The translations under genes were made by a program, and so were the position numbers. Below the pieces are notes generated by a model. The model ran no database searches, was not told the DNA's origin, and saw only the letters and a list, made by a program, of their open reading frames with translations. This document shows positions 1 to 64,000 of a stretch of DNA of 64,000 nt, piece by piece. Source of the stretch: Desulfatitalea tepidiphila (lineage in GTDB: Bacteria; Desulfobacterota; Desulfobacteria; Desulfobacterales; Desulfosarcinaceae); assembly GCF_001293685.1 (NCBI RefSeq), contig NZ_BCAG01000003.1, forward strand, positions 248,001 to 312,000, read 5' to 3'. Position 1 is the stretch's first letter, and each line of letters opens with the position of its first letter.

Positions 1-56
1 TGTTTGCAAGCCGCCGAAAATGGCGAAATTTGGTTCAAGATCCTCAGGAGATCCCC

Positions 57-1103
57 ATGGACAAACCGTTAACATACAGCGATGCCGGCGTTGACATCGA
101 CAAGGCCGACCAACTGGTTCATACGATCAAGAAGATCGCCCAAAAGACCCGGGTACCGGGTGTTATGGGCGAGATCGGCGGCTTCGGCGGGCTCTTTTCC
201 CTCAACACCGCCAACATGGAAAGCCCGGTGTTGGTCAGTTCCACCGACGGGGTGGGCACCAAGCTCAAAATCGCCTTTCTCATGGACAAGCACGACACGG
301 TGGGGATCGACCTGGTGGCCATGTGCGTCAACGATATTATCGTGCAGGGAGCAAAGCCTCTGTTTTTCCTGGACTATTTGGCTACCGGGAAGATCGAGGA
401 CGAGAAGCTGACCCAGATCATCGGCGGCGTCGGCGCCGGATGCCAGGAGGCGCACTGTGCCCTGATCGGGGGAGAGACCGCCGAGATGCCGGGGTTTTAT
501 GCCGACGGCGAGTACGACCTGGCCGGTTTCGCCGTGGGATTGGTCGACAACAACAAGATCGTGGACGGATCGGAGATCCAGGTCGGCCACCAGATGATCG
601 GCATCGCCTCCAGCGGCCTGCACAGCAACGGCTATTCGCTGGTGCGCAAGATCTGTTTCGATGTGCTCAAGATGGATGTCCACACCCATGTTCCGGACCT
701 GGGCCGGACCCTGGGAGAAGAGCTGCTCACGCCCACGCGGATCTATTCCGAGACCGTGCAACATCTGATCCGCGGGCTGCCGATCCGGGGATTGGCCCAT
801 ATTACCGGCGGCGGCATCGTCAACAATGTGCTGCGGATCATTCCCAAGGCTTGCGGGATTGCGCTGCACCGCGGCAGTTGGGAAACCCCGCCGATATTCA
901 AGTTTTTGCAGGAGGCGGGCAAGGTGACCGATGACGAGATGCTGCGAGTGTTCAACAACGGGATCGGCATGGTGACCGTCGTTCCCGAAGACGCCGCCCA
1001 GGACATCGTCGCCCGCCTGTTGGCCATGAAGGAGAAGGCCTGGGTCATCGGCGAAATCACCGAGAGGGAAAGCGGGGGCGATAGCCGTTTTCGCTGGATG
1101 TAG
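57..1103 (+). CDS. purM: Phosphoribosylformylglycinamidine cyclo-ligase (AIR synthetase)
   Basis: Cytosolic purine-biosynthesis enzyme that closes FGAM to aminoimidazole ribotide using ATP. The 348-residue product has the usual length of the family. It begins with the typical TYSDAGVDIDKAD segment and carries the conserved GGETAEMPGFY signature and a GIASSGLHSNGYSLVR block. The ATG at 57 is preceded by AGGAG at 46-50. An in-frame TTG at 30 would add nine residues that the family does not have. A hairpin-forming intergenic repeat starts 8 bp after the stop. The gene stands alone here, with no other pur gene in the window. Assignment is firm. Confidence 0.97.
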   Translation: MDKPLTYSDAGVDIDKADQLVHTIKKIAQKTRVPGVMGEIGGFGGLFSLNTANMESPVLVSSTDGVGTKLKIAFLMDKHDTVGIDLVAMCVNDIIVQGAKPLFFLDYLATGKIEDEKLTQIIGGVGAGCQEAHCALIGGETAEMPGFYADGEYDLAGFAVGLVDNNKIVDGSEIQVGHQMIGIASSGLHSNGYSLVRKICFDVLKMDVHTHVPDLGRTLGEELLTPTRIYSETVQHLIRGLPIRGLAHITGGGIVNNVLRIIPKACGIALHRGSWETPPIFKFLQEAGKVTDDEMLRVFNNGIGMVTVVPEDAAQDIVARLLAMKEKAWVIGEITERESGGDSRFRWM

Positions 1104-1110
1104 GTGGTCC

Positions 1111-1147
1111 CCATCCACAGATGGCCAATCGACCTATTTGTGGACGG
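1111..1147. repeat. Short hairpin repeat downstream of purM
   Basis: The arms CCATCCACAGAT (1111-1122) and ATTTGTGGACGG (1136-1147) are complementary at 10 of 12 positions. The right arm matches a motif found again at 7799-7822 and in both arms of the 60362-60504 element. It may act as a REP-like transcription end or mRNA-stability element. The rest of the 265-bp gap to tsaD shows nothing recognisable. Confidence 0.6.
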
Positions 1148-1368
1148 GTACCAGCTGTTCTGGGAATTTTAATGATACGAAAGCTTTTCGATCTTTTCTC
1201 CCGTTTCCTTAAATGGGTGGCCAAGGGTGCGCAAGACCAGCCGCCCTGTCGCAGTTGAGGGCTCCGCAGCGGGGACACCCGGGCGGTGTCCAAACCTCGC
1301 AAGTAATCCAGAGCACCCTTCTCCTCGCGCATCCCTCCATCGGCCCAAGGCAGCCAAAGGTGATCAAC

Positions 1369-2370
1369 ATGCGTGTCCTCGGTATCGAATCCTCCTGTGA
1401 TGAAACGGCGGCGGCCATTGTCGAAGACGGGCGCAGGATATTGTCGTCTGCGGTGGCGTCGCAGGTGGCGATTCACCATCCATACGGCGGCGTGGTGCCG
1501 GAGTTGGCATCGCGCAAGCACATCGAGGCCGTGGTGCCGGTGGTCGAGCAGGCCATCGGCGATGCCGGGCTCAGGATCGAAGAGATCGATGCCGTGGCCG
1601 CCACCCAGGGACCGGGGCTGGTGGGTTGTCTGCTGATCGGTTTTTCCTTTGCCAAAGCCTTTGCCTTTGCACGTGGATTGCCCTGGGTGGGGGTCGATCA
1701 CCTGGAGGGGCATCTCTATTCGATTCGTCTCGGAGACGATCCGCCTGAATTTCCCTACGTGGCGCTGCTCGCATCCGGCGGTCACACGGGCATCTACCAT
1801 GTAGCCTCGGAAAACAGCCACGAACTTCTCGGCCAGACCCGTGACGATGCGGCCGGCGAGGCCTATGATAAAGTGGCCAAGATGCTCGGGCTGGGTTATC
1901 CGGGCGGTGCAGTCATCGACCACCTGGCCGCCCAGGGCAACGCGGATGCCATTGCCTTTACCCGGCCCTATCTGGAAAAGGATCAATTCGATTTCAGCTT
2001 CAGCGGTCTCAAGACGGCGGTCAACCGCTATATCCAGACGCATCCCCAGGCCGCAGAGGAACGGTGCGCCGACATCGCCGCCGCGTTTCAGGAGGCGGTC
2101 ATGGATGTGCTGGTGCACAAGCTGCTTTACGCAGCCGAGGTCAAAGGGTGTTCGCGGGTGGCCGTGGTGGGCGGTGTGGCGGCCAATCGGCGTTTGAGAG
2201 AACGTCTTGCGACAGATGGCGCCGCCCGTTCGCTTGCGGTGCACATGCCACCCATGGCCTTGTGTGGGGACAATGCCGCCATGATCGCGGCGGTGGGATA
2301 TTATCACCTGGGCAGGGGCGAGCGCACCGATCTCGACGCGGATGTCTATTCGCGCAAGCCCCGGTGTTGA
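1369..2370 (+). CDS. tsaD: tRNA N6-adenosine threonylcarbamoyltransferase
   Basis: Transfers the threonylcarbamoyl group to A37 of ANN-decoding tRNAs, working with TsaB and TsaE. The 333-residue product starts MRVLGIESSCDETA, the hallmark start of the Kae1/TsaD family. It has the metal ligands His111 and His115 in HLEGH and the late VVGGVAANRRLRE segment. The open frame extends upstream to 1213, but family alignment begins at the ATG at 1369, which is preceded by AAAGG. A short stretch resembling the dispersed TGGACGG repeat lies at about 2431-2452, between this gene and the kinase. Assignment is firm. Confidence 0.97.
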   Translation: MRVLGIESSCDETAAAIVEDGRRILSSAVASQVAIHHPYGGVVPELASRKHIEAVVPVVEQAIGDAGLRIEEIDAVAATQGPGLVGCLLIGFSFAKAFAFARGLPWVGVDHLEGHLYSIRLGDDPPEFPYVALLASGGHTGIYHVASENSHELLGQTRDDAAGEAYDKVAKMLGLGYPGGAVIDHLAAQGNADAIAFTRPYLEKDQFDFSFSGLKTAVNRYIQTHPQAAEERCADIAAAFQEAVMDVLVHKLLYAAEVKGCSRVAVVGGVAANRRLRERLATDGAARSLAVHMPPMALCGDNAAMIAAVGYYHLGRGERTDLDADVYSRKPRC

Positions 2371-2458
2371 GACATTTGTCGAGTTGTTGTGACTTGTAGG
2401 GGGTTTCGACTTTATCGGGCCTGTCGTTTTCCTTTATGGATGGACACTCGGAAGAAAT

Positions 2459-4273
2459 ATGACAGAGGCACATCCTAAAAAGAGCGCCCGCAAAACCGGC
2501 ATGCAGATTTCGCCCTGGGTTATCCTGGGATCGACGGCGATCCTGATCGTCGTGGTAATCGTGCTTGCGATCCAGAAGGCCAATCGGGAGCAGCGCCACA
2601 TGTCGGAGATCCTCAGCGCCAAGGGCGCGGTGCTCATCCGGGCCGTGGAGGCCGGCACGCGAACCGGAATGATGGGGATGTCCTGGGGCGGGGCCCAGAT
2701 CCAGCGATTGCTCGAAGAGACCGGCCGGTTGCCGGACGTGCGCTACATGGCTGTCGTGGATCCGGACGGAAAGGCGGTGGCCCACAGCGATCCGGAGATG
2801 ATCGGCAAACCTTTCGATCAGGGACGCAAGCTGTTGCACCTGGGGTCCGACCTGCAGGAGAATTGGGAGTTGGTCGATCTGGGTGAGGAGGGCCGAGTCT
2901 TTGAAGTGCATCGCCCGTTTCGACCCATGTTGGCGGGAAGAGGGCCGGGAAGCACCCGCATGTACGGTATGATGCGGCGTCATGGGACGGTGCCGCCCCA
3001 GAATGACGACTGGTTTTCAGCCTCCGATCAGAAACAATTATTGATCGTGGCCGGTCTGGACGTCGAACCCTTCGAAGCGGCCATTCGCGAAGATTTAAAT
3101 ACCACCCTGGTGCTTTCGGTCGTGCTGGTTCTGCTGGGATTTGCGGGTTTCGTCTCTCTATTCTGGATGTACAGCTATCGCGCCACCAAACGCTCCCTTC
3201 AGGATGCCAGCGCCTTTGCCGACAAGGTGGTGGCCAGCCTGCCGGTCGGCCTGATCGCCACCGATCAGCAGGGGCGCATCACCTTTTTCAATGCAGCGGC
3301 CGAACGCATCACCGGTTTGAAAAGGGAAGAAACGGGCGGCCAACCGGCCGATATGCTGCTGCCTTCGACCCTTTGCGGTTTGAAAGAGTTGCTCGACAGC
3401 GGCCAAACGATTGCCGAGCAGGAGATGGAATGCCGTTTTATCAGCGGCCGGACCGTGCCGGTGAGCGTCAGTGCCGCTCGCATCGTCAACGAGCTCGACG
3501 CTTATGTCGGGCAGATTCTCATTCTAAGGGACCTGGGCGAGGTGCGCCGCTTGCAGGACGAGGTGCGCCGGCAGGAAAAATTGGCTGCGCTCGGGGGCTT
3601 GGCCGCCGGCGTGGCCCATGAAATCCGCAATCCCCTCAGCTCGATCAAGGGGCTGGCCACTTTCTTTTCCGGTCAGTTCGAAGCGGGCAGCGAGGGCCGG
3701 GAGGCGGCCGAGGTGATGGTCCAGGAGGTGGATCGCCTGAACCGGGTGATCACCGAGCTGCTCTCCTTCGCCCGTCCGTCGGACATCAAACGGCGGCGGA
3801 TCGATATCGCGCCCATCGTGACCCGGGCGGTCGGTTTGATTCAGCAGGACGCGGCCAATCAGCGCGTCCAGGTCGAATTGAAAATGGACGATGGGTTGTG
3901 CCCGGTCCTCATCGACCCGGACCGCATGGCCCAGTGCTTGCTCAATCTGCTGATCAACGCCATCGAGGCCATGGTCGATGGCGGACAATTGACCGTGCGC
4001 TGCGAGCGGGTCGATCCGGGCGAGGTGCGGGTCGCGATCAGCGATACGGGCCAGGGCATGGCACCCGATGAAATGGCTAAAATTTTCGATCCCTACTACA
4101 CCACCAAGAGCCAGGGCACGGGATTGGGGTTGGCCATCGTGCATAAAATCGTCGAGGCCCACGGAGCGCGGCTCAACGTGGAGAGCGCGCCGGGACGTGG
4201 CACGACCTTTCTGCTGCATCTGCCCTGTGCGGATGAGGACAGAACAGCACAGGGAGGGCGTCGCGATGAATAG
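2459..4273 (+). CDS. Membrane sensor histidine kinase, ZraS/HydH-like
   Basis: Sensor of an NtrC-type two-component system. The 604-residue protein has a TM helix near residues 19-38, a periplasmic sensory region to about 210, a second TM near 214-235, a PAS domain near 255-360, a HisKA box with His387 in AHEIRNP, and a C-terminal HATPase with DTGQGM and GTGLGLAI. The periplasmic part is rich in Met, Gly and His (TGMMGMSWGG and MYGMMRRHG). That recalls metal-responsive ZraS-type sensors, but no ZraP-like target lies nearby, so the ligand is unknown. It overlaps the partner regulator by 8 bp, indicating translational coupling. Confidence 0.93.
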   Translation: MTEAHPKKSARKTGMQISPWVILGSTAILIVVVIVLAIQKANREQRHMSEILSAKGAVLIRAVEAGTRTGMMGMSWGGAQIQRLLEETGRLPDVRYMAVVDPDGKAVAHSDPEMIGKPFDQGRKLLHLGSDLQENWELVDLGEEGRVFEVHRPFRPMLAGRGPGSTRMYGMMRRHGTVPPQNDDWFSASDQKQLLIVAGLDVEPFEAAIREDLNTTLVLSVVLVLLGFAGFVSLFWMYSYRATKRSLQDASAFADKVVASLPVGLIATDQQGRITFFNAAAERITGLKREETGGQPADMLLPSTLCGLKELLDSGQTIAEQEMECRFISGRTVPVSVSAARIVNELDAYVGQILILRDLGEVRRLQDEVRRQEKLAALGGLAAGVAHEIRNPLSSIKGLATFFSGQFEAGSEGREAAEVMVQEVDRLNRVITELLSFARPSDIKRRRIDIAPIVTRAVGLIQQDAANQRVQVELKMDDGLCPVLIDPDRMAQCLLNLLINAIEAMVDGGQLTVRCERVDPGEVRVAISDTGQGMAPDEMAKIFDPYYTTKSQGTGLGLAIVHKIVEAHGARLNVESAPGRGTTFLLHLPCADEDRTAQGGRRDE

Positions 4274-5645
4274 ACGCAACCGGTTACTGATCGTCGACGA
4301 CGATGCCGGGCACTTGACTACTTTGAAGACCATTTGCCGCAGTTGGAAGTATGAGGTCCTCACGGCCACGGATGGCGGCGAAGCCGTGGCGGCCGTGCGT
4401 GCCGAGCCGGTGGATCTGGTACTCATGGACGTGCGTATGGCCCATGTGAGCGGCATCGAGGCGCTCGGGCAGATCAAGGCCTACAATCCAGCCATCCCCG
4501 TGATTATCATGACTGCCTATTCGTCGGTCGAATCGGCGGTGGAGGCGCTCAAGGCCGGCGCTTACGACTATCTGATCAAACCCCTCGATTTCGAAGAGCT
4601 CAAGATCACCATCGAGCGGGCCTGCGAACATGCCGGCCTCAAGGTCGAAAACGAACGGCTGCGGGCGCAGCTGGCCCTCGATTGGGGGACGAGCCGCATC
4701 ATCGGCAACAGCCAGGCCATGAAGGATCTCATGGAGATGATCGCCATGGTGGCGCCGTCCGATGCCACGGTGTTGATCACTGGCGAGAGCGGCACCGGCA
4801 AGGAACTGGTCGCTCGTTCCCTGCACCTCAACAGTCCGCGCAAGGATCATCCCCTGGTGGTGGTCAACTGTGCGGCCATGGCCGAATCGTTGCTCGAGTC
4901 GGAGTTGTTCGGCCACGAAAAGGGCGCCTTCACCGGGGCGGACCGACGCCGTGAGGGCCGTTTCAAACAGGCGGACCGTGGCACCCTGTTTTTGGACGAG
5001 ATCGGCGAGACATCGCCGGCCATGCAGGCCAAGCTGTTGCGCGTGCTTCAGGAGAAGGAGATTGTGCGCGTGGGCGGCGAAGAGACGCTGCCGGTGGATG
5101 TGCGCATTGTGGCCGCCACCAACCGCGACCTGGAAAAAGAGGTGAGCGAAGACCGCTTTCGGGAGGATCTATTCTACCGCCTGAACGTCATCACCCTGAA
5201 GGTGCCGCCGCTGCGGGAGCGAAGAGAAGACATCCCGTTGCTGGCCAACCATTTTCTCCACGGATTTGCCGAAAAGAATCGCAAGACGGCCAAAGGTTTC
5301 GCTCCGTTGGCCATGGACATGCTGCTCCATTACGATTGGCCCGGCAACGTGCGCGAACTGGAAAATGCGGTGGAGCGCGCCGTGGTCCTGATGACCGGCG
5401 AGCACATCACCGAAAAACAACTGCCGCTCAACATCGCCAAAGACTATGCGCAGTCCAAGGAGATCGATCCGACCCCTGCCGTTGCGCCGCCGACCGACGG
5501 CACCCGCTCCCTCGAAGAGATCGAGAAAGAGGCAATTCTGGCGACCCTGGCGGCCACCGATGGCAACAAAAGCGAAACCGCCCGGCGCCTGGGCATCACC
5601 CGCAAGACCCTGCATAACAAGCTGAAAAATTACGGTATCGGCTAA
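4266..5645 (+). CDS. Sigma-54-dependent response regulator, ZraR/NtrC-like
   Basis: Cognate regulator of the overlapping sensor kinase. The 459-residue protein has an N-terminal receiver with phospho-acceptor Asp55 in LVLMDVRM, a central AAA+ domain with Walker A GESGTGKE and the sigma-54-contact loop GAFTGA, and a Fis-type helix-turn-helix at the C-terminus (SETARRLGITRKTLHNKL). The start at 4266 overlaps the kinase stop; longer in-frame upstream sequence is kinase-coding DNA in another frame. It should activate a -24/-12 promoter when phosphorylated. No target promoter was recognised next to it. It converges on nagZ with only 7 bp between the genes. Confidence 0.95.
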   Translation: MNRRNRLLIVDDDAGHLTTLKTICRSWKYEVLTATDGGEAVAAVRAEPVDLVLMDVRMAHVSGIEALGQIKAYNPAIPVIIMTAYSSVESAVEALKAGAYDYLIKPLDFEELKITIERACEHAGLKVENERLRAQLALDWGTSRIIGNSQAMKDLMEMIAMVAPSDATVLITGESGTGKELVARSLHLNSPRKDHPLVVVNCAAMAESLLESELFGHEKGAFTGADRRREGRFKQADRGTLFLDEIGETSPAMQAKLLRVLQEKEIVRVGGEETLPVDVRIVAATNRDLEKEVSEDRFREDLFYRLNVITLKVPPLRERREDIPLLANHFLHGFAEKNRKTAKGFAPLAMDMLLHYDWPGNVRELENAVERAVVLMTGEHITEKQLPLNIAKDYAQSKEIDPTPAVAPPTDGTRSLEEIEKEAILATLAATDGNKSETARRLGITRKTLHNKLKNYGIG

Positions 5646-5652
5646 TGCCCGT

Positions 5653-6660
5653 TCAATCCAACAGAAATTTTTCCTTGGCGGCCAGGATGCGCGCCAGGGA
5701 GGCGTGGCTTAGCTGTGCCAAATCGTCGTCGGTCTGTATGGCGTGCCGGATCGCGTGGAAAGCGGCCTCGATGTTCGGTCCCGTGTGGCAGATGAGCAGA
5801 AGGTCCACGGTGCCGCTGAGACATTGGGTGACGATATCGGGTAGGGCGTAGTATTTGGCGATGGCGCCCATGTCCAGGTCATCGGTGAGCACCAGCCCTT
5901 CATATCCTATCTCATCGCGCAGCAGGTCGCCGGCCATAGTGGTGGAAATGCTGGCCGGCCATATGGGGTCGATGCGGGTGTAGCGGATATGAGAAAGCAT
6001 GAGGCCGCTCACCTCCGATTGAATGGCCGCTTCGAAGGGGATGAGGTCGCGGGACCGCAGCGTCTCCAGGTCGATCTCCAGGTCAGGCAGATCCTTATGG
6101 GAATCGAGGACCGTGCGACCGATGCCCGGGAAATGCTTGCCCACGGCCATGATGCCGTTATTCTGCAATGCTTCGATCACCAGGCGGCCCATGCGCGCGA
6201 CCCATTGTGGATCCCGGCCAAAAGCGCGTTCGAGCATGACGCTGGGGCCTTCGGGGGGTGGCACGTCGAGAACCGGTGCCATGTTCATGTTGACCCCGAT
6301 CCGGTTCAACTCGTCGGCCGTGGTCCGGGCAAAGGCGATGGCATCCGCCGGCGATGTCATGGCCGGGTTACCGGCAAATTGGGTGAAAGGCGGCTTGAGA
6401 CGCGCCACCACCCCGCCTTCCTGGTCGATAGCGACAAAGAGGGGCGGCTGCCCGCAACGGACCGCATAATCCTGGGCATCGCCGCACAGGTCGCGGATCT
6501 GCTCGGGAGAAAGAATATTGCGCGAAAAGAGGATGATGCCGCCCACCTGGAGGGTGTCGATGGCATACCTCAACTCGTCGTTGAGATCTGTGCCGGTGAA
6601 GCCGACCATCAGACGCTGTCCGGCTTTTTGACTGTCGGTGAGATCGCGAGCCTGCATCAT
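5653..6660 (-). CDS. nagZ: Beta-N-acetylhexosaminidase (GH3), NagZ-like
   Basis: Family 3 glycoside hydrolase of peptidoglycan recycling that removes terminal GlcNAc from muropeptides in the cytoplasm. The 335-residue single-domain product matches NagZ length. It has the KHFPG...DSHKDLP motif that supplies the His general acid/base, although GIG replaces the more common GHG, and VLTDDLDMGAI carrying the nucleophilic Asp. No signal peptide is seen. It starts at the first of two tandem ATGs and is followed upstream by mltG on the same strand, so cell-wall functions are paired. Confidence 0.9.
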   Translation of the reverse strand: MMQARDLTDSQKAGQRLMVGFTGTDLNDELRYAIDTLQVGGIILFSRNILSPEQIRDLCGDAQDYAVRCGQPPLFVAIDQEGGVVARLKPPFTQFAGNPAMTSPADAIAFARTTADELNRIGVNMNMAPVLDVPPPEGPSVMLERAFGRDPQWVARMGRLVIEALQNNGIMAVGKHFPGIGRTVLDSHKDLPDLEIDLETLRSRDLIPFEAAIQSEVSGLMLSHIRYTRIDPIWPASISTTMAGDLLRDEIGYEGLVLTDDLDMGAIAKYYALPDIVTQCLSGTVDLLLICHTGPNIEAAFHAIRHAIQTDDDLAQLSHASLARILAAKEKFLLD

Positions 6661-6716
6661 TGTGTTGTCCTGATCTTCCAGTGGGAAGATCCAAGAAGGT
6701 CTAAAGAGTTCAGTGC

Positions 6717-7739
6717 CTAATGGCGTTTCCGGCGCAGCTGATACTTTCGCACCGCCTCCGTATGTTCCGCGATGGTTTTCGAGAAGTAGTGCGTCCCGTC
6801 CTTTTTCGATACAAAAAAGAGGTAATCGGTTTCCGCGGGATAAAGTGCCGCTTCCAAAGCGGCCCGACCCGGATTGGCGATGGGGCCCGGCGGCAGCCCG
6901 CGGATCACGTAGGTGTTGTAGGGCGTCGCGCTACTCAGATGGCGACGGGTAATGTTTCCGTCGAACGACTCGATACCGTAGATCACCGTGGGATCGCTTT
7001 CCAGGCGCATGCGCTTTTTCAGTCGGTTATGAAAGACCGAAGCGATAATGGGACGCTCACTGGGAGCGCCGGTCTCTTTTTCGATGATCGAAGCGAGGGT
7101 GACGATGTCGTGTATCGAGAGATCGAGCTCATGGGCGCGGTTTCGCCACTCATCGGTGACGAGGGATTGGTAAGCGTTCACCATCGTCGTGATGATGCCC
7201 CTGGCCGACACCTCCCTGGGAAAATGATAGGTGTCGGGGAAGAGATACCCTTCGAGGCTGGGGCCGTCGAGTTGCAGCTCCGACACCAGCGACGGATCGC
7301 GGGCCAGCCGGCTGAATTCCTCTGCCGATGCCAGACCGGCCTTTTCGACTTCGGTCGCGACCTGGTCGATGGTGTAACCTTCCGGTATGGTGAGGCGATG
7401 CAGCAGTACCTTGCCGCTGGCCAGGATGTCGATGATTTCCATCGGTGTCATCGCCGTGGATAGCGCATATTCGCCGGCCCTGAGCCGTTTGTCGTCTCCG
7501 CTGAGCCTGGCTATGATCTTGAACCGAATGTCGCTGGTGATGACCCCTGCTTTTTCCAGCCTGGCAGAGAGCATCCCGAAGCTCTCTCCCGGGGCCACCG
7601 AGACGATGTGCGAGTGTTCCTCACCATCCGCCGGGCGATTGGCGAAGCGGTGCAGGTCGACGGCAATCCAGCCCGCAGCCCCTGCCACGGCGATCAGCAG
7701 CGCAATGATGAGCAGTAAGAGGTATTTTAATTTAAACAA
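6717..7739 (-). CDS. mltG: Endolytic murein transglycosylase MltG (YceG-like)
   Basis: Inner-membrane lytic transglycosylase thought to terminate nascent glycan strands. The 340-residue protein has one N-terminal TM helix (about residues 5-27), a LysM-like segment and the YceG domain with IIEKETGAPSERP, containing the catalytic Glu, followed by VFHNRLKKRMRLESDP. The frame opens at a TTG at 7739 with GGGGA just upstream. No in-frame ATG is available before the TM helix, so the TTG start is favoured. It lies 56 bp upstream of nagZ and is probably co-transcribed with it. Confidence 0.92.
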   Translation of the reverse strand: MFKLKYLLLLIIALLIAVAGAAGWIAVDLHRFANRPADGEEHSHIVSVAPGESFGMLSARLEKAGVITSDIRFKIIARLSGDDKRLRAGEYALSTAMTPMEIIDILASGKVLLHRLTIPEGYTIDQVATEVEKAGLASAEEFSRLARDPSLVSELQLDGPSLEGYLFPDTYHFPREVSARGIITTMVNAYQSLVTDEWRNRAHELDLSIHDIVTLASIIEKETGAPSERPIIASVFHNRLKKRMRLESDPTVIYGIESFDGNITRRHLSSATPYNTYVIRGLPPGPIANPGRAALEAALYPAETDYLFFVSKKDGTHYFSKTIAEHTEAVRKYQLRRKRH

Positions 7740-7798
7740 GATTCCCCTGATGATGTTCTTTTATAGGGTTCGGTGATTCCGTTGGGCCTTGATCTCGA

Positions 7799-7822
7799 TC
7801 CAATTTGCCTATTTATGGACGG
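7799..7822 (+). repeat. Dispersed intergenic repeat copy
   Basis: TCCAATTTGCCTATTTATGG followed by ACGG lies in the divergent mltG/korD gap. It closely matches the reverse complement of the left arm of the 60362-60504 element and the right arm of the purM hairpin. No partner arm was seen here, so this is a solitary half-element. The remaining roughly 240 bp of the gap contains no clear promoter. Confidence 0.55.
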
Positions 7823-7979
7823 CCCCCAACTTATGCCAAGCATTTTGATTTTGTCAATATTTCGAGGCGCAAGGCTGTTCGCAATGGTTGCCTAATGACC
7901 CGAAAGGCCTTATGCTGATGATCATATCGACAAGGCGCTGGAATGACCGCGCTTGCCTCAAGGAGCAAGGGGACGTGCG

Positions 7980-8210
7980 ATGACCCGACCTAAATTGAAA
8001 GAACTGCAGATCAATCGTGACTGGTGCAAGGGATGCGGCATTTGTGTCGCCTTTTGCCCGACGCAGGTCCTTGAGATGGACCCACTCGACAAAGCGGTCG
8101 TGGCCCGCAAGGAAGATTGCATCGTCTGCCGGGCCTGCGAATTGAGATGTCCGGACTTGGCCATAACGGTGGTTGAGCAAACGTCCGGGACCGACGAGGC
8201 CGGCAGATAA
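7980..8210 (+). CDS. korD: 2-oxoacid:ferredoxin oxidoreductase, delta (ferredoxin) subunit
   Basis: Small electron-transfer subunit of a four-subunit 2-oxoacid (probably 2-oxoglutarate) ferredoxin oxidoreductase. The 76-residue protein carries two complete 4Fe-4S motifs, Cys16-19-22-26 and Cys47-50-53-57. The ATG at 7980 is preceded by AAGGGG; an upstream in-frame ATG at 7953 would add nine residues unlike the family. It opens the order delta-alpha-beta-gamma, common in KorDABC/OorDABC operons of anaerobes. Confidence 0.92.
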   Translation: MTRPKLKELQINRDWCKGCGICVAFCPTQVLEMDPLDKAVVARKEDCIVCRACELRCPDLAITVVEQTSGTDEAGR

Positions 8211-8251
8211 TTCGCTGTCAAAAGATGACGCCAGAAAAGGACGACGCTATT

Positions 8252-9400
8252 ATGCATCCCACCATCCGATTCGTTCAAGGCAATGAAGCTTGCGTGGAAG
8301 GTGCGTTATATGCCGGGCTGCAATTTTTCGCCGGGTATCCGATTACCCCCTCCACCGAGATTGCCGAGCACCTGGCCGTCCGGTTACCCCGGTATGGCGG
8401 CAAGTTTATCCAGATGGAGGATGAAATTTCTTCCATGTGCGCCATCATCGGCGCCTCCCTCACGGGACACAAGGTGCTTACGGCCACCAGCGGCCCCGGT
8501 TTTTCCTTGATGCAGGAGGCCCTGGGCTACGCCGTCATGGCGGAAATACCCTGTGTGATCGTCAACGTGCAACGCGGCGGTCCTTCCACGGGAATTCCCA
8601 CGCACATCAGCCAGGGCGATGTGAACCAGGCCCGCTGGGGGACCCATGGCGATCATGCCATTATTGCCTTGACCGCCTCCAACCACCAGGACGTATTCAC
8701 CACGACGGTGGAGGCCTTCAACATGGCCGAAACTTACCGAACCCCGGTCATCCTGCTTTACGACGAGGTGGTGGGCCACATGCGCGAGCGGCTCGATATC
8801 CCTGAAGCGGGTCAGATCCCGCTGGTCGAGCGACTGCGTACGTCGGTGCGCGAAGGAGTCGATTATCACCCCTACCTGCCCCGTGAGGACGGCCGCCTGC
8901 CCATGTCCGACTTCGGCGGCGTACACCGTTACAACGTCACCGGCCTTTACCACGACATGTGGGGATTTCCGTCGGACGATCCCAAGGTCGTGCACGGCCT
9001 CATTCGTCACCTGGTGGATAAGATCGAAAGCAATGTGGAGGCCATTGCCCGCTACAAGACCTATTACCTGGACGATGCGCGGACCGTCCTGGTCTCCTAT
9101 GGGGCGACGGCCCGTTCGGCCCTGCACGTGGTCCAGAGCATGCGCAACAAAGGCCAGAAGTTCGGTCTTTTCGAGTTGCAGACCCTTTGGCCGTTTCCCT
9201 ACGACATCATCGGCGAAGCCATCGGCCGCGCTAAGCAGGTCATCGTCGTCGAGATGAATATGGGCCATATCTGCAGCGAGGTAAAGAGGGCGTTGAACAA
9301 CCCGCGCAACGTCTTTTTGATCAATCGGATCGATGGGGTCTTCATCACGCCGACCGATATTCGGCAGGGGTTGCGTTTGATCGAAGGCAAAGGTGTATAG
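8252..9400 (+). CDS. korA: 2-oxoglutarate:ferredoxin oxidoreductase, alpha subunit
   Basis: Alpha subunit of the CoA-acylating oxidoreductase that converts a 2-oxoacid (most likely 2-oxoglutarate) to the acyl-CoA with reduction of ferredoxin. The 382-residue protein has the family opening RFVQGNEACVEGAL, the FAGYPITPSTEIAE pyrimidine-domain segment, the conserved SGPGFSLMQE block and a transketolase-C-like domain (LVSYGATARSAL). An ATG at 8225 is also in frame; 8252 is chosen because AAAGGA precedes it and family proteins begin close to this residue. Substrate choice within the KorA/VorB group is inferred from similarity and gene order. Confidence 0.92.
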   Translation: MHPTIRFVQGNEACVEGALYAGLQFFAGYPITPSTEIAEHLAVRLPRYGGKFIQMEDEISSMCAIIGASLTGHKVLTATSGPGFSLMQEALGYAVMAEIPCVIVNVQRGGPSTGIPTHISQGDVNQARWGTHGDHAIIALTASNHQDVFTTTVEAFNMAETYRTPVILLYDEVVGHMRERLDIPEAGQIPLVERLRTSVREGVDYHPYLPREDGRLPMSDFGGVHRYNVTGLYHDMWGFPSDDPKVVHGLIRHLVDKIESNVEAIARYKTYYLDDARTVLVSYGATARSALHVVQSMRNKGQKFGLFELQTLWPFPYDIIGEAIGRAKQVIVVEMNMGHICSEVKRALNNPRNVFLINRIDGVFITPTDIRQGLRLIEGKGV

Positions 9401-9543
9401 CAGGCTGCTGGCAAGCGACACCTCGGCCTCCCATGCGGCGTTCTCGCATTTTTGAAATCCTCGACGTAGCTCGGCTACGCCTGCGGTTTCAAAAATGCTG
9501 CGGCCTTGCCTGAAAGGCCGATGCACCACTTGCCAGTAGCCTG
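9401..9543. repeat. 143-bp nested palindromic element inside the kor operon
   Basis: Concentric inverted repeats share one centre. The outer arms are CAGGCTGCTGGCAAG (9401-9415) and CTTGCCAGTAGCCTG (9529-9543), with 14 of 15 pairs. Next are TCGGCCT (9423-9429) and AGGCCGA (9515-9521), then a perfect 12-bp pair at 9446-9457/9487-9498, and finally CGTAGC/GCTACG (9465-9470/9474-9479) with a 3-nt loop. It starts right after the korA stop codon and carries no ORF. It looks like a non-autonomous palindromic (REP/MITE-like) insertion. Confidence 0.8.
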
Positions 9544-9596
9544 CAGTTTTGAACGAGCAGAGTGTCTGGAGCCCTGGCGCTGCAATCGACAGGATT

Positions 9597-9633
9597 CCTT
9601 CACTTTAAACTTTATACTTTCAACTTTAAACTT
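9597..9633. repeat. AT-rich dispersed repeat, copy 1
   Basis: This AT-rich stretch is built of repeated ACTTTAAACTT-like words. Its reverse complement closely resembles 24449-24482. It lies between the nested palindrome and korB in otherwise GC-rich DNA. No function is assigned. Confidence 0.5.
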
Positions 9634-9679
9634 GAGTTCTTCCAACCTCCCCCCGCCCAGCGGGGCCAAGGATATCGCC

Positions 9680-10495
9680 ATGGCGGTCAAAGATTATCTT
9701 CGCGAACGTTTTTTCCCCCACATGTGGTGTGCGGGGTGCGGTCATGGAATCGTGCTGAACAACATGATCCGCGCCATCGAAAAACTGGGTATGAGCAAAA
9801 ACGAAATCGTGATGGTGTCGGGCATCGGTTGCTCGTCGCGAATTACCGGATACGTCGATTTTCACACCCTGCACACGTTGCATGGGCGCGCCCTGGCCTT
9901 TGCCACCGGTGTGAAACTGAGCAAGCCCGAGCTCAACGTGATTGTGGCCATGGGCGACGGGGATGCATTGGCCATCGGCGGCAACCATTTTATTCATGCC
10001 GCCCGTCGCAACATCGCCATGACGGCTCTGGTGATGAACAACCGCATTTACGGGATGACCGGCGGGCAGTATTCGCCGCTTTCCGGGTACGGTACCCTGG
10101 CCACCACGGCGCCGTATACCAACATCGACCAGGGATTTGACACGGTCCAACTCTCCATTGCCGCCGGGGCGACCTTCGTCGCCCGCACCACCACCTATCA
10201 TGTCAAGGAGATGACCGATATCATCCGGCAGGCCATCTTGCACGACGGCTTTTCGGTGGTCGAGATCCTTTCGCAATGTCCGACCTACTTCGGCCGTAAG
10301 AACAAGATCGGTGACGCCGCCGCCATGATGCGCCAGTTCAAGGACGGCACCACCCCGATCGGCTCCAAGGCGGCCAAGTCGGATCCGGGCCTCATCGAAC
10401 GGGGCATATTCCTTCAGGTGGATCGTCCGGAGTATTGCAGCGAGTATGACAAGGTGATCGAGCGCGCTCGAAGCGCCGATCACACAACCACATGA
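9680..10495 (+). CDS. korB: 2-oxoglutarate:ferredoxin oxidoreductase, beta (TPP) subunit
   Basis: Thiamine-diphosphate-binding catalytic subunit. The 271-residue protein has the iron-sulfur/TPP segment WCAGCGHG near residue 15, GIGCSSR, HGRALAFATG and the TPP/Mg motif VIVAMGDGD...GGNHF, followed by NNRIYGMTGGQ. The frame is open upstream to 9506, but that part is repeat DNA; the ATG at 9680 with AAGGA seven bases before it fits the family N-terminus. It is separated from korA by 279 bp of repeats, unusual inside this operon, yet gene order shows that it belongs to the same enzyme. Confidence 0.94.
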   Translation: MAVKDYLRERFFPHMWCAGCGHGIVLNNMIRAIEKLGMSKNEIVMVSGIGCSSRITGYVDFHTLHTLHGRALAFATGVKLSKPELNVIVAMGDGDALAIGGNHFIHAARRNIAMTALVMNNRIYGMTGGQYSPLSGYGTLATTAPYTNIDQGFDTVQLSIAAGATFVARTTTYHVKEMTDIIRQAILHDGFSVVEILSQCPTYFGRKNKIGDAAAMMRQFKDGTTPIGSKAAKSDPGLIERGIFLQVDRPEYCSEYDKVIERARSADHTTT

Positions 10496-10506
10496 TCGGA
10501 TAACGG

Positions 10507-11061
10507 GTGAGGAAGATGGGAAGAACACGATTGGTTTTTTCGGGATCCGGAGGCCAGGGGGTGGTCACTGCAGCCATCATCCTGGCAGAGGCGGCCGTGC
10601 TGTACGACGGCCTGACGGCCGTCCAGACCCAATCCTATGGCGCTGCCGCCCGGGGCGGGGCCACGCGGGCCGATGTCATCATTTCTGAAGACCCCATCAA
10701 CTATCCGATGGTGGTGCAGCCCAATGTGCTCGTTTGTCTGACCCAGGAAGCCTACCACAAATATGCCCCCATCATCCGGCCCGGGGGCTTACTGATATCC
10801 GACAGCCGTTACGTCAACACCGAACGCCGGGTGGACGCGATCCAGAAGCAATTGCCCCTGTATGATACGGTAATGCAACACCTCGGAACGCCACTGGCTT
10901 TCAACATTTGCATGCTCGGTGCGGTGTTGGGCTTTACCCATCTGGTTACACTGCCAGCTGTACAAAAGGTGTTGACGGCCCGCGTGCCGCAACGTTTTCT
11001 GGAAATGAACACCAAAGCATTGGACCTTGGTTTGGCGCTGGTGCGGGACCCGGGGGCTTGA
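10507..11061 (+). CDS. korC: 2-oxoglutarate:ferredoxin oxidoreductase, gamma subunit
   Basis: Gamma subunit, one domain of about 180 residues. It contains FSGSGGQGV near the N-terminus and QTQSYGAAARGGATRADVIIS, both characteristic of POR/KOR gamma domains. The start is either GTG 10507 or ATG 10516 (nine bases apart); neither has an ideally spaced ribosome-binding site. It follows korB by 11 bp and closes the operon. No terminator hairpin was seen in the following 257-bp gap. Confidence 0.93.
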   Translation: MRKMGRTRLVFSGSGGQGVVTAAIILAEAAVLYDGLTAVQTQSYGAAARGGATRADVIISEDPINYPMVVQPNVLVCLTQEAYHKYAPIIRPGGLLISDSRYVNTERRVDAIQKQLPLYDTVMQHLGTPLAFNICMLGAVLGFTHLVTLPAVQKVLTARVPQRFLEMNTKALDLGLALVRDPGA

Positions 11062-11219
11062 ATCACTTCCCAACGGGCGGCATCGCGCCATTCCCGCCAG
11101 GTCCGGCCGGTGTCGGCGTGGAGAAGTTTGCCCTATGAAACTCCCGCCGTCCCTGTGCTTCCCGCCATCCGGGCATGCAGGTCGGCGGATTCACTCGATA
11201 TCATTTCTCGTGCAATCAC

Positions 11220-11248
11220 TTGACAATATGGGGCCGTTCGATCATAAC
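11220..11248 (+). promoter_or_regulatory. Sigma-70-type promoter for the hybrid kinase gene
   Basis: A perfect -35 TTGACA (11220-11225) is followed by a 17-bp spacer and CATAAC (11243-11248), which matches TATAAT at four of six positions. It lies about 70 bp upstream of the kinase start at 11319. This is a motif-based prediction only. Confidence 0.55.
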
Positions 11249-11318
11249 ATGATAAAAACAAAAGAAGAAATATCTGAGCTACTCTGTTTCTCATCGCAAT
11301 TGTTGGGATCTCCTGCTC

Positions 11319-14186
11319 ATGACGAAACCTGACACCGTTTATAACAGCCGGGTTTTAAAGTTTTACGCTGCCTATCTCAACGCCCATTATCCCCAAGTCA
11401 ACTTAGATGCCATCATCGATGCCGCCGGCCTGACCAAATGCCAATTGGAAGATCCGGGGTGTTGGTTCAACCAGGAGCAGGTGGACGCGTTTCATGAAAA
11501 GGCCATGGCACTTTCAGGAAACCCGAACATCGCGCGGGAGGTCGGCCGATATGCGGTATCGACCGATGCGTCCGGTCCCCTCAAACAGCATGTGCTGGGG
11601 CTGCTCAACACCGTTTCCATCTACCTGCTGCTGGCCAAACTCTACCCCATGCTCAGCCACGGGGCGCGCGTCAAGGTCCGCAAGGTCGGCGCCAACAAGG
11701 TGGAGATTCTGTGCGTACCGGCAGCCGGAGTCAATGAAAAGCCCTATCAATGCGACAATCGTCTGGGCATCTTCGAATCTCTCGCCGCATTGTTCACCGG
11801 CAAGTTTGCCCAGATCGAGCATGATCAGTGCATCCACCGCGGGGATCCCTGTTGCCGATATATCGTCGCCTGGGAGGTGCCGAGTTTCCAGAAATGGAAG
11901 TGGGGTTTCAAGGTCGGCACCCTCCTTGTGATTCTCAACGCCGCAGTCGGTCTGTTTCTCTGGCCGCCGGCGATATGGTGTGCGGTCAATACCGCGTCTC
12001 TGGTCGTCCTGATGGGTATCGGTTTCCGGGCCGCCTTCCTGGAGCGCCAGAATCTGGTGCGTACGATTCAAAAGCAGGGCAACGTGGCCGAGGATCACAT
12101 CAAGGAGATCGACTACCGGTACCGCGGCGCCCTGCTGGTTCAAAAGATCGGCCAGGCGACATCCGTGCTTCTCGACGTGAACCAGCTGGCGCAAGTGGTC
12201 ATGGCCCAAATCCAGGCCCAACTCGATTTCGACCGGGGCATCATCATGTTGGCCGACGAGGACCAACGGCGGCTGGTTTTTTCCGCCGGGTTCGGTTTCG
12301 ACGAGGAAAAGAGCGAACTGCTCAGCCGGACCCGGTTCCGGCTGGATCATCCCGATGCCAAAGGCACCTTTGTCCAGGTGTTTCGCGAACAGCGCCCGCT
12401 GCTGGTGGACGATGTCAACACGATGAAAAATTCGTATTCGGCCAGAAGCCGGCTGTTCGCTCAAGAGATGGGCTCCCAGTCCCTGATCTGTCTGCCGATC
12501 GTCTATGAGAATCATTCCCTGGGTATCCTGGCGGTGGACAACATCCACACCAAACGGCCGTTGACACAGAGCGACGTGAATCTTTTGATGGGCATCGCCT
12601 ATCAAACAGCGGTCAGCATATCCAGCGCAATTGCCTACAAAAAGCTTCAAGACAGCGAGTCGCGCTATCGCAGCCTTTATGAAAATGCGCCGACCGCCTA
12701 TTTTTCCATATCGACCGGCGAGGCGGCCATTCTCAAATGCAATGCGGCGGCCACCGAGCTGCTGGGAAGGCCTCGTGGTCAGCTCATCGGTTCATGCTGG
12801 CTGGAATACGCGGCATCCGATCGCGGAAATCGTACCCGGGCGCAGTGGGTCCAGGAAGCCTTGCAGCAGGGGAGGTCGGTCTACAACGAAGAGCTGCGGC
12901 TGCATCACGCGGATGGCCGCATCCTCTGGGTGAACATCACCATGGAGCCTTTCAAGGGGCCCCAGGGACGCGTGCTCGAGGGGCGCTGTGTGCTCGTCGA
13001 TACGACTGAAAGAAAACGGCTCGAAGAAAAATTGCGCCACGCCCAGAAGATGGAGGCCATGGGGACCCTGGCCGGTGGGGTCGCCCATGATTTGAGCAAT
13101 ATTCTCAGTGCGATCGTCAGTTATCCGGACCTGCTGCTCATGGATATCCCCAAAGAGAGCAATATGTATGCACCCCTGACCAAGATGAAGATGGCCGGCA
13201 CAAGGGCGGCGGCCATTGTTCAGGATCTGCTGACCCTGGCACGTCGCGGCGTGCAGATGAAGGAGGCGATAGACGTCAATCAGGTAGTCCATGAATTTGT
13301 GACCAGCTCCGAATACGACAGCTTGCGCGCCAATCACCCGGGGATCGAAGTCATTTTACAGCTTGCCGGAGAGCTGCCGGCCATACGCGGGTCCCGGGTC
13401 CACCTGGTCAAAATGGTCATGAACGTCGCGATGAATGCGGCCGAGGCCATGCCCCGTGGCGGGCGAATCGTGATAGCCAGCGAGTTCCAGACATTGAAAC
13501 AGGGGGAACGGGTCAAAGATCATCCCGCTGGCGATTATGTGGTGTTGTCGGTTATCGATAACGGCACCGGCATCCCCGAGGAAGATCTAACCCGCATCTT
13601 CGAGCCGTTTTATACCAAGAAGGTGATGGGCCGCAGCGGTACCGGATTGGGGATGGCGATCGTATGGGCCACGATGCAGGACCATGAAGGTTTCGTTCAA
13701 GTTCACAGCACAGTAGGCAAGGGAACCGCCATTCGTTTGTTCTTCCCGGCGACCAACGAAGTGCAGTCCCCCAAGCCGGCGGTTCCGAAGATAGAAGATT
13801 TGATGGGCCATGGCGAAACCGTTCTGGTGGTCGATGACGAGGCCGAGCATCGCCATATCGCCTACGAGATGCTGACCCGGCTGAACTACCAGGTGACCGT
13901 TGTGGACAGCGAACGGGCGGCATTGGATCACATGGCCAAATCGCCATATGCTGTGGTTCTTTTGGACATGGTTCTGGGAAATGGTTCGGACGGGCTAACC
14001 CTCTACCGCCAATTGCTCGCCCGCCATCCACGGCAGAAGGCCGTCATTGTCAGCGGTTTCGACGAGTCGGCAAGGGTGAAAAAGGCCCTGGCCCTGGGCG
14101 CAGGGGGGTATATCCGCAAGCCTTACACGCTGCAGCAGCTCTCCTCGGCGGTGAAATCAGAGCTCGAGAAGGGGGAAATCCGCTGA
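11319..14186 (+). CDS. Orphan hybrid histidine kinase (N-terminal V4R-like, GAF, PAS, HK, receiver)
   Basis: Signalling kinase of 955 residues with no separate regulator beside it. Residues 1-180 form an input region ending in HRGDPCCRYIVAWEV, which recalls small-ligand V4R/HNOB-type domains. Two TM helices lie near 195-240, then a short coiled stretch, a GAF domain (about 270-440) and a PAS domain (about 445-560). The HisKA box has His590 in VAHDLSNIL; HATPase motifs DNGTGIPEED and SGTGLGMAI follow. A C-terminal receiver has Asp883 in VVLLDMVLG. The phosphoryl group presumably passes to the internal receiver. The ligand and output are unknown. Confidence 0.9.
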   Translation: MTKPDTVYNSRVLKFYAAYLNAHYPQVNLDAIIDAAGLTKCQLEDPGCWFNQEQVDAFHEKAMALSGNPNIAREVGRYAVSTDASGPLKQHVLGLLNTVSIYLLLAKLYPMLSHGARVKVRKVGANKVEILCVPAAGVNEKPYQCDNRLGIFESLAALFTGKFAQIEHDQCIHRGDPCCRYIVAWEVPSFQKWKWGFKVGTLLVILNAAVGLFLWPPAIWCAVNTASLVVLMGIGFRAAFLERQNLVRTIQKQGNVAEDHIKEIDYRYRGALLVQKIGQATSVLLDVNQLAQVVMAQIQAQLDFDRGIIMLADEDQRRLVFSAGFGFDEEKSELLSRTRFRLDHPDAKGTFVQVFREQRPLLVDDVNTMKNSYSARSRLFAQEMGSQSLICLPIVYENHSLGILAVDNIHTKRPLTQSDVNLLMGIAYQTAVSISSAIAYKKLQDSESRYRSLYENAPTAYFSISTGEAAILKCNAAATELLGRPRGQLIGSCWLEYAASDRGNRTRAQWVQEALQQGRSVYNEELRLHHADGRILWVNITMEPFKGPQGRVLEGRCVLVDTTERKRLEEKLRHAQKMEAMGTLAGGVAHDLSNILSAIVSYPDLLLMDIPKESNMYAPLTKMKMAGTRAAAIVQDLLTLARRGVQMKEAIDVNQVVHEFVTSSEYDSLRANHPGIEVILQLAGELPAIRGSRVHLVKMVMNVAMNAAEAMPRGGRIVIASEFQTLKQGERVKDHPAGDYVVLSVIDNGTGIPEEDLTRIFEPFYTKKVMGRSGTGLGMAIVWATMQDHEGFVQVHSTVGKGTAIRLFFPATNEVQSPKPAVPKIEDLMGHGETVLVVDDEAEHRHIAYEMLTRLNYQVTVVDSERAALDHMAKSPYAVVLLDMVLGNGSDGLTLYRQLLARHPRQKAVIVSGFDESARVKKALALGAGGYIRKPYTLQQLSSAVKSELEKGEIR

Positions 14187-14213
14187 ATCTTTCACCGTTC
14201 GATTGAGCGGGTA

Positions 14214-15521
14214 TCAGGTCGATAGCGTCTTGATCAGTTGACCTATATAATAACGGGCATGGCTGATGGGCGCTGCCATATTGGCGCGGTGATTGGCCAG
14301 AAAGCCGTCCAGGTCGCTGTTGATGATGAGCCAGGGATCCAGAGAGGCGGCCAGTTGGCAAGAGATGACGGCGTGGTGCAGCAACTCTTCGCCGTGCCGA
14401 GAGACCAGGATCTGTTCGAAATCGTGGGCCACGGCTTCCAGGATCTCCCCCATGGCGGCCGCCACCCCTTTTGCGTAATAGAAGTAGTTGTCAGCCGTGA
14501 AGAATCCGACCGTCGACCCATCCTTCTCTTTGGCCTTCACCAGATTTTCATCGCAACTGCCCAGCAGGTCTTCGAAAGTCATCAGCAGCGGAATGATGTT
14601 ATCGGCCCGCACATAAAACGAGGCTCCCCCGGAAATAAGCTGGGTGCGGTACGCTGCGAGCTCCGTCAGGCTATCCTTGTATTTGGCTTCCGGAGAAGGG
14701 AACCAGTAGGAGTCCGCTTTGATCATGAGCCAGTTCATGGCGTTTTCCAGTTTGCGATTGATGGTATCCGTGCTGCCGGTGCGGGATATGCGCTCGGTCA
14801 ACTGGACGACCGCTCGCCGGGTCACTTCCAGAACTCCCAGCTGGTAGTTGTTCACGTTGTCGGTGACGTTGATGATGTCGTTGGGCCGCCACCCCCAGAA
14901 TCTCTCGTTCAGCTCATGGGAGAGGGGTTTGATGACCGCGTCGATGAAGGTCACGCCCTTGGGAAGCGGTTTGGGGGGCGGTGCGACGGCATGAGCGCCC
15001 GGTTCGGCTTTGGGGGCAGCGCCCTCTCCGGATGTTGTGCCATGGGCGGGAGCGGCAGTCGGGGCAGGGGGCGCGGAAGGGGTGGCGCCGTTGGCGGACG
15101 GGGCTGCCACCTGGTGTGGTTGAACAACCTGAGGGCTTGCGGGCTGGGGCAGGTGGCCATCGATGACCGGTCGGTGATCCGTATTCGCCGGTGGCGGCGG
15201 CACGGCCAGTTCTCCTATTCCGGCGGAGCCTTGGGAAGCATGAACGGGGGTACCGCCATGCGGATTTGCCGCTCGGGCCGCGCGGATATTCGCCGTTTCG
15301 GAGGATGTCATGGCCGCAGGCGCCGCGGTGGGTCCGGTGTCGTCCTTGACCAGGCGATCTTTCCAGGGCGCGGGCTTATCCAGGTAATCGATGCCGGTGG
15401 CCAGAGCCCACAGCACCACGAGTATCAAAAGGGTGACGACGACCACGCGTTTGATCAAAAACGCGGCAAATCCAGCGTTACTATCACGATTGCGGTCCTG
15501 GGGGCCCGTGGGGGTGTCCAT
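14214..15521 (-). CDS. DUF2333 family membrane-anchored protein
   Basis: Protein of 435 residues with a short cytoplasmic start, one TM helix (about residues 24-46), a Pro/Ala-rich linker to about residue 195 and a conserved C-terminal domain starting near GVTFIDAVIKPL. That domain includes RFWGWRPNDIINVTDNVNNY and SYWFPSPEAKYKDSL, recognised as DUF2333. The biochemical function of this family is not known to me. It lies 22 bp downstream of selB on the same strand and may be co-transcribed, but the family has no known link to selenium. Confidence 0.85.
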   Translation of the reverse strand: MDTPTGPQDRNRDSNAGFAAFLIKRVVVVTLLILVVLWALATGIDYLDKPAPWKDRLVKDDTGPTAAPAAMTSSETANIRAARAANPHGGTPVHASQGSAGIGELAVPPPPANTDHRPVIDGHLPQPASPQVVQPHQVAAPSANGATPSAPPAPTAAPAHGTTSGEGAAPKAEPGAHAVAPPPKPLPKGVTFIDAVIKPLSHELNERFWGWRPNDIINVTDNVNNYQLGVLEVTRRAVVQLTERISRTGSTDTINRKLENAMNWLMIKADSYWFPSPEAKYKDSLTELAAYRTQLISGGASFYVRADNIIPLLMTFEDLLGSCDENLVKAKEKDGSTVGFFTADNYFYYAKGVAAAMGEILEAVAHDFEQILVSRHGEELLHHAVISCQLAASLDPWLIINSDLDGFLANHRANMAAPISHARYYIGQLIKTLST

Positions 15522-15543
15522 GGTGATGTCTCCGGCCTGTCTA

Positions 15544-17466
15544 TCAACTGCCTGTCGGACGTTTGCGCAATTTACGCATATCTCCTATACGGATGGTCAG
15601 TTGGGTGGTATCAAAATATTCGATTAAAGGTATCACATATTTCCGGGACGCTCCAGTCATATCCTTGAACTGCGGCGTGGAGATCTCTTCGTGCTCGGAG
15701 AGGAAAGCCACCAGTTGATCCCTGATCTTATCGATCGCTTCCCGATGGCAATAGAGCTCCTCTTTGATTTTGATAAGATGCCCTTCGTCGATCAGCAAGG
15801 AGAGGACTTGCCGGGCCTCTTCGGCGGGAACCGAGAGCTCAGAGCAGAGCTCCTTGAAATAGGGCGGCGTGAGTCCCTCTTTTTGATAAACGGTCAACAG
15901 GTTTGTCCTCAGGGTGCGCTGGTCCACTCCTAATGCCACACGGTGTCCGGCCAGGCGCACCATGTCTTCTTCCTGCACGATGGCCTGGGCTTTCATGAGT
16001 TGCTGAAGCACGAGCAGCGCCAATTTGTTGTCCACGCCGAGGGGCAGTTTGGATTTGAGTTCCTCTTTGGACATACCCGGTTTGAGCGGGTTTTTCTGGT
16101 GGTATGCTTCGAGCAGGTCGGTGACCGCCTTTTGGAGGTCGGAAACGGCCTTCTGGTGAACGTAGCGCCTCTTTTCTTTGTCGACCAGGATGGCCGTTCG
16201 TTTGGAGGTAATGTCCTGGAGGATCCGTTCCAGCTGTTTCTCCGGCAGGTTGGTCATGATCAACAGCTCGCCGAAGGCACAGCCTTTGAATCCACTGTTT
16301 TCAATATGCAGGCGGACCACCTCCTCGGGAGGGGCTTCCGTCAGAAGCCGCAGTGCCTCGATGATGTCGGGCCGATGGCGTTTGTGTTTGGGCGGAATCG
16401 GATCGAGAATGGCACCGCCACCGATGGTCCGGATTGGGGAATAGCTGCGTAGCACGTAACGGTCGTCTTTGACGAGGGTCACCGGTACATCCATTCTGAT
16501 TTGGATCGGGGCATGCTCTCCGGGTCGGGCCTCTTCCCGATCGAGCAGCACGACCACTGCCATGATTTCATTGGTGCCGCTGTGAAATCGCACCCGGGTT
16601 CTGTTTTTGAGCGGTTTGGCGTTACTGGCCAGATAGAGCAGATCGGCATCCACCATGTAGCTGGGGATTAGCTCTTCGGGTTTGGCGAGGACATCCCCCC
16701 GGTTGACCGCCGCCTTTTCCAGCCCCTGAAAGTTAATGGCCGTGCGCATGCCCGCTTCGGCCTGGGTCAGGCTCTGGTTGTGAACTTGAAGCCCCCTGAC
16801 TTTGGAAACCACCCCCGAGGGATAGAGCATGACCCGATCCCCAACGGCCACCTTGCCCGATATGAGCGTTCCGGTGATCACCGTGCCGAATCCTTTCATG
16901 CTGAAGACGCGGTCGACGGGCAGGCGGAACAGGCCGGTAGCCGTCTTGGCAGGGATGTGTTCGCAAATGCGGTCGAGCGTGGCGATGAATTCGGGCAGGC
17001 CTTGTCCGGTAATGGCCGACACCGGCACCACCGGTGCCTCATCGAGAAAAGTTCCCCGGGTGAAGTCGGCGATCTCCTCCTGCACCATGGCCAGCCACTC
17101 TTCGTCCACCATGTCACGCTTGGTGATGACGACCACGCCGTGGCGGATGCCGAGCAGGGTACAGATTTCCATGTGTTCCCGGGTTTGCGGCATGATGCCT
17201 TCATCGGCCGCGATGACCAGCGCGACCAGATCGATACCCGTTGCGCCGGCGACCATATTTTTGACGAACTTTTCATGGCCTGGGACATCCACGATGCCCA
17301 GGCGTTGGCCGCTGGGCAGCTCGAGGTGTGCAAAACCCAGCTCGATCGTGATGCCGCGCAGCTTCTCCTCTTTGAGCCGATCCGTGTTGATACCGGTCAG
17401 GGCTTTGATCAGTGTGGTTTTGCCATGATCGATATGTCCGGCAGTGCCTAAGATGATTGGCTTCAC
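15544..17466 (-). CDS. selB: Selenocysteine-specific translation elongation factor SelB
   Basis: GTPase that carries Sec-tRNA to the ribosome at UGA codons followed by a SECIS hairpin. The 640-residue protein opens with the G domain ([41 protein letters not shown]). Beta-barrel domains follow, including [14 protein letters not shown], and then a long C-terminal region of winged-helix repeats (about 380-640) that bind SECIS RNA. The SelB-specific length and [10 protein letters not shown] separate it from EF-Tu. No selA, selD or selC gene was found in the window. Its presence shows that the host can decode UGA as selenocysteine, relevant to the gene at 29789. Confidence 0.96.
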
Positions 17467-17525
17467 GACCGATGTACTCCTTTATGCTCGTTATCATTCA
17501 TCCTCAATGCCACCATTGGCCCGTC

Positions 17526-17696
17526 TCACTTTTTTTTCCGCCGCAGGTATTCGGTCAGATAGGACAAGGCCACCAGGACGGCACAAAGGCCGATCATGAA
17601 GACGACCGATGCATTGGGGTAAAAGAGCCGGGTCAGGACGACGCCGAAAACGACGCCCAGTATGGCGCGCAGAATCAAGATGTGGGTTGGGTTCAC
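17526..17696 (-). CDS. Small two-helix membrane protein (56 residues)
   Basis: Short gene with a GTG start at 17696 preceded by GGAGAAG, ending in TGA at 17526. The product begins MNPTHILILRAILGVVFGVV and has two hydrophobic stretches (about residues 5-24 and 31-47) joined by a short loop RLFYPNAS; it ends in a basic RRKKK tail. The reading is supported by the strong hydrophobic pattern, a plausible ribosome-binding site and a position 59 bp upstream of selB on the same strand. I do not recognise a family. Confidence 0.6.
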   Translation of the reverse strand: MNPTHILILRAILGVVFGVVLTRLFYPNASVVFMIGLCAVLVALSYLTEYLRRKKK

Positions 17697-17856
17697 AGTC
17701 TTCTCCGGTCTGAGATATCAAAAAAACCTAAATTAGCTGTTTTTGGAAGGATGTTCAACCGTAAGGTATGTCTCCACAGACAGAGGGGGTGGGGCGAAGG
17801 CCGGACAGAATTGCGACCTGCAGCGCCCAGGGAAAGCGGCCATTTGTGGCTGGGCA

Positions 17857-18570
17857 CTATTTGACCGGCCTGCGGACAAATCGGAGTTGGACCTTCAAAG
17901 GGCCGATGGCGATGATATCTTCGTGAGACAGCTTGACCGATCCTTTGACCGCCTTGTCGTTCACCTTGGGCGTGATTCGTCCCTGAACGTAGCTGAGAAC
18001 GTAATCGTTTCCTCGTTTGGTGATGGTTGCGCTCGGTTGACCCGCAAACAGGGACCATAAACCAGTGATTTTGATGTCCGCATCCGCATTTTTACCTATG
18101 GAGACCCCCTTGGCGGTCAACTCGTAATCTTCGCGCACCGAGGAGAGGAACGAAAGATAGTCGAATCCCACCCAGCTCGACTGGGCCTCTTTTCGGTCGA
18201 GAACCATGGTTTGATCGGCATTGGCGGCACTCCCCGGGACACCCATCAGCTCATCGGCGGTGGCTTCCATGGAGAGGGTTTCGTACAGGTCCACGATGAG
18301 AATGTGTTTGCCGATACTCACCCAATCCTGGTGGGCCAGCCGGCTCTCTTCGACCCGTTCATTATTGACATAAGTGCCGTTGCGGCTGCCCATGTCGGTC
18401 AGGATGAGGTTTTGACCTTCGGCGCGAACCGTGGCGTGATGGGCCGAGACGGCCAGGTTGTCGATGACGATTTTGTTGTCGGGATGGCGGCCGATGGTGA
18501 GTTGCTGCCCAGGTGAGATTTGGTGGTTGCCGAGCACCTTATTGTTGAAGGTCAAGATTAGACGCGCCAT
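17857..18570 (-). CDS. FHA-domain protein
   Basis: Likely phosphothreonine-dependent scaffold or signalling protein of 237 residues. The N-terminal FHA domain (about 1-95) has the canonical IGRHPDNKI, SAHHA and GSRNGTYVN motifs. The C-terminal half (about 135-235) looks like a degenerate second FHA-like fold (GKNADADIKI, KVNDKAVKGS), ending RLILRFV-like beta strands without the binding residues. The ATG at 18570 is chosen because AAAGGAG precedes it; a GTG at 18576 is possible. It may head the transcript through the small membrane protein, selB and DUF2333. No kinase partner is adjacent. Confidence 0.85.
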   Translation of the reverse strand: MARLILTFNNKVLGNHQISPGQQLTIGRHPDNKIVIDNLAVSAHHATVRAEGQNLILTDMGSRNGTYVNNERVEESRLAHQDWVSIGKHILIVDLYETLSMEATADELMGVPGSAANADQTMVLDRKEAQSSWVGFDYLSFLSSVREDYELTAKGVSIGKNADADIKITGLWSLFAGQPSATITKRGNDYVLSYVQGRITPKVNDKAVKGSVKLSHEDIIAIGPLKVQLRFVRRPVK

Positions 18571-18732
18571 GAGCACTCCTTTGTTTTAAGGCCGATTTGG
18601 TTGAACCGCTCCCGACTCCCGTCCTTGTCGCCGGCCCAAGCCAGCCGTTGCTTCGTTGGGATGTCATTCATAATGTGTTTTATGGTTGGATGAATTGCAT
18701 TGGGTTGGATGTTGTCCCATCAAAGTCTTTCA

Positions 18733-18762
18733 ACTAAAACCATTCTTTCAACCAGTTGTCAA
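18733..18762 (-). promoter_or_regulatory. Sigma-70-type promoter for the FHA-selB gene cluster
   Basis: On the minus strand a perfect TTGACA (18762-18757) and TTTAGT (18738-18733, four of six matches to TATAAT) are separated by 18 bp. This would start transcripts about 155 nt before the FHA gene. Nothing else was recognised in the 309-bp gene-free stretch 18571-18879. Confidence 0.45.
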
Positions 18763-18879
18763 GATTGGGGTTTCGGGACAATAGCGGCTGGATCTGCATG
18801 GCCCGGCCATCCGTGTCTAAAAAGGGAATGAATCCTATGATCGAGGTGAATGACCTGTTGCCGGAAAAGGCTCGCCATC

Positions 18880-19362
18880 CTATTCCCTGCCTGGATTATG
18901 AGGCGACAGGATCACCACCCGGTTGTCCTCCTGAAGTTCGATTGTCGTGAAGGGATACATGGAGAACCAGATACCGATTTTTTCTCCGCCCGGGCTTTCG
19001 ATCCATGCACCTTGGGCCGGATCCAACTGCTCCCAAATATCCGGGCGCCATACGAACGCGATCTTGTCGGCGAAGTTGGGGGTGTTGGGGGCCACCGGTT
19101 CCCATATGTTTGTATTGATGCGGTATCTTGGATCGATTCCGATAATGGCGTAGGGCATATCCGATCGGCCGTTGGTATAGTAGCGATAATAGTCGGGAAC
19201 GCTGTTTTGCCTGAACCACAAAGTGACCTCCGTATCCAGGTATAAACGTCCATAACCTCCGGACGCGCAGCCGAGCATCATGAGAATGCCCGCCACGAGC
19301 AAGGCCGTGGACAGCCGAGCCAGCGTCCTTTTACCCTTGGTTTTTGTGTCGATGCATGGCAT
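18880..19362 (-). CDS. Predicted lipoprotein of unknown function
   Basis: Exported protein of 160 residues. It has a basic N-terminus, a hydrophobic segment (STALLVAGILMML) and a lipobox LGC followed by ASGG, so lipidation at that Cys (about residue 32) is predicted. The mature part is rich in aromatic residues (TLWFRQNSVPDYYRYYTNG, AFVWRPDIWEQL). The ATG at 19362 is supported by AGGAGG five bases upstream; the frame begins at a GTG six bases further out. No family was recognised. It lies alone, about 310 bp from the FHA gene. Confidence 0.75.
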   Translation of the reverse strand: MPCIDTKTKGKRTLARLSTALLVAGILMMLGCASGGYGRLYLDTEVTLWFRQNSVPDYYRYYTNGRSDMPYAIIGIDPRYRINTNIWEPVAPNTPNFADKIAFVWRPDIWEQLDPAQGAWIESPGGEKIGIWFSMYPFTTIELQEDNRVVILSPHNPGRE

Positions 19363-19473
19363 GGGCACCTCCTCTGAATTGACCTTTATGGCAGAAAAGT
19401 GAGGCGATCTTTTGAAAAGTCAAACGCAACCAAGCGTATGTCAACCCCTTATCCCGTTGGGGTCAGGACGATC

Positions 19474-19695
19474 TCATCCCATGAGAGCGGTCGTGATTTC
19501 GGTTTGAAGGGACGTTAACTCGGCACCAAAAAAATGATCGGCACTTTCAATCACATGCAAACGGGCAGTGGGTTGCCAGTAGGGCAGGAACCTTTGAAGC
19601 GGATGGGTGATGATGGCCGCCCGTTGTCTGGAGCGGATCGCCAGGCGTCCTTGCAGCGTGTTGGCTTGCTGATTGAAAAAGATTTCAGTTTCCAT
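19474..19695 (-). pseudogene. Internally deleted alpha/beta-hydrolase remnant
   Basis: The 73-residue open frame joins two ends of an alpha/beta-hydrolase of the short dienelactone-hydrolase-like type. The start METEIFFNQQANTLQGRLAI...AAIITHP resembles the family N-terminus. The end ARLHVIESADHFF resembles the segment around the catalytic His near the C-terminus. The roughly 130 residues between them, including the nucleophilic Ser and the acid, are missing without loss of frame. A sensible start context (AGGAAT upstream) is retained, so a short peptide could still be made, but not an active hydrolase. Based on recall of family sequence, not on alignment. Confidence 0.6.
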
Positions 19696-19756
19696 AACGA
19701 TATTCCTGTTCTGTGAATTCCATTCAGTTAGAATCGCTGACGGCGGCTGTGTCGGT

Positions 19757-19785
19757 TTGACAGTCCGGCGGATTGTCTGTTAGAG
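19757..19785 (+). promoter_or_regulatory. Possible promoter of the sucrose operon
   Basis: A perfect -35 TTGACA at 19757-19762 lies about 150 bp upstream of the kinase start. The best -10 candidate with 17-18 bp spacing (TTAGAG/TAGAGC, from 19780) is weak, so an activator may be needed if this is used. Confidence 0.35.
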
Positions 19786-19909
19786 CTCTCGTGGCGCCCA
19801 TCACCATGCTACCTATGCTGCTGTGTTGGTCTCTATCTGCTGCGCTCCGATGTTCAACGATACTGCACCTTCCGTCGTCAGCAACCGCCCCCATTCTCAA
19901 GGAGGAAAG

Positions 19910-20812
19910 ATGATTGCCGTGCTCGGAGAAATATTGGTGGACCTGTTTGAAAACTACCAGCGCATCGGCGGTGCGCCCTTTAATTTTGCTTTTCATCTCA
20001 AACAGCTCGGGTTATCGGTACGGTTCCTGACCCGGATCGGAGATGATCCCCATGGCCGCGAGATCGGCAAGCTGCTTTCCCGTCACCATTTCGATCTCAA
20101 TGATGTCCAGGTCGATGACGTCTATCCGACCGGAACCGTTCAAGTTACCCTGGACGATCATGGCGTGCCCCGGTTTGACATCCGTGAGGATGTCGCATAC
20201 GATTACATCGATTTTGAGGCACTTACGCCTATCCATGGTCCGGACACACGAATGATCTACTTCGGCACGCTGGCACAGCGTTCGGACTTGGCCTTTGAGC
20301 GTTTCGACCGATTGCTGTCGCGCAAGGGCGCATCCACCAAAGCATTTTGTGATCTCAATCTGCGGCCGCCCCATGTCCGGGCCGACGTCATCGAGGCCTC
20401 GTTGGACTATGCCGACATTCTGAAGCTCAACACCGACGAATTGCACCATGTCGGTGGGTTGTCGGGCGGGCCGAGCCAGGAAGAGGCGCTGGTTGCCCAT
20501 CTCATGAGAACGCATGAGATTGAAATGGTCATTCTGACAAGGGGTTCCAGCGGAAGCACCCTTTTCACAGCGACGCAGCGATTCGACGCATCGCCGCCGC
20601 CCACCGGGAAGGTTCTGGATACCGTCGGTGCCGGCGACGCCTTTGCGTCCGTTATCGCGGCCGGCTACCTTTCAGGTATGGCTCTTGAGAGCGCCTTGAC
20701 GGCCGCAACCTACTTCGCAGGGCAGATCTGTGAATTGCCGGGCGCCATCCCCGATGACTCCTCCATATATGCCCGTTTGCGGAAAAAGATGGAAGGATTA
20801 ATGCATGACTGA
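19910..20812 (+). CDS. PfkB-family sugar kinase, probable fructokinase
   Basis: ATP-dependent sugar kinase of 300 residues. It shows the PfkB N-terminal signature GGAPFNFAFHLKQLG and the C-terminal anion-hole/catalytic-base motif DTVGAGDAF. The ATG at 19910 has GGAGG four bases upstream; the frame is open to 19823 but that stretch is not family-like. It overlaps the sucrose-phosphate synthase gene by 8 bp, the arrangement seen for fructokinase genes in bacterial sucrose-synthesis clusters. It would phosphorylate fructose to fructose-6-phosphate, feeding synthesis or recovering fructose from phosphorolysis. Substrate is inferred from context. Confidence 0.85.
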   Translation: MIAVLGEILVDLFENYQRIGGAPFNFAFHLKQLGLSVRFLTRIGDDPHGREIGKLLSRHHFDLNDVQVDDVYPTGTVQVTLDDHGVPRFDIREDVAYDYIDFEALTPIHGPDTRMIYFGTLAQRSDLAFERFDRLLSRKGASTKAFCDLNLRPPHVRADVIEASLDYADILKLNTDELHHVGGLSGGPSQEEALVAHLMRTHEIEMVILTRGSSGSTLFTATQRFDASPPPTGKVLDTVGAGDAFASVIAAGYLSGMALESALTAATYFAGQICELPGAIPDDSSIYARLRKKMEGLMHD

Positions 20813-23000
20813 TCGTCTTCCCTATGTTCAACTGTTCAGCATTCACGGTCTGATACGCTCGCAGAACCTGGAACTCGGGCGCGATTCGGATACCGGCGGA
20901 CAAATCACGTATGTCTTGGAACTCGCACGGCATCTCAGTGCCCGGGACGATATCGGTCGGGTCGATCTGTTTACCCGCTTGATCGCCGACAAACGGGTAT
21001 CACCCGATTATGCCGAGCCCATCGAGCAGGTCACGGACAAGTTTCGCATCGTCCGCATTCAGTGCGGCGGTCGGCAATATATGCGCAAGGAACTGCTCTG
21101 GCCGCATCTGGACGAGTATGTCGACAAGACCATCAAATTCATCAAGCGGCAGGACGCCGTTGCCGACATCGTTCACGGGCACTATCCGGACGCCGGTTAC
21201 GTGGCCATGGAGCTTTCCGAGTTCTTCGGTATCCCGTTTGTCTACACCGGCCATTCCCTCGGGCGCACAAAACTCAGCAAGCTGCTGGCCGATGGCATGA
21301 CCGATGCCGATATCGACAAGAAATACAAAATCCACCGCCGTATCGAAGCCGAGGAGCAGATACTGGCAAACGCGGACCTGGTGGTGACCAGCACCCAGCA
21401 CGAGATCGAAGAACAGTATGGGCTTTATCGCAACAAGAAGGTGCCCGAGTACAAGGTTATTCCGCCGGGGATCGACATCGACCGTTTTTATCCCTTCTAT
21501 CACGATTTGATTGAAGAAAACAGCAAGTCCGAAAATATCAAATATGCCCAGGCATCGATATTGCGGGAACTAAACCGTTTTTTCCCCCATCCGGACAAAC
21601 CTATAATCCTGGCGCTGTGTCGACCGGACAAACGCAAGAACATTTCCGGACTCGTTCAGGCCTACGGTGAGGATCTGGAGCTTCAGACCATGGCCAATCT
21701 GGCAATCTTTGCGGGCCTGCGCAAAGATATCGACGCCATGGAAGAAAATGAGCGCGACGTGCTGACGCGCATGCTGCTGATGATGGACAAATATGATCTT
21801 TACGGCAAAATGGCGATCCCCAAGAAGCACGATTTCGATTACGAGGTGCCTGCTCTTTACCGCATCGCGGCCGAGAAAAGGGGCGTGTTTATCAACCCGG
21901 CCTTGACCGAGCCGTTCGGCTTGACACTGCTCGAAGCCTCGGCCTCCGGGCTTCCCATCGTGGCCACCAATGACGGCGGCCCCAACGACATCGTCCGGAA
22001 TTGTGAAAACGGCATTCTCATCGATCCGACCCGGCCCAGGGAGATTTCCGCCGCACTGCGCAAGATCATCTCCGATGCGCCGCTCTGGGAGAAATTCTCC
22101 AAAAACGGTATCATGAATGTCAATACATACTATACCTGGCAGAGCCATGCCGGCACTTATGCCGCTGCCATCCGAAAGTTGATCACGGCCAACCAGGCCT
22201 CCGACATGGATACCGCCGTTCCATCGGATGCCATCGGTCGGCGCTTGATGTCGCTGCGCTATTTTTTGATTACCGACATCGACAACACGTTGATCGGCGA
22301 AGACAACAGTCGGCTCAAGGATCTGCTGGCCGTGCTTGCAGAGCATCGCGAACGTATCGGGTTCGGCATCGCCACCGGAAGAACCGTGGATTCCGCAACG
22401 AGGATACTCAAAAAGCACGAAGTGCCGCAGCCTGATGTGATGATCTGTTCGGTGGGCAGTGAAATCTATTACGGCGCCAATCGCCGTTTCGGACAAGGCT
22501 GGGCGACCCACATCTCCCATCAATGGCAGCGCGATAAAATCGTCTCCTTGTTGAAGCATTTCGATTTTCTGAGGTACCAGGAGGAAGAGACCCAAAGAAC
22601 ATTCAAAATCAGCTACTACATGGATCCGGATGAAGAGCGGCTGGCCCTGGTGCACGACCGGCTGTTGAGCAACCGGTGTCGATACAATTTGATTTATTCC
22701 CATGGTAAGTATTTGGATATATTGCCATATCGTGCCTCCAAGGGCAAGGCTATCCGCTATTTGAGCTACAAATGGGTCATCCCCCTGAGAAATTTTCTGG
22801 TCAGCGGGGATTCGGGAAACGACGAGGAGATGTTGCGGGGCGAACCCCGCGGTGTCGTGGTCGGCAACTACAGCGCCGAGCTGGAAGCCCTGAAAGGAAT
22901 GCGCCATATCTACTTTGCCAAAGCGCCCTGTGCCGGGGGTATTCTGGAAGGCATGAACTACTACCGATTTTGCGAGGAAAACAGGGGGGCGGCACAGTGA
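20805..23000 (+). CDS. Bifunctional sucrose-phosphate synthase/phosphatase
   Basis: Makes sucrose-6-phosphate from UDP-glucose and fructose-6-phosphate, and probably dephosphorylates it. The 731-residue protein has an N-terminal GT4 domain (about 1-465) with the sucrose-synthase-type start LFSIHGLIR...GRDSDTGGQITYVLELA, HGHYPDAGYVA and the nucleotide-sugar motif EPFGLTLLEASASGLP. A C-terminal HAD phosphatase domain (about 480-725) carries TDIDNTLIG and VSGDSGNDEEM. Both catalytic parts look intact. It overlaps the kinase upstream by 8 bp and the phosphorylase downstream by 4 bp. The role is likely compatible-solute or storage sucrose. Confidence 0.93.
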   Translation: MTDRLPYVQLFSIHGLIRSQNLELGRDSDTGGQITYVLELARHLSARDDIGRVDLFTRLIADKRVSPDYAEPIEQVTDKFRIVRIQCGGRQYMRKELLWPHLDEYVDKTIKFIKRQDAVADIVHGHYPDAGYVAMELSEFFGIPFVYTGHSLGRTKLSKLLADGMTDADIDKKYKIHRRIEAEEQILANADLVVTSTQHEIEEQYGLYRNKKVPEYKVIPPGIDIDRFYPFYHDLIEENSKSENIKYAQASILRELNRFFPHPDKPIILALCRPDKRKNISGLVQAYGEDLELQTMANLAIFAGLRKDIDAMEENERDVLTRMLLMMDKYDLYGKMAIPKKHDFDYEVPALYRIAAEKRGVFINPALTEPFGLTLLEASASGLPIVATNDGGPNDIVRNCENGILIDPTRPREISAALRKIISDAPLWEKFSKNGIMNVNTYYTWQSHAGTYAAAIRKLITANQASDMDTAVPSDAIGRRLMSLRYFLITDIDNTLIGEDNSRLKDLLAVLAEHRERIGFGIATGRTVDSATRILKKHEVPQPDVMICSVGSEIYYGANRRFGQGWATHISHQWQRDKIVSLLKHFDFLRYQEEETQRTFKISYYMDPDEERLALVHDRLLSNRCRYNLIYSHGKYLDILPYRASKGKAIRYLSYKWVIPLRNFLVSGDSGNDEEMLRGEPRGVVVGNYSAELEALKGMRHIYFAKAPCAGGILEGMNYYRFCEENRGAAQ

Positions 23001-24445
23001 CGATGCAGAACAGGGTCCAGCTCATTACTTATCCCGACAGCCTCGGCGGCAACATGATGGAGTTGCACTACGTGCTGCGCCGGTATCTGGCCGGCGCCGT
23101 CGGCGGCGTACATATTCTACCGTTCTATCCGTCATCCGCTGACCGGGGTTTTGCACCATTGACCTATCATGAAGTCGATCCAATCTTCGGGAGCTGGGAG
23201 GATATCGAGAAAATCGGAGAAGATTTTGACCTGATCATCGATTTCATGGTCAACCATATCTCACGGCAATCGGTATTTTTCCAGGATTACATCGAAAAAG
23301 GCACACGCTCCGAATATGCGGACATGTTTCTCTATTTCGACAAGCTGAGTCCCGACGGTGAAATCAGCGAAGAGGAGTTGGCCAAAGTATACACCCGTAA
23401 GCCGCGTCCTCCCTATACCGTCATCGAACGGGCCGACGGATCCAGGGAGAAGTTGTGGTGCACGTTCGACTACGAGCAGATCGATGTGGATGTCACCTCG
23501 CCCAAGACCAAGGAGGTCTTCCGGAATTTTCTCATCCGGCTGGCGCGTTCCCGGGCCAAAATGATCCGCATGGACGCCTTTGCATATACCACCATCAAGA
23601 TCGGTACCAACTGTTTTTTCCTCGAACCCCAAGTTTGGGAAACGCTCGAATGGTTAAATGAATACGTATCGCCTTTCGGGGTCGAAATTCTGCCGGAGGT
23701 CCATGAACACTACCGTTACCACCACAAAATAGCCGAACACGGCTACTGGACCTACGACTTCGCCCTGCCCATGCTGGTATTGCACACGCTGTATCATCAT
23801 ACCAGTGCGCGCCTGCGACACTGGCTGGAAATCTGCCCGCGCAACCAGGTGACCACCCTGGATACCCACGATGGCATCGGCGTGGTGGATGTGGAGGATT
23901 TGCTCACGACCGATGAAATCGAGCGAACCGTGCATGGCATGTTCGAAAAGGGCGCTAACACGCGCAAGATCTATTCCGGGCCCGAGTATCAGAATCTGGA
24001 TGTCTACCAGGTGAACTGCACCTATTACTCTGCGCTCGAATGCAACGACGACTCGTATATCGCCGCACGGGCCATCCAGTTTTTCTCCCCTGGCATTCCC
24101 CAGGTCTACTACGTGGGATTGTTGGCAGGAGAAAATGACGTCGAGCTGGTCGAACGCACCAAAAACGGACGCGATATCAACCGCCACAATTACACCCTCG
24201 ACGAAATCGCCGCCGATATCCAGAAGCCGGTCGTTCAGCGCTTACTGCGCCTGATGGAGTTTCGCAGCACGTATCCGGCCTTCAAGGGCGACTTTCAGAT
24301 CGAGGAGGCGCCGGATGACCATCTATCGTTGACCTGGCATCTGGCGCCATACAAAACGACCCTTCAGGTGGACTTGAGAAGTTACGCCAGCCACATCCGA
24401 TATTACGAAAGCCGAAGCCGCCGGATGAAGACCATGGTGGCTTAG
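22997..24445 (+). CDS. Sucrose phosphorylase-like GH13 enzyme
   Basis: Retaining GH13 (subfamily 18 type) phosphorylase of 482 residues, the usual size. Asp193 in IRMDAFAY and Glu234 in LPEVHEHY occupy the nucleophile and acid/base positions expected from known sucrose phosphorylases, and TLDTHDGIGVVD carries the transition-state Asp. Expected reaction: sucrose plus phosphate to glucose-1-phosphate and fructose. Sucrose-6-phosphate or glucosylglycerate/glycerol specificity cannot be excluded. The GTG start at 22997 overlaps the upstream stop as GTGA and has a G-rich ribosome-binding site; an ATG at 23003 is the alternative. It is translationally coupled to sucrose synthesis genes. Confidence 0.88.
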   Translation: MTMQNRVQLITYPDSLGGNMMELHYVLRRYLAGAVGGVHILPFYPSSADRGFAPLTYHEVDPIFGSWEDIEKIGEDFDLIIDFMVNHISRQSVFFQDYIEKGTRSEYADMFLYFDKLSPDGEISEEELAKVYTRKPRPPYTVIERADGSREKLWCTFDYEQIDVDVTSPKTKEVFRNFLIRLARSRAKMIRMDAFAYTTIKIGTNCFFLEPQVWETLEWLNEYVSPFGVEILPEVHEHYRYHHKIAEHGYWTYDFALPMLVLHTLYHHTSARLRHWLEICPRNQVTTLDTHDGIGVVDVEDLLTTDEIERTVHGMFEKGANTRKIYSGPEYQNLDVYQVNCTYYSALECNDDSYIAARAIQFFSPGIPQVYYVGLLAGENDVELVERTKNGRDINRHNYTLDEIAADIQKPVVQRLLRLMEFRSTYPAFKGDFQIEEAPDDHLSLTWHLAPYKTTLQVDLRSYASHIRYYESRSRRMKTMVA

Positions 24446-24448
24446 AAG

Positions 24449-24482
24449 TGTTAAGTTTAAAGTGTAAAGTTTGAAGTGAAGG
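24449..24482. repeat. AT-rich dispersed repeat, copy 2
   Basis: Words of the type AAGTTTAAAGTGTAAAGTTT mirror, in reverse complement, the stretch at 9597-9633. The stop and last few codons of the minus-strand gene 24457-25272 fall inside this copy, so the repeat has supplied the protein's C-terminal tail. Confidence 0.5.
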
Positions 24483-25272
24483 TATCGGGTCGTTCCTTCG
24501 ACACCTTGTCGCGCAATGCATCGAACACGGCTTCGCCCTCGATATCCGCCTTGTCATTTCCAGCGGCTACCTGCTGAAGCTTGCGCAGGTCGTCAGGATC
24601 TTTGGCGTTGATCGGGCCATTGAGCAGGTTCAGGGTGTTGCGAACGAGGCTGTAGACAATCGCTGGGGCGATGCGCTCCGCCGCCGCGCCGGTGCGATCC
24701 ACGCCCCCCCAGATATGGGTGTGGGGCAGTTGGAAAACCTTGGGCGCTTTGGTGTAGCCGAGCAGTTCGCCAAAGAGGGTCATCACTTCGACAATACCGT
24801 CGGTATAGGCGTTGCGCAGCGATTCGCGGCCATCCCGGGCAAGGGCGTCGATGTCTGCATCTTCGTAGGAAAGGTCCAACCCATCGATCAGTTGGTTTTG
24901 AACCCAAGCCAGGGTATCGGTTTTCATGCTGACCACCACGTCCTTGTCGCTGAGGATTTTGATGGCGTTGCGGATGCTGACCATCTCCTTGACCGTCGGG
25001 CTCTTGCGCATCGCCACATCCTCGATGGTGGTGTGGTAGAGCTTCAGTTCGTTGTCGAACACGAGAATGCGCTGCTTTTCGGCGGTGTCTGCTTCGCAAT
25101 AGAGATCCAGGTCCCTCTCCCGCCTGTAGGTCAGCGGGGTCATGTCCAGCAGAGCCTTCATGGCCTCTTTGTCGATACGGCCAGGTGGATCCGCGGGTTT
25201 CCAGGAGGCGCGCACCTGGTCTGACAACCGATTGATTTCTATCTTTTTCAGCAGGTTTTCTTTGAATCCCAT
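24457..25272 (-). CDS. Conserved hypothetical protein divergent from citrate synthase
   Basis: Soluble protein of 271 residues starting MGFKENLLKKIEINRL, with GGAGG ahead of the ATG at 25272. No signal peptide, TM helix or cofactor motif is seen. Features that might help recognition are ERDLDLYCEADTAEKQRI, VVVSMKTDTLAWVQNQLI and FQLPHTHIWGGVDRTGAAA. The frame is open upstream to 25389, but the ribosome-binding site and sequence character favour the internal ATG. The tail (about the last five residues) is encoded by a dispersed repeat and is probably not ancestral. It shares an intergenic promoter region with citrate synthase. Function unknown. Confidence 0.7.
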   Translation of the reverse strand: MGFKENLLKKIEINRLSDQVRASWKPADPPGRIDKEAMKALLDMTPLTYRRERDLDLYCEADTAEKQRILVFDNELKLYHTTIEDVAMRKSPTVKEMVSIRNAIKILSDKDVVVSMKTDTLAWVQNQLIDGLDLSYEDADIDALARDGRESLRNAYTDGIVEVMTLFGELLGYTKAPKVFQLPHTHIWGGVDRTGAAAERIAPAIVYSLVRNTLNLLNGPINAKDPDDLRKLQQVAAGNDKADIEGEAVFDALRDKVSKERPDTFTSNFTL

Positions 25273-25286
25273 AATTCCTCCTCTCC

Positions 25287-25315
25287 TTGACCGGATGGTA
25301 GATATTTTGTATATG
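25287..25315 (+). promoter_or_regulatory. Sigma-70-type promoter for citrate synthase
   Basis: TTGACC (25287-25292, five of six) and TATATG (25310-25315, four of six) are separated by exactly 17 bp, about 75 bp upstream of the citrate synthase start at 25389. Motif-based prediction. Confidence 0.6.
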
Positions 25316-25388
25316 ATTCGCAGCCTTTCAGCAAATCGTTTTGTCCGGCAAGTCGCTGCGCAATCGTATGCCAAAAATGAAGGAAACA

Positions 25389-26681
25389 ATGATGGATGAG
25401 TATGTCACATTGAATTACAAAGGGGAAACGTATCGATTGCCGGTGATCATAGGGACTGAGAATGAGTGCGGCATCGATATCCTCGCATTACGACGCGATA
25501 CCGGTCTGATTACGTTCGATCCGGGCTTCGCCAATACCGGCGCCTGCAAAAGCAGCATTACCTATATGGATGGTGAGAAAGGCATCCTGCGCTACCGCGG
25601 CATACCGGTCGAAGAACTGGCCGAACACTCCACCTTCAAAGAGACGTCTTACCTGTTGATTAACGGCCGCTTGCCCACGGCGGAGGAGCTGCGCCATTTT
25701 TCCATCATGCTCAACGACCATTCCCTGGTCCACGAGGACATGAAGACTTTTTTCCAGAATTTCCCCAGGGCATCCCATCCCATGGGCATTCTCTCCGCCA
25801 TGGTCAACGCCCTGCGCAGTTTTTATCCGGAGCTGCAGACCACCGAGGAGGAGATCAACTTCACCGTGACCCGACTCCTAGCCAAGGTGAGGACCATGGC
25901 CGCCATGTCCTACAAGATTTCCCGGGGCCACACCGTGGTCTATCCCCGTCCGGATCTGGCTTACTGCGAGAATTTTCTCAACATGATGTTCAACACGCCG
26001 GTCAAACCCTACGAATTCGTGCGCGAGGTGGTGCGTGCCCTGGAGGTTTTCTGGATTTTGCATGCCGATCACGAGCAGAATTGTTCGACCACTGCGGTGC
26101 GCGTTGTGGGCAGCGGGCGCGTCAATCTTTACGCGGCCATATCCGCGGGTATGTCGGCCCTCTGGGGCCCTCTGCACGGCGGCGCCAACCAGGCCGTGGT
26201 CGAAATGCTCAGCGACATTTATCGCAGCGGGGGAGACTACCGCAAGGCGGTGGAACGTGCCAAAGACAAAGATGACCCTTTCCGCCTCATGGGTTTCGGA
26301 CACCGGGTATACAAGACCTATGACCCGCGGGCCAAGATCATGAAGAAGATGTGTGACGATCTGTTGTCGGCCCTGAAGCTGAAGGACCCGCTCCTGGACA
26401 TCGCCAAGGAGCTGGAGGAGGTGGCGGTTAACGATGCCTATTTCATCGACCACAACCTCTATCCCAATGTGGATTTTTACAGTGGTATCGTTTTACGCGC
26501 CATCGGTATTCCTACCAATATGTTTACCGTCATGTTCGCCATCGGTCGACTGCCCGGTTGGATCGCCCAATGGAAAGAGAGCATGGACGATCCCCAATGG
26601 CGTATCAGCCGCCCGCGCCAGATCTATACCGGTCCATCTGAAACCCATTATGTGCCGATGGCCAAGCGCAAGGGGATTTGA
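25389..26681 (+). CDS. gltA: Citrate synthase (type II-like)
   Basis: Condenses acetyl-CoA and oxaloacetate in the TCA cycle. The 430-residue protein starts MMDEYVTLNYKG, has SITYMDGEKGILRYRGIPV and the active-site segments around WILHADHEQNCSTTAVRVVGS, GPLHGGANQAV and MGFGHRVYKTYDPRA, including the conserved His and late Asp (PNVDFYSG). The family here resembles the hexameric proteobacterial type. ATG 25389 follows AAGGAA; other in-frame ATGs lie at 25374 and 25392. With the Kor enzyme nearby it fits an oxidative TCA route. Assignment firm. Confidence 0.96.
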   Translation: MMDEYVTLNYKGETYRLPVIIGTENECGIDILALRRDTGLITFDPGFANTGACKSSITYMDGEKGILRYRGIPVEELAEHSTFKETSYLLINGRLPTAEELRHFSIMLNDHSLVHEDMKTFFQNFPRASHPMGILSAMVNALRSFYPELQTTEEEINFTVTRLLAKVRTMAAMSYKISRGHTVVYPRPDLAYCENFLNMMFNTPVKPYEFVREVVRALEVFWILHADHEQNCSTTAVRVVGSGRVNLYAAISAGMSALWGPLHGGANQAVVEMLSDIYRSGGDYRKAVERAKDKDDPFRLMGFGHRVYKTYDPRAKIMKKMCDDLLSALKLKDPLLDIAKELEEVAVNDAYFIDHNLYPNVDFYSGIVLRAIGIPTNMFTVMFAIGRLPGWIAQWKESMDDPQWRISRPRQIYTGPSETHYVPMAKRKGI

Positions 26682-26719
26682 GAACGCTTGCGATGGCGAT
26701 GGTTTAAAGGCCGCGATGG

Positions 26720-27025
26720 TTATTCGAAATCGCCCAAGGGCCGGGCGAACGTGAACTTGGCCGGATAGACCACCATGGCATTCCAGGCATCACCCACATT
26801 GCCGCCGAGGGCCGCAAACGGTACGCCGACCACGAACAAAACAAATCCGGCGGCGGTCGCGACGATTCCGACGGGCCTGACCACGACGGCATCTGCCGCC
26901 ATCGCGCCGGCGTCGATTTGTGGATCGTTAAGTCCCGAATTATTGGTCGCCATGGCCCCGCAGGGCAGGCCCATGACCGCCAAAACTAGAAGCAGCGCGA
27001 TTAATTTATTGGGTAGCTGATGCAT
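26720..27025 (-). CDS. Small exported or membrane protein, unknown
   Basis: Protein of 101 residues with a clear signal peptide (MHQLPNKLIALLLVLAVMGL, cleavage near AMA/TN) and a Gly/Ala/Val-rich hydrophobic stretch in the middle (GIVATAAGFVLFVVGVPFAALGG). It ends FTFARPLGDFE. The ATG at 27025 is preceded by AAAGGAG at six bases. No family recognised. It is divergent from priA. Confidence 0.7.
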   Translation of the reverse strand: MHQLPNKLIALLLVLAVMGLPCGAMATNNSGLNDPQIDAGAMAADAVVVRPVGIVATAAGFVLFVVGVPFAALGGNVGDAWNAMVVYPAKFTFARPLGDFE

Positions 27026-27093
27026 GTCGGCTCCTTTGCTGGAAGAAGTGGTAAAGCGGCGAACCGCTCTGCCTTTAATATTAATTACGTATG

Positions 27094-27122
27094 ACCATAG
27101 CAGTTCTTGTTTTCGGTTGCAA
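27094..27122 (-). promoter_or_regulatory. Possible promoter for the small exported protein
   Basis: On the minus strand TTGCAA (27122-27117) and TATGGT (27099-27094) are spaced by 17 bp, each four of six matches to consensus, about 70 bp before the ATG at 27025. Confidence 0.4.
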
Positions 27123-27164
27123 TCTCTGACCGTTTGACACGACCCTATCGGAAAGGGCTTTTTT

Positions 27165-29627
27165 GTGCATGAAGCCACCCCCAACGGACCAACGATTCAC
27201 CTGATCGACGTGGCCGTCGCCTTGCCCGTTTTCGATTCCTATACCTATCGGGTGCCGGTCGATCTATTGCCGGATCTGGCGGTCGGCAAACGGGTGCTGG
27301 TGCCTTTCGGCAGGCGCCGGGTGACCGGTTATATGCTCCAATTCACGGACCAGATCCCCGATGCGGCGGTTAAGAACATCGTCTCCGTGCTTGACGACCA
27401 GCCGCTTTTCCCGCCTGGAATGATATCCTTTTTTCGATGGACGGCCGATTACTACATGCATCCGCTGGGCGAGGTGATTCAAACGGCTTTGCCCACCGGT
27501 ATCAACCTGGCCGAACAGGTGCGCTACACCATCAGCGACCACGGACGCCGGGAACTGGGCGGTCAGCCTCTGGCCCCATGGGAACGCATCTTATGCGACC
27601 ACCTTTTAGAGGGCCCCTGCCGGCCGGCCTTTCTCAGGCGCCTGGCCGGCGACGCCTTTTCCCAGTCACGTCTTGACGCATGGGAAAAGCAGGGTTGGAT
27701 CGTTCGACAGCAGGCCCTTTCGGGCGGTCGGACGCGACCCAAGACCGTTCGCTTCGCGAGTCTGACCGCAACTCCTTCCCTGGATATGGGGCGGTTATCC
27801 TCCGCACGGCGTACGATCATGGAGGTGTTGATGACTCATGGGCCAGTGGCGTTGAGTGATCTCAAGAGCGTTCTGCCCACAGCGGCCCATCTGGTCCGCG
27901 CCATGGCCAGAGACGGGCAACTCAGGATCGAGGAGCGGGTCGTCTACCGAGACCCGCTGGGAGATCCGATTACCCCGGACCAACCCCCGAAATTGACCGC
28001 CGAGCAGCATCAGGCCGTCACTTCCATGGGGGCGGCCCTGGGAAAGGGGTTTCACACCTTTCTGCTGGCCGGCGTAACCGGATCGGGCAAAACCGAGGTC
28101 TACCTGCAACTTGCGGCCATGGCCCTCGAACAAGGACTTGCCGTCCTCGTGCTGGTCCCTGAGATTGCCCTCATCTCCCAGACCGAGCGCGCCTTCCGGG
28201 CCCGCTTCGGCGAGTGCGTGGCTCTGTTGCACAGCGGATTGTCCAGCGGCGAGAGGTACGATCAGTGGCGAAGGATCATGGCGGGTGAGGCCACCATTGC
28301 CGTGGGTGCCCGCTCGGCCATCTTCGCGCCGTTTGCCGGCACCATCGGATTGATTATCGTCGACGAAGAGCACGACGATTCATACAAGCAGGAAGGGGCC
28401 TTGCGCTACAATGCGCGCGATCTGGCCGTGGTGCGCGCCCGCCAGCACGGTGCGGTGGCAGTCCTCGGTTCGGCCACGCCGTCGCTGCAATCCGCCTATA
28501 ACGCACTTAATGGCAAATTTTCCAAGATCAGCCTCTATGAACGGGTAGACCGCCAGATGCTGCCCCGGATCGTGATCCAGGACCTCACGGCGATTCGCGA
28601 AGAGCGCGGCATCCGGCGTTTTCTGACCACCGAACTGTTGGCAGCCATGCGCACCACCCTGGAGCGCAAGGAACAGGTACTGCTCTTTTTGAACCGCCGC
28701 GGGTTCGCCGGCAGCCTGATCTGCGCCGATTGCGGCCAGGCCGTACGCTGCAAACACTGCGATATTTCGTTGACCCACCATCAGCAGGCCAACGTCTATC
28801 AGTGTCACTACTGCGGCTTCAGCCGGTCCGCGGTCTCCCGCTGCGAACGGTGCGGATCGGCGCGGATCATCGGCCTGGGGATCGGTACCGAGCGTCTGGA
28901 AATGGAGATCCAGAAGATTTTTCCCACGGCCCGCGTGGCCCGCATGGACCGTGACACCACCCGGCGCAAGGGGGCCCTGATCAAGATCCTCAAGGATTTG
29001 CGCGACCGACGCATCGATATCCTGATCGGCACCCAGATGGTGGCCAAGGGCCACGACTACCCCAACATCACCCTGGTGGGCATCATCTGCGCCGACCTGT
29101 CGCTGAGCTTGCCCGATTTCCGGGCCGGAGAGCGCACCTTTCAACTGCTGGCCCAGGTGGCCGGTCGCGCAGGACGCGGCAAGGTGCCGGGCCATGTAAT
29201 CCTGCAAACCTATAACCCGGCGCACTTCAGTATTACCACGGCCCGTGACCAGGATTACGACGAATTTTTCCGGCAGGAGATCGAATTCCGAAAAGTCTTG
29301 GGGTATCCGCCCTTTACCCGCATGGTGCAGATCCGCATGACCGGGCCGGACGCGCAGCGTCTGGCCGCTTTTGCGGAGCGGCTGGGCGAAGCGGGTCGGC
29401 AGATGCTGGCCCAACGTCCGGTCGATGGCCGGGTGGAGATCATGGGCCCCATCGAGGCGCCGCTGCACCGGATCGCCAATCAATTCCGCTGGCAGATGTT
29501 GCTCAAGGGGCCGGCTGTCGTTCCGCTGCATCGGTTCGTACGCGAGCTGCTCGCCCACAAGGAGGTTCAGGCGAACAGGGGTCGCATCCACGTCGGCGTG
29601 GATGTCGATCCCGTTTTTCTCATGTGA
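27165..29627 (+). CDS. priA: Primosomal protein N' (replication restart helicase PriA)
   Basis: 3'-5' helicase that reloads the replisome at stalled forks. The 820-residue protein has an N-terminal DNA-binding domain (VALPVFDSYTYRVP, GKRVLVPFGRR), helicase motifs GVTGSGKTEVYLQ (Walker A) and VDEEHDDSYKQ (DEEH), and the paired zinc-binding Cys motifs CADCGQAVRCKHC and CHYCGF...CERCGS. Motifs V/VI follow (GTQMVAKGHDYP, QVAGRAGRG). The start is a GTG at 27165 without a strong ribosome-binding site; no better in-frame ATG precedes the conserved N-terminus. Length is somewhat above the E. coli protein. Confidence 0.96.
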   Translation: MHEATPNGPTIHLIDVAVALPVFDSYTYRVPVDLLPDLAVGKRVLVPFGRRRVTGYMLQFTDQIPDAAVKNIVSVLDDQPLFPPGMISFFRWTADYYMHPLGEVIQTALPTGINLAEQVRYTISDHGRRELGGQPLAPWERILCDHLLEGPCRPAFLRRLAGDAFSQSRLDAWEKQGWIVRQQALSGGRTRPKTVRFASLTATPSLDMGRLSSARRTIMEVLMTHGPVALSDLKSVLPTAAHLVRAMARDGQLRIEERVVYRDPLGDPITPDQPPKLTAEQHQAVTSMGAALGKGFHTFLLAGVTGSGKTEVYLQLAAMALEQGLAVLVLVPEIALISQTERAFRARFGECVALLHSGLSSGERYDQWRRIMAGEATIAVGARSAIFAPFAGTIGLIIVDEEHDDSYKQEGALRYNARDLAVVRARQHGAVAVLGSATPSLQSAYNALNGKFSKISLYERVDRQMLPRIVIQDLTAIREERGIRRFLTTELLAAMRTTLERKEQVLLFLNRRGFAGSLICADCGQAVRCKHCDISLTHHQQANVYQCHYCGFSRSAVSRCERCGSARIIGLGIGTERLEMEIQKIFPTARVARMDRDTTRRKGALIKILKDLRDRRIDILIGTQMVAKGHDYPNITLVGIICADLSLSLPDFRAGERTFQLLAQVAGRAGRGKVPGHVILQTYNPAHFSITTARDQDYDEFFRQEIEFRKVLGYPPFTRMVQIRMTGPDAQRLAAFAERLGEAGRQMLAQRPVDGRVEIMGPIEAPLHRIANQFRWQMLLKGPAVVPLHRFVRELLAHKEVQANRGRIHVGVDVDPVFLM

Positions 29628-29698
29628 ACGAATCCGGCACGGCCGTACCGGAGATGTTGATTACCGATTGATATCATTTGGAATAAATTTTGTCCGGC

Positions 29699-29727
29699 TT
29701 GACAATCAATAGCGCTCGGCCTATAGA
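29699..29727 (+). promoter_or_regulatory. Strong sigma-70-type promoter for the DUF1573 selenoprotein operon
   Basis: A perfect TTGACA (29699-29704) and TATAGA (29722-29727) are separated by 17 bp. The predicted start lies about 55 bp before the ATG at 29789, which has AAGGAGAAGGA in front. The good promoter and ribosome-binding site argue that the TGA-containing gene downstream is expressed and not decaying. Confidence 0.65.
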
Positions 29728-29788
29728 TTTGGCATGGAAAGCCGATAGTGAGTCGATCAACGGAATGCAAAGGAGAAGGAACTGCCCG

Positions 29789-30556
29789 ATGTTACACAAA
29801 TTCACCCATCTTACGATCATGCTGGCCGTCTCTTTGTTTGGCCTGATCGGGTTCGTGGACAACGGCCTGTGCGATACACGACCGGCCGCTCAATCCCAGG
29901 AGCCGGCCCAAACCGCCAAGACACCCAAAGTGTATTTTCCCGACCCCATCCACAAGTTTGCGACGGTCATGGAAGGCGCCGTCATCAAGCACGACTTTAT
30001 CGTCGAAAATCAGGGCGACGCCCCCCTGGAGATCCACAAAGTGCAACCCGATTGAGGCTGCTCGGTGGCCTCCCATTCGGGCCAGATTCCTGCCGGCGGC
30101 AAGGGAAAAATCAGTGTGGTGGTCGATACCGCCAATCGGGGCGGCCAGCTCTTGACCAAAAGATTTCGTGTTTACACCAATGATCGCCGGGAGCGGCAGA
30201 CCGTGCTCGCGGTGAGCGGGCAAGTGAACGCCTATATCATGGTTTCGCCGGCCCGTGTGCGACTGGTCGGCCGGTTGGGCGAAACGCTTTCCCAGCAGGT
30301 GCGCATCGTACCCCAGGGTTATCCGTTTGCCATTCGGGAGGCCAAGGCCAGCAACGGCGCGGATATCCGCATTTCCATCGAACCTGCTGGCCAACCGCCG
30401 GCCGGGCAGGGATTTGTGCTGACCGTGACCAGCACCCGGCGTGAAGCCGGCAGCTTCGGAGACTATATCCTGATCCAAACCGACCTCAAGGAGAAGCCGA
30501 CCATCGGCATTCCCGTGAGTGGTCGGCTCTATGCAAAGCAACCCCCTGAAAAGTGA
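29789..30556 (+). CDS. Exported DUF1573 protein, predicted selenoprotein with Sec at the in-frame TGA
   Basis: Reading through the TGA at 30053-30055 as selenocysteine gives one 255-residue protein. It has a signal peptide (TIMLAVSLFGLIGFV, cleavage probably near GLC/DT), then a DUF1573 domain with FPDPIHKFATVMEGAVIKHDF and ENQGDAPLEIHKV, followed by Sec89-Gly-Cys91 and QIPAGGKGKISVVVDT. DUF1573 proteins normally have a Cys-Gly-Cys motif at this point, so TGA stands exactly at the first Cys. Both halves share one frame and both match the family, which argues against decay. A hairpin follows the TGA. The C-terminal half (about 140-255) is a second beta-sandwich. The stop overlaps the HAD gene. 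Role unknown; an extracytoplasmic redox or metal site is possible. Confidence 0.82.
30057..30100 (+). promoter_or_regulatory. Candidate bacterial SECIS hairpin
   Basis: Just after the TGA, GCTGCT (30057-30062) can pair with GGCGGC (30095-30100) using two G-U pairs. Inside it, TGGCC (30066-30070) pairs perfectly with GGCCA (30080-30084) around a 9-nt loop. Size and placement fit a bacterial SECIS, the SelB-binding element. The apical loop does not obviously show the G-first pattern of the E. coli fdhF element. An alternative pairing GAGGC/GCCTC (30054-30058/30068-30072) also exists. Hand-folded only. Confidence 0.5.
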
Positions 30557-31191
30557 GCCATATTACATTGAAACCGAATGATCTGAAAGTGGTGGCCTTC
30601 GATTGCGACGGCGTGATGTTTGATTCATCCCGGGCCAATCGGGCCTATTACGACCATATTCTGCAACACTTCTGCCGGCCGCCCATGACCGATGCCCAGT
30701 TCGCCTATGCCCACATGCATACGGTCAGCGGTGCCCTGGCCCACCTGTTCGAAGACTCCGACCTTCTCGTCGAGGTGCGCGCTTACTGCCGCGAGTTGAG
30801 CTACATGCCCTTCATCCCGCACATGGTGATTGAACCCCATCTCAAGGAGTTGCTCGCATTTTTGCGTCCTGCTTATGGGACCGGCATCGCCACCAATCGG
30901 ACCAACACCATGGCCCGTGTGCTCGAAGTGCACGGGTTGACCGATTATTTCGATAAAGTGGTGACGGCCAGCGATGTCCACAATGCCAAGCCCGACCCGG
31001 AGCAGCTTCTGGTGCTTCTGGACCATTTTCAAATCGAACCGTTGCAGATGCTCTTCATCGGCGATTCCGAGCTCGACGCCATGGCCGCCCAAGATGCGGG
31101 CGTTCCTTTCGTCGCGTTCGGCAACCCCGCCCTGGAAGCCGAGGTGCATTTGCAGAATCTGGGGCAGCTCAAGCGGCTTTTGACAACCTGA
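30553..31191 (+). CDS. HAD-superfamily hydrolase (phosphoglycolate phosphatase-like)
   Basis: Predicted cytosolic phosphatase of 212 residues. Motif I is FDCDGVMFDS with nucleophile Asp17 and Asp19, motif II is ATNRTN, and the late motifs are KPDPEQL and FIGDSELDAMAA. A helical cap lies between motifs I and II, as in the Gph/phosphomutase group. Substrate cannot be told. The GTG start at 30553 overlaps the selenoprotein gene's TGA stop as GTGA, so translation is probably coupled and the two genes form an operon. Confidence 0.88.
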   Translation: MSHITLKPNDLKVVAFDCDGVMFDSSRANRAYYDHILQHFCRPPMTDAQFAYAHMHTVSGALAHLFEDSDLLVEVRAYCRELSYMPFIPHMVIEPHLKELLAFLRPAYGTGIATNRTNTMARVLEVHGLTDYFDKVVTASDVHNAKPDPEQLLVLLDHFQIEPLQMLFIGDSELDAMAAQDAGVPFVAFGNPALEAEVHLQNLGQLKRLLTT

Positions 31192-31206
31192 AGCGATTGA
31201 AAAAAG

Positions 31207-31257
31207 ATCGGCCTCTTTCGATATCGTCAGCATGCTGCGACATCGCAAGAGGCCGAT
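31207..31257. terminator. Bidirectional terminator-like hairpin
   Basis: ATCGGCCTCTT (31207-31217) and AAGAGGCCGAT (31247-31257) are perfect 11-bp inverted repeats between the convergent HAD and acyl-CoA dehydrogenase genes. An A-run (31201-31205) gives a T-tract for minus-strand transcripts; plus-strand transcripts have no strong T-run. Confidence 0.6.
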
Positions 31258-31336
31258 AAGAACCTTCCTCCGGCAAACAGGCGGGCTAGGCTAGGAGGCG
31301 GGGAGGAAGGTAAGGGCTTCTCAAGAAGGCTTGAGG

Positions 31337-32494
31337 CTACTTGAGTTTGCCCAGAATGGCGCTGGCAATCGTGTTTTTCTGGATCTCCTTGGTGCCTTCA
31401 TAGATTTCGGTGATCTTGGCATCCCGGTAGAAACGTTCCACTTCGTACTCTTCCATGTATCCGTAACCGCCCAGCAACTGGATCGCCTCGTCGCACACCT
31501 CGACGGCGGTGCGCGCCGCATACATCTTGGCCATGGAGGTCAGCTTGGGATCGATACGTCCCTGGTCGAAATTCCAGGCCGCCTTGTATACGAGCAGGCG
31601 GGCGCACTCGATCTTGGTGGCCATGTCGGCCAGCTTGTGCTGGGTCGCCTGGTATTGGGCGATTTTCTTGCCGAACTGCTCACGCTGCTTGACATAGGCC
31701 AGGGCGCGGTCGAAACCGCCCTGGGCGATCCCCAGGCCCTGGGCCGCGACCAGGATTCGGCTTTCGTCGAAGAACTCGAGCAGGTGGTAGAAACCTTTGT
31801 TCTCCTGGCCGACCAGATTTTTAATCGGAACGCGGACATCCTTGAAGGTCACTTCGGCCGTATAACTCAGGGTGATGCCCATCTTCTTGCCCACATCCTG
31901 ATAGCCCACGCCCGGCCGGTCCGCCTCGACCAGGATCATGCTCAGTCCCCTGTGGGATTTGGCGGCATCCGGATCGGTCTTGCACAGCACGTTGTAAAAA
32001 CCGGCCAGCGGGCCGCTGTTGGTGATAAAAATTTTGGAACCGTTGATGACCCACTCGTTCCCGTCCTTGACCGCCGTGGTTTCCACGGTGGTGATATCCG
32101 ACCCATGATCCGGTTCGGTAAAGGCACCGCAGGAGAGGCATTGGCCTTCGGCCACCTTGGGCAACCATTTTTCCTTCTGTTCATCCGTACCGAAATGCAG
32201 GACCAGCTCCGAAGCGAAATCGGCGATCAGCAGGCAGGTGCCGATGGTGCTGTCGCCACGGGCCAGCTCTTCGGCCACCAGGATGTTTTCCATAACGCCC
32301 AGGCCCTGTCCGGAATATTTTTCCGGAAAGTGAATGCCGATGAAACCCAATTCAGCCGCCTTTTTCCACAACCGCTCGGGGTAGGCGTGGCGTTCGATCA
32401 GATCCTGGATCTCGTCCTTTTTAAATTGGCCTTTGACGAAGTCTCTGACCGCTTTCTGGATCTGGATCTGTTCCTTGGTAAGTTCAAACTCCAT
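31337..32494 (-). CDS. Acyl-CoA dehydrogenase
   Basis: FAD enzyme of 385 residues that introduces the alpha-beta double bond into acyl-CoA. It starts MEFELTKEQIQIQKAVRDF and has the family signatures CGAFTEPDHGSD, WVINGSKIFITNS and the C-terminal YEGTKEIQKNTIA, where the Glu is the likely catalytic base of short/medium-chain types. The ATG at 32494 follows AAGGAGG; a longer open frame to 32617 is not family-like. A sigma-54 promoter lies about 105-120 bp upstream. With the neighbouring acyl-CoA synthetase it suggests oxidation of a short or medium-chain organic acid. Confidence 0.93.
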   Translation of the reverse strand: MEFELTKEQIQIQKAVRDFVKGQFKKDEIQDLIERHAYPERLWKKAAELGFIGIHFPEKYSGQGLGVMENILVAEELARGDSTIGTCLLIADFASELVLHFGTDEQKEKWLPKVAEGQCLSCGAFTEPDHGSDITTVETTAVKDGNEWVINGSKIFITNSGPLAGFYNVLCKTDPDAAKSHRGLSMILVEADRPGVGYQDVGKKMGITLSYTAEVTFKDVRVPIKNLVGQENKGFYHLLEFFDESRILVAAQGLGIAQGGFDRALAYVKQREQFGKKIAQYQATQHKLADMATKIECARLLVYKAAWNFDQGRIDPKLTSMAKMYAARTAVEVCDEAIQLLGGYGYMEEYEVERFYRDAKITEIYEGTKEIQKNTIASAILGKLK

Positions 32495-32597
32495 TTTTTC
32501 CTCCTTGTGCGCGTCCCCTGGCGGGGGGCGGGTTGAAATTGACAAGCATCTGCCCGTTATCTTCCCCCTGTACCGGGGTGCCGTCAACAAATAATAC

Positions 32598-32612
32598 GCA
32601 AAGATCGTACCA
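32598..32612 (-). promoter_or_regulatory. Sigma-54 (-24/-12) promoter of the acyl-CoA dehydrogenase gene
   Basis: Minus strand reads TGGTAC-GATCT-TTGC (32612 to 32598), one mismatch from TGGCAC-N5-TTGC with exact spacing. It points at the dehydrogenase start, 104 bp further on, and the divergent neighbour encodes a sigma-54 activator. Confidence 0.7.
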
Positions 32613-32671
32613 TTCAACTTTATGTTTTGATAACAGATAGTTGAAAATTTTTGGAATCCAATATCCGTCTC

Positions 32672-32723
32672 ATGGCGCAGAAAATACTGGACTATTTAAC
32701 AGTTGGGTTCTAAACTGCGCCAT
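32672..32723. promoter_or_regulatory. Inverted repeat, possible activator-binding site
   Basis: ATGGCGCAG (32672-32680) and CTGCGCCAT (32715-32723) form a perfect 9-bp inverted repeat with a 34-bp gap. It lies directly before the sigma-54 activator gene and about 60-110 bp upstream of the divergent -24 element, a usual distance for an enhancer-type site. Binding by the adjacent regulator is a guess. Confidence 0.45.
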
Positions 32724-32743
32724 ATTCCAGATCAGGAGACAAT

Positions 32744-34285
32744 ATGACCATCGACGAGAACAACTTTTTCCGCGAATCCACCCTGCGGATTTGCAGCAGC
32801 CTGGATATTGAAAAAGCCATGCAGCGCTGCCTGCAGTTTCTGGTGGAGATTATTCCGGCCAGTCGCATGTGCTTCCATGTCTACGACCGCGAGCTGGGCA
32901 TCGTGGAGACCGTGGCCATGGCCACGGCCAACACTTGCGAAGCCATGGCCCAGCGTACGCCGCTGTCGGCCCGGGGCCGCCGGCAGGTCGAGGAACAGCG
33001 CGCATCGCGTACCAAGCTGGTCGAGCGCATGGGCGACGATGCCGTGGCTGGGCCGGTGGTACGCCATTTCGGCGCCGAGGATCTTTCCGGCCTGTTGCTC
33101 GATCTGGCCCTGGAGCGCAAGTTCATCGGCACGGTTTCCGTTTTCGGGGAGCCGGGACGGCGATTCAATGCCGAGCACGTGAGCCTGCTCTCCCTCTTGA
33201 ACATGCCGTTCGCCATCGCCCTGGCCAACAGCCTGCGATATCGTGAACTGCGCAAGCTGCGCGACATGCTGGCCGATGACAACCGCTATCTGCAGGACGA
33301 ACTGCGCCAGATCGCCGGTGAAGAGGTGGTCGGTGCCGCATACGGCCTCAGGGACATCATGGAGATGGTGCACCAGGTGGCGCCGCTGGACAGCCCCGTC
33401 CTGCTGCTGGGTGAAACCGGCGTGGGCAAGGAGGTGCTGGCCAACGCCATTCACCGTCTCTCCTCGCGCCGCAACGGACCTTTTATCCGGGTCAACTGCG
33501 GCGCCATTCCGGGCACCCTCATGGACAGCGAGCTCTTCGGCCACGAAAAGGGGGCCTTCACCGGGGCTCTCGCTCGAAAGCGGGGTCGATTCGAGCGTGC
33601 TGACGGCGGCACGATCTTCCTGGACGAGATCGGTGAGCTTTCGGCCGAGGCCCAGGTGCGCCTGTTGCGGGTTCTGCAGGACAAGGCCATCGAGCGGGTG
33701 GGCGGCAGTGAAACCGTCCACATCGATATCCGGGTGATCGCCGCCACCCATCGCAACCTCGAACAGATGCTGACCGACGGCCAGTTCCGCGAAGACCTCT
33801 ACTTCCGCTTGCGCGTGTTTCCCATCGTCATCCCCCCGCTGCGTCAGCGCAGCGAGGACATACCGGCCCTGGTTCAGCATTTCATTCAGAAAAAGGCGCG
33901 TGAGATGAAGCTTTCGGTGGTTCCCGGTGTGGCGCCAGGCGCTTTGGAACGCCTGATCGGCTACAGCTGGCCGGGCAATGCCCGCGAGTTGGAAAACGCG
34001 GTGGAGCGCGCCCTGATCGTCAGCCGGGGCGAGCCCCTGGCGTTCAAGGATGTCGGTACCGGCGTCATGTCCGCGAGGCCTCAGAAAAACGCATACTTCC
34101 CTCGTGAAGTCGTTCAATCGCTGGATACTGTGGCGGCTCAGCATATCCGCAAGGTTCTGGACCTGTGTAACGGGCGGGTCGAAGGCGAGCAGGGGGCGGC
34201 CCAACTGCTGCGGATTCACCCCTCGACACTGCGCAAGCGGATGAAAAAGCTGGGGATTGCATTCGGCCGCAATTCCAACAAATAA
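32744..34285 (+). CDS. Sigma-54 activator with N-terminal GAF domain (FhlA-like)
   Basis: One-component enhancer-binding protein of 513 residues. A GAF-type input domain occupies about residues 1-165, an AAA+ domain follows with Walker A GETGVGKE, the sigma-54-contact loop GAFTGA and the arginine-finger region QFREDLYFRL, and a Fis-type HTH (AAQLLRIHPSTLRKRMKKL) closes it. No receiver domain is present, so it should sense a small molecule directly. ATG 32744 has AGGAG. It is divergent from the acyl-CoA dehydrogenase, whose promoter has -24/-12 elements, so that gene is the likely target. Confidence 0.93.
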   Translation: MTIDENNFFRESTLRICSSLDIEKAMQRCLQFLVEIIPASRMCFHVYDRELGIVETVAMATANTCEAMAQRTPLSARGRRQVEEQRASRTKLVERMGDDAVAGPVVRHFGAEDLSGLLLDLALERKFIGTVSVFGEPGRRFNAEHVSLLSLLNMPFAIALANSLRYRELRKLRDMLADDNRYLQDELRQIAGEEVVGAAYGLRDIMEMVHQVAPLDSPVLLLGETGVGKEVLANAIHRLSSRRNGPFIRVNCGAIPGTLMDSELFGHEKGAFTGALARKRGRFERADGGTIFLDEIGELSAEAQVRLLRVLQDKAIERVGGSETVHIDIRVIAATHRNLEQMLTDGQFREDLYFRLRVFPIVIPPLRQRSEDIPALVQHFIQKKAREMKLSVVPGVAPGALERLIGYSWPGNARELENAVERALIVSRGEPLAFKDVGTGVMSARPQKNAYFPREVVQSLDTVAAQHIRKVLDLCNGRVEGEQGAAQLLRIHPSTLRKRMKKLGIAFGRNSNK

Positions 34286-34425
34286 AGTACGGCAGGGGTG
34301 ACAGAGAATCTGCAGTAGGCAAATACCGACAATAAAAGCTGAGTTTTTTTGTGGTGTGTATTACTACTGGCGTCAACTCGAAACGACCACCCCGTGCGCG
34401 CACCTTTGCTGAACCTGCGGACAGC

Positions 34426-36072
34426 CTACTTGAACTGTTGCCGCATCTCTTTTTTGTTGAGCTTGCCGACGCTGGTCTTGGGCAATGCATCGGTGATCAC
34501 GATGCGGTCGGGCACGCCGAATTTGGGAATGGTGCCATCCTCGGCGAATTTTGCCACAAAGCTCCTGATTGACTCATCGGTGGTGGTGGCCTTCTGGTCG
34601 GGCTTGGGAACCACCAGGGCCATTGGCCGTTCGCCCCATTTTTCGTCGGGCACGCCGATGACCGCCACTTCACTGACCCCCGGATGCCGGCTGATGATGT
34701 CTTCCAGTTCGAGGGAGGAGATCCACTCGCCGCCGGTCTTGATGACGTCCTTGAGGCGGTCGGTGATCTGCAGGTAGCCCTCCTCGTCGATGTACCCGAT
34801 ATCGCCGGTGTGCAGCCAGCCGTTGGCCCACAGCTCCTCACTGCGCTCTTTGTCCTTCAAATAGCCCTGGGTCAGCCAGGGCGAGCGCACCACCACCTCG
34901 CCGGTACTCTTGCCGTCGTGGGGCATGGGTTTGCCGTTGGCGTCGATGACTTCCAGCACCACGTTGGTCACCGGCAATCCGGTGCGGCAGCGGACCTTGA
35001 CCTGCTCTTCCTGGCTCCAGGCGTTCATGTGGGGCTTGATGATTGCGATGGTCAGCAGCGGGCAGGTTTCCGACATGCCATACGCCGCGTAGACGTTGAT
35101 GCCCAGTTTCAAGGCAGCCTCGCACAAACCGCGTGGCAGGGCCGATCCGCCGATGATCACCTTCCAACCGCTCAGATCGAGTTTTTGCACCGCGGGGCTG
35201 GAGACCAGCATGTGCAGAATGGTCGGCACGCAGTGGGAGAAGGTCACCTTTTCGGTCAGCTTGAGTCGGATCAGCATCTCTGGTTCGTAGCGGCCGGGGT
35301 AGACCTGCTTGGCGCCGATCAAGGTCATGGCATAGGGCATGCCCCAGGCGTGTACATGGAACATGGGGGTGATGGGCATGTAGACATCGTTGGAGTTGAT
35401 ATTGGCCTGGGCGGCGTAGGATCCGGAAGCCGTCAGCAGGGCGTAGGTATGCAGCACCAGTTGGCGGTGGCTGAAAAACACCCCCTTGGGCAGTCCGGTG
35501 GTGCCGGTGGTGTAGAACGTGGTGGCCATGGTGTTTTCATCCAGATCCGGGAAGTCGTATTCGCTGTCCGCGGCTTCAAGCAGGTCCTCGTATTCGCCGT
35601 CCAGGGTCAGCTTGGTGGCCGGCACTGGCTTGCCGTCGGCGATCAGCACGATCTTTTTCACGGTGGTGAACTGGTCTTTGACCGCCTCGAGCATGGGCAA
35701 AAACTCATGATGGACCAGGATGACGTCATCCTCGGCATGGTTGATCGTGTAGATCAATTGTTCCGGTGAGAGGCGGATGTTGATCGTGTGCAGCACGGCA
35801 CCCATCATGGGTACGGCGAAAAAGCACTCCAGGTAGCGGTGGCTGTCCCATTCCATCACGGCCACGGTGTGGCCCGGTTCGACACCGAGTTTTTTCAGGG
35901 CGTTGGCCAATTTTCCCACCCGTTTACCGAAATCGGCATAGGTGTAGCGCATCTGGTCGCGGTAGACGATTTCCTGCTTGGGCGAATAGATCAGCGGGGT
36001 GCGCAGCAGATTTTTGATCAGCAGCGGAAAACCATAAGCGGAAGGGGTGGGTTGGATCAGTTTAGCGGGCAT
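34426..36072 (-). CDS. Acyl-CoA synthetase (AMP-forming, medium/long chain)
   Basis: Activates a carboxylic acid to its CoA ester via an acyl-AMP. The 548-residue protein has the P-loop-like [21 protein letters not shown], the [21 protein letters not shown] hinge region and the C-terminal catalytic Lys region ([15 protein letters not shown]). The closest remembered relatives are AlkK-type medium-chain enzymes. ATG 36072 follows AAGGAGG. A near-perfect sigma-54 promoter lies about 85-100 bp upstream, matching the two flanking activator genes. The substrate is unknown but likely feeds the acyl-CoA dehydrogenase. Confidence 0.92.
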
Positions 36073-36154
36073 ACGTCCTCCTTGGGTAGATGGGTTGGTT
36101 GTGTGTTGCGTTTATTGGTCTGATTGGATTGGGTGATACTGTTGGACGATGTGC

Positions 36155-36170
36155 AGCAAGGAAAGTGCCA
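36155..36170 (-). promoter_or_regulatory. Sigma-54 (-24/-12) promoter of the acyl-CoA synthetase gene
   Basis: Minus strand reads TGGCAC-TTTCC-TTGCT (36170 to 36155), a full match to the TGGCAC-N5-TTGCW consensus, ending 82 bp before the synthetase ATG at 36072. Confidence 0.85.
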
Positions 36171-36353
36171 GCACGGCGGAAACGGTTTCTTGAATGGCTT
36201 TTTATTTATATTTCAGAAGGTTTGGATAGAGGCCGATGGAGACCCAAAATGAGTTTGTTGAGCGGGTGTGGCACGTATGACTCGGCGGCCCAACGATTTA
36301 AACGATAATTTATTGAAATTAAACGCAATAGGCAATTTTTCGTAAAATTTCCC

Positions 36354-36375
36354 AAAACGAGTCATAAATAACTCG
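36354..36375 (-). terminator. Intrinsic terminator of the PAS-sigma-54 activator gene
   Basis: Read on the minus strand, CGAGT and ACTCG pair around an 8-nt loop and are followed by TTTT. The hairpin begins 8 bp after the stop codon of the activator gene. The stem is short, so termination may be partial. Confidence 0.5.
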
Positions 36376-36383
36376 CACTGGGT

Positions 36384-38528
36384 TCATTCGTTTTGAATCC
36401 CGAGTTTCCGCAGTTTCAAATAGAGGGTTTTGCGCTCGATACCGAGAATCGACGCCACCCGCGTGCGGTTCCACTGGTGGCGATTGAGCAGGGAAAAGAG
36501 GTAGGCCCGTTCAAACTCCTGAACCGCATCGCGCAGCGGCCCTTCTCCCGGGCGCACCGTCACCGGCACATTTTCCGTGCCCCCACTGCCCGATTGGCCC
36601 TGGAAATCCATAAAATCTAAAGAGTTAAAGCTCATGTAGCGCTGGATCGTATTTTCCAGCTGGCGGACATTGCCCGGCCAACCATAGTTGATGAGCGTCT
36701 CCAGCTCATGGCCGCGCAGGGTGTTGACCCCCTGCTCCTTGCCGTACTTGGCCAGAAAGTGATCCACCAGCAGGGGGATGTCTTCGCGGCGCTCGCGAAG
36801 CGGCGGCAGCTGGATGGGGAAGATGTGGATGCGATAAAAAAAATCCTCGCGCATGCGTCCCTTTTCCAGCAGTTGCACCAGGCCTTTGTTGGTGGCGCTG
36901 ATGATGCGCGCGCGGCTTTTTTGGGTCTCGAGTCCGCCTATGGGGGTATAGCCGCCGCCTTCGAGCACCCGCAGCAGCTTGACCTGCATCTCTTCCTTGA
37001 TTTCGCCCAGTTCGTCGAGAAAGAGCGTGCCGTCGTCCGCGTAGTCGAACAGGCCCGGTTTGGTCTGATCCGCTCCGGTAAACGCCCCCTTTTTATATCC
37101 GAAAAATTCGCTCTCCATCAGATGGGGCGGGATGGCGCCGCAGTTGACCGGCACGAAACGACGGCCGCCGCGTTCGCTCAGATCGTGAATGGCCCGCGCC
37201 ACCAGCTCTTTGCCGGTGCCCGATTCGCCGTAGATGATCACGTTGGCGTCGGTGGCCGCGGCCCTGAGAATCAACTCGTAGACCTTCTGCATGGCCGCGC
37301 TTTTGCCCACGATGTCGCCGAACCGGTAGCGCTCCTTGATGGCGGCCCGCAGGCGGATGTTCTCCTGCTGCAGGCGCGCCTCCTTTTCCTTGAGGTCGAG
37401 TTCGGCCTGCTTGCGCTTGTGAATATCCACGATCACGGTCTGGCGCTCGGCCACCGCGTCGTTGGCACCGAAAATCGGTGACCCCACGGCAAAATACCAG
37501 CGGCCGTCGATGGGGTTGAGGAACTCGCGATGCACCGTTTCACCCCTGAACACCTCTTCCTGGCCGCACCAGGGGCAAGGTGCGTCCAGACGGAAAATGG
37601 CCTCGTGGCACAAAAGGCCGAGACACTCCTGGCCGATGACCGCGCGCAGGGTCTTGTTGGCAAAGGTCAGGCGCCGATCCCGCGAACAGGCATAGGCGAA
37701 CCCGCCGAACGCCTCGAGGATGCCACTGAGTTTCGATTCGCTGGAACGCAGGTTGCGCTCGGCCTGCTTCAGTGAGGTGATGTCGACGAGCGATGCCACG
37801 CTGCGGTCGGTGCCCGTGATCATGCCCACCCGCAGCCAGATATTTTTGATATTGCCGAAATTGTCCCGCAACTTGAACTCATACTCGACCGGAACCTGTT
37901 CCGGGTGGTGGCGGCGCATACGGTGATAGCGCAGCATCCGGTCGCGGTCCTCCTCGTCGGCGATCACCGACGTCCAGGTCATCTTACCCTCGATCTCCTC
38001 CTTGGTGAAACCCAGCATCTGGGCAAATCCCGCGTTGGCCATGGAAATGGTCGTGTCCTGCTCGATGATGATGGTGCCGGCGCCCGTATTTTCAAAGACG
38101 CTGCGGTATTGCGCCTCCCGTTTTTCCAGGGTTCGGGCAATGTCGATCTCCTGGGACATGTCCTGCACGAAGCTGTCCAGGTAATCGATGCTGCCGTCTG
38201 GCCGCCGGGCCGTGCGCACATGCACGCGGCAGGGCAGGGCCGTGCCGTCCTTGCGGCGGAAACGGTTTTCGAACATGTAGGGTTGATTTTGGGACAGAAT
38301 CGTCTCGACGAAGGCCTGGCGGCTCTGGGGGATCGCATAGGAGTTGCCGACAAAATGGCCGGCCGCCTCGATGTATTCTGCGGCCGACCCATAGCCCAGC
38401 ATGCGGGCCATGGCCGGATTGGCATTGATGATCGTGCCATCCAGCCGGGTCTGCAGGATGCCGATGGGAGCATGCTCGAAAAGCTGCTCGTAGTAATCGC
38501 TGCCCGGGATGTCGAAAGCGGGTTTCAT
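36384..38528 (-). CDS. Sigma-54 activator with multiple PAS domains
   Basis: Enhancer-binding protein of 714 residues. Three PAS-type sensory segments lie at about 13-130, 140-265 and 270-400; the third contains a Cys-rich loop APCPWCGQEEVF. A short coiled coil precedes the AAA+ domain with GESGTGKE and GAFTGA, and a Fis-type HTH ends the protein (RVASILGIERKTLYLKLRKL). ATG 38528 has AGGAG; the longer open frame upstream runs into a palindromic repeat and is not protein-like. It sits between the acyl-CoA synthetase and the dehydratase-like gene and is a second candidate regulator of this acid-degradation module. Confidence 0.92.
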   Translation of the reverse strand: MKPAFDIPGSDYYEQLFEHAPIGILQTRLDGTIINANPAMARMLGYGSAAEYIEAAGHFVGNSYAIPQSRQAFVETILSQNQPYMFENRFRRKDGTALPCRVHVRTARRPDGSIDYLDSFVQDMSQEIDIARTLEKREAQYRSVFENTGAGTIIIEQDTTISMANAGFAQMLGFTKEEIEGKMTWTSVIADEEDRDRMLRYHRMRRHHPEQVPVEYEFKLRDNFGNIKNIWLRVGMITGTDRSVASLVDITSLKQAERNLRSSESKLSGILEAFGGFAYACSRDRRLTFANKTLRAVIGQECLGLLCHEAIFRLDAPCPWCGQEEVFRGETVHREFLNPIDGRWYFAVGSPIFGANDAVAERQTVIVDIHKRKQAELDLKEKEARLQQENIRLRAAIKERYRFGDIVGKSAAMQKVYELILRAAATDANVIIYGESGTGKELVARAIHDLSERGGRRFVPVNCGAIPPHLMESEFFGYKKGAFTGADQTKPGLFDYADDGTLFLDELGEIKEEMQVKLLRVLEGGGYTPIGGLETQKSRARIISATNKGLVQLLEKGRMREDFFYRIHIFPIQLPPLRERREDIPLLVDHFLAKYGKEQGVNTLRGHELETLINYGWPGNVRQLENTIQRYMSFNSLDFMDFQGQSGSGGTENVPVTVRPGEGPLRDAVQEFERAYLFSLLNRHQWNRTRVASILGIERKTLYLKLRKLGIQNE

Positions 38529-38544
38529 GGGGCTCCTTTTTCCA

Positions 38545-38707
38545 AGTGGTCGCGGGCAAAAATACAGTGACGCAACGAGATGGTCGAGGCGCCCGTCCCG
38601 TAAGGCGCGAGAAGCGAGAATAGCGGGCCTATTTGAGCGCCGAGCAACGCAGTCGGGACGGGATGCATCGGCCATCGAATGCCGCTGTATTTATGCTTGC
38701 GACTACT
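38545..38707. repeat. 163-bp nested palindromic element
   Basis: The outer arms 38545-38567 and 38685-38707 match in inverted orientation at 19 of 23 positions. Inner arms CCCGTCCCG (38592-38600) and CGGGACGGG (38654-38662) are perfect and extend imperfectly outward. It has no credible ORF and the same concentric design as the elements at 9401 and 60362, though a different sequence. It takes up much of the 447-bp divergent gap. Confidence 0.65.
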
Positions 38708-38832
38708 AAGCCATCTCAAAAAGCACCCCGGCATGCAAGACCAATTTTGACGGCGCCGTCCGGAAAGGACATTGGATTTTCGATGGTGGTTCAATTTTTG
38801 AGGTTGATTTCCGGCGGCAACCTGCTATTGTT

Positions 38833-38859
38833 TTCCGAGCGAGCGTTCGGAATTTTTTT
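38833..38859 (+). terminator. Intrinsic-terminator-like hairpin in the leader of the dehydratase-like gene
   Basis: TTCCGA (38833-38838) and TCGGAA (38847-38852) form a stem that can extend inward by a C-G and a G-U pair, followed by seven T residues (38853-38859). It points towards the gene at 38976, with no plus-strand gene before it in the gap. It could attenuate that gene or insulate it. No other promoter-like motif was recognised in 38708-38975. Confidence 0.55.
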
Positions 38860-38975
38860 GTGTTGGCTTTTTGGGCTCCGAGAGTGATGGGGTGGGGTCT
38901 ATCTCCGCCCTGTGGAAACCCGAACGCTGTAGAAATCCACCCTGCCCGATCGACCCAAAGAAAGGAAAGACCGCC

Positions 38976-40511
38976 ATGATCAGAACAGTCGAACAATACC
39001 TGGAGAGCCTGGACGACGGCCGCGAAATGTGGTGCATGGGGGAAAAGGTCAAGGATGTACGCACACACCCCACCCTCAGCGGCATCATCCGCATCGCGGC
39101 CCTGGACTACGTGCTGCCCCACCATCCGGACTACCGACACCTCTTCGTCACCCAGGACGAGGACGGCGAAGACGTTAACTACCTGCTGACCGCCCCCAGG
39201 AATTCCGAAGATCTTCTGCGCCGAAGGGAGTGCTTCGCCACGGCCATGCGCGCCGGGGGCGGGGTGCTGCTCCACTGCATGGGCGCCGACGCCCTGGCCG
39301 CCTTCACCGTGACGGCCAATGCCATGGACAAGGCCCTGGGCACCGACTATTCGGCGCGCGTGGAGAACTACCGACGGATACTCATGAAGCAGGACCTGGG
39401 CATCACCGGCGCCATCACCGACGTCAAAGGCGACCGCAGCCTGCACCCCTCCCAGCAGAAGCAGCACCCCGATTATTACCTGCGCGTGGTCGACCGCCAG
39501 AAGGAGGGCATCGTGGTGCGCGGCGCCAAGGTGCACATCAGCGCTTCGCCCTGCGCCAACGAACTGCTCTGCTCGCCGTGCCGCACGCACGGGGAGGCGG
39601 ACAAGGACTACGCCCTGGCCTTTGCCGTGCCGTGCAACGCCAAGGGGGTCAAGATGCTGGCCGTGGAGCCGGTCACCCGCACCTATGGCGCCGAAGGGCT
39701 CTTCGACTACCCCAAGACCAGCGCCCTGCAGCCCACCGAGTGCCTGATCGTCTTCGACGACGTCTTCGTGCCCTGGGAGCGGGTCTTCATGTGCGGTGAG
39801 TGGCAGTTCTCGCGCACACTGGCTTACGCCTTCGGCAGCTACCACCGCCTTTTCGGCACCTGCAAGATGATCGGCAAGCTCGAGGCCATCACCGGTGCCG
39901 CGGCCCTGGTGGCCGACTACAACGGTGTGGCCCAGGTCGACCATGTGCGCAAGAAGCTGGCCTGGATGGCCATGATCACTCACATGACCGCCGAGCTGGG
40001 CAAGGCCGCCTGCATCGACCCGGTCAAGGAGTTCGGCATGGAGGTGGCCATGCCCAACCCCATGTCCATCAATGCCGCCAAGTTCACCTTCGCCAGCAAC
40101 TTCCACCAGATGTGCCAGCATCTGCAGGACATCGCCGGCGGCCTGTGCACCACCGTGCCGGCCTACCGCGACTGGCAGAACAGCGACATCCAGCCCTACA
40201 TCGAAAAGTATCTCAGCGCCGTGGACGGGGTGCCCACCGAGCACCGCTTGCGCCTCATGCGCCTGATCAAGGACGTAACCTGCAACTACTGGCAGATCGA
40301 CACCATCCACGGCGAAGGCTCCATGGCCGCCCAACAGATGCACCTATACGGAAGCGCCGACTGGAACAAACTCAAGGCTGCCGCCAAGCGCGCCGCCCAC
40401 ATCGACGGCTGGCAGGACGACCCCACCTACGGCCGCCTGGTGAGCGCCGAGGATGTGCCTATGCCGCCCGTGGACGAAAGCTATGTCAGCTTTCCCAAAG
40501 CATTGAAGTAG
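38976..40511 (+). CDS. 4-hydroxybutyryl-CoA dehydratase/HpaB-family flavoprotein
   Basis: Flavin-dependent enzyme of 511 residues in the family that includes 4-hydroxybutyryl-CoA dehydratase (AbfD) and 4-hydroxyphenylacetate 3-monooxygenase. It has the N-terminal DGREMWCMGEKVKDV, DYSARVENYRR, VRGAKVHIS and FDDVFVPWERVF blocks. Of the AbfD cluster ligands as I remember them (Cys99, Cys103, His292, Cys299), counterparts are seen for Cys101, His290 and Cys296; the second Cys is replaced (Asp105) and His-Cys spacing is one residue short. The cluster may therefore be absent or altered, so the dehydratase reaction is uncertain. ATG 38976 follows AAAGGAAAG. Confidence 0.8.
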   Translation: MIRTVEQYLESLDDGREMWCMGEKVKDVRTHPTLSGIIRIAALDYVLPHHPDYRHLFVTQDEDGEDVNYLLTAPRNSEDLLRRRECFATAMRAGGGVLLHCMGADALAAFTVTANAMDKALGTDYSARVENYRRILMKQDLGITGAITDVKGDRSLHPSQQKQHPDYYLRVVDRQKEGIVVRGAKVHISASPCANELLCSPCRTHGEADKDYALAFAVPCNAKGVKMLAVEPVTRTYGAEGLFDYPKTSALQPTECLIVFDDVFVPWERVFMCGEWQFSRTLAYAFGSYHRLFGTCKMIGKLEAITGAAALVADYNGVAQVDHVRKKLAWMAMITHMTAELGKAACIDPVKEFGMEVAMPNPMSINAAKFTFASNFHQMCQHLQDIAGGLCTTVPAYRDWQNSDIQPYIEKYLSAVDGVPTEHRLRLMRLIKDVTCNYWQIDTIHGEGSMAAQQMHLYGSADWNKLKAAAKRAAHIDGWQDDPTYGRLVSAEDVPMPPVDESYVSFPKALK

Positions 40512-40844
40512 GCCACCTCAAATCTTGATGTATGGATTGAGCTCTCACCGGAAAATGCCGATAAGGTTATTAAGGCGCTCGAAGAATTTGGTTTTGGATC
40601 ATTGGGGCTCAACCCCGAAGATTTCCTTGAAAGCGACCAGATTATCCAACTTGGTTATCCTCCGAACAGAATCGATATTTTGACGTCCTTAAAAGAAATA
40701 AAATTTGAGGACTGCTATAAAGCAAGGGTTGAGGTTGATATCAAAGGTCTCAAAATAAATTTTATTGATCTTCAAAATCTGAAGCATAATAAACGGGCTA
40801 CTGGTCGTCCGCAAGACTTGGCCGATGCGGAGAATTTAGAATAA
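40512..40844 (+). pseudogene. 5'-truncated nucleotidyltransferase remnant
   Basis: Directly after the TAG of the dehydratase-like gene, in the same frame, an open stretch of 110 codons begins TSNLDVWIELSPENADK and continues KALEEFGFGSLGL and GYPPNRIDIL, ending TGRPQDLADAENLE. This is the pattern of small MNT/DUF6036-like nucleotidyltransferases (often near antitoxin or DNA-associated loci), from the DxD metal motif onward. The N-terminal GG[ST] strand and a start codon are missing. Base composition is more AT-rich than the upstream gene. The join with the dehydratase stop looks like a recombination scar. Confidence 0.7.
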
Positions 40845-41053
40845 TCCAAGCTGAACGGCCAACATGTCGCTGGTCGGGACGGCGAGGATCATTGCCCCCC
40901 ACAGCTCGTCATCAGGCTTTGAGAGTGATTCCCAGAACCAGATGATACTCGCTACGTGGATAAGAACTGAGAGAACAACACAAGGAGCCGATTTGCAGGG
41001 TGTTGCCAGGACGATTACCCACAGAAATCTGAAAGACTGCAAACAAGTCGGTT

Positions 41054-42247
41054 ATGCGTAAAAGAAAGGGCCTCATGCTTAGCCAGGACAGGATCCGACA
41101 GTTGCAAGGCAAAATAGACGGTGAAGGACTGGGCTGCGCGCTGCTATTCTATTCAAGGGATATTTATTACTACACCGGGACCGCTCAACCATCATTTCTG
41201 CTTGTTTTGCCGGACCAATATTTTCTGTTCGTCAGAAGCGGATATGATTTCGCAATAAAAGACGTATTTATCAGCACAGAACATATTTACGAAGAACGGC
41301 GCCTCGAAACCATCTATGCGAAAATCTGTTCGGGTTTGAAAAACAGAAAGATTGCGACGGAACTGGATATCCTGCCGACAAAGCAGTATTTCGGGTACAA
41401 GAAAATCTTTGAAGGATGGGAGTTTTCGGATATTTCGCCGATGGTCCTCGAACAGCGGATGACAAAAGATCCATATGAGATTGAACAGATTAGAAAAGCC
41501 TGCATGGCTATTGACGCCGGACACAGGGCAGTGCTTTCCACGCTGCGGGAGGGCGTCACGGAACTCGAGCTGGCCGCCGCCGTCGAAAATGCCCACAGGC
41601 TTGCCGGGCATGAAGGGGTCTTTTTTATGAGGCTTCCTGATTTTTTCATGAGTCGAGGCCCGATCGGATCTGGCCCGAACCTGAGGAAATTCAGCGGCGT
41701 TGTTTATTCCGTCACCGGCGCAGGGCTCAGTCCGTCCGTTCCTGTGGGGCCTTCAATGAGAAGGATCGAAGTCGGGGATATGGCAGTGGTCGATATCCCT
41801 ACGTTCGTCAATGGATACCATGCCGATCAGACCAGAACCTATTTCCTTGGCCGATGCGGCTCAAGGCTCAGGGATAGATATGAAACACTGAAGGAGATTC
41901 ATGAATCCGTCATCGAAGGTATCCGTCCCGGAATGAGCGGGGACGATATTTACCGCACAGCGATGGAGAAGGCCGAGAAGCTGAAGGTCGCTGCAGAATT
42001 CCTGAGCTTCGGAAATGGAAAGCGAAGTCATATGATCGGTCACGGACTCGGCCTGGAAATCAACGAGCCCCCGATCATTTCCGCCGGCAGCAGCGCAAAG
42101 ATCCTGGAAAATTACATACTGGGCATCGAGATGCACCTGTTGGATGAAGAGGCGGGCGCCATGAAACTGGAGGATACGGTACTGGTCGGAAGGCACGGGA
42201 ATGAAATTCTCACAGTAAGTGCCAGGGAGCTTGGCGAAGTCTTTTAA
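41054..42247 (+). CDS. M24-family metallopeptidase (Xaa-Pro aminopeptidase-like)
   Basis: Predicted cytosolic aminopeptidase of 397 residues with a creatinase-like N-terminal domain (about 1-150) and a pita-bread catalytic domain. The metal ligands appear intact: Asp in VVDIPTFVNGYHADQTRTY (two Asp), His in GHGLGLEINEPP, Glu in GIEMHL and Glu in KLEDTVLV. Start choice between ATG 41054 and ATG 41084 is open. The gene and both flanks are AT-richer than neighbouring DNA, and gene stumps lie on each side, suggesting import as part of a transferred segment. Substrate unknown. Confidence 0.88.
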   Translation: MRKRKGLMLSQDRIRQLQGKIDGEGLGCALLFYSRDIYYYTGTAQPSFLLVLPDQYFLFVRSGYDFAIKDVFISTEHIYEERRLETIYAKICSGLKNRKIATELDILPTKQYFGYKKIFEGWEFSDISPMVLEQRMTKDPYEIEQIRKACMAIDAGHRAVLSTLREGVTELELAAAVENAHRLAGHEGVFFMRLPDFFMSRGPIGSGPNLRKFSGVVYSVTGAGLSPSVPVGPSMRRIEVGDMAVVDIPTFVNGYHADQTRTYFLGRCGSRLRDRYETLKEIHESVIEGIRPGMSGDDIYRTAMEKAEKLKVAAEFLSFGNGKRSHMIGHGLGLEINEPPIISAGSSAKILENYILGIEMHLLDEEAGAMKLEDTVLVGRHGNEILTVSARELGEVF

Positions 42248-42450
42248 AAGCCACTCGTGCAGCATGGGAAAAAGCAGCCGGTTTGTCTGCATCCGGTACG
42301 CGCGCATTTGCCGCCATCAAATCTTCTCGTACCGAGGCAATAAGGGAAAAATATGAAAAGAATTATAAATCCCGGAATGAGATTTTCCTGGATTGCTGGT
42401 TCAGTGAGTCGACCCAGAGAATACTGAAAGATGCATCTCAGAAATTCTGA
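42244..42450 (+). pseudogene. C-terminal stump of an enoyl-CoA hydratase/isomerase
   Basis: In a frame overlapping the M24 stop, about 68 codons read KATRAAWEKAAGLSASGTRA, then FAAIKSSRTEAIREKYEKN and LDCWFSESTQRILKDASQKF, ending in TGA at 42448-42450. The AFAAIK and FxSExxQ pattern is that of the C-terminal helices of crotonase-fold proteins. The whole N-terminal catalytic core and start codon are absent. Together with the stump at 40512 it brackets the M24 gene. Confidence 0.65.
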
Positions 42451-42470
42451 CAACAGAAAGGGGTAGCTAC

Positions 42471-43085
42471 ATGTTCAGCACAGAGTTTTTGCTGACTTCA
42501 CTAGTGGTCGTTTTAATACCCGGTACGGGTGTGATCTATACGGTTTCCACCGGGCTTTTCAGCGGTTGGCGATCGAGCATCGCCGCCGCATTCGGCTGCA
42601 CGACCGGCATTCTCCCCCATTTGGCGGCAAGTATTCTGGGGCTGTCCGCCATCCTCCACATGAGCGCCTTGGCCTTTCAGGTCGTTAAATATGCGGGCGT
42701 AACCTATCTCCTGTATCTGTCCTGGTCCATGTGGCGTGAAACGGGGTCGCTGCAGGTCAACTCACCCGAATCGACCAGAACTCTGTGGCAAATCGTTGTA
42801 AAGGGCTTCTTGATCAATATCCTCAACCCGAAATTATCCATATTTTTCCTGGCGTTCCTACCGCTGTTCGTCTCACCGGATGTATCATCCCCCATGATCC
42901 AGATGTTGATCCTGAGTGCCGCATTCATGGCGATGACCCTGGTCGTATTTATTCTATACGGAATTTCGGCTCATTATGTCCGCACCTATATCGTTAACTC
43001 CACGAACGTCGCCACTTGGCTGCAAAGATCGTTTGCTGCCATTTTCGCTGCCCTGGGCGTAAAACTGGCCCTGACAGAGCAATAG
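42471..43085 (+). CDS. LysE/RhtB-family amino acid exporter
   Basis: Inner-membrane exporter of 204 residues with about six TM helices. The N-terminal signature LIPGTGVIYTVSTGLFSGWRS resembles the family PGP motif with G-T in place of G-P. The segment KYAGVTYLLYLSW and the later NPKLSIFFLAFLP are typical of RhtB proteins. ATG 42471 is preceded by AAAGGGG. It follows the crotonase stump by 20 bp. The exported substrate (an amino acid or homoserine lactone type) is not predictable. Confidence 0.9.
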   Translation: MFSTEFLLTSLVVVLIPGTGVIYTVSTGLFSGWRSSIAAAFGCTTGILPHLAASILGLSAILHMSALAFQVVKYAGVTYLLYLSWSMWRETGSLQVNSPESTRTLWQIVVKGFLINILNPKLSIFFLAFLPLFVSPDVSSPMIQMLILSAAFMAMTLVVFILYGISAHYVRTYIVNSTNVATWLQRSFAAIFAALGVKLALTEQ

Positions 43086-43126
43086 AAACAAGAGCGACAC
43101 GTATACCCCCTTTGCGCAGGTTCTTG

Positions 43127-43747
43127 ATGAAAATCTTACTCATTTTGGCCCATCCGGATCCAGACAGTTTCAACGCAGCCATTGCCAGGCGATGCCGCGA
43201 TGTCCTCGCTGCAACTGGGCACACCGTCTTTTTCCACGATCTGTGCGCCGAGAAATTCGACCCGATACTCCCGGCGGATGAAATCCCGCGAGCTGCTCAA
43301 CTACCGGCGGCAATCCAAATGCATTGCGACGAGATCGCGACGGCAGACGGCATCATCATCGTGCATCCCAATTGGTGGGGGCAGCCGCCTGCGATTTTAA
43401 AAGGTTGGATCGATCGGGTCATCAGACCCGGTGTGGCCTATGCGTTCCTCGAAGGCGACGCCGGCGAGGGCGTACCCGTTGGATTACTCCGGGCAACATC
43501 CGCCCTGGTGTTCAACACGGCCAACACCGAATCCACCAGGGAGCGCGACGTATTCAAAGACCCGCTCGAAACCCTCTGGCGGAACTGCATTTTCGGTCTT
43601 TGCGGCGTTTCGGAGGTTTTCAGAAGAACCTTCAGCATCATCGTGACCAGCAACGAACGACAACGAACTGCCTGGCTCTGCGAGGTCGAGGAAATTGTCC
43701 AACGGTATTATCCAACGGAGCTCGGGAGGGAAGTCGGGGAACGTTGA
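43127..43747 (+). CDS. Flavodoxin-fold NAD(P)H oxidoreductase
   Basis: Predicted FMN/FAD-dependent quinone reductase (MdaB/KefF/NQO type) of 206 residues. It starts MKILLILAHPDPDSFNAAIA, a typical flavin phosphate-binding loop, and has VHPNWWGQPPAILKGWIDRV, the family's dimer and active-site motif. ATG 43127 is chosen at the conserved N-terminus; the open frame extends upstream into lysE. It may protect from quinone redox stress. No partner transport gene (KefB/C) is adjacent. Confidence 0.88.
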   Translation: MKILLILAHPDPDSFNAAIARRCRDVLAATGHTVFFHDLCAEKFDPILPADEIPRAAQLPAAIQMHCDEIATADGIIIVHPNWWGQPPAILKGWIDRVIRPGVAYAFLEGDAGEGVPVGLLRATSALVFNTANTESTRERDVFKDPLETLWRNCIFGLCGVSEVFRRTFSIIVTSNERQRTAWLCEVEEIVQRYYPTELGREVGER

Positions 43748-43835
43748 CGGCAATTGGGACTATCGCAGGAAAACGCAGTTGCAGCGGGATAGCCGGTTAA
43801 AATGGAAGACGAAAGCCAGGCGTTGGGAGGGAAGC

Positions 43836-44285
43836 GTGGACGAGTGTATTTTTTGCAGGATTGTCAAAGGGGAGGTGCCGGCCAACGTCGTCTATGAGGA
43901 CGAGCTGACGCTGGCTTTCATGGATATCGGCCAAGTCAATCCCGGGCATACCATCGTGGCCCTGAAATCCCACGTTGCCCATATCTATAATATAGACGAC
44001 GCCCAGGCGGCTGCCGCCTTCATCACGGCCACGCGCATCGCCCAGGCGCTGAAAAAGGCCATGCAGCCCGCCGGGATGACGCTGCTTCAGGCCAACGAGG
44101 CGGCTGGGTGGCAGACGGTGTCCCACTTCCATATCCATGTCCTGCCGCGGCATGCGGACGACGGTGTGGGGCTCACCTGGCCGGCCAAGCATCCGCCGCG
44201 GGAAAAATTGGAGCGCTATGCCGCTCGCATCCGGGCGGCGATCGCGGAGACGTCGGCGGGCCGCCCGAGTGAACAGGCAACGTAA
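43836..44285 (+). CDS. HIT-family nucleotide hydrolase
   Basis: Histidine-triad protein of 149 residues that likely hydrolyses AMP-linked substrates. The zinc-type N-terminus MDECIFCRIVKGEVPA and the catalytic triad His97-Phe-His99-Ile-His101 are present. The start is a GTG at 43836 with GGAGG spaced six bases upstream. Upstream in-frame codons are not family-like. Confidence 0.92.
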   Translation: MDECIFCRIVKGEVPANVVYEDELTLAFMDIGQVNPGHTIVALKSHVAHIYNIDDAQAAAAFITATRIAQALKKAMQPAGMTLLQANEAAGWQTVSHFHIHVLPRHADDGVGLTWPAKHPPREKLERYAARIRAAIAETSAGRPSEQAT

Positions 44286-44325
44286 CAATTTACCCCCGTA
44301 AATTCATGAGAATGGATGAATCGAT

Positions 44326-44925
44326 ATGGCGCTTTTTTTGAGCCTGTGGATCAAGCTGTTTTTTGTACTCACGCCCTTTTTCGCACTCACCATGTTCCTC
44401 AGTCTGACCGAGGAGTATGACGAGCCCCGCCGCCGGAAGCTGGCCCTGACCGCAACAGTGGCCGTGGCCGCCATTTGTCTCATACTGTTTTTCGCCGGCC
44501 GGCAGATCTTCTCCCTCTTCGGCATCACCCTGGACGCCTTCCGCATCGGCGCCGGCGTGCTGCTTCTGCTTTCGGGCATCGGGCTGGTTCAGGGCAAAAC
44601 CCCGGCATCCAAGACGACCCCCGATGGCGACGTGACGGTGGTACCGCTGGCCATTCCCATCATCGTGGGGCCGGCTACCACGGGCACACTGCTCGTCCTG
44701 GGTGCGGAGTTGACCGCTTTGCCGGAGAAGGTCATGGGCGTGCTGGCGCTTCTGGCCTCGGTGGCCTGCATCGGCGCGGTGCTGCTCGCTGGCTCTCTGA
44801 TCCAGCGCGGCCTGGGCATCCGGGGCATCGCCATCCTGAGCAAATTGACCGGGTTGGTGCTGTCGGCCTTGGCGGCCCAGATGATCATGACCGGTGTTCA
44901 GGGTTTTCTGGGGATTGGAAATTAA
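44326..44925 (+). CDS. MarC-family integral membrane protein
   Basis: Protein of 199 residues with six predicted TM helices. It matches MarC/YchE: early FFVLTPFFALTMFLSLT, a charged loop EEYDEPRRRKLA, FRIGAGVLLLLSGIGLVQG and PLAIPIIVGPATTGTLLVLG. Function of the family is not established; the former antibiotic-resistance link was withdrawn. It converges on the dpp-type operon with 33 bp between stops. Confidence 0.9.
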   Translation: MALFLSLWIKLFFVLTPFFALTMFLSLTEEYDEPRRRKLALTATVAVAAICLILFFAGRQIFSLFGITLDAFRIGAGVLLLLSGIGLVQGKTPASKTTPDGDVTVVPLAIPIIVGPATTGTLLVLGAELTALPEKVMGVLALLASVACIGAVLLAGSLIQRGLGIRGIAILSKLTGLVLSALAAQMIMTGVQGFLGIGN

Positions 44926-44958
44926 AGAGAATCGATCCGCAAACATATCCTCAAGGGC

Positions 44959-45984
44959 TTATAAGGTATAATGGCAGGCGACCCGCCTGCCGGGTTGAAC
45001 CTCTTTCATTTCTGGCTCGGTTTCACTGCAAAGCCTTTGCTTCCTTTTGCATTCTTGCTGGAAACGACAACCCTGCGGAGGGTTCTCGGGCGGTGTAATG
45101 ATTCCCCCCACGGTCCGACCGCTGGCTAAGGCCTGGGGTTTATCGATTCGTGAGACCGCATCCAGGAGGGTTGCGGTATAGGGGTGGCGCGGAGAGTGGT
45201 ACAAATCCTCCGAGGCGGCGATTTCGCAGAGTCTGCCCATGTACATGACGGCAACACGATCGCAAATATTTTTCACCACGGCCAGATCATGGGAGATAAA
45301 CAGCATCGCCAGGCCGTATCGGCAACGCAACGCATCCAACAGGTTGATGATCTGGGCCTGCACCGACACGTCGAGAGATGACACCGGTTCGTCGCAGATC
45401 AACAGCCGCGGATGGGTGATCAAGGCCCGTGCGATCTGAACTCGTTGGCACTGTCCGCCGGACAGTTCAAAGGGCCGAAGAGAATCATTCTCCGGGTCGA
45501 TGCCCACCTGACGCATCATTTCCCGCGCCCGCTGCCTTCTTTCGGATGGGCGGCCGCTGTTTGTGATATGCAGGGGCATCGCAATGGCCTCGCCGATTCG
45601 GCGACGGGGATTCAAGGCCGAAACAGAGTCCTGAAAAATGATTTGAAACTTCGGCCTGAGTCGAAGGAGGCGTTTTTGGGGCAAGGTCGTCAGGTCTTCT
45701 CCTTCCAGCAGGACCTTGCCGGATGTGGGCGGCGGAAGCTGCATGACGGCCCTGGCGATAGAAGACTTTCCACACCCGGATTCACCGATCAGCCCCAGGA
45801 TTTCTCCTCTCCGGATGTCGAAGCTGACGCCGGAAACCGCTGGCAGTTTTCTTCTCCTGCCGATGCGGTATTCGACCCGGAGATGTCGCACATCCAGAAT
45901 CGGCGCTGCATCGATCCGCAGACGGAATGATGGGGGATGTGTCTCCAATGCCAAAACAGGGGCTCCAAATTCATCTTTAGACAT
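44959..45984 (-). CDS. Oligopeptide/dipeptide ABC transporter ATPase (DppF-type)
   Basis: Second ATPase of the importer, 341 residues, cytosolic face of the membrane. It shows Walker A GESGCGKSS, signature ELSGGQCQRVQIARAL, Walker B LLICDEPVSSLD and the C-terminal oligopeptide-transporter extension with Cys residues (GCRFQQECKRKQRLC), which in some family members binds an iron-sulfur cluster. It starts 15 bp after the upstream ATPase gene and is the last gene of the operon. Confidence 0.92.
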   Translation of the reverse strand: MSKDEFGAPVLALETHPPSFRLRIDAAPILDVRHLRVEYRIGRRRKLPAVSGVSFDIRRGEILGLIGESGCGKSSIARAVMQLPPPTSGKVLLEGEDLTTLPQKRLLRLRPKFQIIFQDSVSALNPRRRIGEAIAMPLHITNSGRPSERRQRAREMMRQVGIDPENDSLRPFELSGGQCQRVQIARALITHPRLLICDEPVSSLDVSVQAQIINLLDALRCRYGLAMLFISHDLAVVKNICDRVAVMYMGRLCEIAASEDLYHSPRHPYTATLLDAVSRIDKPQALASGRTVGGIITPPENPPQGCRFQQECKRKQRLCSETEPEMKEVQPGRRVACHYTL

Positions 45985-45999
45985 GCTGGCATCCGGCGA

Positions 46000-46968
46000 T
46001 CACGCCAAAGGATGCCAGCACGCGGTCCTATGGGCGGCCGGGTCGTCCGGCAACAGCAACGGCGCCTCGACGCGACATTTCGCGCTCGCACGCCAACAGC
46101 GCGGCGCAAACCGGCATCCTGTGGGCGGATCGATCAAGTTGGGCGGTTGCCCGTCGATGGTGTTCAGGACCGTATGCGTCGGGTTTTCCAGCCGGGGAAT
46201 GGCGTCGAACAGGGCCCGGGTGTACGGCATCCGCATGTTCGCCAAGAGCTCGCCGGTGGTTGCCGTTTCCACAATTTTACCCGCATACATGACGGCAATG
46301 TTCCGGGTTCTTCCGGCTGCCATGCCAAGATCATGGGTAACCAGAATCATGGCCATATGTTTTTCTCCTTGAAGATCATTCAGCAGATCCAATATGTCCG
46401 CCTGAATCGTCGCGTCCAGCGCGGTCGTGGGCTCATCGGCGATGAGCAGTTTGGGTTCGCAGGCAAGGGCCATGGCGATGGCGGCCCGCTGCCTGAGCCC
46501 GCCGGATAACTGGTGAGGATACTGACGCGCCCGGTGGTCCGGGTTGGGGATTCCGACCGACGCCATCAGTCGGATCGCTTTTCCCATGGCTTCCTTTGCC
46601 GGCATGCCGAAATGGTGAACCAACGGCTCGGCCACCTGTCGGCCCACGGACATGACCGGATTCAGGGCGGTCATGGGATCTTGAAAAATCATGGCGATTT
46701 CACGGCCCCTGATTCGATTGAGCGTGCGATCCGGCAGCCGATTCAGAGCCTGTCCATCAAAGATGATTTCGGCATCCTTCGACAACGTCGCGGCAGTGGG
46801 CAGCAATCCCAGCAGGGCGCGACAAAGAACGGTCTTGCCGCAGCCGGATTCTCCCACCAGCCCCAACGTTTCTCCTCTTTCAAGGATAAACGAGACATCC
46901 TCGACCGGGTTGAGCGGCCCGCGAGGGGTTGGTATCCGGACCCCCAAACGATTGACCCACAGTAGCAT
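46000..46968 (-). CDS. Oligopeptide/dipeptide ABC transporter ATPase (DppD-type)
   Basis: First ATPase, 322 residues. Motifs: Walker A GESGCGKTV, HQLSGGLRQRAAIAMALA signature and LLIADEPTTALD Walker B. The C-terminal GCRFAPRCWRASAKC extension is present. The ATG at 46968 is chosen from the start of the homologous sequence and a GGAAAGGA upstream; the open frame continues upstream only as an overlap with the permease gene. It pairs with the DppF-type ATPase to power the importer. Confidence 0.92.
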   Translation of the reverse strand: MLLWVNRLGVRIPTPRGPLNPVEDVSFILERGETLGLVGESGCGKTVLCRALLGLLPTAATLSKDAEIIFDGQALNRLPDRTLNRIRGREIAMIFQDPMTALNPVMSVGRQVAEPLVHHFGMPAKEAMGKAIRLMASVGIPNPDHRARQYPHQLSGGLRQRAAIAMALACEPKLLIADEPTTALDATIQADILDLLNDLQGEKHMAMILVTHDLGMAAGRTRNIAVMYAGKIVETATTGELLANMRMPYTRALFDAIPRLENPTHTVLNTIDGQPPNLIDPPTGCRFAPRCWRASAKCRVEAPLLLPDDPAAHRTACWHPLA

Positions 46969-46994
46969 CGGCCCGTCCTTTCCGCCCGGTGAAT

Positions 46995-47909
46995 TCAAAG
47001 CTGTCCGTCCCTGGCGTCGATCAGGGACCTGATCGCATCGCCGACCAGGTTGAACGCAAGAACCGTCAGAAACATGACCAGGGCGGGAATGAGGCTGATA
47101 TGGACGGCCTCGTCCAGCATCTCCTTGCCCTCGGCAATCATGCCGCCCCAACTCGGTATGGGGGGCGGCACACCGAGGGAGAGAAAGCTCAGCGATCCTT
47201 CCGCCACAATCATGTACGATACGATCAGCAGGGCATAGACCACCATGGGCATCATGATGTTGGGGAGGATCTCCCTTGCAAGGATATGGACATCGTTTTG
47301 CCCGAGTGCCCGGGCGGCCGTTACGAATTCACGCTGGGAAAAATTCAAGGTGTTGGCCCTGGCCACCCTGGCGAATGCGGGAATCGTCAAAAAGCCGAGG
47401 GCGTAGATCATATGGTCGAGCCCTGGTCCGAGATGGAAATAGACGGCGAGCAGAAGCACAAGGCCCGGAAAGGCCAGAATCACATCCATGACCGACATGA
47501 CGATCGTCTCCGTGCGCCCCCTGTAAAAACCGGCCAGCATGCCGATGATGCCGCCGATCACCAGCCCGATCAGTGGCGCGATCAATCCCACGGCCAGGGA
47601 AATTCGACTGCCGTGTATCAAGCGGGCCAGGATATCGCGGCCCATGGTATCTGTGCCGAACAGGTGAGCGTGCGCAGGCACTGTCGAGCTGTCGGCAATG
47701 ATGGTGGCCGTGCGGGCGCCCGGCGGTGATGCCTGATTTCCCCAGTCCATATCATCGTATCCGGGTAGCGGAAAGGCATCGGCAAAAACCGCGCAGGTGA
47801 GGACCAGGGCGATCCAGCCCACTGAAAGCCAGAACCCGATGCCGAGCTTTTCAGATAGGGGCATCGGCCTGATAATGGCGGATGCGCCGCTCTGGAGGGG
47901 ATATGTCAT
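46995..47909 (-). CDS. Oligopeptide/dipeptide ABC transporter permease (DppC-type)
   Basis: Inner-membrane permease of 304 residues. An N-terminal TM helix (about 25-45) is followed by LFGTDTMGRDILARLIHGSR, the classical DppC start of the conserved domain, and by the EAA-like loop with TAARALGQND and ILPNIMMP. About six TM helices are expected. It lies between permease B and the ATPases. Confidence 0.92.
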   Translation of the reverse strand: MTYPLQSGASAIIRPMPLSEKLGIGFWLSVGWIALVLTCAVFADAFPLPGYDDMDWGNQASPPGARTATIIADSSTVPAHAHLFGTDTMGRDILARLIHGSRISLAVGLIAPLIGLVIGGIIGMLAGFYRGRTETIVMSVMDVILAFPGLVLLLAVYFHLGPGLDHMIYALGFLTIPAFARVARANTLNFSQREFVTAARALGQNDVHILAREILPNIMMPMVVYALLIVSYMIVAEGSLSFLSLGVPPPIPSWGGMIAEGKEMLDEAVHISLIPALVMFLTVLAFNLVGDAIRSLIDARDGQL

Positions 47910-47940
47910 TTGCCCTCGTTGGCTGTTGAAAGATGTCGCT

Positions 47941-48894
47941 TTATCGATCCGTCTGCACCCTTACGCGGGGATCCAGAACCGCATACAGGGCATCCACCAG
48001 AAAGTTGGCGGTCACATAACCCAGCGTGATCAACAGAATGCAGCCCTGCACCATGTTCAAATCCCTGCTGTAAATCGCGCCGACCAGAAGACGCCCGATC
48101 CCCGGCAAGGCGAAAATGGTCTCCACGATCACGGCGCCTCCGACCAGATGGCCGATTTGAATGCCAAGGATGGTGATCAAGGTGAACGAAGACGGTTTGA
48201 GCGCATGATGGAGCAGAATTTTGCGTGCCGGAAGCCCCTTGGCCTTGGCCGACAAAATAAAGTCCTCCTGAAGGGTTGCGATCATGTCGCTTCGCAAGAC
48301 CCGCATCAGGGGCGCCCATTCCATCAATGCCAGGCTTGCCGCCGGCAGCATCAGCGACCGCAGGTTCGTGAGCAAACCTTCCGAAAAAGGGGCAAAACCA
48401 GTGGCCGGAAACCACCCGAACGTCAGGGCAAAAATGTAGATCAACACCAGGGCCATGACAAACGCGGGGACCGACATGCAGGCGAACGCCGCGGCGCCGA
48501 AGACTTTGTTCAGCCCGGACCGGGATCGGTACGCGCTGATGACGCCGATGGGAATGGCCAGCGCCAGGGCAAACACCTGGGAGATCAGCATCAATTCGAG
48601 GGTGACCGGCAGACGCGTGAAGATAGCGTCGGCAACCGGCTCCTTGGTGCGCAGCGATATCCCCAAATCGCCCTGGACGGCACTGGAGAGCCAATCGACA
48701 TACCGGATCAGGATGTTCCGGTCCAACCCCAGCGCCTCGCGGATGGCTTTCACCCCCTCGATGGTGGCCTCCTCGCCTGCAATCTCATAGGCCACATCTC
48801 CGGGCAACGCATCCACCATCAGAAATGTGAGCACGGTGACCGCGAACAGGACCGAAACGAGGCGCAGAAGCTTTTTGATCGCGTGTCTGGCCAT
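47941..48894 (-). CDS. Oligopeptide/dipeptide ABC transporter permease (DppB-type)
   Basis: Inner-membrane permease of 317 residues. It opens with the signature KKLLRLVSVLFAVTVLTFLM, has DRNILIRYVDWLSSAVQGDL (the conserved GDLG-type loop) and the EAA loop ILSAKAKGLPARKILLHHAL. Position between the binding protein and the second permease is the normal order. Confidence 0.92.
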   Translation of the reverse strand: MARHAIKKLLRLVSVLFAVTVLTFLMVDALPGDVAYEIAGEEATIEGVKAIREALGLDRNILIRYVDWLSSAVQGDLGISLRTKEPVADAIFTRLPVTLELMLISQVFALALAIPIGVISAYRSRSGLNKVFGAAAFACMSVPAFVMALVLIYIFALTFGWFPATGFAPFSEGLLTNLRSLMLPAASLALMEWAPLMRVLRSDMIATLQEDFILSAKAKGLPARKILLHHALKPSSFTLITILGIQIGHLVGGAVIVETIFALPGIGRLLVGAIYSRDLNMVQGCILLITLGYVTANFLVDALYAVLDPRVRVQTDR

Positions 48895-48956
48895 TTCAAT
48901 GTCCGGCGTCTGGTGGCCTGGGTGTCCGGCCTCGTTCCGCCAGTACCATAAAACCG

Positions 48957-50516
48957 CTATTTTTCAAACCAGGCTGCTGAAAGCTGGACGACGCCGTTTC
49001 TGATCGCCGGGATTCCTTTTACTTCCGGTTTGGCAATTACATGAAATCGCCTGCCGCCGCGGTAGATGATGGGGACATCCCGGTTAATGAACCCGGCAAT
49101 GTCGCACAGCATCCGATTGCGTTTCTGAACGTCCATTTCCATGCGTTGGGCCGTCAGCAGGTCATCCACGGCAGGGTTGCTGTAGCCGGACACATTGCTT
49201 CGGCTTTGGGAGTGAAAAGCCCCAAACAGCAGGGGTCCCATATCCGTAGCGGAAGGCATGCGCCAGGTGGATATCTGATAATCCTTGGTGATGACTTTTT
49301 TGATGACCGGCCCGAAGCTCAATCCTACCGGCTTGACCACCACACCGATCTCCTTGCAGAAGCGCTGTAACAGCTCGCCTTGCTCACTTCCCCGCTTCGT
49401 GTTGGAGTGCAGGCATTCTATTTCCACGGTTTTGCCGTATTCATCGATGAGCCGTTTGGCCTCTTTCGGATCGTAACCGGGATAGTCCGAATCCTGGCAG
49501 TCGATATCTTGCCCAAAGGGATGCAGCGCCATGGGAATCGCATTTTTATAGCTCATGGCCACACACGCTTCCTGATTCCAGGCATGTGCAATGGCCCGGC
49601 GAACGCGCGGGTCGTCGAATGGGGGTTTGGCCGTGTTCAGGACGAATATCTCCGCACCGTTTCCTTCACCCTGGTAAAGCACCAGGCTGGCATCTTTCTC
49701 TGCCTGGTCGATAATGGTGCCGCGATCCATCCAGATGAGGTCCATCTGGCCCGATTTGAGGCTGACGAAGCGCGTCTGGTGATCCGGCATGATTTTAAAG
49801 ACGATCTCGTCGAGGTGGGGCCTGTCTTTCCGCCAATAGTGCGGGTTTTTCTTCACGACGAGCCGGTCGCCGGATACCCACTCCTTGAAGATGAACGGGC
49901 CGGTCCCCACGGGGGCGCGCAGTTGATTGTCTTCCTCGACGGATTTCGGCGAGGGGATGGACATGCTCAGGCCCCGGGTGTCGGAAAGTATTTTGGGAAA
50001 CGGCGGCCACGCATGGGCCAGTTGGAATTGGACCGTAAACGCATCGACCTTCGACACCGCTTGAATCGGCTCAAAAAAGGAACGGCCGCGAAACCGGTTT
50101 GCTGGATTCAACATCCTGGACCAATGTTGAACAACCGCATCGGCATCGAAGGGTGTCCCGTCGTGAAAGATGACGCCTTGCCGCAACGATATGTTCCACA
50201 ACTGTCCGTCTTTGGACGGTTTCGCGGATATGGCAAGGGCTGGAATCAGATCACCCGCGTCGTCCACATCGAACAGTCGCTCCATGACCGTATTCATCAC
50301 AACGGCGTCGCAAATGGCAAATCCACTTGCTTTGATCACGTCAAACCCGGCAAACTCGTTCTCCGCGCCGAATGAAAGCGTCCCGCCGCTTTTGTCTCCG
50401 GCCCCCTGGGACAGGGGCGGCAAGAAGGCAAGCAAGATCAGAACAACTACAAAATCCAATAGATAATGCCTGGATCGTGTTCCCAAAGACCTCCTTTGTC
50501 CCAATGCTTCGTTCAT
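48957..50516 (-). CDS. Extracytoplasmic solute-binding protein, family 5
   Basis: Substrate-binding component of 519 residues with a signal peptide (basic start, then LLDFVVVLILLAFLPPLSQG, cleavage near GAG). The mature part has the SBP family-5 sequence DGQLWNISLRQGVIFHDGTP and APVGTGPFIFKEW. ATG 50516 has GGAGG seven bases upstream; an earlier in-frame codon at 50555 is less likely. Peptides, nickel, opines and other small solutes are all transported by this family, so the substrate is open; the linked methyltransferase and TetR give no direct clue. Confidence 0.9.
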   Translation of the reverse strand: MNEALGQRRSLGTRSRHYLLDFVVVLILLAFLPPLSQGAGDKSGGTLSFGAENEFAGFDVIKASGFAICDAVVMNTVMERLFDVDDAGDLIPALAISAKPSKDGQLWNISLRQGVIFHDGTPFDADAVVQHWSRMLNPANRFRGRSFFEPIQAVSKVDAFTVQFQLAHAWPPFPKILSDTRGLSMSIPSPKSVEEDNQLRAPVGTGPFIFKEWVSGDRLVVKKNPHYWRKDRPHLDEIVFKIMPDHQTRFVSLKSGQMDLIWMDRGTIIDQAEKDASLVLYQGEGNGAEIFVLNTAKPPFDDPRVRRAIAHAWNQEACVAMSYKNAIPMALHPFGQDIDCQDSDYPGYDPKEAKRLIDEYGKTVEIECLHSNTKRGSEQGELLQRFCKEIGVVVKPVGLSFGPVIKKVITKDYQISTWRMPSATDMGPLLFGAFHSQSRSNVSGYSNPAVDDLLTAQRMEMDVQKRNRMLCDIAGFINRDVPIIYRGGRRFHVIAKPEVKGIPAIRNGVVQLSAAWFEK

Positions 50517-50551
50517 GCGCAGACCTCCTTCTTTGGAAAGGTTCGGCTGGA

Positions 50552-51439
50552 TCAAGGTTTTGGTTTTACTCGTGCATGGGCAAACATGAAAATATCCGAA
50601 ACGGAACGATCCTGGTGACGACCTTTCGGGCAGTTCCGCCAGAATTCGTCGCCGGCCATGCTGTTCACCCCTATAAATCCTCTCGAGTGGAGAAATGCCC
50701 CTATCCGTCCGGGGTCGATCCCAAAAACGATATCCTCGCCAAAATGTTGCAGGCTCTCCTTGAGCCCCTTTGCTTCCGGTTTAAGGCATGTCCCTTCGGC
50801 CACGGAGCACGGGAGATAATCGAAGACCACAGCACTGCCCGGCTCTGAATTTCTGGAAATGAAAAGAAGGGTGTCATCTATGGATTCGTGCGGAATGTAA
50901 TAGGTGACGCCCTCCCAGATGAATAGCGTATAGAGATCTTTTTGAAATCCATTTTCAAACAGCTTTTCGTCCAATTTTTCCGTTTCGAAGCAAATGGGCA
51001 CATAAACGACGGGACTTGAAAAGGCAGCGCGCATGTTTTTGAGGCATCGGATTTTTACCGCCTGGGTGGCCGGATGGTCTAACCCGAAAATTTTGACCCG
51101 GTTGTCGAACCGTTGCTTGAATCGAAGCGCACGCGTATCGTATCCGGCCCCCAGGATCACCACCTGCTCCAGACCGCTGTCAAGGCATTTGCACAGGTAA
51201 GTATCGATGAACCTGAAACGGGCCAATACGGCGCCGCACACCCCGGGCACGATCTCTTCCCAGTGTCGGATCAGCTGTTCGCATTTTTCGGCATCGTGAT
51301 AAAGCGCCATCAATTGAGGGGAAAGGAAGTATTTGGCATAGGGATCCATGCAGATTCTTTCAGCGGTCGGTCTGAGGGATTCCACCGCTCTGAGAAAGGC
51401 GTTGTGTTCAGCTGTCCGGCTTGGATTCAGGCGCCTCAT
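50552..51439 (-). CDS. SAM-dependent methyltransferase, leucine carboxyl methyltransferase-like
   Basis: Predicted cytosolic class I methyltransferase of 295 residues of the TIGR00027/Ppm1-like type. It starts with PSRTAEHNAFLRAVESLRP, has the SAM-binding VVILGAGYDTRALRF with GLDHPATQAVK, and IWEGVTYYIPHE. The start overlaps the upstream TetR gene by 32 bp and the stop lies 35 bp before the binding-protein gene, so it is embedded in the transporter operon. Substrate unknown. Confidence 0.88.
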   Translation of the reverse strand: MRRLNPSRTAEHNAFLRAVESLRPTAERICMDPYAKYFLSPQLMALYHDAEKCEQLIRHWEEIVPGVCGAVLARFRFIDTYLCKCLDSGLEQVVILGAGYDTRALRFKQRFDNRVKIFGLDHPATQAVKIRCLKNMRAAFSSPVVYVPICFETEKLDEKLFENGFQKDLYTLFIWEGVTYYIPHESIDDTLLFISRNSEPGSAVVFDYLPCSVAEGTCLKPEAKGLKESLQHFGEDIVFGIDPGRIGAFLHSRGFIGVNSMAGDEFWRNCPKGRHQDRSVSDIFMFAHARVKPKP

Positions 51440-52061
51440 GATTTCCTATCCTCAGCTTTTCGAAGATTTTTTTATCTTTGAACCCCTCGTAAATCACATG
51501 GTTGGCCATATTGAGGACATCCGGCAACTTGATATTCATTTCCTTCAAAAAAATTTCCGAGTCGATTTCCTGAGACGAATACCATCCGCTGTTGATCAAT
51601 GCCGCAATGCCATGGACAAAAATCCAGCGCATCACCCGTATACGATCCACCTCGGTTTGGGACAGATTTTCAAACGGCTTGTAATTGGCAAGTTCGGCTC
51701 TCAATATCTCCCACATCTCACGGGTGTTTTTGCGTTGCAAAACGGCATGCTTCTCGTCGTTGATGCAGCGAAACAGCATTTTTTCCTCGATGGCGAACCT
51801 GACATATCCGATAGCCTGATCGAGCCATTTGTCCCCGGTCTCTTTTAAAGAGAGATATTCATTGAACAACGCCAGGGCCTTTTTAACGATCTCTTCCTCG
51901 AGGCTTTTCATGGATTCAAGATAAGAGTAGATCGGTCGGGTGGATGAATTGAGCTTCTTTGCGATCGCCCGGGCGGATAGTCCGTTCCACCCTTCTTTGC
52001 GGACGATGTCAAAGGCGGCATCGATGATATCCTCTGTTTGAAAGCGCGGTTTGGGGGGCAT
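51408..52061 (-). CDS. TetR/AcrR-family transcriptional regulator
   Basis: Repressor-type regulator of 217 residues. The N-terminal HTH spans about 8-52 (IIDAAFDIVRKEGWNGLSARAIAKKLNSSTRPIYSYLESM, positions 11-50). The C-terminal ligand and dimer domain is helical. It heads the operon with the methyltransferase and ABC importer. Palindromic sequence directly upstream (52090-52122) is a likely binding site, implying autoregulation and ligand-induced expression of the importer. Confidence 0.9.
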   Translation of the reverse strand: MPPKPRFQTEDIIDAAFDIVRKEGWNGLSARAIAKKLNSSTRPIYSYLESMKSLEEEIVKKALALFNEYLSLKETGDKWLDQAIGYVRFAIEEKMLFRCINDEKHAVLQRKNTREMWEILRAELANYKPFENLSQTEVDRIRVMRWIFVHGIAALINSGWYSSQEIDSEIFLKEMNIKLPDVLNMANHVIYEGFKDKKIFEKLRIGNHEAPESKPDS

Positions 52062-52089
52062 GCGGTTCCTGTGTGCAATAGATTTATAA

Positions 52090-52122
52090 ACAACAGTTGT
52101 TACATTACATGTGTTGTGTAAC
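52090..52122. promoter_or_regulatory. Probable TetR operator region
   Basis: ACAACAGTTGT (52090-52100) is a perfect palindrome around one base. GTTACA (52099-52104) and TGTAAC (52117-52122) form an overlapping second inverted repeat. A TTGACA on the minus strand (52143-52138) sits about 17 bp upstream of the second repeat, so a bound TetR would cover the -10 region. The rest of 52123-52372 shows no other feature. Confidence 0.5.
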
Positions 52123-52372
52123 GAATCCGTTTGACGGTGTCAAATTAAAAATGATCGGGTCAGCGGGTAATCCTACAGTTAGTGCGGCAATCGAATGGAT
52201 CACACCCGCTGCGAACATACCGATAGCCGTCGATCCCTGATCCGTGATAAGAGAGGCTTGACGACTCCCCATGCGTCTTTTTGGCACGGCGGTGTTTCAC
52301 GAAGGGTTTCTGACAAAGAAATAATGGCCCGCTGCCGAGCCCGGAGGCTGGCCTGATAAATGGAGGTCAAAT

Positions 52373-55300
52373 GTGGGCCTGCTGAACCGGCTTTTCAATC
52401 GACCCTTGCAGACGTCCCCCCGCGCTGGGCCTGCACAGATGGGTGCCGGCTTCACCCGCAAAACGGTCACCGACATGATTGCAGGCGGTGGCAAAGCGGT
52501 GAATGTGATGGGCCATCGTCTTCCTGTAGGGTTGATTCTCCGTTCGCTCTGCTGGGCGCTGGCCGGGATGCTTTGCGGCACTCCAACCTGGGCCGATGAA
52601 GGGGCGCTTTTCTCTTTTCCGCAGTTCAGCTCTCGATTCGAGAGTGCTTTTGCCCAAAAGGATGAGTCGGCCCTGGCGCGGTTGGTCCGGACCCATCCGG
52701 AAAAGGTCCGGTCCCTGGTCGACACGTTCTTGTCCAACCACTCCCGGGCGGTCGTGGATTCCCGTACACAGGACGCTGAAAAGGCCGTGGCGCACGCGGC
52801 GGCTGCCGCCGGCCTTGCGGAATCGCTGCTCGACGACCCCTTCCCCAAGTCGCAGGTCGGGCGACACAGATCCTGGCGCCGGGGCGATCATGAACGCAAA
52901 ATCGAGGCCGACACCCGGTTCAAGGCGGCCATGGCGGCTTTCGACGAGGGGCGGTACGGCGATGTGATTTTACCTGGTCGTGCGGCGCTGGAGATGTTTG
53001 TCCGGATAGGGGATGTCGCGGGCCAGGGCCTTGCATTGCACTTCCTTGGACAGGCCAGCCGCCGGTTGGCCGATTACGCGGTAGCGCTGACGCTGCACCG
53101 CCGCGCCCTTGCGCTGGGCCGGCAAGCACCGGACCGTCTGCTCGAGGGACAGGCCCTCATCGATCTGGGCGATGTGCACGAGCGCCGAAAAGAGTTCGAA
53201 CAGGCCCGCGAAGCCTATCTTGAAGCCGCGCAGCTGTTGCAGTCACCGTCTTTCTGGACCGAGGCCGCCCGGGCCCGGCGTCAGCTCGGCGATGTTTACG
53301 TGGCCACGGGCGATTACGAGCGGGCCTACGGCGCATACCGCCTCGCCCTCGAGTGTGCCGAAAAGGCCGGGGACGCGGCCGGCATAGCCGAATTCAACGA
53401 TTACCTGGGCTACTGCCACCGGATGCTGGGCGACTACCCGGCGGCCATCGGCTACCACCGCGCGGCCCTGGCGAGCGCAGCAGGGATTGCCTCGCCCGAC
53501 GCCCGATTGCGGGCCTGTGCGCGTGCCTGCAACCACCTGGGACTCTGCACGGCCAAACTGGCTGCGGCGGATGCGGTCGCGGGAGCACCGGAACGGGCTG
53601 CCGATAAGTATGGTGAAGCGATTTCCCACGAAGAGAAGGCATTGGGCATGGCCGTGGATGCGCAGGATCGTTGGCGCCAGGGCTATGTGCTGCGGGCCCT
53701 TTCCAGCATGCATCGAGAACGAGGCGTTCTGTTGGAAGGCCGGGCGGCCGTCGTAGAGTTGGAGAGCGCCCTGCGACGGGCCGACGAGGCCTTCGCGCTG
53801 GGGAGCGCCATGCAGGAAATGGAGTGGCAGGGGCTCGCCCTGCACGACCGCGGACTGACCCTGGCCCTGCTGGGGCGCGAGCAGGAGGGGCTCGCGGCCT
53901 TCCAGGAGGCACTCGATCTCTGGGACCAGATCGGGGATTTGCAGTCGGCGGGCTACGCGCACCGTTTCGTGGCGCGACGGTTTCACGAGACTGCCGGGCG
54001 GCATGCCGAGGCCGAGGCGGACTACGATCATGCCCTGCGCGCATTTGAAAGGATCGGCGATGTAGAATCCCAAGCCTTCACCACCATGGACAAGGCGCGC
54101 GTGGCATCGCGGCAAGGGCGGCCGGAGCAGGCCGCCGATCTCTACGAGGCGGCCGTCGCCCGGTTAGAAGCCGTGCGGGCCAAAGCGGGCTTTCCGGAGT
54201 TTCGCAAGGCCTTCATGGGCAAGGTGTATGACCGGTATGAGGAGGCCGCGTGCTTCGCCCTTTCCCGGGGGATGAACGAGCGCGCGCTGGGTTACGTGGA
54301 GCGTATGAAGGCGCGCACCTTTCTGGACCAGCTGGCCGAGGGGCGCGTTGAGCTGCACAAGGGGATCGATCCGGCGCTCAGGGACCAGCGGGACAAACTG
54401 GAAGGCGAGCTGGCGGCCGTAACCGACGAGATCGCGGCCCAATATCGCAAGTCCTCTCCGGACGAGAAGGCGCTGGCCGCCGCCAAGGCACATATGGCCC
54501 GGCTCGAGGCGGCATTGGACCGGCTGAAAAAGCAGATCCGCATGCAAAATCCCCTCTACGCTGCGGTTGAGTACCCGGTGCCCGTAACGGTGGGCGAGTT
54601 GCAGTCCGGGGTGCTGGCCGCTGACGAAATTCTCATCGAGTATTTCGTCGCCGCCCGGGAGGTCTACTGTTTCGTCATCACCCCCCAGGGATTTCAGGTG
54701 GCCCGGTTGCCCGTGGATGCGCCCCAGCTTCGCGACAAAGTGGCGGCGCTGGTCGACAACCTCAACAACGGATTGGCCAGGGGGGAAGGTTATAACCGAC
54801 CGTCGGCTGGCGAGCTTTACGATATTTTGTTGAAACCATTTGAGAAAGAGATGGCGGGCCGAACCCTGGTGATCGTGCCGGACGGCATATTGGCGCTCTT
54901 TCCGTTCGAGGCGATGGTGGTGCGAAAGGAGGGGCGGCGATCCTACCTGTTCGAGCAGCACGCCGTTAAATACGTGCAGTCGGCCACCATCCTGGCCCTT
55001 CTGCGGTCCGGGCGCAGCCGCCAGGCATCGGGCGATGGGTTTGTGGGTTTCGGTGATCCGGTATATGATTATGCCAGTTTTGCCCAGGGCCAACCCGAGG
55101 GCTGCGCCGACTTGGCCGGGCGCGGCGTCCCGGCCGGCCTTTTAAACACCCGTTATGCGGCGCTGGGGGGCCGGCTGAGCCGTCTCGAAGGCAGCGGAGA
55201 GGAGGTTCGGGCCATCGAGCGCCTGTTCCGCGAAAAACACGGCGGGAAAGCCTTGTTGCGCGCAGATGCGCGCGAGGAGGTGGCCAAAGGAAAAGAGATG

Positions 55301-55732
55301 GACCAGTATGGCTATATCCATTTCTCCATGCACGGTATCGTGACACCGGAATTGCAGGCCGTCGCCTTCAGTCAGATCCCGGGGGCCGGCGAAGACGGCC
55401 TCCTCACCATGGGGGAAATGATGAATTTGCGCTTCAACGCAAGACTCGTGGTGCTGTCTGCTTGCCGCACAGGCCTCGGCAAGGTGGAGCGCGGAGAAGG
55501 CATTACCGGCCTCACACGGGCTGTTATCTACGCGGGCAGCCCGGCCGCGGTGGTCAGCCTGTGGAGCGTCGACGATACCGCCACCCGGGAGCTGATGACG
55601 CGGTTTTACGATGGTATGATCGTCAAGGGTGTGGGCAAGAGCGAAGCGCTCCGCGCCGCCAAGGGCGAGATGCTCAAGACGCGATACCGCCACCCCTATT
55701 TCTGGGCGGCGTTTGTCATGTACGGGGAATAG
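52373..55732 (+). CDS. Exported TPR-CHAT caspase-like peptidase
   Basis: Large protein of up to 1119 residues. Residues 46-75 form a signal peptide (GHRLPVGLILRSLCWALAGM, cleavage near TWA/DE). TPR repeats span about 180-590 (e.g. YADYAVALTLHRRALALG-type units), a coiled region about 640-730, and a C-terminal CHAT domain about 800-1119. The catalytic dyad looks intact: His987 in HFSMHG and Cys1031 in LSACRTG. GTG 52373 has an ideal GGAGG six bases upstream but adds 45 residues before the signal peptide; ATG 52508 would start at it. It begins a plus-strand set with 55772, 56371 and 57879. The target protein is unknown. Confidence 0.88.
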   Translation: MGLLNRLFNRPLQTSPRAGPAQMGAGFTRKTVTDMIAGGGKAVNVMGHRLPVGLILRSLCWALAGMLCGTPTWADEGALFSFPQFSSRFESAFAQKDESALARLVRTHPEKVRSLVDTFLSNHSRAVVDSRTQDAEKAVAHAAAAAGLAESLLDDPFPKSQVGRHRSWRRGDHERKIEADTRFKAAMAAFDEGRYGDVILPGRAALEMFVRIGDVAGQGLALHFLGQASRRLADYAVALTLHRRALALGRQAPDRLLEGQALIDLGDVHERRKEFEQAREAYLEAAQLLQSPSFWTEAARARRQLGDVYVATGDYERAYGAYRLALECAEKAGDAAGIAEFNDYLGYCHRMLGDYPAAIGYHRAALASAAGIASPDARLRACARACNHLGLCTAKLAAADAVAGAPERAADKYGEAISHEEKALGMAVDAQDRWRQGYVLRALSSMHRERGVLLEGRAAVVELESALRRADEAFALGSAMQEMEWQGLALHDRGLTLALLGREQEGLAAFQEALDLWDQIGDLQSAGYAHRFVARRFHETAGRHAEAEADYDHALRAFERIGDVESQAFTTMDKARVASRQGRPEQAADLYEAAVARLEAVRAKAGFPEFRKAFMGKVYDRYEEAACFALSRGMNERALGYVERMKARTFLDQLAEGRVELHKGIDPALRDQRDKLEGELAAVTDEIAAQYRKSSPDEKALAAAKAHMARLEAALDRLKKQIRMQNPLYAAVEYPVPVTVGELQSGVLAADEILIEYFVAAREVYCFVITPQGFQVARLPVDAPQLRDKVAALVDNLNNGLARGEGYNRPSAGELYDILLKPFEKEMAGRTLVIVPDGILALFPFEAMVVRKEGRRSYLFEQHAVKYVQSATILALLRSGRSRQASGDGFVGFGDPVYDYASFAQGQPEGCADLAGRGVPAGLLNTRYAALGGRLSRLEGSGEEVRAIERLFREKHGGKALLRADAREEVAKGKEMDQYGYIHFSMHGIVTPELQAVAFSQIPGAGEDGLLTMGEMMNLRFNARLVVLSACRTGLGKVERGEGITGLTRAVIYAGSPAAVVSLWSVDDTATRELMTRFYDGMIVKGVGKSEALRAAKGEMLKTRYRHPYFWAAFVMYGE

Positions 55733-55771
55733 ACAAACAAGTGACGTTTTCCGATTTGAAAGGAGCAGCAC

Positions 55772-56344
55772 ATGCAGAAGCAACGTGACAAAAAGAAATT
55801 GATACCGACCTTGCTGGCCACTGTTTACGCCATACCGGCATTGGCCTGCGCCGACGACCAGTTGGCCAGAGAGCCGCAGCCGGCCCAGGGGAAGCCCAGG
55901 GCCGCCGTTACCGATGAGGCGTTGAAGCAGGAGGTGATCCAGCTCCTGCGCCAGGGGGAGACCGACCGGGTCACCATGAACGTAGCGGGACAGCCGGGGG
56001 TCTATTTTCGTCTGCTGTACAGCACCACAGGCGATGCGGACAGCTACGTCCCTGTGCCCGACGGCCAGGGCCGGATCGGTGAGGACGGGGTGGGATCGCT
56101 CGATTTCGAACTCAGGAAGCTCGGCACGGAGGAGGTCTACTTCAAGGTGCGGACCTCGGACACGGCCGACTTCACCGATACGCGCGTGACCCCCGAGCCC
56201 ATGATCCTCGAGGTGGAGCAGGTGGAGGTCAAGGCGCGCGACGCTGTTGACGACGCCTATGGAAAGATCAAAGTCAAAATCCAGCAAATCAAGAAAAAGC
56301 ACGAAGTCCGAACCCCCAGCGCCGTTGCCGGTGTGCGCGGTTAA
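55772..56344 (+). CDS. Small exported protein linked to the CHAT peptidase
   Basis: Protein of 190 residues following the CHAT gene by 39 bp, ATG 55772 with AAAGGAG upstream. It has a basic start (MQKQRDKKK), a hydrophobic stretch and PALAC/AD, which may be a signal-peptidase I site or an imperfect lipobox. The mature part is acidic and beta-rich, with VTMNVAGQPGVYFRLLYSTT and YFKVRTSDTADFTDTRV, ending in a basic helix KIKVKIQQIKKKHEVR. No family is recognised. Partner or substrate of the peptidase is a reasonable guess from spacing only. Confidence 0.65.
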   Translation: MQKQRDKKKLIPTLLATVYAIPALACADDQLAREPQPAQGKPRAAVTDEALKQEVIQLLRQGETDRVTMNVAGQPGVYFRLLYSTTGDADSYVPVPDGQGRIGEDGVGSLDFELRKLGTEEVYFKVRTSDTADFTDTRVTPEPMILEVEQVEVKARDAVDDAYGKIKVKIQQIKKKHEVRTPSAVAGVRG

Positions 56345-56370
56345 AAAGGGAGATTTGGGAAGCGTTTCCT

Positions 56371-57882
56371 ATGAACAACGATCATTGCAGCATCCCCATT
56401 GTCGGGGCGCGGCCGGGGGGCGGGGGAAGCGGGGCCGGGCAGTTTCGGCCCGCGCCCGCGGCCGCCGTGCGTCAGGGGGGCTCGGCCGACATCACCCTGG
56501 TGAACATGAACCTGCTTTACATTCGCCTCGAGGGACGGATCGACTACGAGTCCCATCCGCCGCTGGGGCTTCTGTACCTCACCGCGGTGCTCGAGGGGCA
56601 GGGATTTCGGGTCGATCTGGTCGACTACCAGCTCCTGCCCCGCACGCGGCCCGGCGCAGACCCTTTCGATCTTGAAACGGCCTTGGACTACATCGGCGAC
56701 ACGGCCACGGTGGTCGGTTTTTCCTGCATGGCCAACCTGCTGCCCTTCACGTTGCTGGTGGCACAGCGCCTCAAACAACGCCACCCGGAAAAGACGATCC
56801 TGTTGGGGGGCGTCGGACCGTTCGGGGTGGAAACGTCGATTCTGGAACGCTTCGCCTGGATCGATGCGGTCGTTCAAGGTGAAGCCGAACATACGCTGCC
56901 GCAGCTCCTGCCGGCTCTGGGCGACCCGGGCCGCATCGGCAGTGTGCCTGGCATCTTTTACCGGCACCCCGACCGAACGGTGCAATACACCGGAAAGGCG
57001 CCCCGTATCGGCGATCTGGACGACGTGCCGCTGCCTGCCTACCATCGTCTCGACATCTCCGCCTACGACGCCTTCGGCCTCATTTCTTCCAGAGGATGCC
57101 CCTACGCCTGTCGATTTTGCAGCGTCGCCCCCATCTGGGACCGCCGCACCACCTACCGGAGCCACGCGAACATCATCGCCGAGATCCGGCTGCTGCACGA
57201 AACGTACGGCGTGAAGACCGTTCTCTTCCAGGACGAGTTTTTCTACTCGAGCGAGGCGAAGATGCTGGATTTCTGCGACCGTCTGGCGCAATCCGGGCTT
57301 TCGGTGCGCTGGAAGTGCTACGGCCGGGTGAACCTGGTCACCGAGCGCGCCATGCGGCGGATGGCGGAAGCCGGCTGCACCCAACTGCGCTTCGGCATCG
57401 AGTCGGGTTCGGACCGCGTGCTCGAGCGCGTGGTCAAGGGGTTTCGCTTCCGGGACGCCCTTGGGGCCGTGACCGCGGCGTTGAGGATCTTCGAGTCGGT
57501 GGAGACTTTTTTCATCTGGGGTTTCCCCTTCGAGGAGATGGAAGATTTCTACCAGACGGCCCTGCAGATGGCCCGGTTCCGCCAGATGGGGGTCACGGTG
57601 CTGCCTTCGCTGCTCTCCATGCTGCCCCAGACCGATATCTATCGCGAGTACCGCCAGGGCACCTATGGGGGGGCGCTGGCCCTGGTGCCCGAACTCGTGC
57701 CCATTTACGTGGTGACGGGCCACGAGATCGTGGACACCTGGAACTCGGTGCCCGGTCGCTACCGTGCCTATTACGATTTCATCGGTGCCCACGAGGAGGT
57801 CTTCCCGGGATTTTTTCTGTTCGATCCCGAAAGCAATGTGCTGCCCAAATATCAGGCCATGCGAGAGATGGGATTCGCATGA
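56371..57882 (+). CDS. B12-binding-domain radical SAM protein
   Basis: Radical SAM enzyme of 503 residues. An unusual Gly/Ala/Pro-rich N-terminal stretch (about 10-38) precedes a cobalamin-binding-like Rossmann domain (about 40-190; HPPLGLLYLTAVLEGQGF, GGVGPFGVE). The radical SAM core carries Cys243-x3-Cys247-x2-Cys250 in RGCPYACRFC. The segment FGIESGSDRVLERVVKGF is typical of BchE/HpnP-like methylases and cyclases. It follows the small exported protein by 26 bp and overlaps the epimerase by 4 bp. The substrate is unknown; it may be a lipid or peptide modification. Confidence 0.88.
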   Translation: MNNDHCSIPIVGARPGGGGSGAGQFRPAPAAAVRQGGSADITLVNMNLLYIRLEGRIDYESHPPLGLLYLTAVLEGQGFRVDLVDYQLLPRTRPGADPFDLETALDYIGDTATVVGFSCMANLLPFTLLVAQRLKQRHPEKTILLGGVGPFGVETSILERFAWIDAVVQGEAEHTLPQLLPALGDPGRIGSVPGIFYRHPDRTVQYTGKAPRIGDLDDVPLPAYHRLDISAYDAFGLISSRGCPYACRFCSVAPIWDRRTTYRSHANIIAEIRLLHETYGVKTVLFQDEFFYSSEAKMLDFCDRLAQSGLSVRWKCYGRVNLVTERAMRRMAEAGCTQLRFGIESGSDRVLERVVKGFRFRDALGAVTAALRIFESVETFFIWGFPFEEMEDFYQTALQMARFRQMGVTVLPSLLSMLPQTDIYREYRQGTYGGALALVPELVPIYVVTGHEIVDTWNSVPGRYRAYYDFIGAHEEVFPGFFLFDPESNVLPKYQAMREMGFA

Positions 57883-58892
57883 GCCGCCGGTTGAAAAGCG
57901 TCGCCGTACTGGGCGGGAGCCGCTTCATCGGCCTTGCCATCGTGGAGGCGTTGCTGGCAAAGGGTTGTCGCGTCTTGACGGTCAACCGGGGTGTGACGCC
58001 GGTGCGCTGTTCCAGCCCCGTCGAGCGGGTGACGGCCGACCGTCGTGACCCGGCCGGCTATGCACGCGCCCTGGCGGGCATCGACGTCGAGGCCGTCGTG
58101 GACGTGACGGCCTACCGCCCCGAAGAGACCCGGGTGGTGGTGGCGTCTTTTGGTGGGCGCATCGGGCGTCTGGTGCACATCAGCAGCCTGAGCGTTTACC
58201 GATGGCCGTTGCCCTGTCCCGTCCAGGAAGACGCGCCGCTTGAAGACGATCCCCGGCATGAATACGGGTACGGCAAGGCGGCCTGCGAGCGCCTGCTCTT
58301 TTCTCAGCCCACCGAACGGCTGCCCTGGACCGCTCTGCGGCTGCCCGCCGTATTCGGCCCTCACGATCCACACTCCCGCGAGGCCTATCTGCTGCGACAG
58401 ATCCTAAAGGATAAAACGATTGTCGTGCCGCCCCGGCCATACCTGTGCCAGAATCTGGTTGCTGCCGATGCGGCCCGGGCCGTGTGCGCCCTGCTCGAAA
58501 GTCCCCATGCGGTCGGTCGGGCCTATAATGCCGGGGACGAGCCCTTCACCCTCGAAGGCTATGTGGGACTTATCGCCGGGCTGGTGGGCCGGCCGGCGCG
58601 CATGGTTCGCGCTTCGACCCGGGTGCTGGTACGCGATGGGGCCCATCCGGAAAGGATTCCCTACTACTTCGAAGGCGACGTGGTGCTCGATACCCGCAGG
58701 ATTCGCGACGAGATCGGATTTTCGCCGCTGCGGCCCGTGGAGGAGGCTATGGCCGCGACCGTGGAAGAAATTACCAGGGCACCCGGCGGGATCGATTCCG
58801 CCGGGTGGGGCCTGCCTTGGGAGGCGCCGTTCCCGGCTGGCCCTCTGGATCTTTTCCGAAATTCCGGATCTCAAGCGCCTGATAGCCCTTGA
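57879..58892 (+). CDS. NAD(P)-dependent epimerase/dehydratase (SDR family)
   Basis: Extended SDR-type protein of 337 residues. It opens with the Rossmann motif VAVLGGSRFIGLAIVEALL and has VVDVTAYRPEE, HISSLSVY and the YGYGKAACE active-site Tyr-x3-Lys. The fold resembles nucleotide-sugar epimerases or isoflavone-reductase-like proteins. ATG 57879 overlaps the radical SAM stop as ATGA, so the two enzymes probably act in one pathway. The product could not be assigned. Confidence 0.85.
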   Translation: MSRRLKSVAVLGGSRFIGLAIVEALLAKGCRVLTVNRGVTPVRCSSPVERVTADRRDPAGYARALAGIDVEAVVDVTAYRPEETRVVVASFGGRIGRLVHISSLSVYRWPLPCPVQEDAPLEDDPRHEYGYGKAACERLLFSQPTERLPWTALRLPAVFGPHDPHSREAYLLRQILKDKTIVVPPRPYLCQNLVAADAARAVCALLESPHAVGRAYNAGDEPFTLEGYVGLIAGLVGRPARMVRASTRVLVRDGAHPERIPYYFEGDVVLDTRRIRDEIGFSPLRPVEEAMAATVEEITRAPGGIDSAGWGLPWEAPFPAGPLDLFRNSGSQAPDSP

Positions 58893-58942
58893 CGCCAGGC
58901 ACGAGGGCCATGCTGCGGGCTACCTGTTGCAGTCTCCTCTAT

Positions 58943-59002
58943 GGTACCTTCTGGGGCACCTTCTGGGGCACCTTCTGGGGCATCTTCTGGGGTACCTTCT
59001 GG
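58943..59002. repeat. Five 12-bp tandem repeats
   Basis: Five head-to-tail units of GGYAYCTTCTGG (GGTACCTTCTGG, GGCACCTTCTGG twice, GGCATCTTCTGG, GGTACCTTCTGG) cover exactly 60 bp between the convergent epimerase and serpin genes. Unit identity suggests recent slippage expansion. It falls outside both coding regions. Confidence 0.9.
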
Positions 59003-59010
59003 AGAAAGGT

Positions 59011-60216
59011 TCACCTGCCGGGATCGACCATGCGTCCCATGAACAGGATCGTCCCGCTGGCATGGTCGCGGATCAGGAATAAGAACGGATGATCCACGCG
59101 AAACTCTTCGGGATGTTCCATGATGCTCTTGGTGACCATCTCCACGGCGGTGACGGCGGCGGCCTCCGTCCCCTCCTCGTTGACCTCCACGAAGGCCTTG
59201 TGCTTGATCTGGGCAATGCGGAGCTTGCCTTTGGGCCACCCCATGCCCCTGAAATCGGCAACGGGCATCTGGAACGCCTCGGCGATGCCCATCCGTTGGA
59301 AAGGCGGCACCAGGTCATAGCTGGTTTCGAGGTTGAACCGGGGCAGGTAGAGCCTTACCTTCCGGGGCTGCCGGCTGTCCAGGGCCGCCAGCCATTGCTT
59401 GAGGTTCGGTTCGGTCGCCTGCTCCTCCAGCGAGTTCAACCCATCCACCTGGTTGGGCAGCAGGATCACCATGGAAAGCCGCTCCCCCTGGTACGGCAGG
59501 CTGAGCGCGCGAAAACCGTTTTCCTTCAACAGCCTCAAGTCGGCGTTGCGCTGCATGAGGGGTACGGTCACCTGCCGGTCGTGTGAGACATTGAAGGGTG
59601 CATCGGCGGTGCGATCTTGATCGAACGGGAAGGCCCAGAGGCCTTTGAAGTAGATGGCGTTGAGGATCACGCAAACCGAATCACGGCTGAGTTCATCGAG
59701 AATCTTTTCGATTTTGTGTTCGGTCTTGTTTCTCACCCATGCGTTGATCGTCTCCAGATCGCCGGGAAAGATTTCGGCATCGTAATAGTCCTTTAAGAGG
59801 GTCTTGTAAGCCTGGCTCACATCATCACCCGTGAGCACCAATGCGTTGGCGACATTGAGCTTCTGCCCGGCCAGGTCCGAACCGTTGACCAACCCGGTGT
59901 TCAGCAGTTTGAAGGCCGGGTGAAGCTGGTCCTGATCGAGATCGAAGTGAAGCGCCCGCTTCATCTCTTCGGCCGTCTTGCCGCGGGCGCCGGCATAGGT
60001 CATGGCCATGGCCGCAGAGATGCTGTGGGGTGAGAAGAAAAGATTGTCTTCCCCGGTCGCCAGCTGTCGGTACAGCTGGACCGAGAAGGCGCGGTTGCCC
60101 TGGGTCAAAAGATCTTGCGAGGCGGTTTCCGAAGGGGCTGCGCCGCCGGCCGCCGACAGGGAGACGGCCACGAGGACGGTCAACAGAACCATTGAGACGA
60201 TGGATGTGTATTTCAT
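59011..60216 (-). CDS. Exported serpin
   Basis: Serine/cysteine protease inhibitor of 401 residues with a signal peptide (MKYTSIVSMVLLTVLVAVSL, cleavage near SAA/GG). The serpin fold is complete: FFSPHSISAAMAMTYAGARG, NAIYFKGLWAFPF, the hinge EEGTEAAAVTAVE and DHPFLFLIRDHASGTILFMG. The hinge has the small-residue run needed for an inhibitory serpin. Counting from the hinge Gly as P15 places Lys-Ser at P1-P1'. ATG 60216 has AAGGAA upstream. It converges on the CHAT/radical SAM set and may control an extracytoplasmic protease, self or foreign. Confidence 0.93.
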   Translation of the reverse strand: MKYTSIVSMVLLTVLVAVSLSAAGGAAPSETASQDLLTQGNRAFSVQLYRQLATGEDNLFFSPHSISAAMAMTYAGARGKTAEEMKRALHFDLDQDQLHPAFKLLNTGLVNGSDLAGQKLNVANALVLTGDDVSQAYKTLLKDYYDAEIFPGDLETINAWVRNKTEHKIEKILDELSRDSVCVILNAIYFKGLWAFPFDQDRTADAPFNVSHDRQVTVPLMQRNADLRLLKENGFRALSLPYQGERLSMVILLPNQVDGLNSLEEQATEPNLKQWLAALDSRQPRKVRLYLPRFNLETSYDLVPPFQRMGIAEAFQMPVADFRGMGWPKGKLRIAQIKHKAFVEVNEEGTEAAAVTAVEMVTKSIMEHPEEFRVDHPFLFLIRDHASGTILFMGRMVDPGR

Positions 60217-60361
60217 TGCGATTCCTTTTATTTTGAAAGGGTGGCGTCCTGACATCCTGAACCCTAACGACCGACGCATTCTAATATGGATGCACAGTGA
60301 AAACAACCGGCTATTTGCCGGCTATTTGCCGATCCAGGGATTCCACGGACTGCTATTCGTC

Positions 60362-60504
60362 AGTGTCCGTCCACAAATAGGCAAATTGGGTCGAGATTAA
60401 GGCGCACGAAAAATTTAACCGCAGGCATATGATCGATATTCCGAGGATTAAATTTTTCGTGCAACGCCGATATCGGGCCAATTGGTCATTTGTGGACGGG
60501 CACT
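60362..60504. repeat. 143-bp nested palindromic element upstream of the serpin
   Basis: The outer arms start AGTGTCCGTCCACAAAT (60362-60378) and end, inverted, at ATTTGTGGACGGGCACT (60488-60504), differing at one base and followed inward by similar AATTGG blocks. The inner 15-bp arms GCACGAAAAATTTAA (60404-60418) and TTAAATTTTTCGTGC (60448-60462) are perfect. No ORF is present. A short direct repeat GGCTATTTGCC occurs twice just before it (60309-60330). In the 549-bp gap 60217-60765 nothing else was recognised. Confidence 0.8.
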
Positions 60505-60765
60505 CGTTAAACCCGGCCCGGGTGGCACAGGTGGCCGATGCCACACGCCAAGCGGTCAAGTGCCAGTAAAATGCACGGCGGACGGCCCAGAAACTCCCCC
60601 GGCCTGCGCCGGGGCTGCCTCAAGGTTGATCCGGATGGGGCCGATAGTATCCTTCGAAGGGATTCAGTGCTTGATGGCGGTTTTGGGTTGCTGTATAACA
60701 TACTTAAAATTTTACAAAATGTTCGATGTGCAGGCGTTTTTCATTTTGGCCTGTTGGAAAATCGT

Positions 60766-61275
60766 ATGACTGACATCCGGAATATCCTTTTGACATGCAC
60801 TTTCTTGCTGAACCTGTTTATGTGGCCGGTCTGGTCCGGCGCAGACGAGCTTCCCGTCGCCGGGTCGCCCGCTCCGACCGCCCTTGACGCCGCACCGTCG
60901 CCAGCCCGGCTCGGACAAAGCTGGGAGGGGCATCTTTCCCATCAAAAGGAAGCCTTCATCGAGGTGGTGACAGACCCGGCCGATTGGCGCTTGCTATGGC
61001 GGCGCGCCTTCGACGCACCGGCGCCGGAGCTGGATTTCCAGCAGCATGTGGTGGCCTGCGTTTTTCTCGGCCACTCGGCGCCCTGGCTGTTTTCCATCGC
61101 CTTCGGGGAGCCCCTGGTACGTGGCGATCGGGTGGTCATTCCCTATGGGTTGAGCGATCTCATCCTGGAATTGAGCGGGCCGTTCAAGGCGGGCGGGCAA
61201 TACCGGATGAAGGTCTTCGAACGCAAGTCCGGGTATGCTTACGGGCTGGAAGAGACGCTCTACAACGACATGTGA
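60766..61275 (+). CDS. Exported PrcB_C-like protein (tentative)
   Basis: Protein of 169 residues with a signal peptide (RNILLTCTFLLNLFMWPVWS, cleavage near SGA/DE). The mature part has the order FIEVVTDPADWRLLWRR, LDFQQHVVACVFLG and GDRVVIPYGLSDLILEL, which resembles the PrcB C-terminal domain found in protease-complex or protease-inhibitor-like exported proteins. The match is from memory and is weak. The ATG at 60766 is favoured by the signal peptide; the open frame continues upstream to 60538. Confidence 0.65.
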   Translation: MTDIRNILLTCTFLLNLFMWPVWSGADELPVAGSPAPTALDAAPSPARLGQSWEGHLSHQKEAFIEVVTDPADWRLLWRRAFDAPAPELDFQQHVVACVFLGHSAPWLFSIAFGEPLVRGDRVVIPYGLSDLILELSGPFKAGGQYRMKVFERKSGYAYGLEETLYNDM

Positions 61276-61312
61276 ACAGGGGGCCGCGAGGCGGCGGGCG
61301 AGGAGGTACGTG

Positions 61313-61609
61313 ATGGCCAAGGCAGGTCGAGCGCCGCGAAAAGGCGCAACTCAAAAGAGCCTGATCATCCTGGCGGTACTTTTTCTGTTGATCGGCGGAG
61401 CTGTCATGGATCCCATGGCCGGTATCGCCTGTTTCGCCCTGGCGGGGGTCGCCTCCCTCATCGCGGTTTTTTCCGGCTCGGGATGGCCACGGCTTGTGGC
61501 GGTGGCCCTGTTGATCGCTGCCGCGGCGCTGGCGGTTTCCAATGTCTCGCCCGCCCGCCAGCACCATCAGAATTACAGATCGAGCGTGGGAGCGACCAGC
61601 GTCGAATGA
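61313..61609 (+). CDS. Small membrane protein, unknown
   Basis: Protein of 98 residues with a basic N-terminus (MAKAGRAPRKGATQK) and about three hydrophobic helices (LIILAVLFLLIGGAV, GIACFALAGVASLIAVF, LVAVALLIAAAALAVS). ATG 61313 is supported by AGGAGG six bases upstream. It follows the PrcB_C-like gene by 37 bp and may be co-transcribed. No family recognised. Confidence 0.7.
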   Translation: MAKAGRAPRKGATQKSLIILAVLFLLIGGAVMDPMAGIACFALAGVASLIAVFSGSGWPRLVAVALLIAAAALAVSNVSPARQHHQNYRSSVGATSVE

Positions 61610-61669
61610 TGCTCGCCACCATAACGGATCATAAACATAATGTGTGAGACCAACAGCGAGGAGTTGAAC

Positions 61670-62866
61670 ATGAAAATCGACGTGTGCAATGCACTTGGGA
61701 GATATTCGGAGAAGAAAAGAGATTCCGAGCGTTGGCGGGTGGTTTTGACGCTCTTTTTCTGGATCGTCGCAATCATCGCGATCCATCCCCAGCCCGGCAT
61801 GGCGGGAGAGCGTTACAGAGGCCTGCGTGTGGCGGACCAGGAGGGCCGTTACTACATCGATGACACCCAACATGTCGCGTTCGTCATGGAAGATGATGCG
61901 GTGACGGATTTAAGAATCCACATGGATGGGGTCAACAAGGATGTGTCGTTTTCAACCTGTGCTCCGCTGCAGGCGGACGGCAGCAACTTCACGCGATGGT
62001 TTGCCGTCGAATGCCGTAAAATGACCGCCTATGACCAGGGGCAGTTTTCCTATGACTATTTTCTGGCCGGCGCCTATGCCGGGATATCGCCCGTCATCAC
62101 GCCTGCATATTCCATGTATCAGCAGATCAAGGCGGTTTCGGATCAGATCGGAAGGGAAGTCCCGGCGAGAACTTTCGTTATCTATGCCAATAAGAAGCCC
62201 GTCTATGAATTCTTCTGTTACGCTGACACCGCAACCCCACAAATTACACAGGCCGATACGCCGCCTCTCGCCGTCATCTCCGAGGGTTCGCCGAAAATGA
62301 GGAAGGAAGACAAGCTGCAGGTGGATCACAGCATGCCCATGAATCTGTCCTACCTCATCGATTCAAGACAATTTTATTCGAATCAGATCATGCTCGTCTA
62401 TGGATTCCGGCCGGAGAACGACAAGGCCGGGAGCGCCGCCACCGTATGGGGGAAGAAGACCAGCGACCAGGATTGGCTGCTGGAGCGGGAGTCGGCGGCG
62501 GTTTGGGTGACGGGCGTCGATGGTCCCCAGCATCATGAGGAGATCATTCTACGGACACGAATGGAAGAGAAAGACGGCACCGTCATGTTGCGCGGTTACC
62601 AGGTGATCCAGGTCGGACCGGTGCAGGGACCCGGCGTTACGTTAAAAACGGGTGAGTATCTCTATTACGATCTGCCCGGCTCCCGGAGCAACAGCTGCCC
62701 CATCGACCTGATCGGCGACGCCGTCGAAGCCGTCTTCTACGATGCCCACAGCGGCGTGATTCTCGAAGCCGTCCAACCGGGTACCGCCAAGCTGAAGGTA
62801 TTTACCCACTGGTGGCAGGACCCCCAGCCCAAATTTCTCCGGGAGTACGAGATTGTCATTCATTAA
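61670..62866 (+). CDS. Exported protein of unknown function
   Basis: Protein of 398 residues. A hydrophobic segment (RWRVVLTLFFWIVAIIAIHP, about 23-42) ends near GMA/GE and is read as a late signal peptide or anchor. The exported part is probably beta-rich, with no cofactor motif or known domain recognised; landmarks are VADQEGRYYIDDTQHVAFV, MSYDYFLAG-like QFSYDYFLAGAYAG and EYLYYDLPGSRSNSCPIDL. ATG 61670 follows GAGGAG; an ATG at 61640 is the alternative. It may belong with the neighbouring small exported proteins. Confidence 0.7.
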   Translation: MKIDVCNALGRYSEKKRDSERWRVVLTLFFWIVAIIAIHPQPGMAGERYRGLRVADQEGRYYIDDTQHVAFVMEDDAVTDLRIHMDGVNKDVSFSTCAPLQADGSNFTRWFAVECRKMTAYDQGQFSYDYFLAGAYAGISPVITPAYSMYQQIKAVSDQIGREVPARTFVIYANKKPVYEFFCYADTATPQITQADTPPLAVISEGSPKMRKEDKLQVDHSMPMNLSYLIDSRQFYSNQIMLVYGFRPENDKAGSAATVWGKKTSDQDWLLERESAAVWVTGVDGPQHHEEIILRTRMEEKDGTVMLRGYQVIQVGPVQGPGVTLKTGEYLYYDLPGSRSNSCPIDLIGDAVEAVFYDAHSGVILEAVQPGTAKLKVFTHWWQDPQPKFLREYEIVIH

Positions 62867-62983
62867 AGGGAGCGGTCACGGTCGGAAATCCACATATCGC
62901 CATGACAACGGACCGCGTAAGTTCACCATGAAATCCGGCCCGTTTGACGTGGAAATGATACCAACTGGGCGAAGGAGTTGTAG

Positions 62984-63415
62984 ATGACGCAAAAAGTCGA
63001 GATCGTTCCCGGAAAACTGACGGCCCGCGGCGCGGCCATCGGCACTTGGGTAGTTTCCCTTTTGATGCTATTCGGCCTGGTGATGGCCGTGGTGGTGCTG
63101 ATGGAGACCTCCTTCTCCTCAGAGCCGGGCCTGGCGATTCTGATGTGCCTCTTCTGGCTGGTCTGGATGGGCGCCTGCATCGGTATCATCGTCCAATTCC
63201 GACGGGTGGTGAGGGCGTCGCGGCAGAGCGGTACGGACACCCTCGCGGAACTGCGATTCGACCCTCCGGACGCTTCCGGCGGCGCTCCCGGTGATCTTGC
63301 GCCGGGCGCCGACATCGAGGCGCGGTTGCGCCATCTGGACAAACTGCGCCACAGCCGGCTGATCGACGAGGAGGAGTACATCGCCCAGCGGGCCCGTATT
63401 CTTCAGGAGCTCTGA
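62984..63415 (+). CDS. SHOCT-domain membrane protein
   Basis: Protein of 143 residues with two TM helices (about 20-42 and 49-72), a Gly/Pro-rich linker and a C-terminal SHOCT motif (RLRHLDKLRHSRLIDEEEY, then IAQRARIL), a short helical oligomerisation element. Its role is not known. ATG 62984 is preceded by GAAGGAG. It converges on the acyl-CoA dehydrogenase gene at the window edge. Confidence 0.85.
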   Translation: MTQKVEIVPGKLTARGAAIGTWVVSLLMLFGLVMAVVVLMETSFSSEPGLAILMCLFWLVWMGACIGIIVQFRRVVRASRQSGTDTLAELRFDPPDASGGAPGDLAPGADIEARLRHLDKLRHSRLIDEEEYIAQRARILQEL

Positions 63416-63434
63416 TCTTACGGACGGCCGCCGA

Positions 63435-64000
63435 TCATTCGTAGATCTTCTCCCCTTCGGCAAAGGCTTCGGCCGCATCGTTTTCATAATCCCGTTCCGC
63501 TTTCTTCGCCTTGCTGGCCAGGTACTCCTTGTACCACTCGTGGGCGATGATCATGCTCATCACCTCGTTGGAGCCGGTCCAGATGGAGGCCAGGCGAAGG
63601 TCGCGGGCGATGCGTTCCACCGGAAACACGTTGGTGTAGCCGATGCCGCCCATCACCTGCATGGCGTTGTGGGCCACCTTCTGGCACGATTCGGTGACGA
63701 ACTTCTTGGCCTGGCTGACCATGCGGCGGGTCTCCCTGGCCGGGACGCCCGAGTCGACCATGCGGGCGGTGGTGTAGATCATGCTGCGGGCGGCATCCAG
63801 GAGCATGGCCGCCTCGGCCACCTGGAAGCTGACACCCTGGAACTGGGCGATGGGCTGGCCGAAGGCCTTTCGCCGTGTGGTGTAGCCCGTGGCCACGGTC
63901 AGGGCTGGTCGGGCCGCGCCGATGGTCATGGCCGCGGTGCCCAGGCGCTCGGGGATCATCATGGTGTTGAAGACCGCGTAGCCGCCGTTGAGCCGGCCCA
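63435..64000 (-). CDS. Acyl-CoA dehydrogenase, C-terminal part (runs off the window)
   Basis: Only the last 188 codons are inside the window; the frame continues beyond 64000 (GRLNGGYAVFNTMMIPERLG at the edge). It has YTTRRKAFGQPIAQFQGVSF and VMGGIGYTNVFPVERIARD, and IWTGSNEVMSMIIAHEWY, family features of acyl-CoA dehydrogenases. The TGSNE segment differs from the EGTKE of the enzyme at 31337, so it is a different paralogue. The C-terminus carries a charged extension after EYLASKAKKAERDYENDAA. Confidence 0.9.
   Translation of the reverse strand, partial: GRLNGGYAVFNTMMIPERLGTAAMTIGAARPALTVATGYTTRRKAFGQPIAQFQGVSFQVAEAAMLLDAARSMIYTTARMVDSGVPARETRRMVSQAKKFVTESCQKVAHNAMQVMGGIGYTNVFPVERIARDLRLASIWTGSNEVMSMIIAHEWYKEYLASKAKKAERDYENDAAEAFAEGEKIYE

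Follow-up and report, generated by a model that had tools for sequence, protein, structure and literature searches.

An OS_HP2-family (DUF1573) gene of Desulfatitalea tepidiphila with an in-frame TGA very probably decoded as selenocysteine

Introduction

Selenoproteins with a Sec-Gly-Cys (U-G-C) motif in a DUF1573 domain have been catalogued before. A DUF1573 domain-containing protein with UGC is tabulated in PMC9312934 and PMC13188914, and the first of these cites a 2007 paper on the Olavius symbiont as its source. The 2008 selenoprotein list of PMC2398784 carries the entry "OS_HP2, pfam07610, UxC"; its figures, 2, 2 and 354, probably count Sec sequences, then samples, then homologues with Cys. 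NCBIfam profile NF041425 is named "OS_HP2 family (seleno)protein". The accessible text of the open literature yielded no function for OS_HP2 or DUF1573 proteins, and the open literature yielded nothing on selenoproteins of Desulfatitalea.

The DNA analyzed here, called the window, is a stretch of 64,000 nucleotides from the 5.6 Mb genome of D. tepidiphila (G000:C3:248001-312000). A first-pass annotation proposed that one of its genes encodes a new selenoprotein. At the level of the family the word "new" does not hold. The protein passes the curated cut-off of NF041425 (100 bits; Table 1), and by this score the gene is a further member, in a new genome, of the family that PMC9312934, PMC13188914 and PMC2398784 already list in their tables.

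Results

The gene is read on the forward strand from ATG 29789 to TGA 30554-30556, and TGA 30053-30055 is its sole interruption. The first-pass annotation described two open stretches of one frame parted only by this TGA, a downstream half without a further stop, and a HAD-family hydrolase gene whose start overlaps the final stop. Each of these descriptions is correct, and the PF07610 (DUF1573) match spans the TGA (residues 52-146, gathering cut-off 26.1 bits). The Pfam matches of the product are DUF1573 and HYDIN Ig. Around the motif the product reads ...HKVQPD-U-GCSVASHSG..., with U-G-C at residues 89-91. If the annotation stopped at TGA 30055, nearly two thirds of the OS_HP2 protein would be missed. 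The differently contiged assembly of Desulfatitalea sp. UBA4791 (L143) has 0 differences over 12,000 compared positions, the TGA included, so an assembly error is an unlikely source of the TGA. The ribosome-binding site and the signal peptide were said to be intact; by eye the former is present and the latter is probable. The promoter is plausible by eye, but it is missing from the output of a consensus promoter scan that demands T at the last -10 position. An antisense frame of 249 aa (window 29792-30541, reverse strand) overlies the gene and is probably a by-product of codon use.

Table 1. Features of the OS_HP2 locus and its surroundings, in window coordinates.
Feature	Position	Strand	Remarks
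selB, Sec-specific elongation factor	15544..17466	-	TIGR00475 374.6 bits, cut-off 242.25
priA, frequent upstream neighbor	27165..29627	+	in 15/21 wide stretches
Possible sigma-70 promoter TTGACA-17-TATAGA	29699..29727	+	by eye; TTGACA 29699-29704, TATAGA 29722-29727
Ribosome-binding site AAGGAGAAGGAA	29770..29781	+	by eye; AAGGAG 29770-29775
OS_HP2-family (DUF1573) selenoprotein gene	29789..30556	+	255 aa, Sec = residue 89; PF07610 65.3 bits, NF041425 122.3 bits
Probable signal peptide, ~residues 1-28	29789..29872	+	by eye; residues 1-41 pLDDT < 50
In-frame TGA, read as selenocysteine	30053..30055	+	codon 89 from ATG 29789; followed by GGC TGC
SECIS-like hairpin region inside the CDS	30053..30097	+	family covariation; model R1 46 bits; own stability unremarkable
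TGC, second residue of the U-G-C pair	30059..30061	+	Cys in 108/109 aligned rows
HAD-family hydrolase gene	30553..31191	+	GTG start shares 4 nt with the end of the selenoprotein gene

Relatives were found at E <= 1e-8 in 258 of the 291 genomes of the window's order. Among the matches listed for the order, an eye count gives nine rows without an internal stop and one TGA in each of the others, three of the TGA rows holding TAG or TAA as well; judged from these matches, the Sec form is the rule. The alignment of 120 loci to one profile gave 119 rows. The motif column holds TGA in 82 rows (the window gene included), TGC in 20 and TGT in 6, and the remainder are one row with AGC and ten in which the column is absent, all of them further stretches of already counted loci. 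The 82 TGA and 26 Cys rows are not a frequency, because the loci were picked by score and later for Cys forms. They place the TGA at the family's first Cys of Cys-Gly-Cys, as the first-pass annotation had it. One OS_HP2-like match, G336:C274:20763-21023, has two internal TGA codons.

Sec and Cys have been exchanged repeatedly. A quick maximum-likelihood tree built with the motif residue masked carries 13 Sec/Cys changes, at least six of them forced by starred (well-supported) branches, and masking the residue before the motif as well leaves 12 label changes. One change falls in the window's own genus, between a Sec copy (L005) and a Cys copy (L066) of one genome. The latter, a paralogue in G243, a genome that also carries a Sec copy, has the motif C-N-C, with Asn for Gly. 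Among 81 Sec forms the residue before the motif (window residue 88) is Gly 65 times and Asp 12 times; it is Ser in 12 of 25 Cys forms. A mean of 4.7 of 6 independent pairs differ in this direction and 0.0 in the opposite one (median p 0.0625), so that a preference for Gly or Asp before Sec and Ser before Cys is suggestive only.

The reading frame downstream of the TGA is conserved. All 81 Sec genes stay open there for at least 158 codons. The dN/dS ratio downstream of the TGA is 0.09-0.41 in 12 of 12 chosen pairs, which are mostly near saturation, with downstream dS < 1 in only 4 of the 12; upstream it is 0.08-0.40 in the 11 computable pairs. These ratios indicate that the downstream half is under purifying selection. 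A high downstream substitution rate had been named as a sign of decay, and the ratios point the other way.

A hairpin after the TGA was examined in the family and in the window gene. The comparison used the 45 nt from the TGA on, a structure taken from L118, and 74 Sec sequences from outside the genus. In these sequences 77.0% of cells are paired, compared to 55.1% for the best slid version, and double-change cells number 77 versus 30.5 in shuffles (0/500). The 19 Cys sequences have 51.8% of cells paired, without an excess of covariation. Synonymous-shuffle folding gave a mean z of -1.23 for 81 Sec genes versus -0.16 for 25 Cys genes, with a p of 1.4e-5 that ignores relatedness. RNAalifold returned no consensus structure for the 74 Sec sequences, and an Rfam scan over the window at gathering thresholds gave no match. 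For the OS_HP2 family as a whole we take a SECIS hairpin to be well supported, by covariation among its Sec forms.

The window's own copy is less regular. Covariance model R1, built without the genus, scores its hairpin at 46 bits (E 2.3e-11), and the sequence-only model R2 already gives 33.8 bits on the same region. Several Cys genes also score with the hairpin model (L087, 39.7 bits), and their gain over R2 is as large as that of Sec genes. R1 is therefore not decisive for the window's own hairpin. This copy breaks 4 of 12 consensus pairs, and its folding is ordinary, with a synonymous-shuffle z of -0.34 and dinucleotide-shuffle z values of 0.10, 0.28 and -0.01. A SECIS hairpin in the window gene itself is likely. 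The hairpin test that the first-pass annotation proposed came out in favor as covariation in the Sec and not the Cys forms; the window copy is imperfect.

The source genome encodes the selenium machinery. The first-pass annotation placed selB near the gene, and the profile score agrees (Table 1). The genome also has selA (G000:C1, 620 bits), tRNA-Sec (selC; G000:C3, 73.4 bits) and selD (G000:C1:801085-802008, L152, 380.4 bits), all over cut-off. The selD gene contains one in-frame TGA, a Sec form of SelD is known, and SelD of this genome is probably a selenoprotein too. Co-occurrence across genomes told little, because tRNA-Sec is so common in the phylum (over cut-off in 273 of 297 sampled genomes). 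A strong tRNA-Sec match accompanies 56 of 60 TGA-form versus 42 of 51 Cys-only genomes (p 0.084, not significant), where the strong/weak line of E 1e-10 is our own choice, the TGA-form class counts a TGA at any column of the match, and 111 of the 112 matched genomes are counted, the one with two TGA (G336) being set aside. Four TGA-form genomes are without a strong match. In G003 (L035), a genome 97% complete that carries the Sec form, even the best match to tRNA-Sec is weak (E 5.3e-8), which may reflect an assembly gap or loss of the machinery.

AlphaFold2, run on a four-row alignment, predicts an all-strand protein of two Ig-like domains (mean pLDDT 81.1, pTM 0.60; two of the five models reach only ~58). 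The blocks that hold the motif have pLDDT values of 93 and 94, and U-G-C lies between strands 80-87 and 91-96 of the model. The best Foldseek matches in the PDB are cilium central-apparatus chains with Ig domains of the HYDIN/central-apparatus type, and the first 50 also include CEP192 SPD-2 domains and the Porphyromonas protein 2qsv, whose function is unassigned; over whole chains the TM-scores on the query reach only 0.24 to 0.43. A sequence search of solved structures gave one match only, at E 0.081, which is not meaningful. A thioredoxin fold is not what the model shows; it matches Ig-type domains, as do the Pfam assignments. In 68 of 81 Sec forms and in 21 of 25 Cys forms the domains have no Cys or Sec outside the motif, so we infer that its two residues act as a pair. 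His68, Asn74 and Gly76 show little or no variation.

The usual setting in the order is priA - OS_HP2 - HAD. Among 21 wide stretches, two of them centered on Cys copies, HAD is present in 17 and priA in 15. HAD follows 53 of 79 Sec genes with enough flank versus 2 of 24 Cys genes, a contrast that is confounded because the two sets differ in taxonomy. The gap between OS_HP2 and HAD is within 10 nt in 36 of 51 cases, and 15 of the 51 are a 4-nt overlap. The pair recurs outside the order (L140).

A second type of neighbor is MauE, a presumed membrane redox protein that would carry electrons or reducing power from one side of the membrane to the other. Two loci of one family (f30) have MauE and OS_HP2 in one frame of 382 codons. 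L085 1571-2716 (reverse strand, G090) is the Cys form, with MauE (PF07291) at residues 16-145 and DUF1573 (PF07610) at 186-277, both over cut-off. L156 1694-2839 (reverse strand, G030) is the Sec form; its MauE part was seen by tblastn, and U-G-C lies in the same frame with the TGA as the sole stop between. Both are candidates for a fused membrane-exported redox protein, and an internal start within either frame is conceivable. No mention of a MauE-OS_HP2 fusion was found in the open literature, where the best matches listed for selenoprotein with MauE are all off topic by title and MauE with DoxX gave nothing on topic by title.

A separate MauE gene lies directly upstream on the same strand in L032, L040, L041, L046 and L050 (L040 and L046 are nearly identical) and in L157, L158 and L159. 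Most OS_HP2 genes lack this arrangement; one query finds it at 5 of 81 Sec genes and at 1 of 25 Cys genes. The mere presence of MauE means little, because 229 of 291 genomes of the order have PF07291; adjacency and fusion mean more. MauE in the window genome sits on another contig, and the ten genes scanned around the window copy include no rhodanese, thioredoxin-like or MauE gene. A rhodanese gene stands beside MauE in L032. In L068 (G226, same genus), OS_HP2 lies among ArsR, rhodanese, thioredoxin-like, MauE, ArsP permease and ArsR genes; this copy belongs to a different OS_HP2 lineage of the genus, and priA and HAD do not adjoin it. In L124 a gene at 5540-7132 that joins cation-efflux and MauE domains is directly upstream of an OS_HP2 Sec gene. 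The MauE sequences of L124, L068, L032, L085 and L156 bear a C-G-C of their own.

Discussion

The explanation that we hold with good confidence for the data as a whole is an exported OS_HP2 selenoprotein in which Sec is read at UGA 30053 and would form a redox pair with Cys. Its most secure part is the decoding itself. Alternation of TGA and Cys in relatives, a hairpin that covaries in Sec forms only, and purifying selection downstream strongly support Sec at the first position of U-x-C, as the first-pass annotation had supposed, and we regard decoding of TGA 30053-30055 as Sec as very probable on this comparative evidence. SelB with Sec-tRNA would read the UGA, aided by a SECIS hairpin within the ~42 nt that follow, a step with strong comparative support. 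After export, the protein is predicted to fold into two Ig-like domains of the HYDIN/ASH type, with Sec-Gly-Cys placed between two strands in the model. The Sec/Cys pair would then cycle between selenol-thiol and selenenylsulfide and may exchange electrons, in either direction, with a MauE-type membrane protein.

The TGA could instead be a nonsense mutation in a decaying pseudogene, a view for which only the presence of the TGA and the ordinary folding stability of the hairpin in the window gene would speak. The same TGA column in 82 genes, the long downstream frames and dN/dS well below 1 make this extremely improbable, and for the family we reject it on the shared column and the downstream selection. 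The first-pass annotation also proposed that the motif serves redox chemistry or metal binding outside the cytoplasm. This is still a deduction; MauE adjacency and fusion favor extracytoplasmic redox over soft-metal binding. Finding the fusions moved our estimate for a redox role with a MauE-like partner from somewhat below even to slightly above it. The competing reading, to which we give about one chance in four, has Sec-Gly-Cys bind a soft metal or metalloid (Cu, Hg, Zn, As) in a carrier outside the cytoplasm. It draws on the ArsR-family regulators and the ArsP_1 permease that flank L068, on the joined cation-efflux and MauE domains of L124, and on PMC13188914, which has an SO_0444 Cu/Zn efflux transporter with U-x-C and allows that some other families may use Sec to bind a metal. 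However, most members offer only two candidate ligands, the rhodanese, thioredoxin-like and MauE neighbors and the MauE fusions fit redox better, and the window copy has none of these neighbors among the ten genes scanned.

Decoding of the UGA may also gate HAD. Without selenium, ribosomes would stop ~500 nt before the 4-nt overlap, and HAD translation would fall and become selenium-responsive. By eye there is no ribosome-binding site before GTG 30553, and the recurrence of the pair outside the order, the many short gaps and the frequency of HAD after Sec genes agree with such coupling. Short gene overlaps are common in bacterial operons, though, 15 of 51 gaps exceed 10 nt, and the Sec/Cys contrast carries the taxonomic confounding described above; we consider gating unlikely. 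A broader scheme is offered tentatively and is doubtful as a whole: an extracytoplasmic selenium electron relay on an Ig fold, in which electrons would pass from C-G-C of MauE to U-G-C, within one chain in L156, and be used by rhodanese, thioredoxin-like or metal-efflux partners, while in the priA-HAD setting found in the window this UGA may control translation of the hydrolase as well.

Fusion to MauE or adjacency to it in several lineages gives OS_HP2 a concrete candidate partner, and the MauE fusion is the best lead to OS_HP2 function. On the predicted model, OS_HP2 would be a non-thioredoxin scaffold for a Sec-x-Cys pair.

Compared with known systems, the window protein is closest to OS_HP2 as defined by NF041425. 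It shares the UGC motif and the Pfam domain, and no distinguishing feature was found; NF041425 models 98 positions, the second Ig-like domain lies beyond them, and the comparison with named members stops there. The Cys (C-G-C) homologues of DUF1573 match the same profile and column and alternate with the Sec form on the tree, but they have Cys instead of Sec, no covarying hairpin, and more often Ser before the motif. The UGC Prx-like and TlpA-type selenoproteins of PMC9312934 and PMC13188914 share the three-residue UGC; the reviews label them thioredoxin-superfamily, whereas the window model matches Ig-type domains. The SO_0444 family Cu/Zn efflux transporter (NF033936, UxC in PMC13188914) shares the U-x-C spacing, but it is a transporter by name. 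MauE (PF07291), which is joined to OS_HP2 in L085 (Cys form) and in L156 (Sec form), is a different domain and would be a partner of OS_HP2 rather than a relative.
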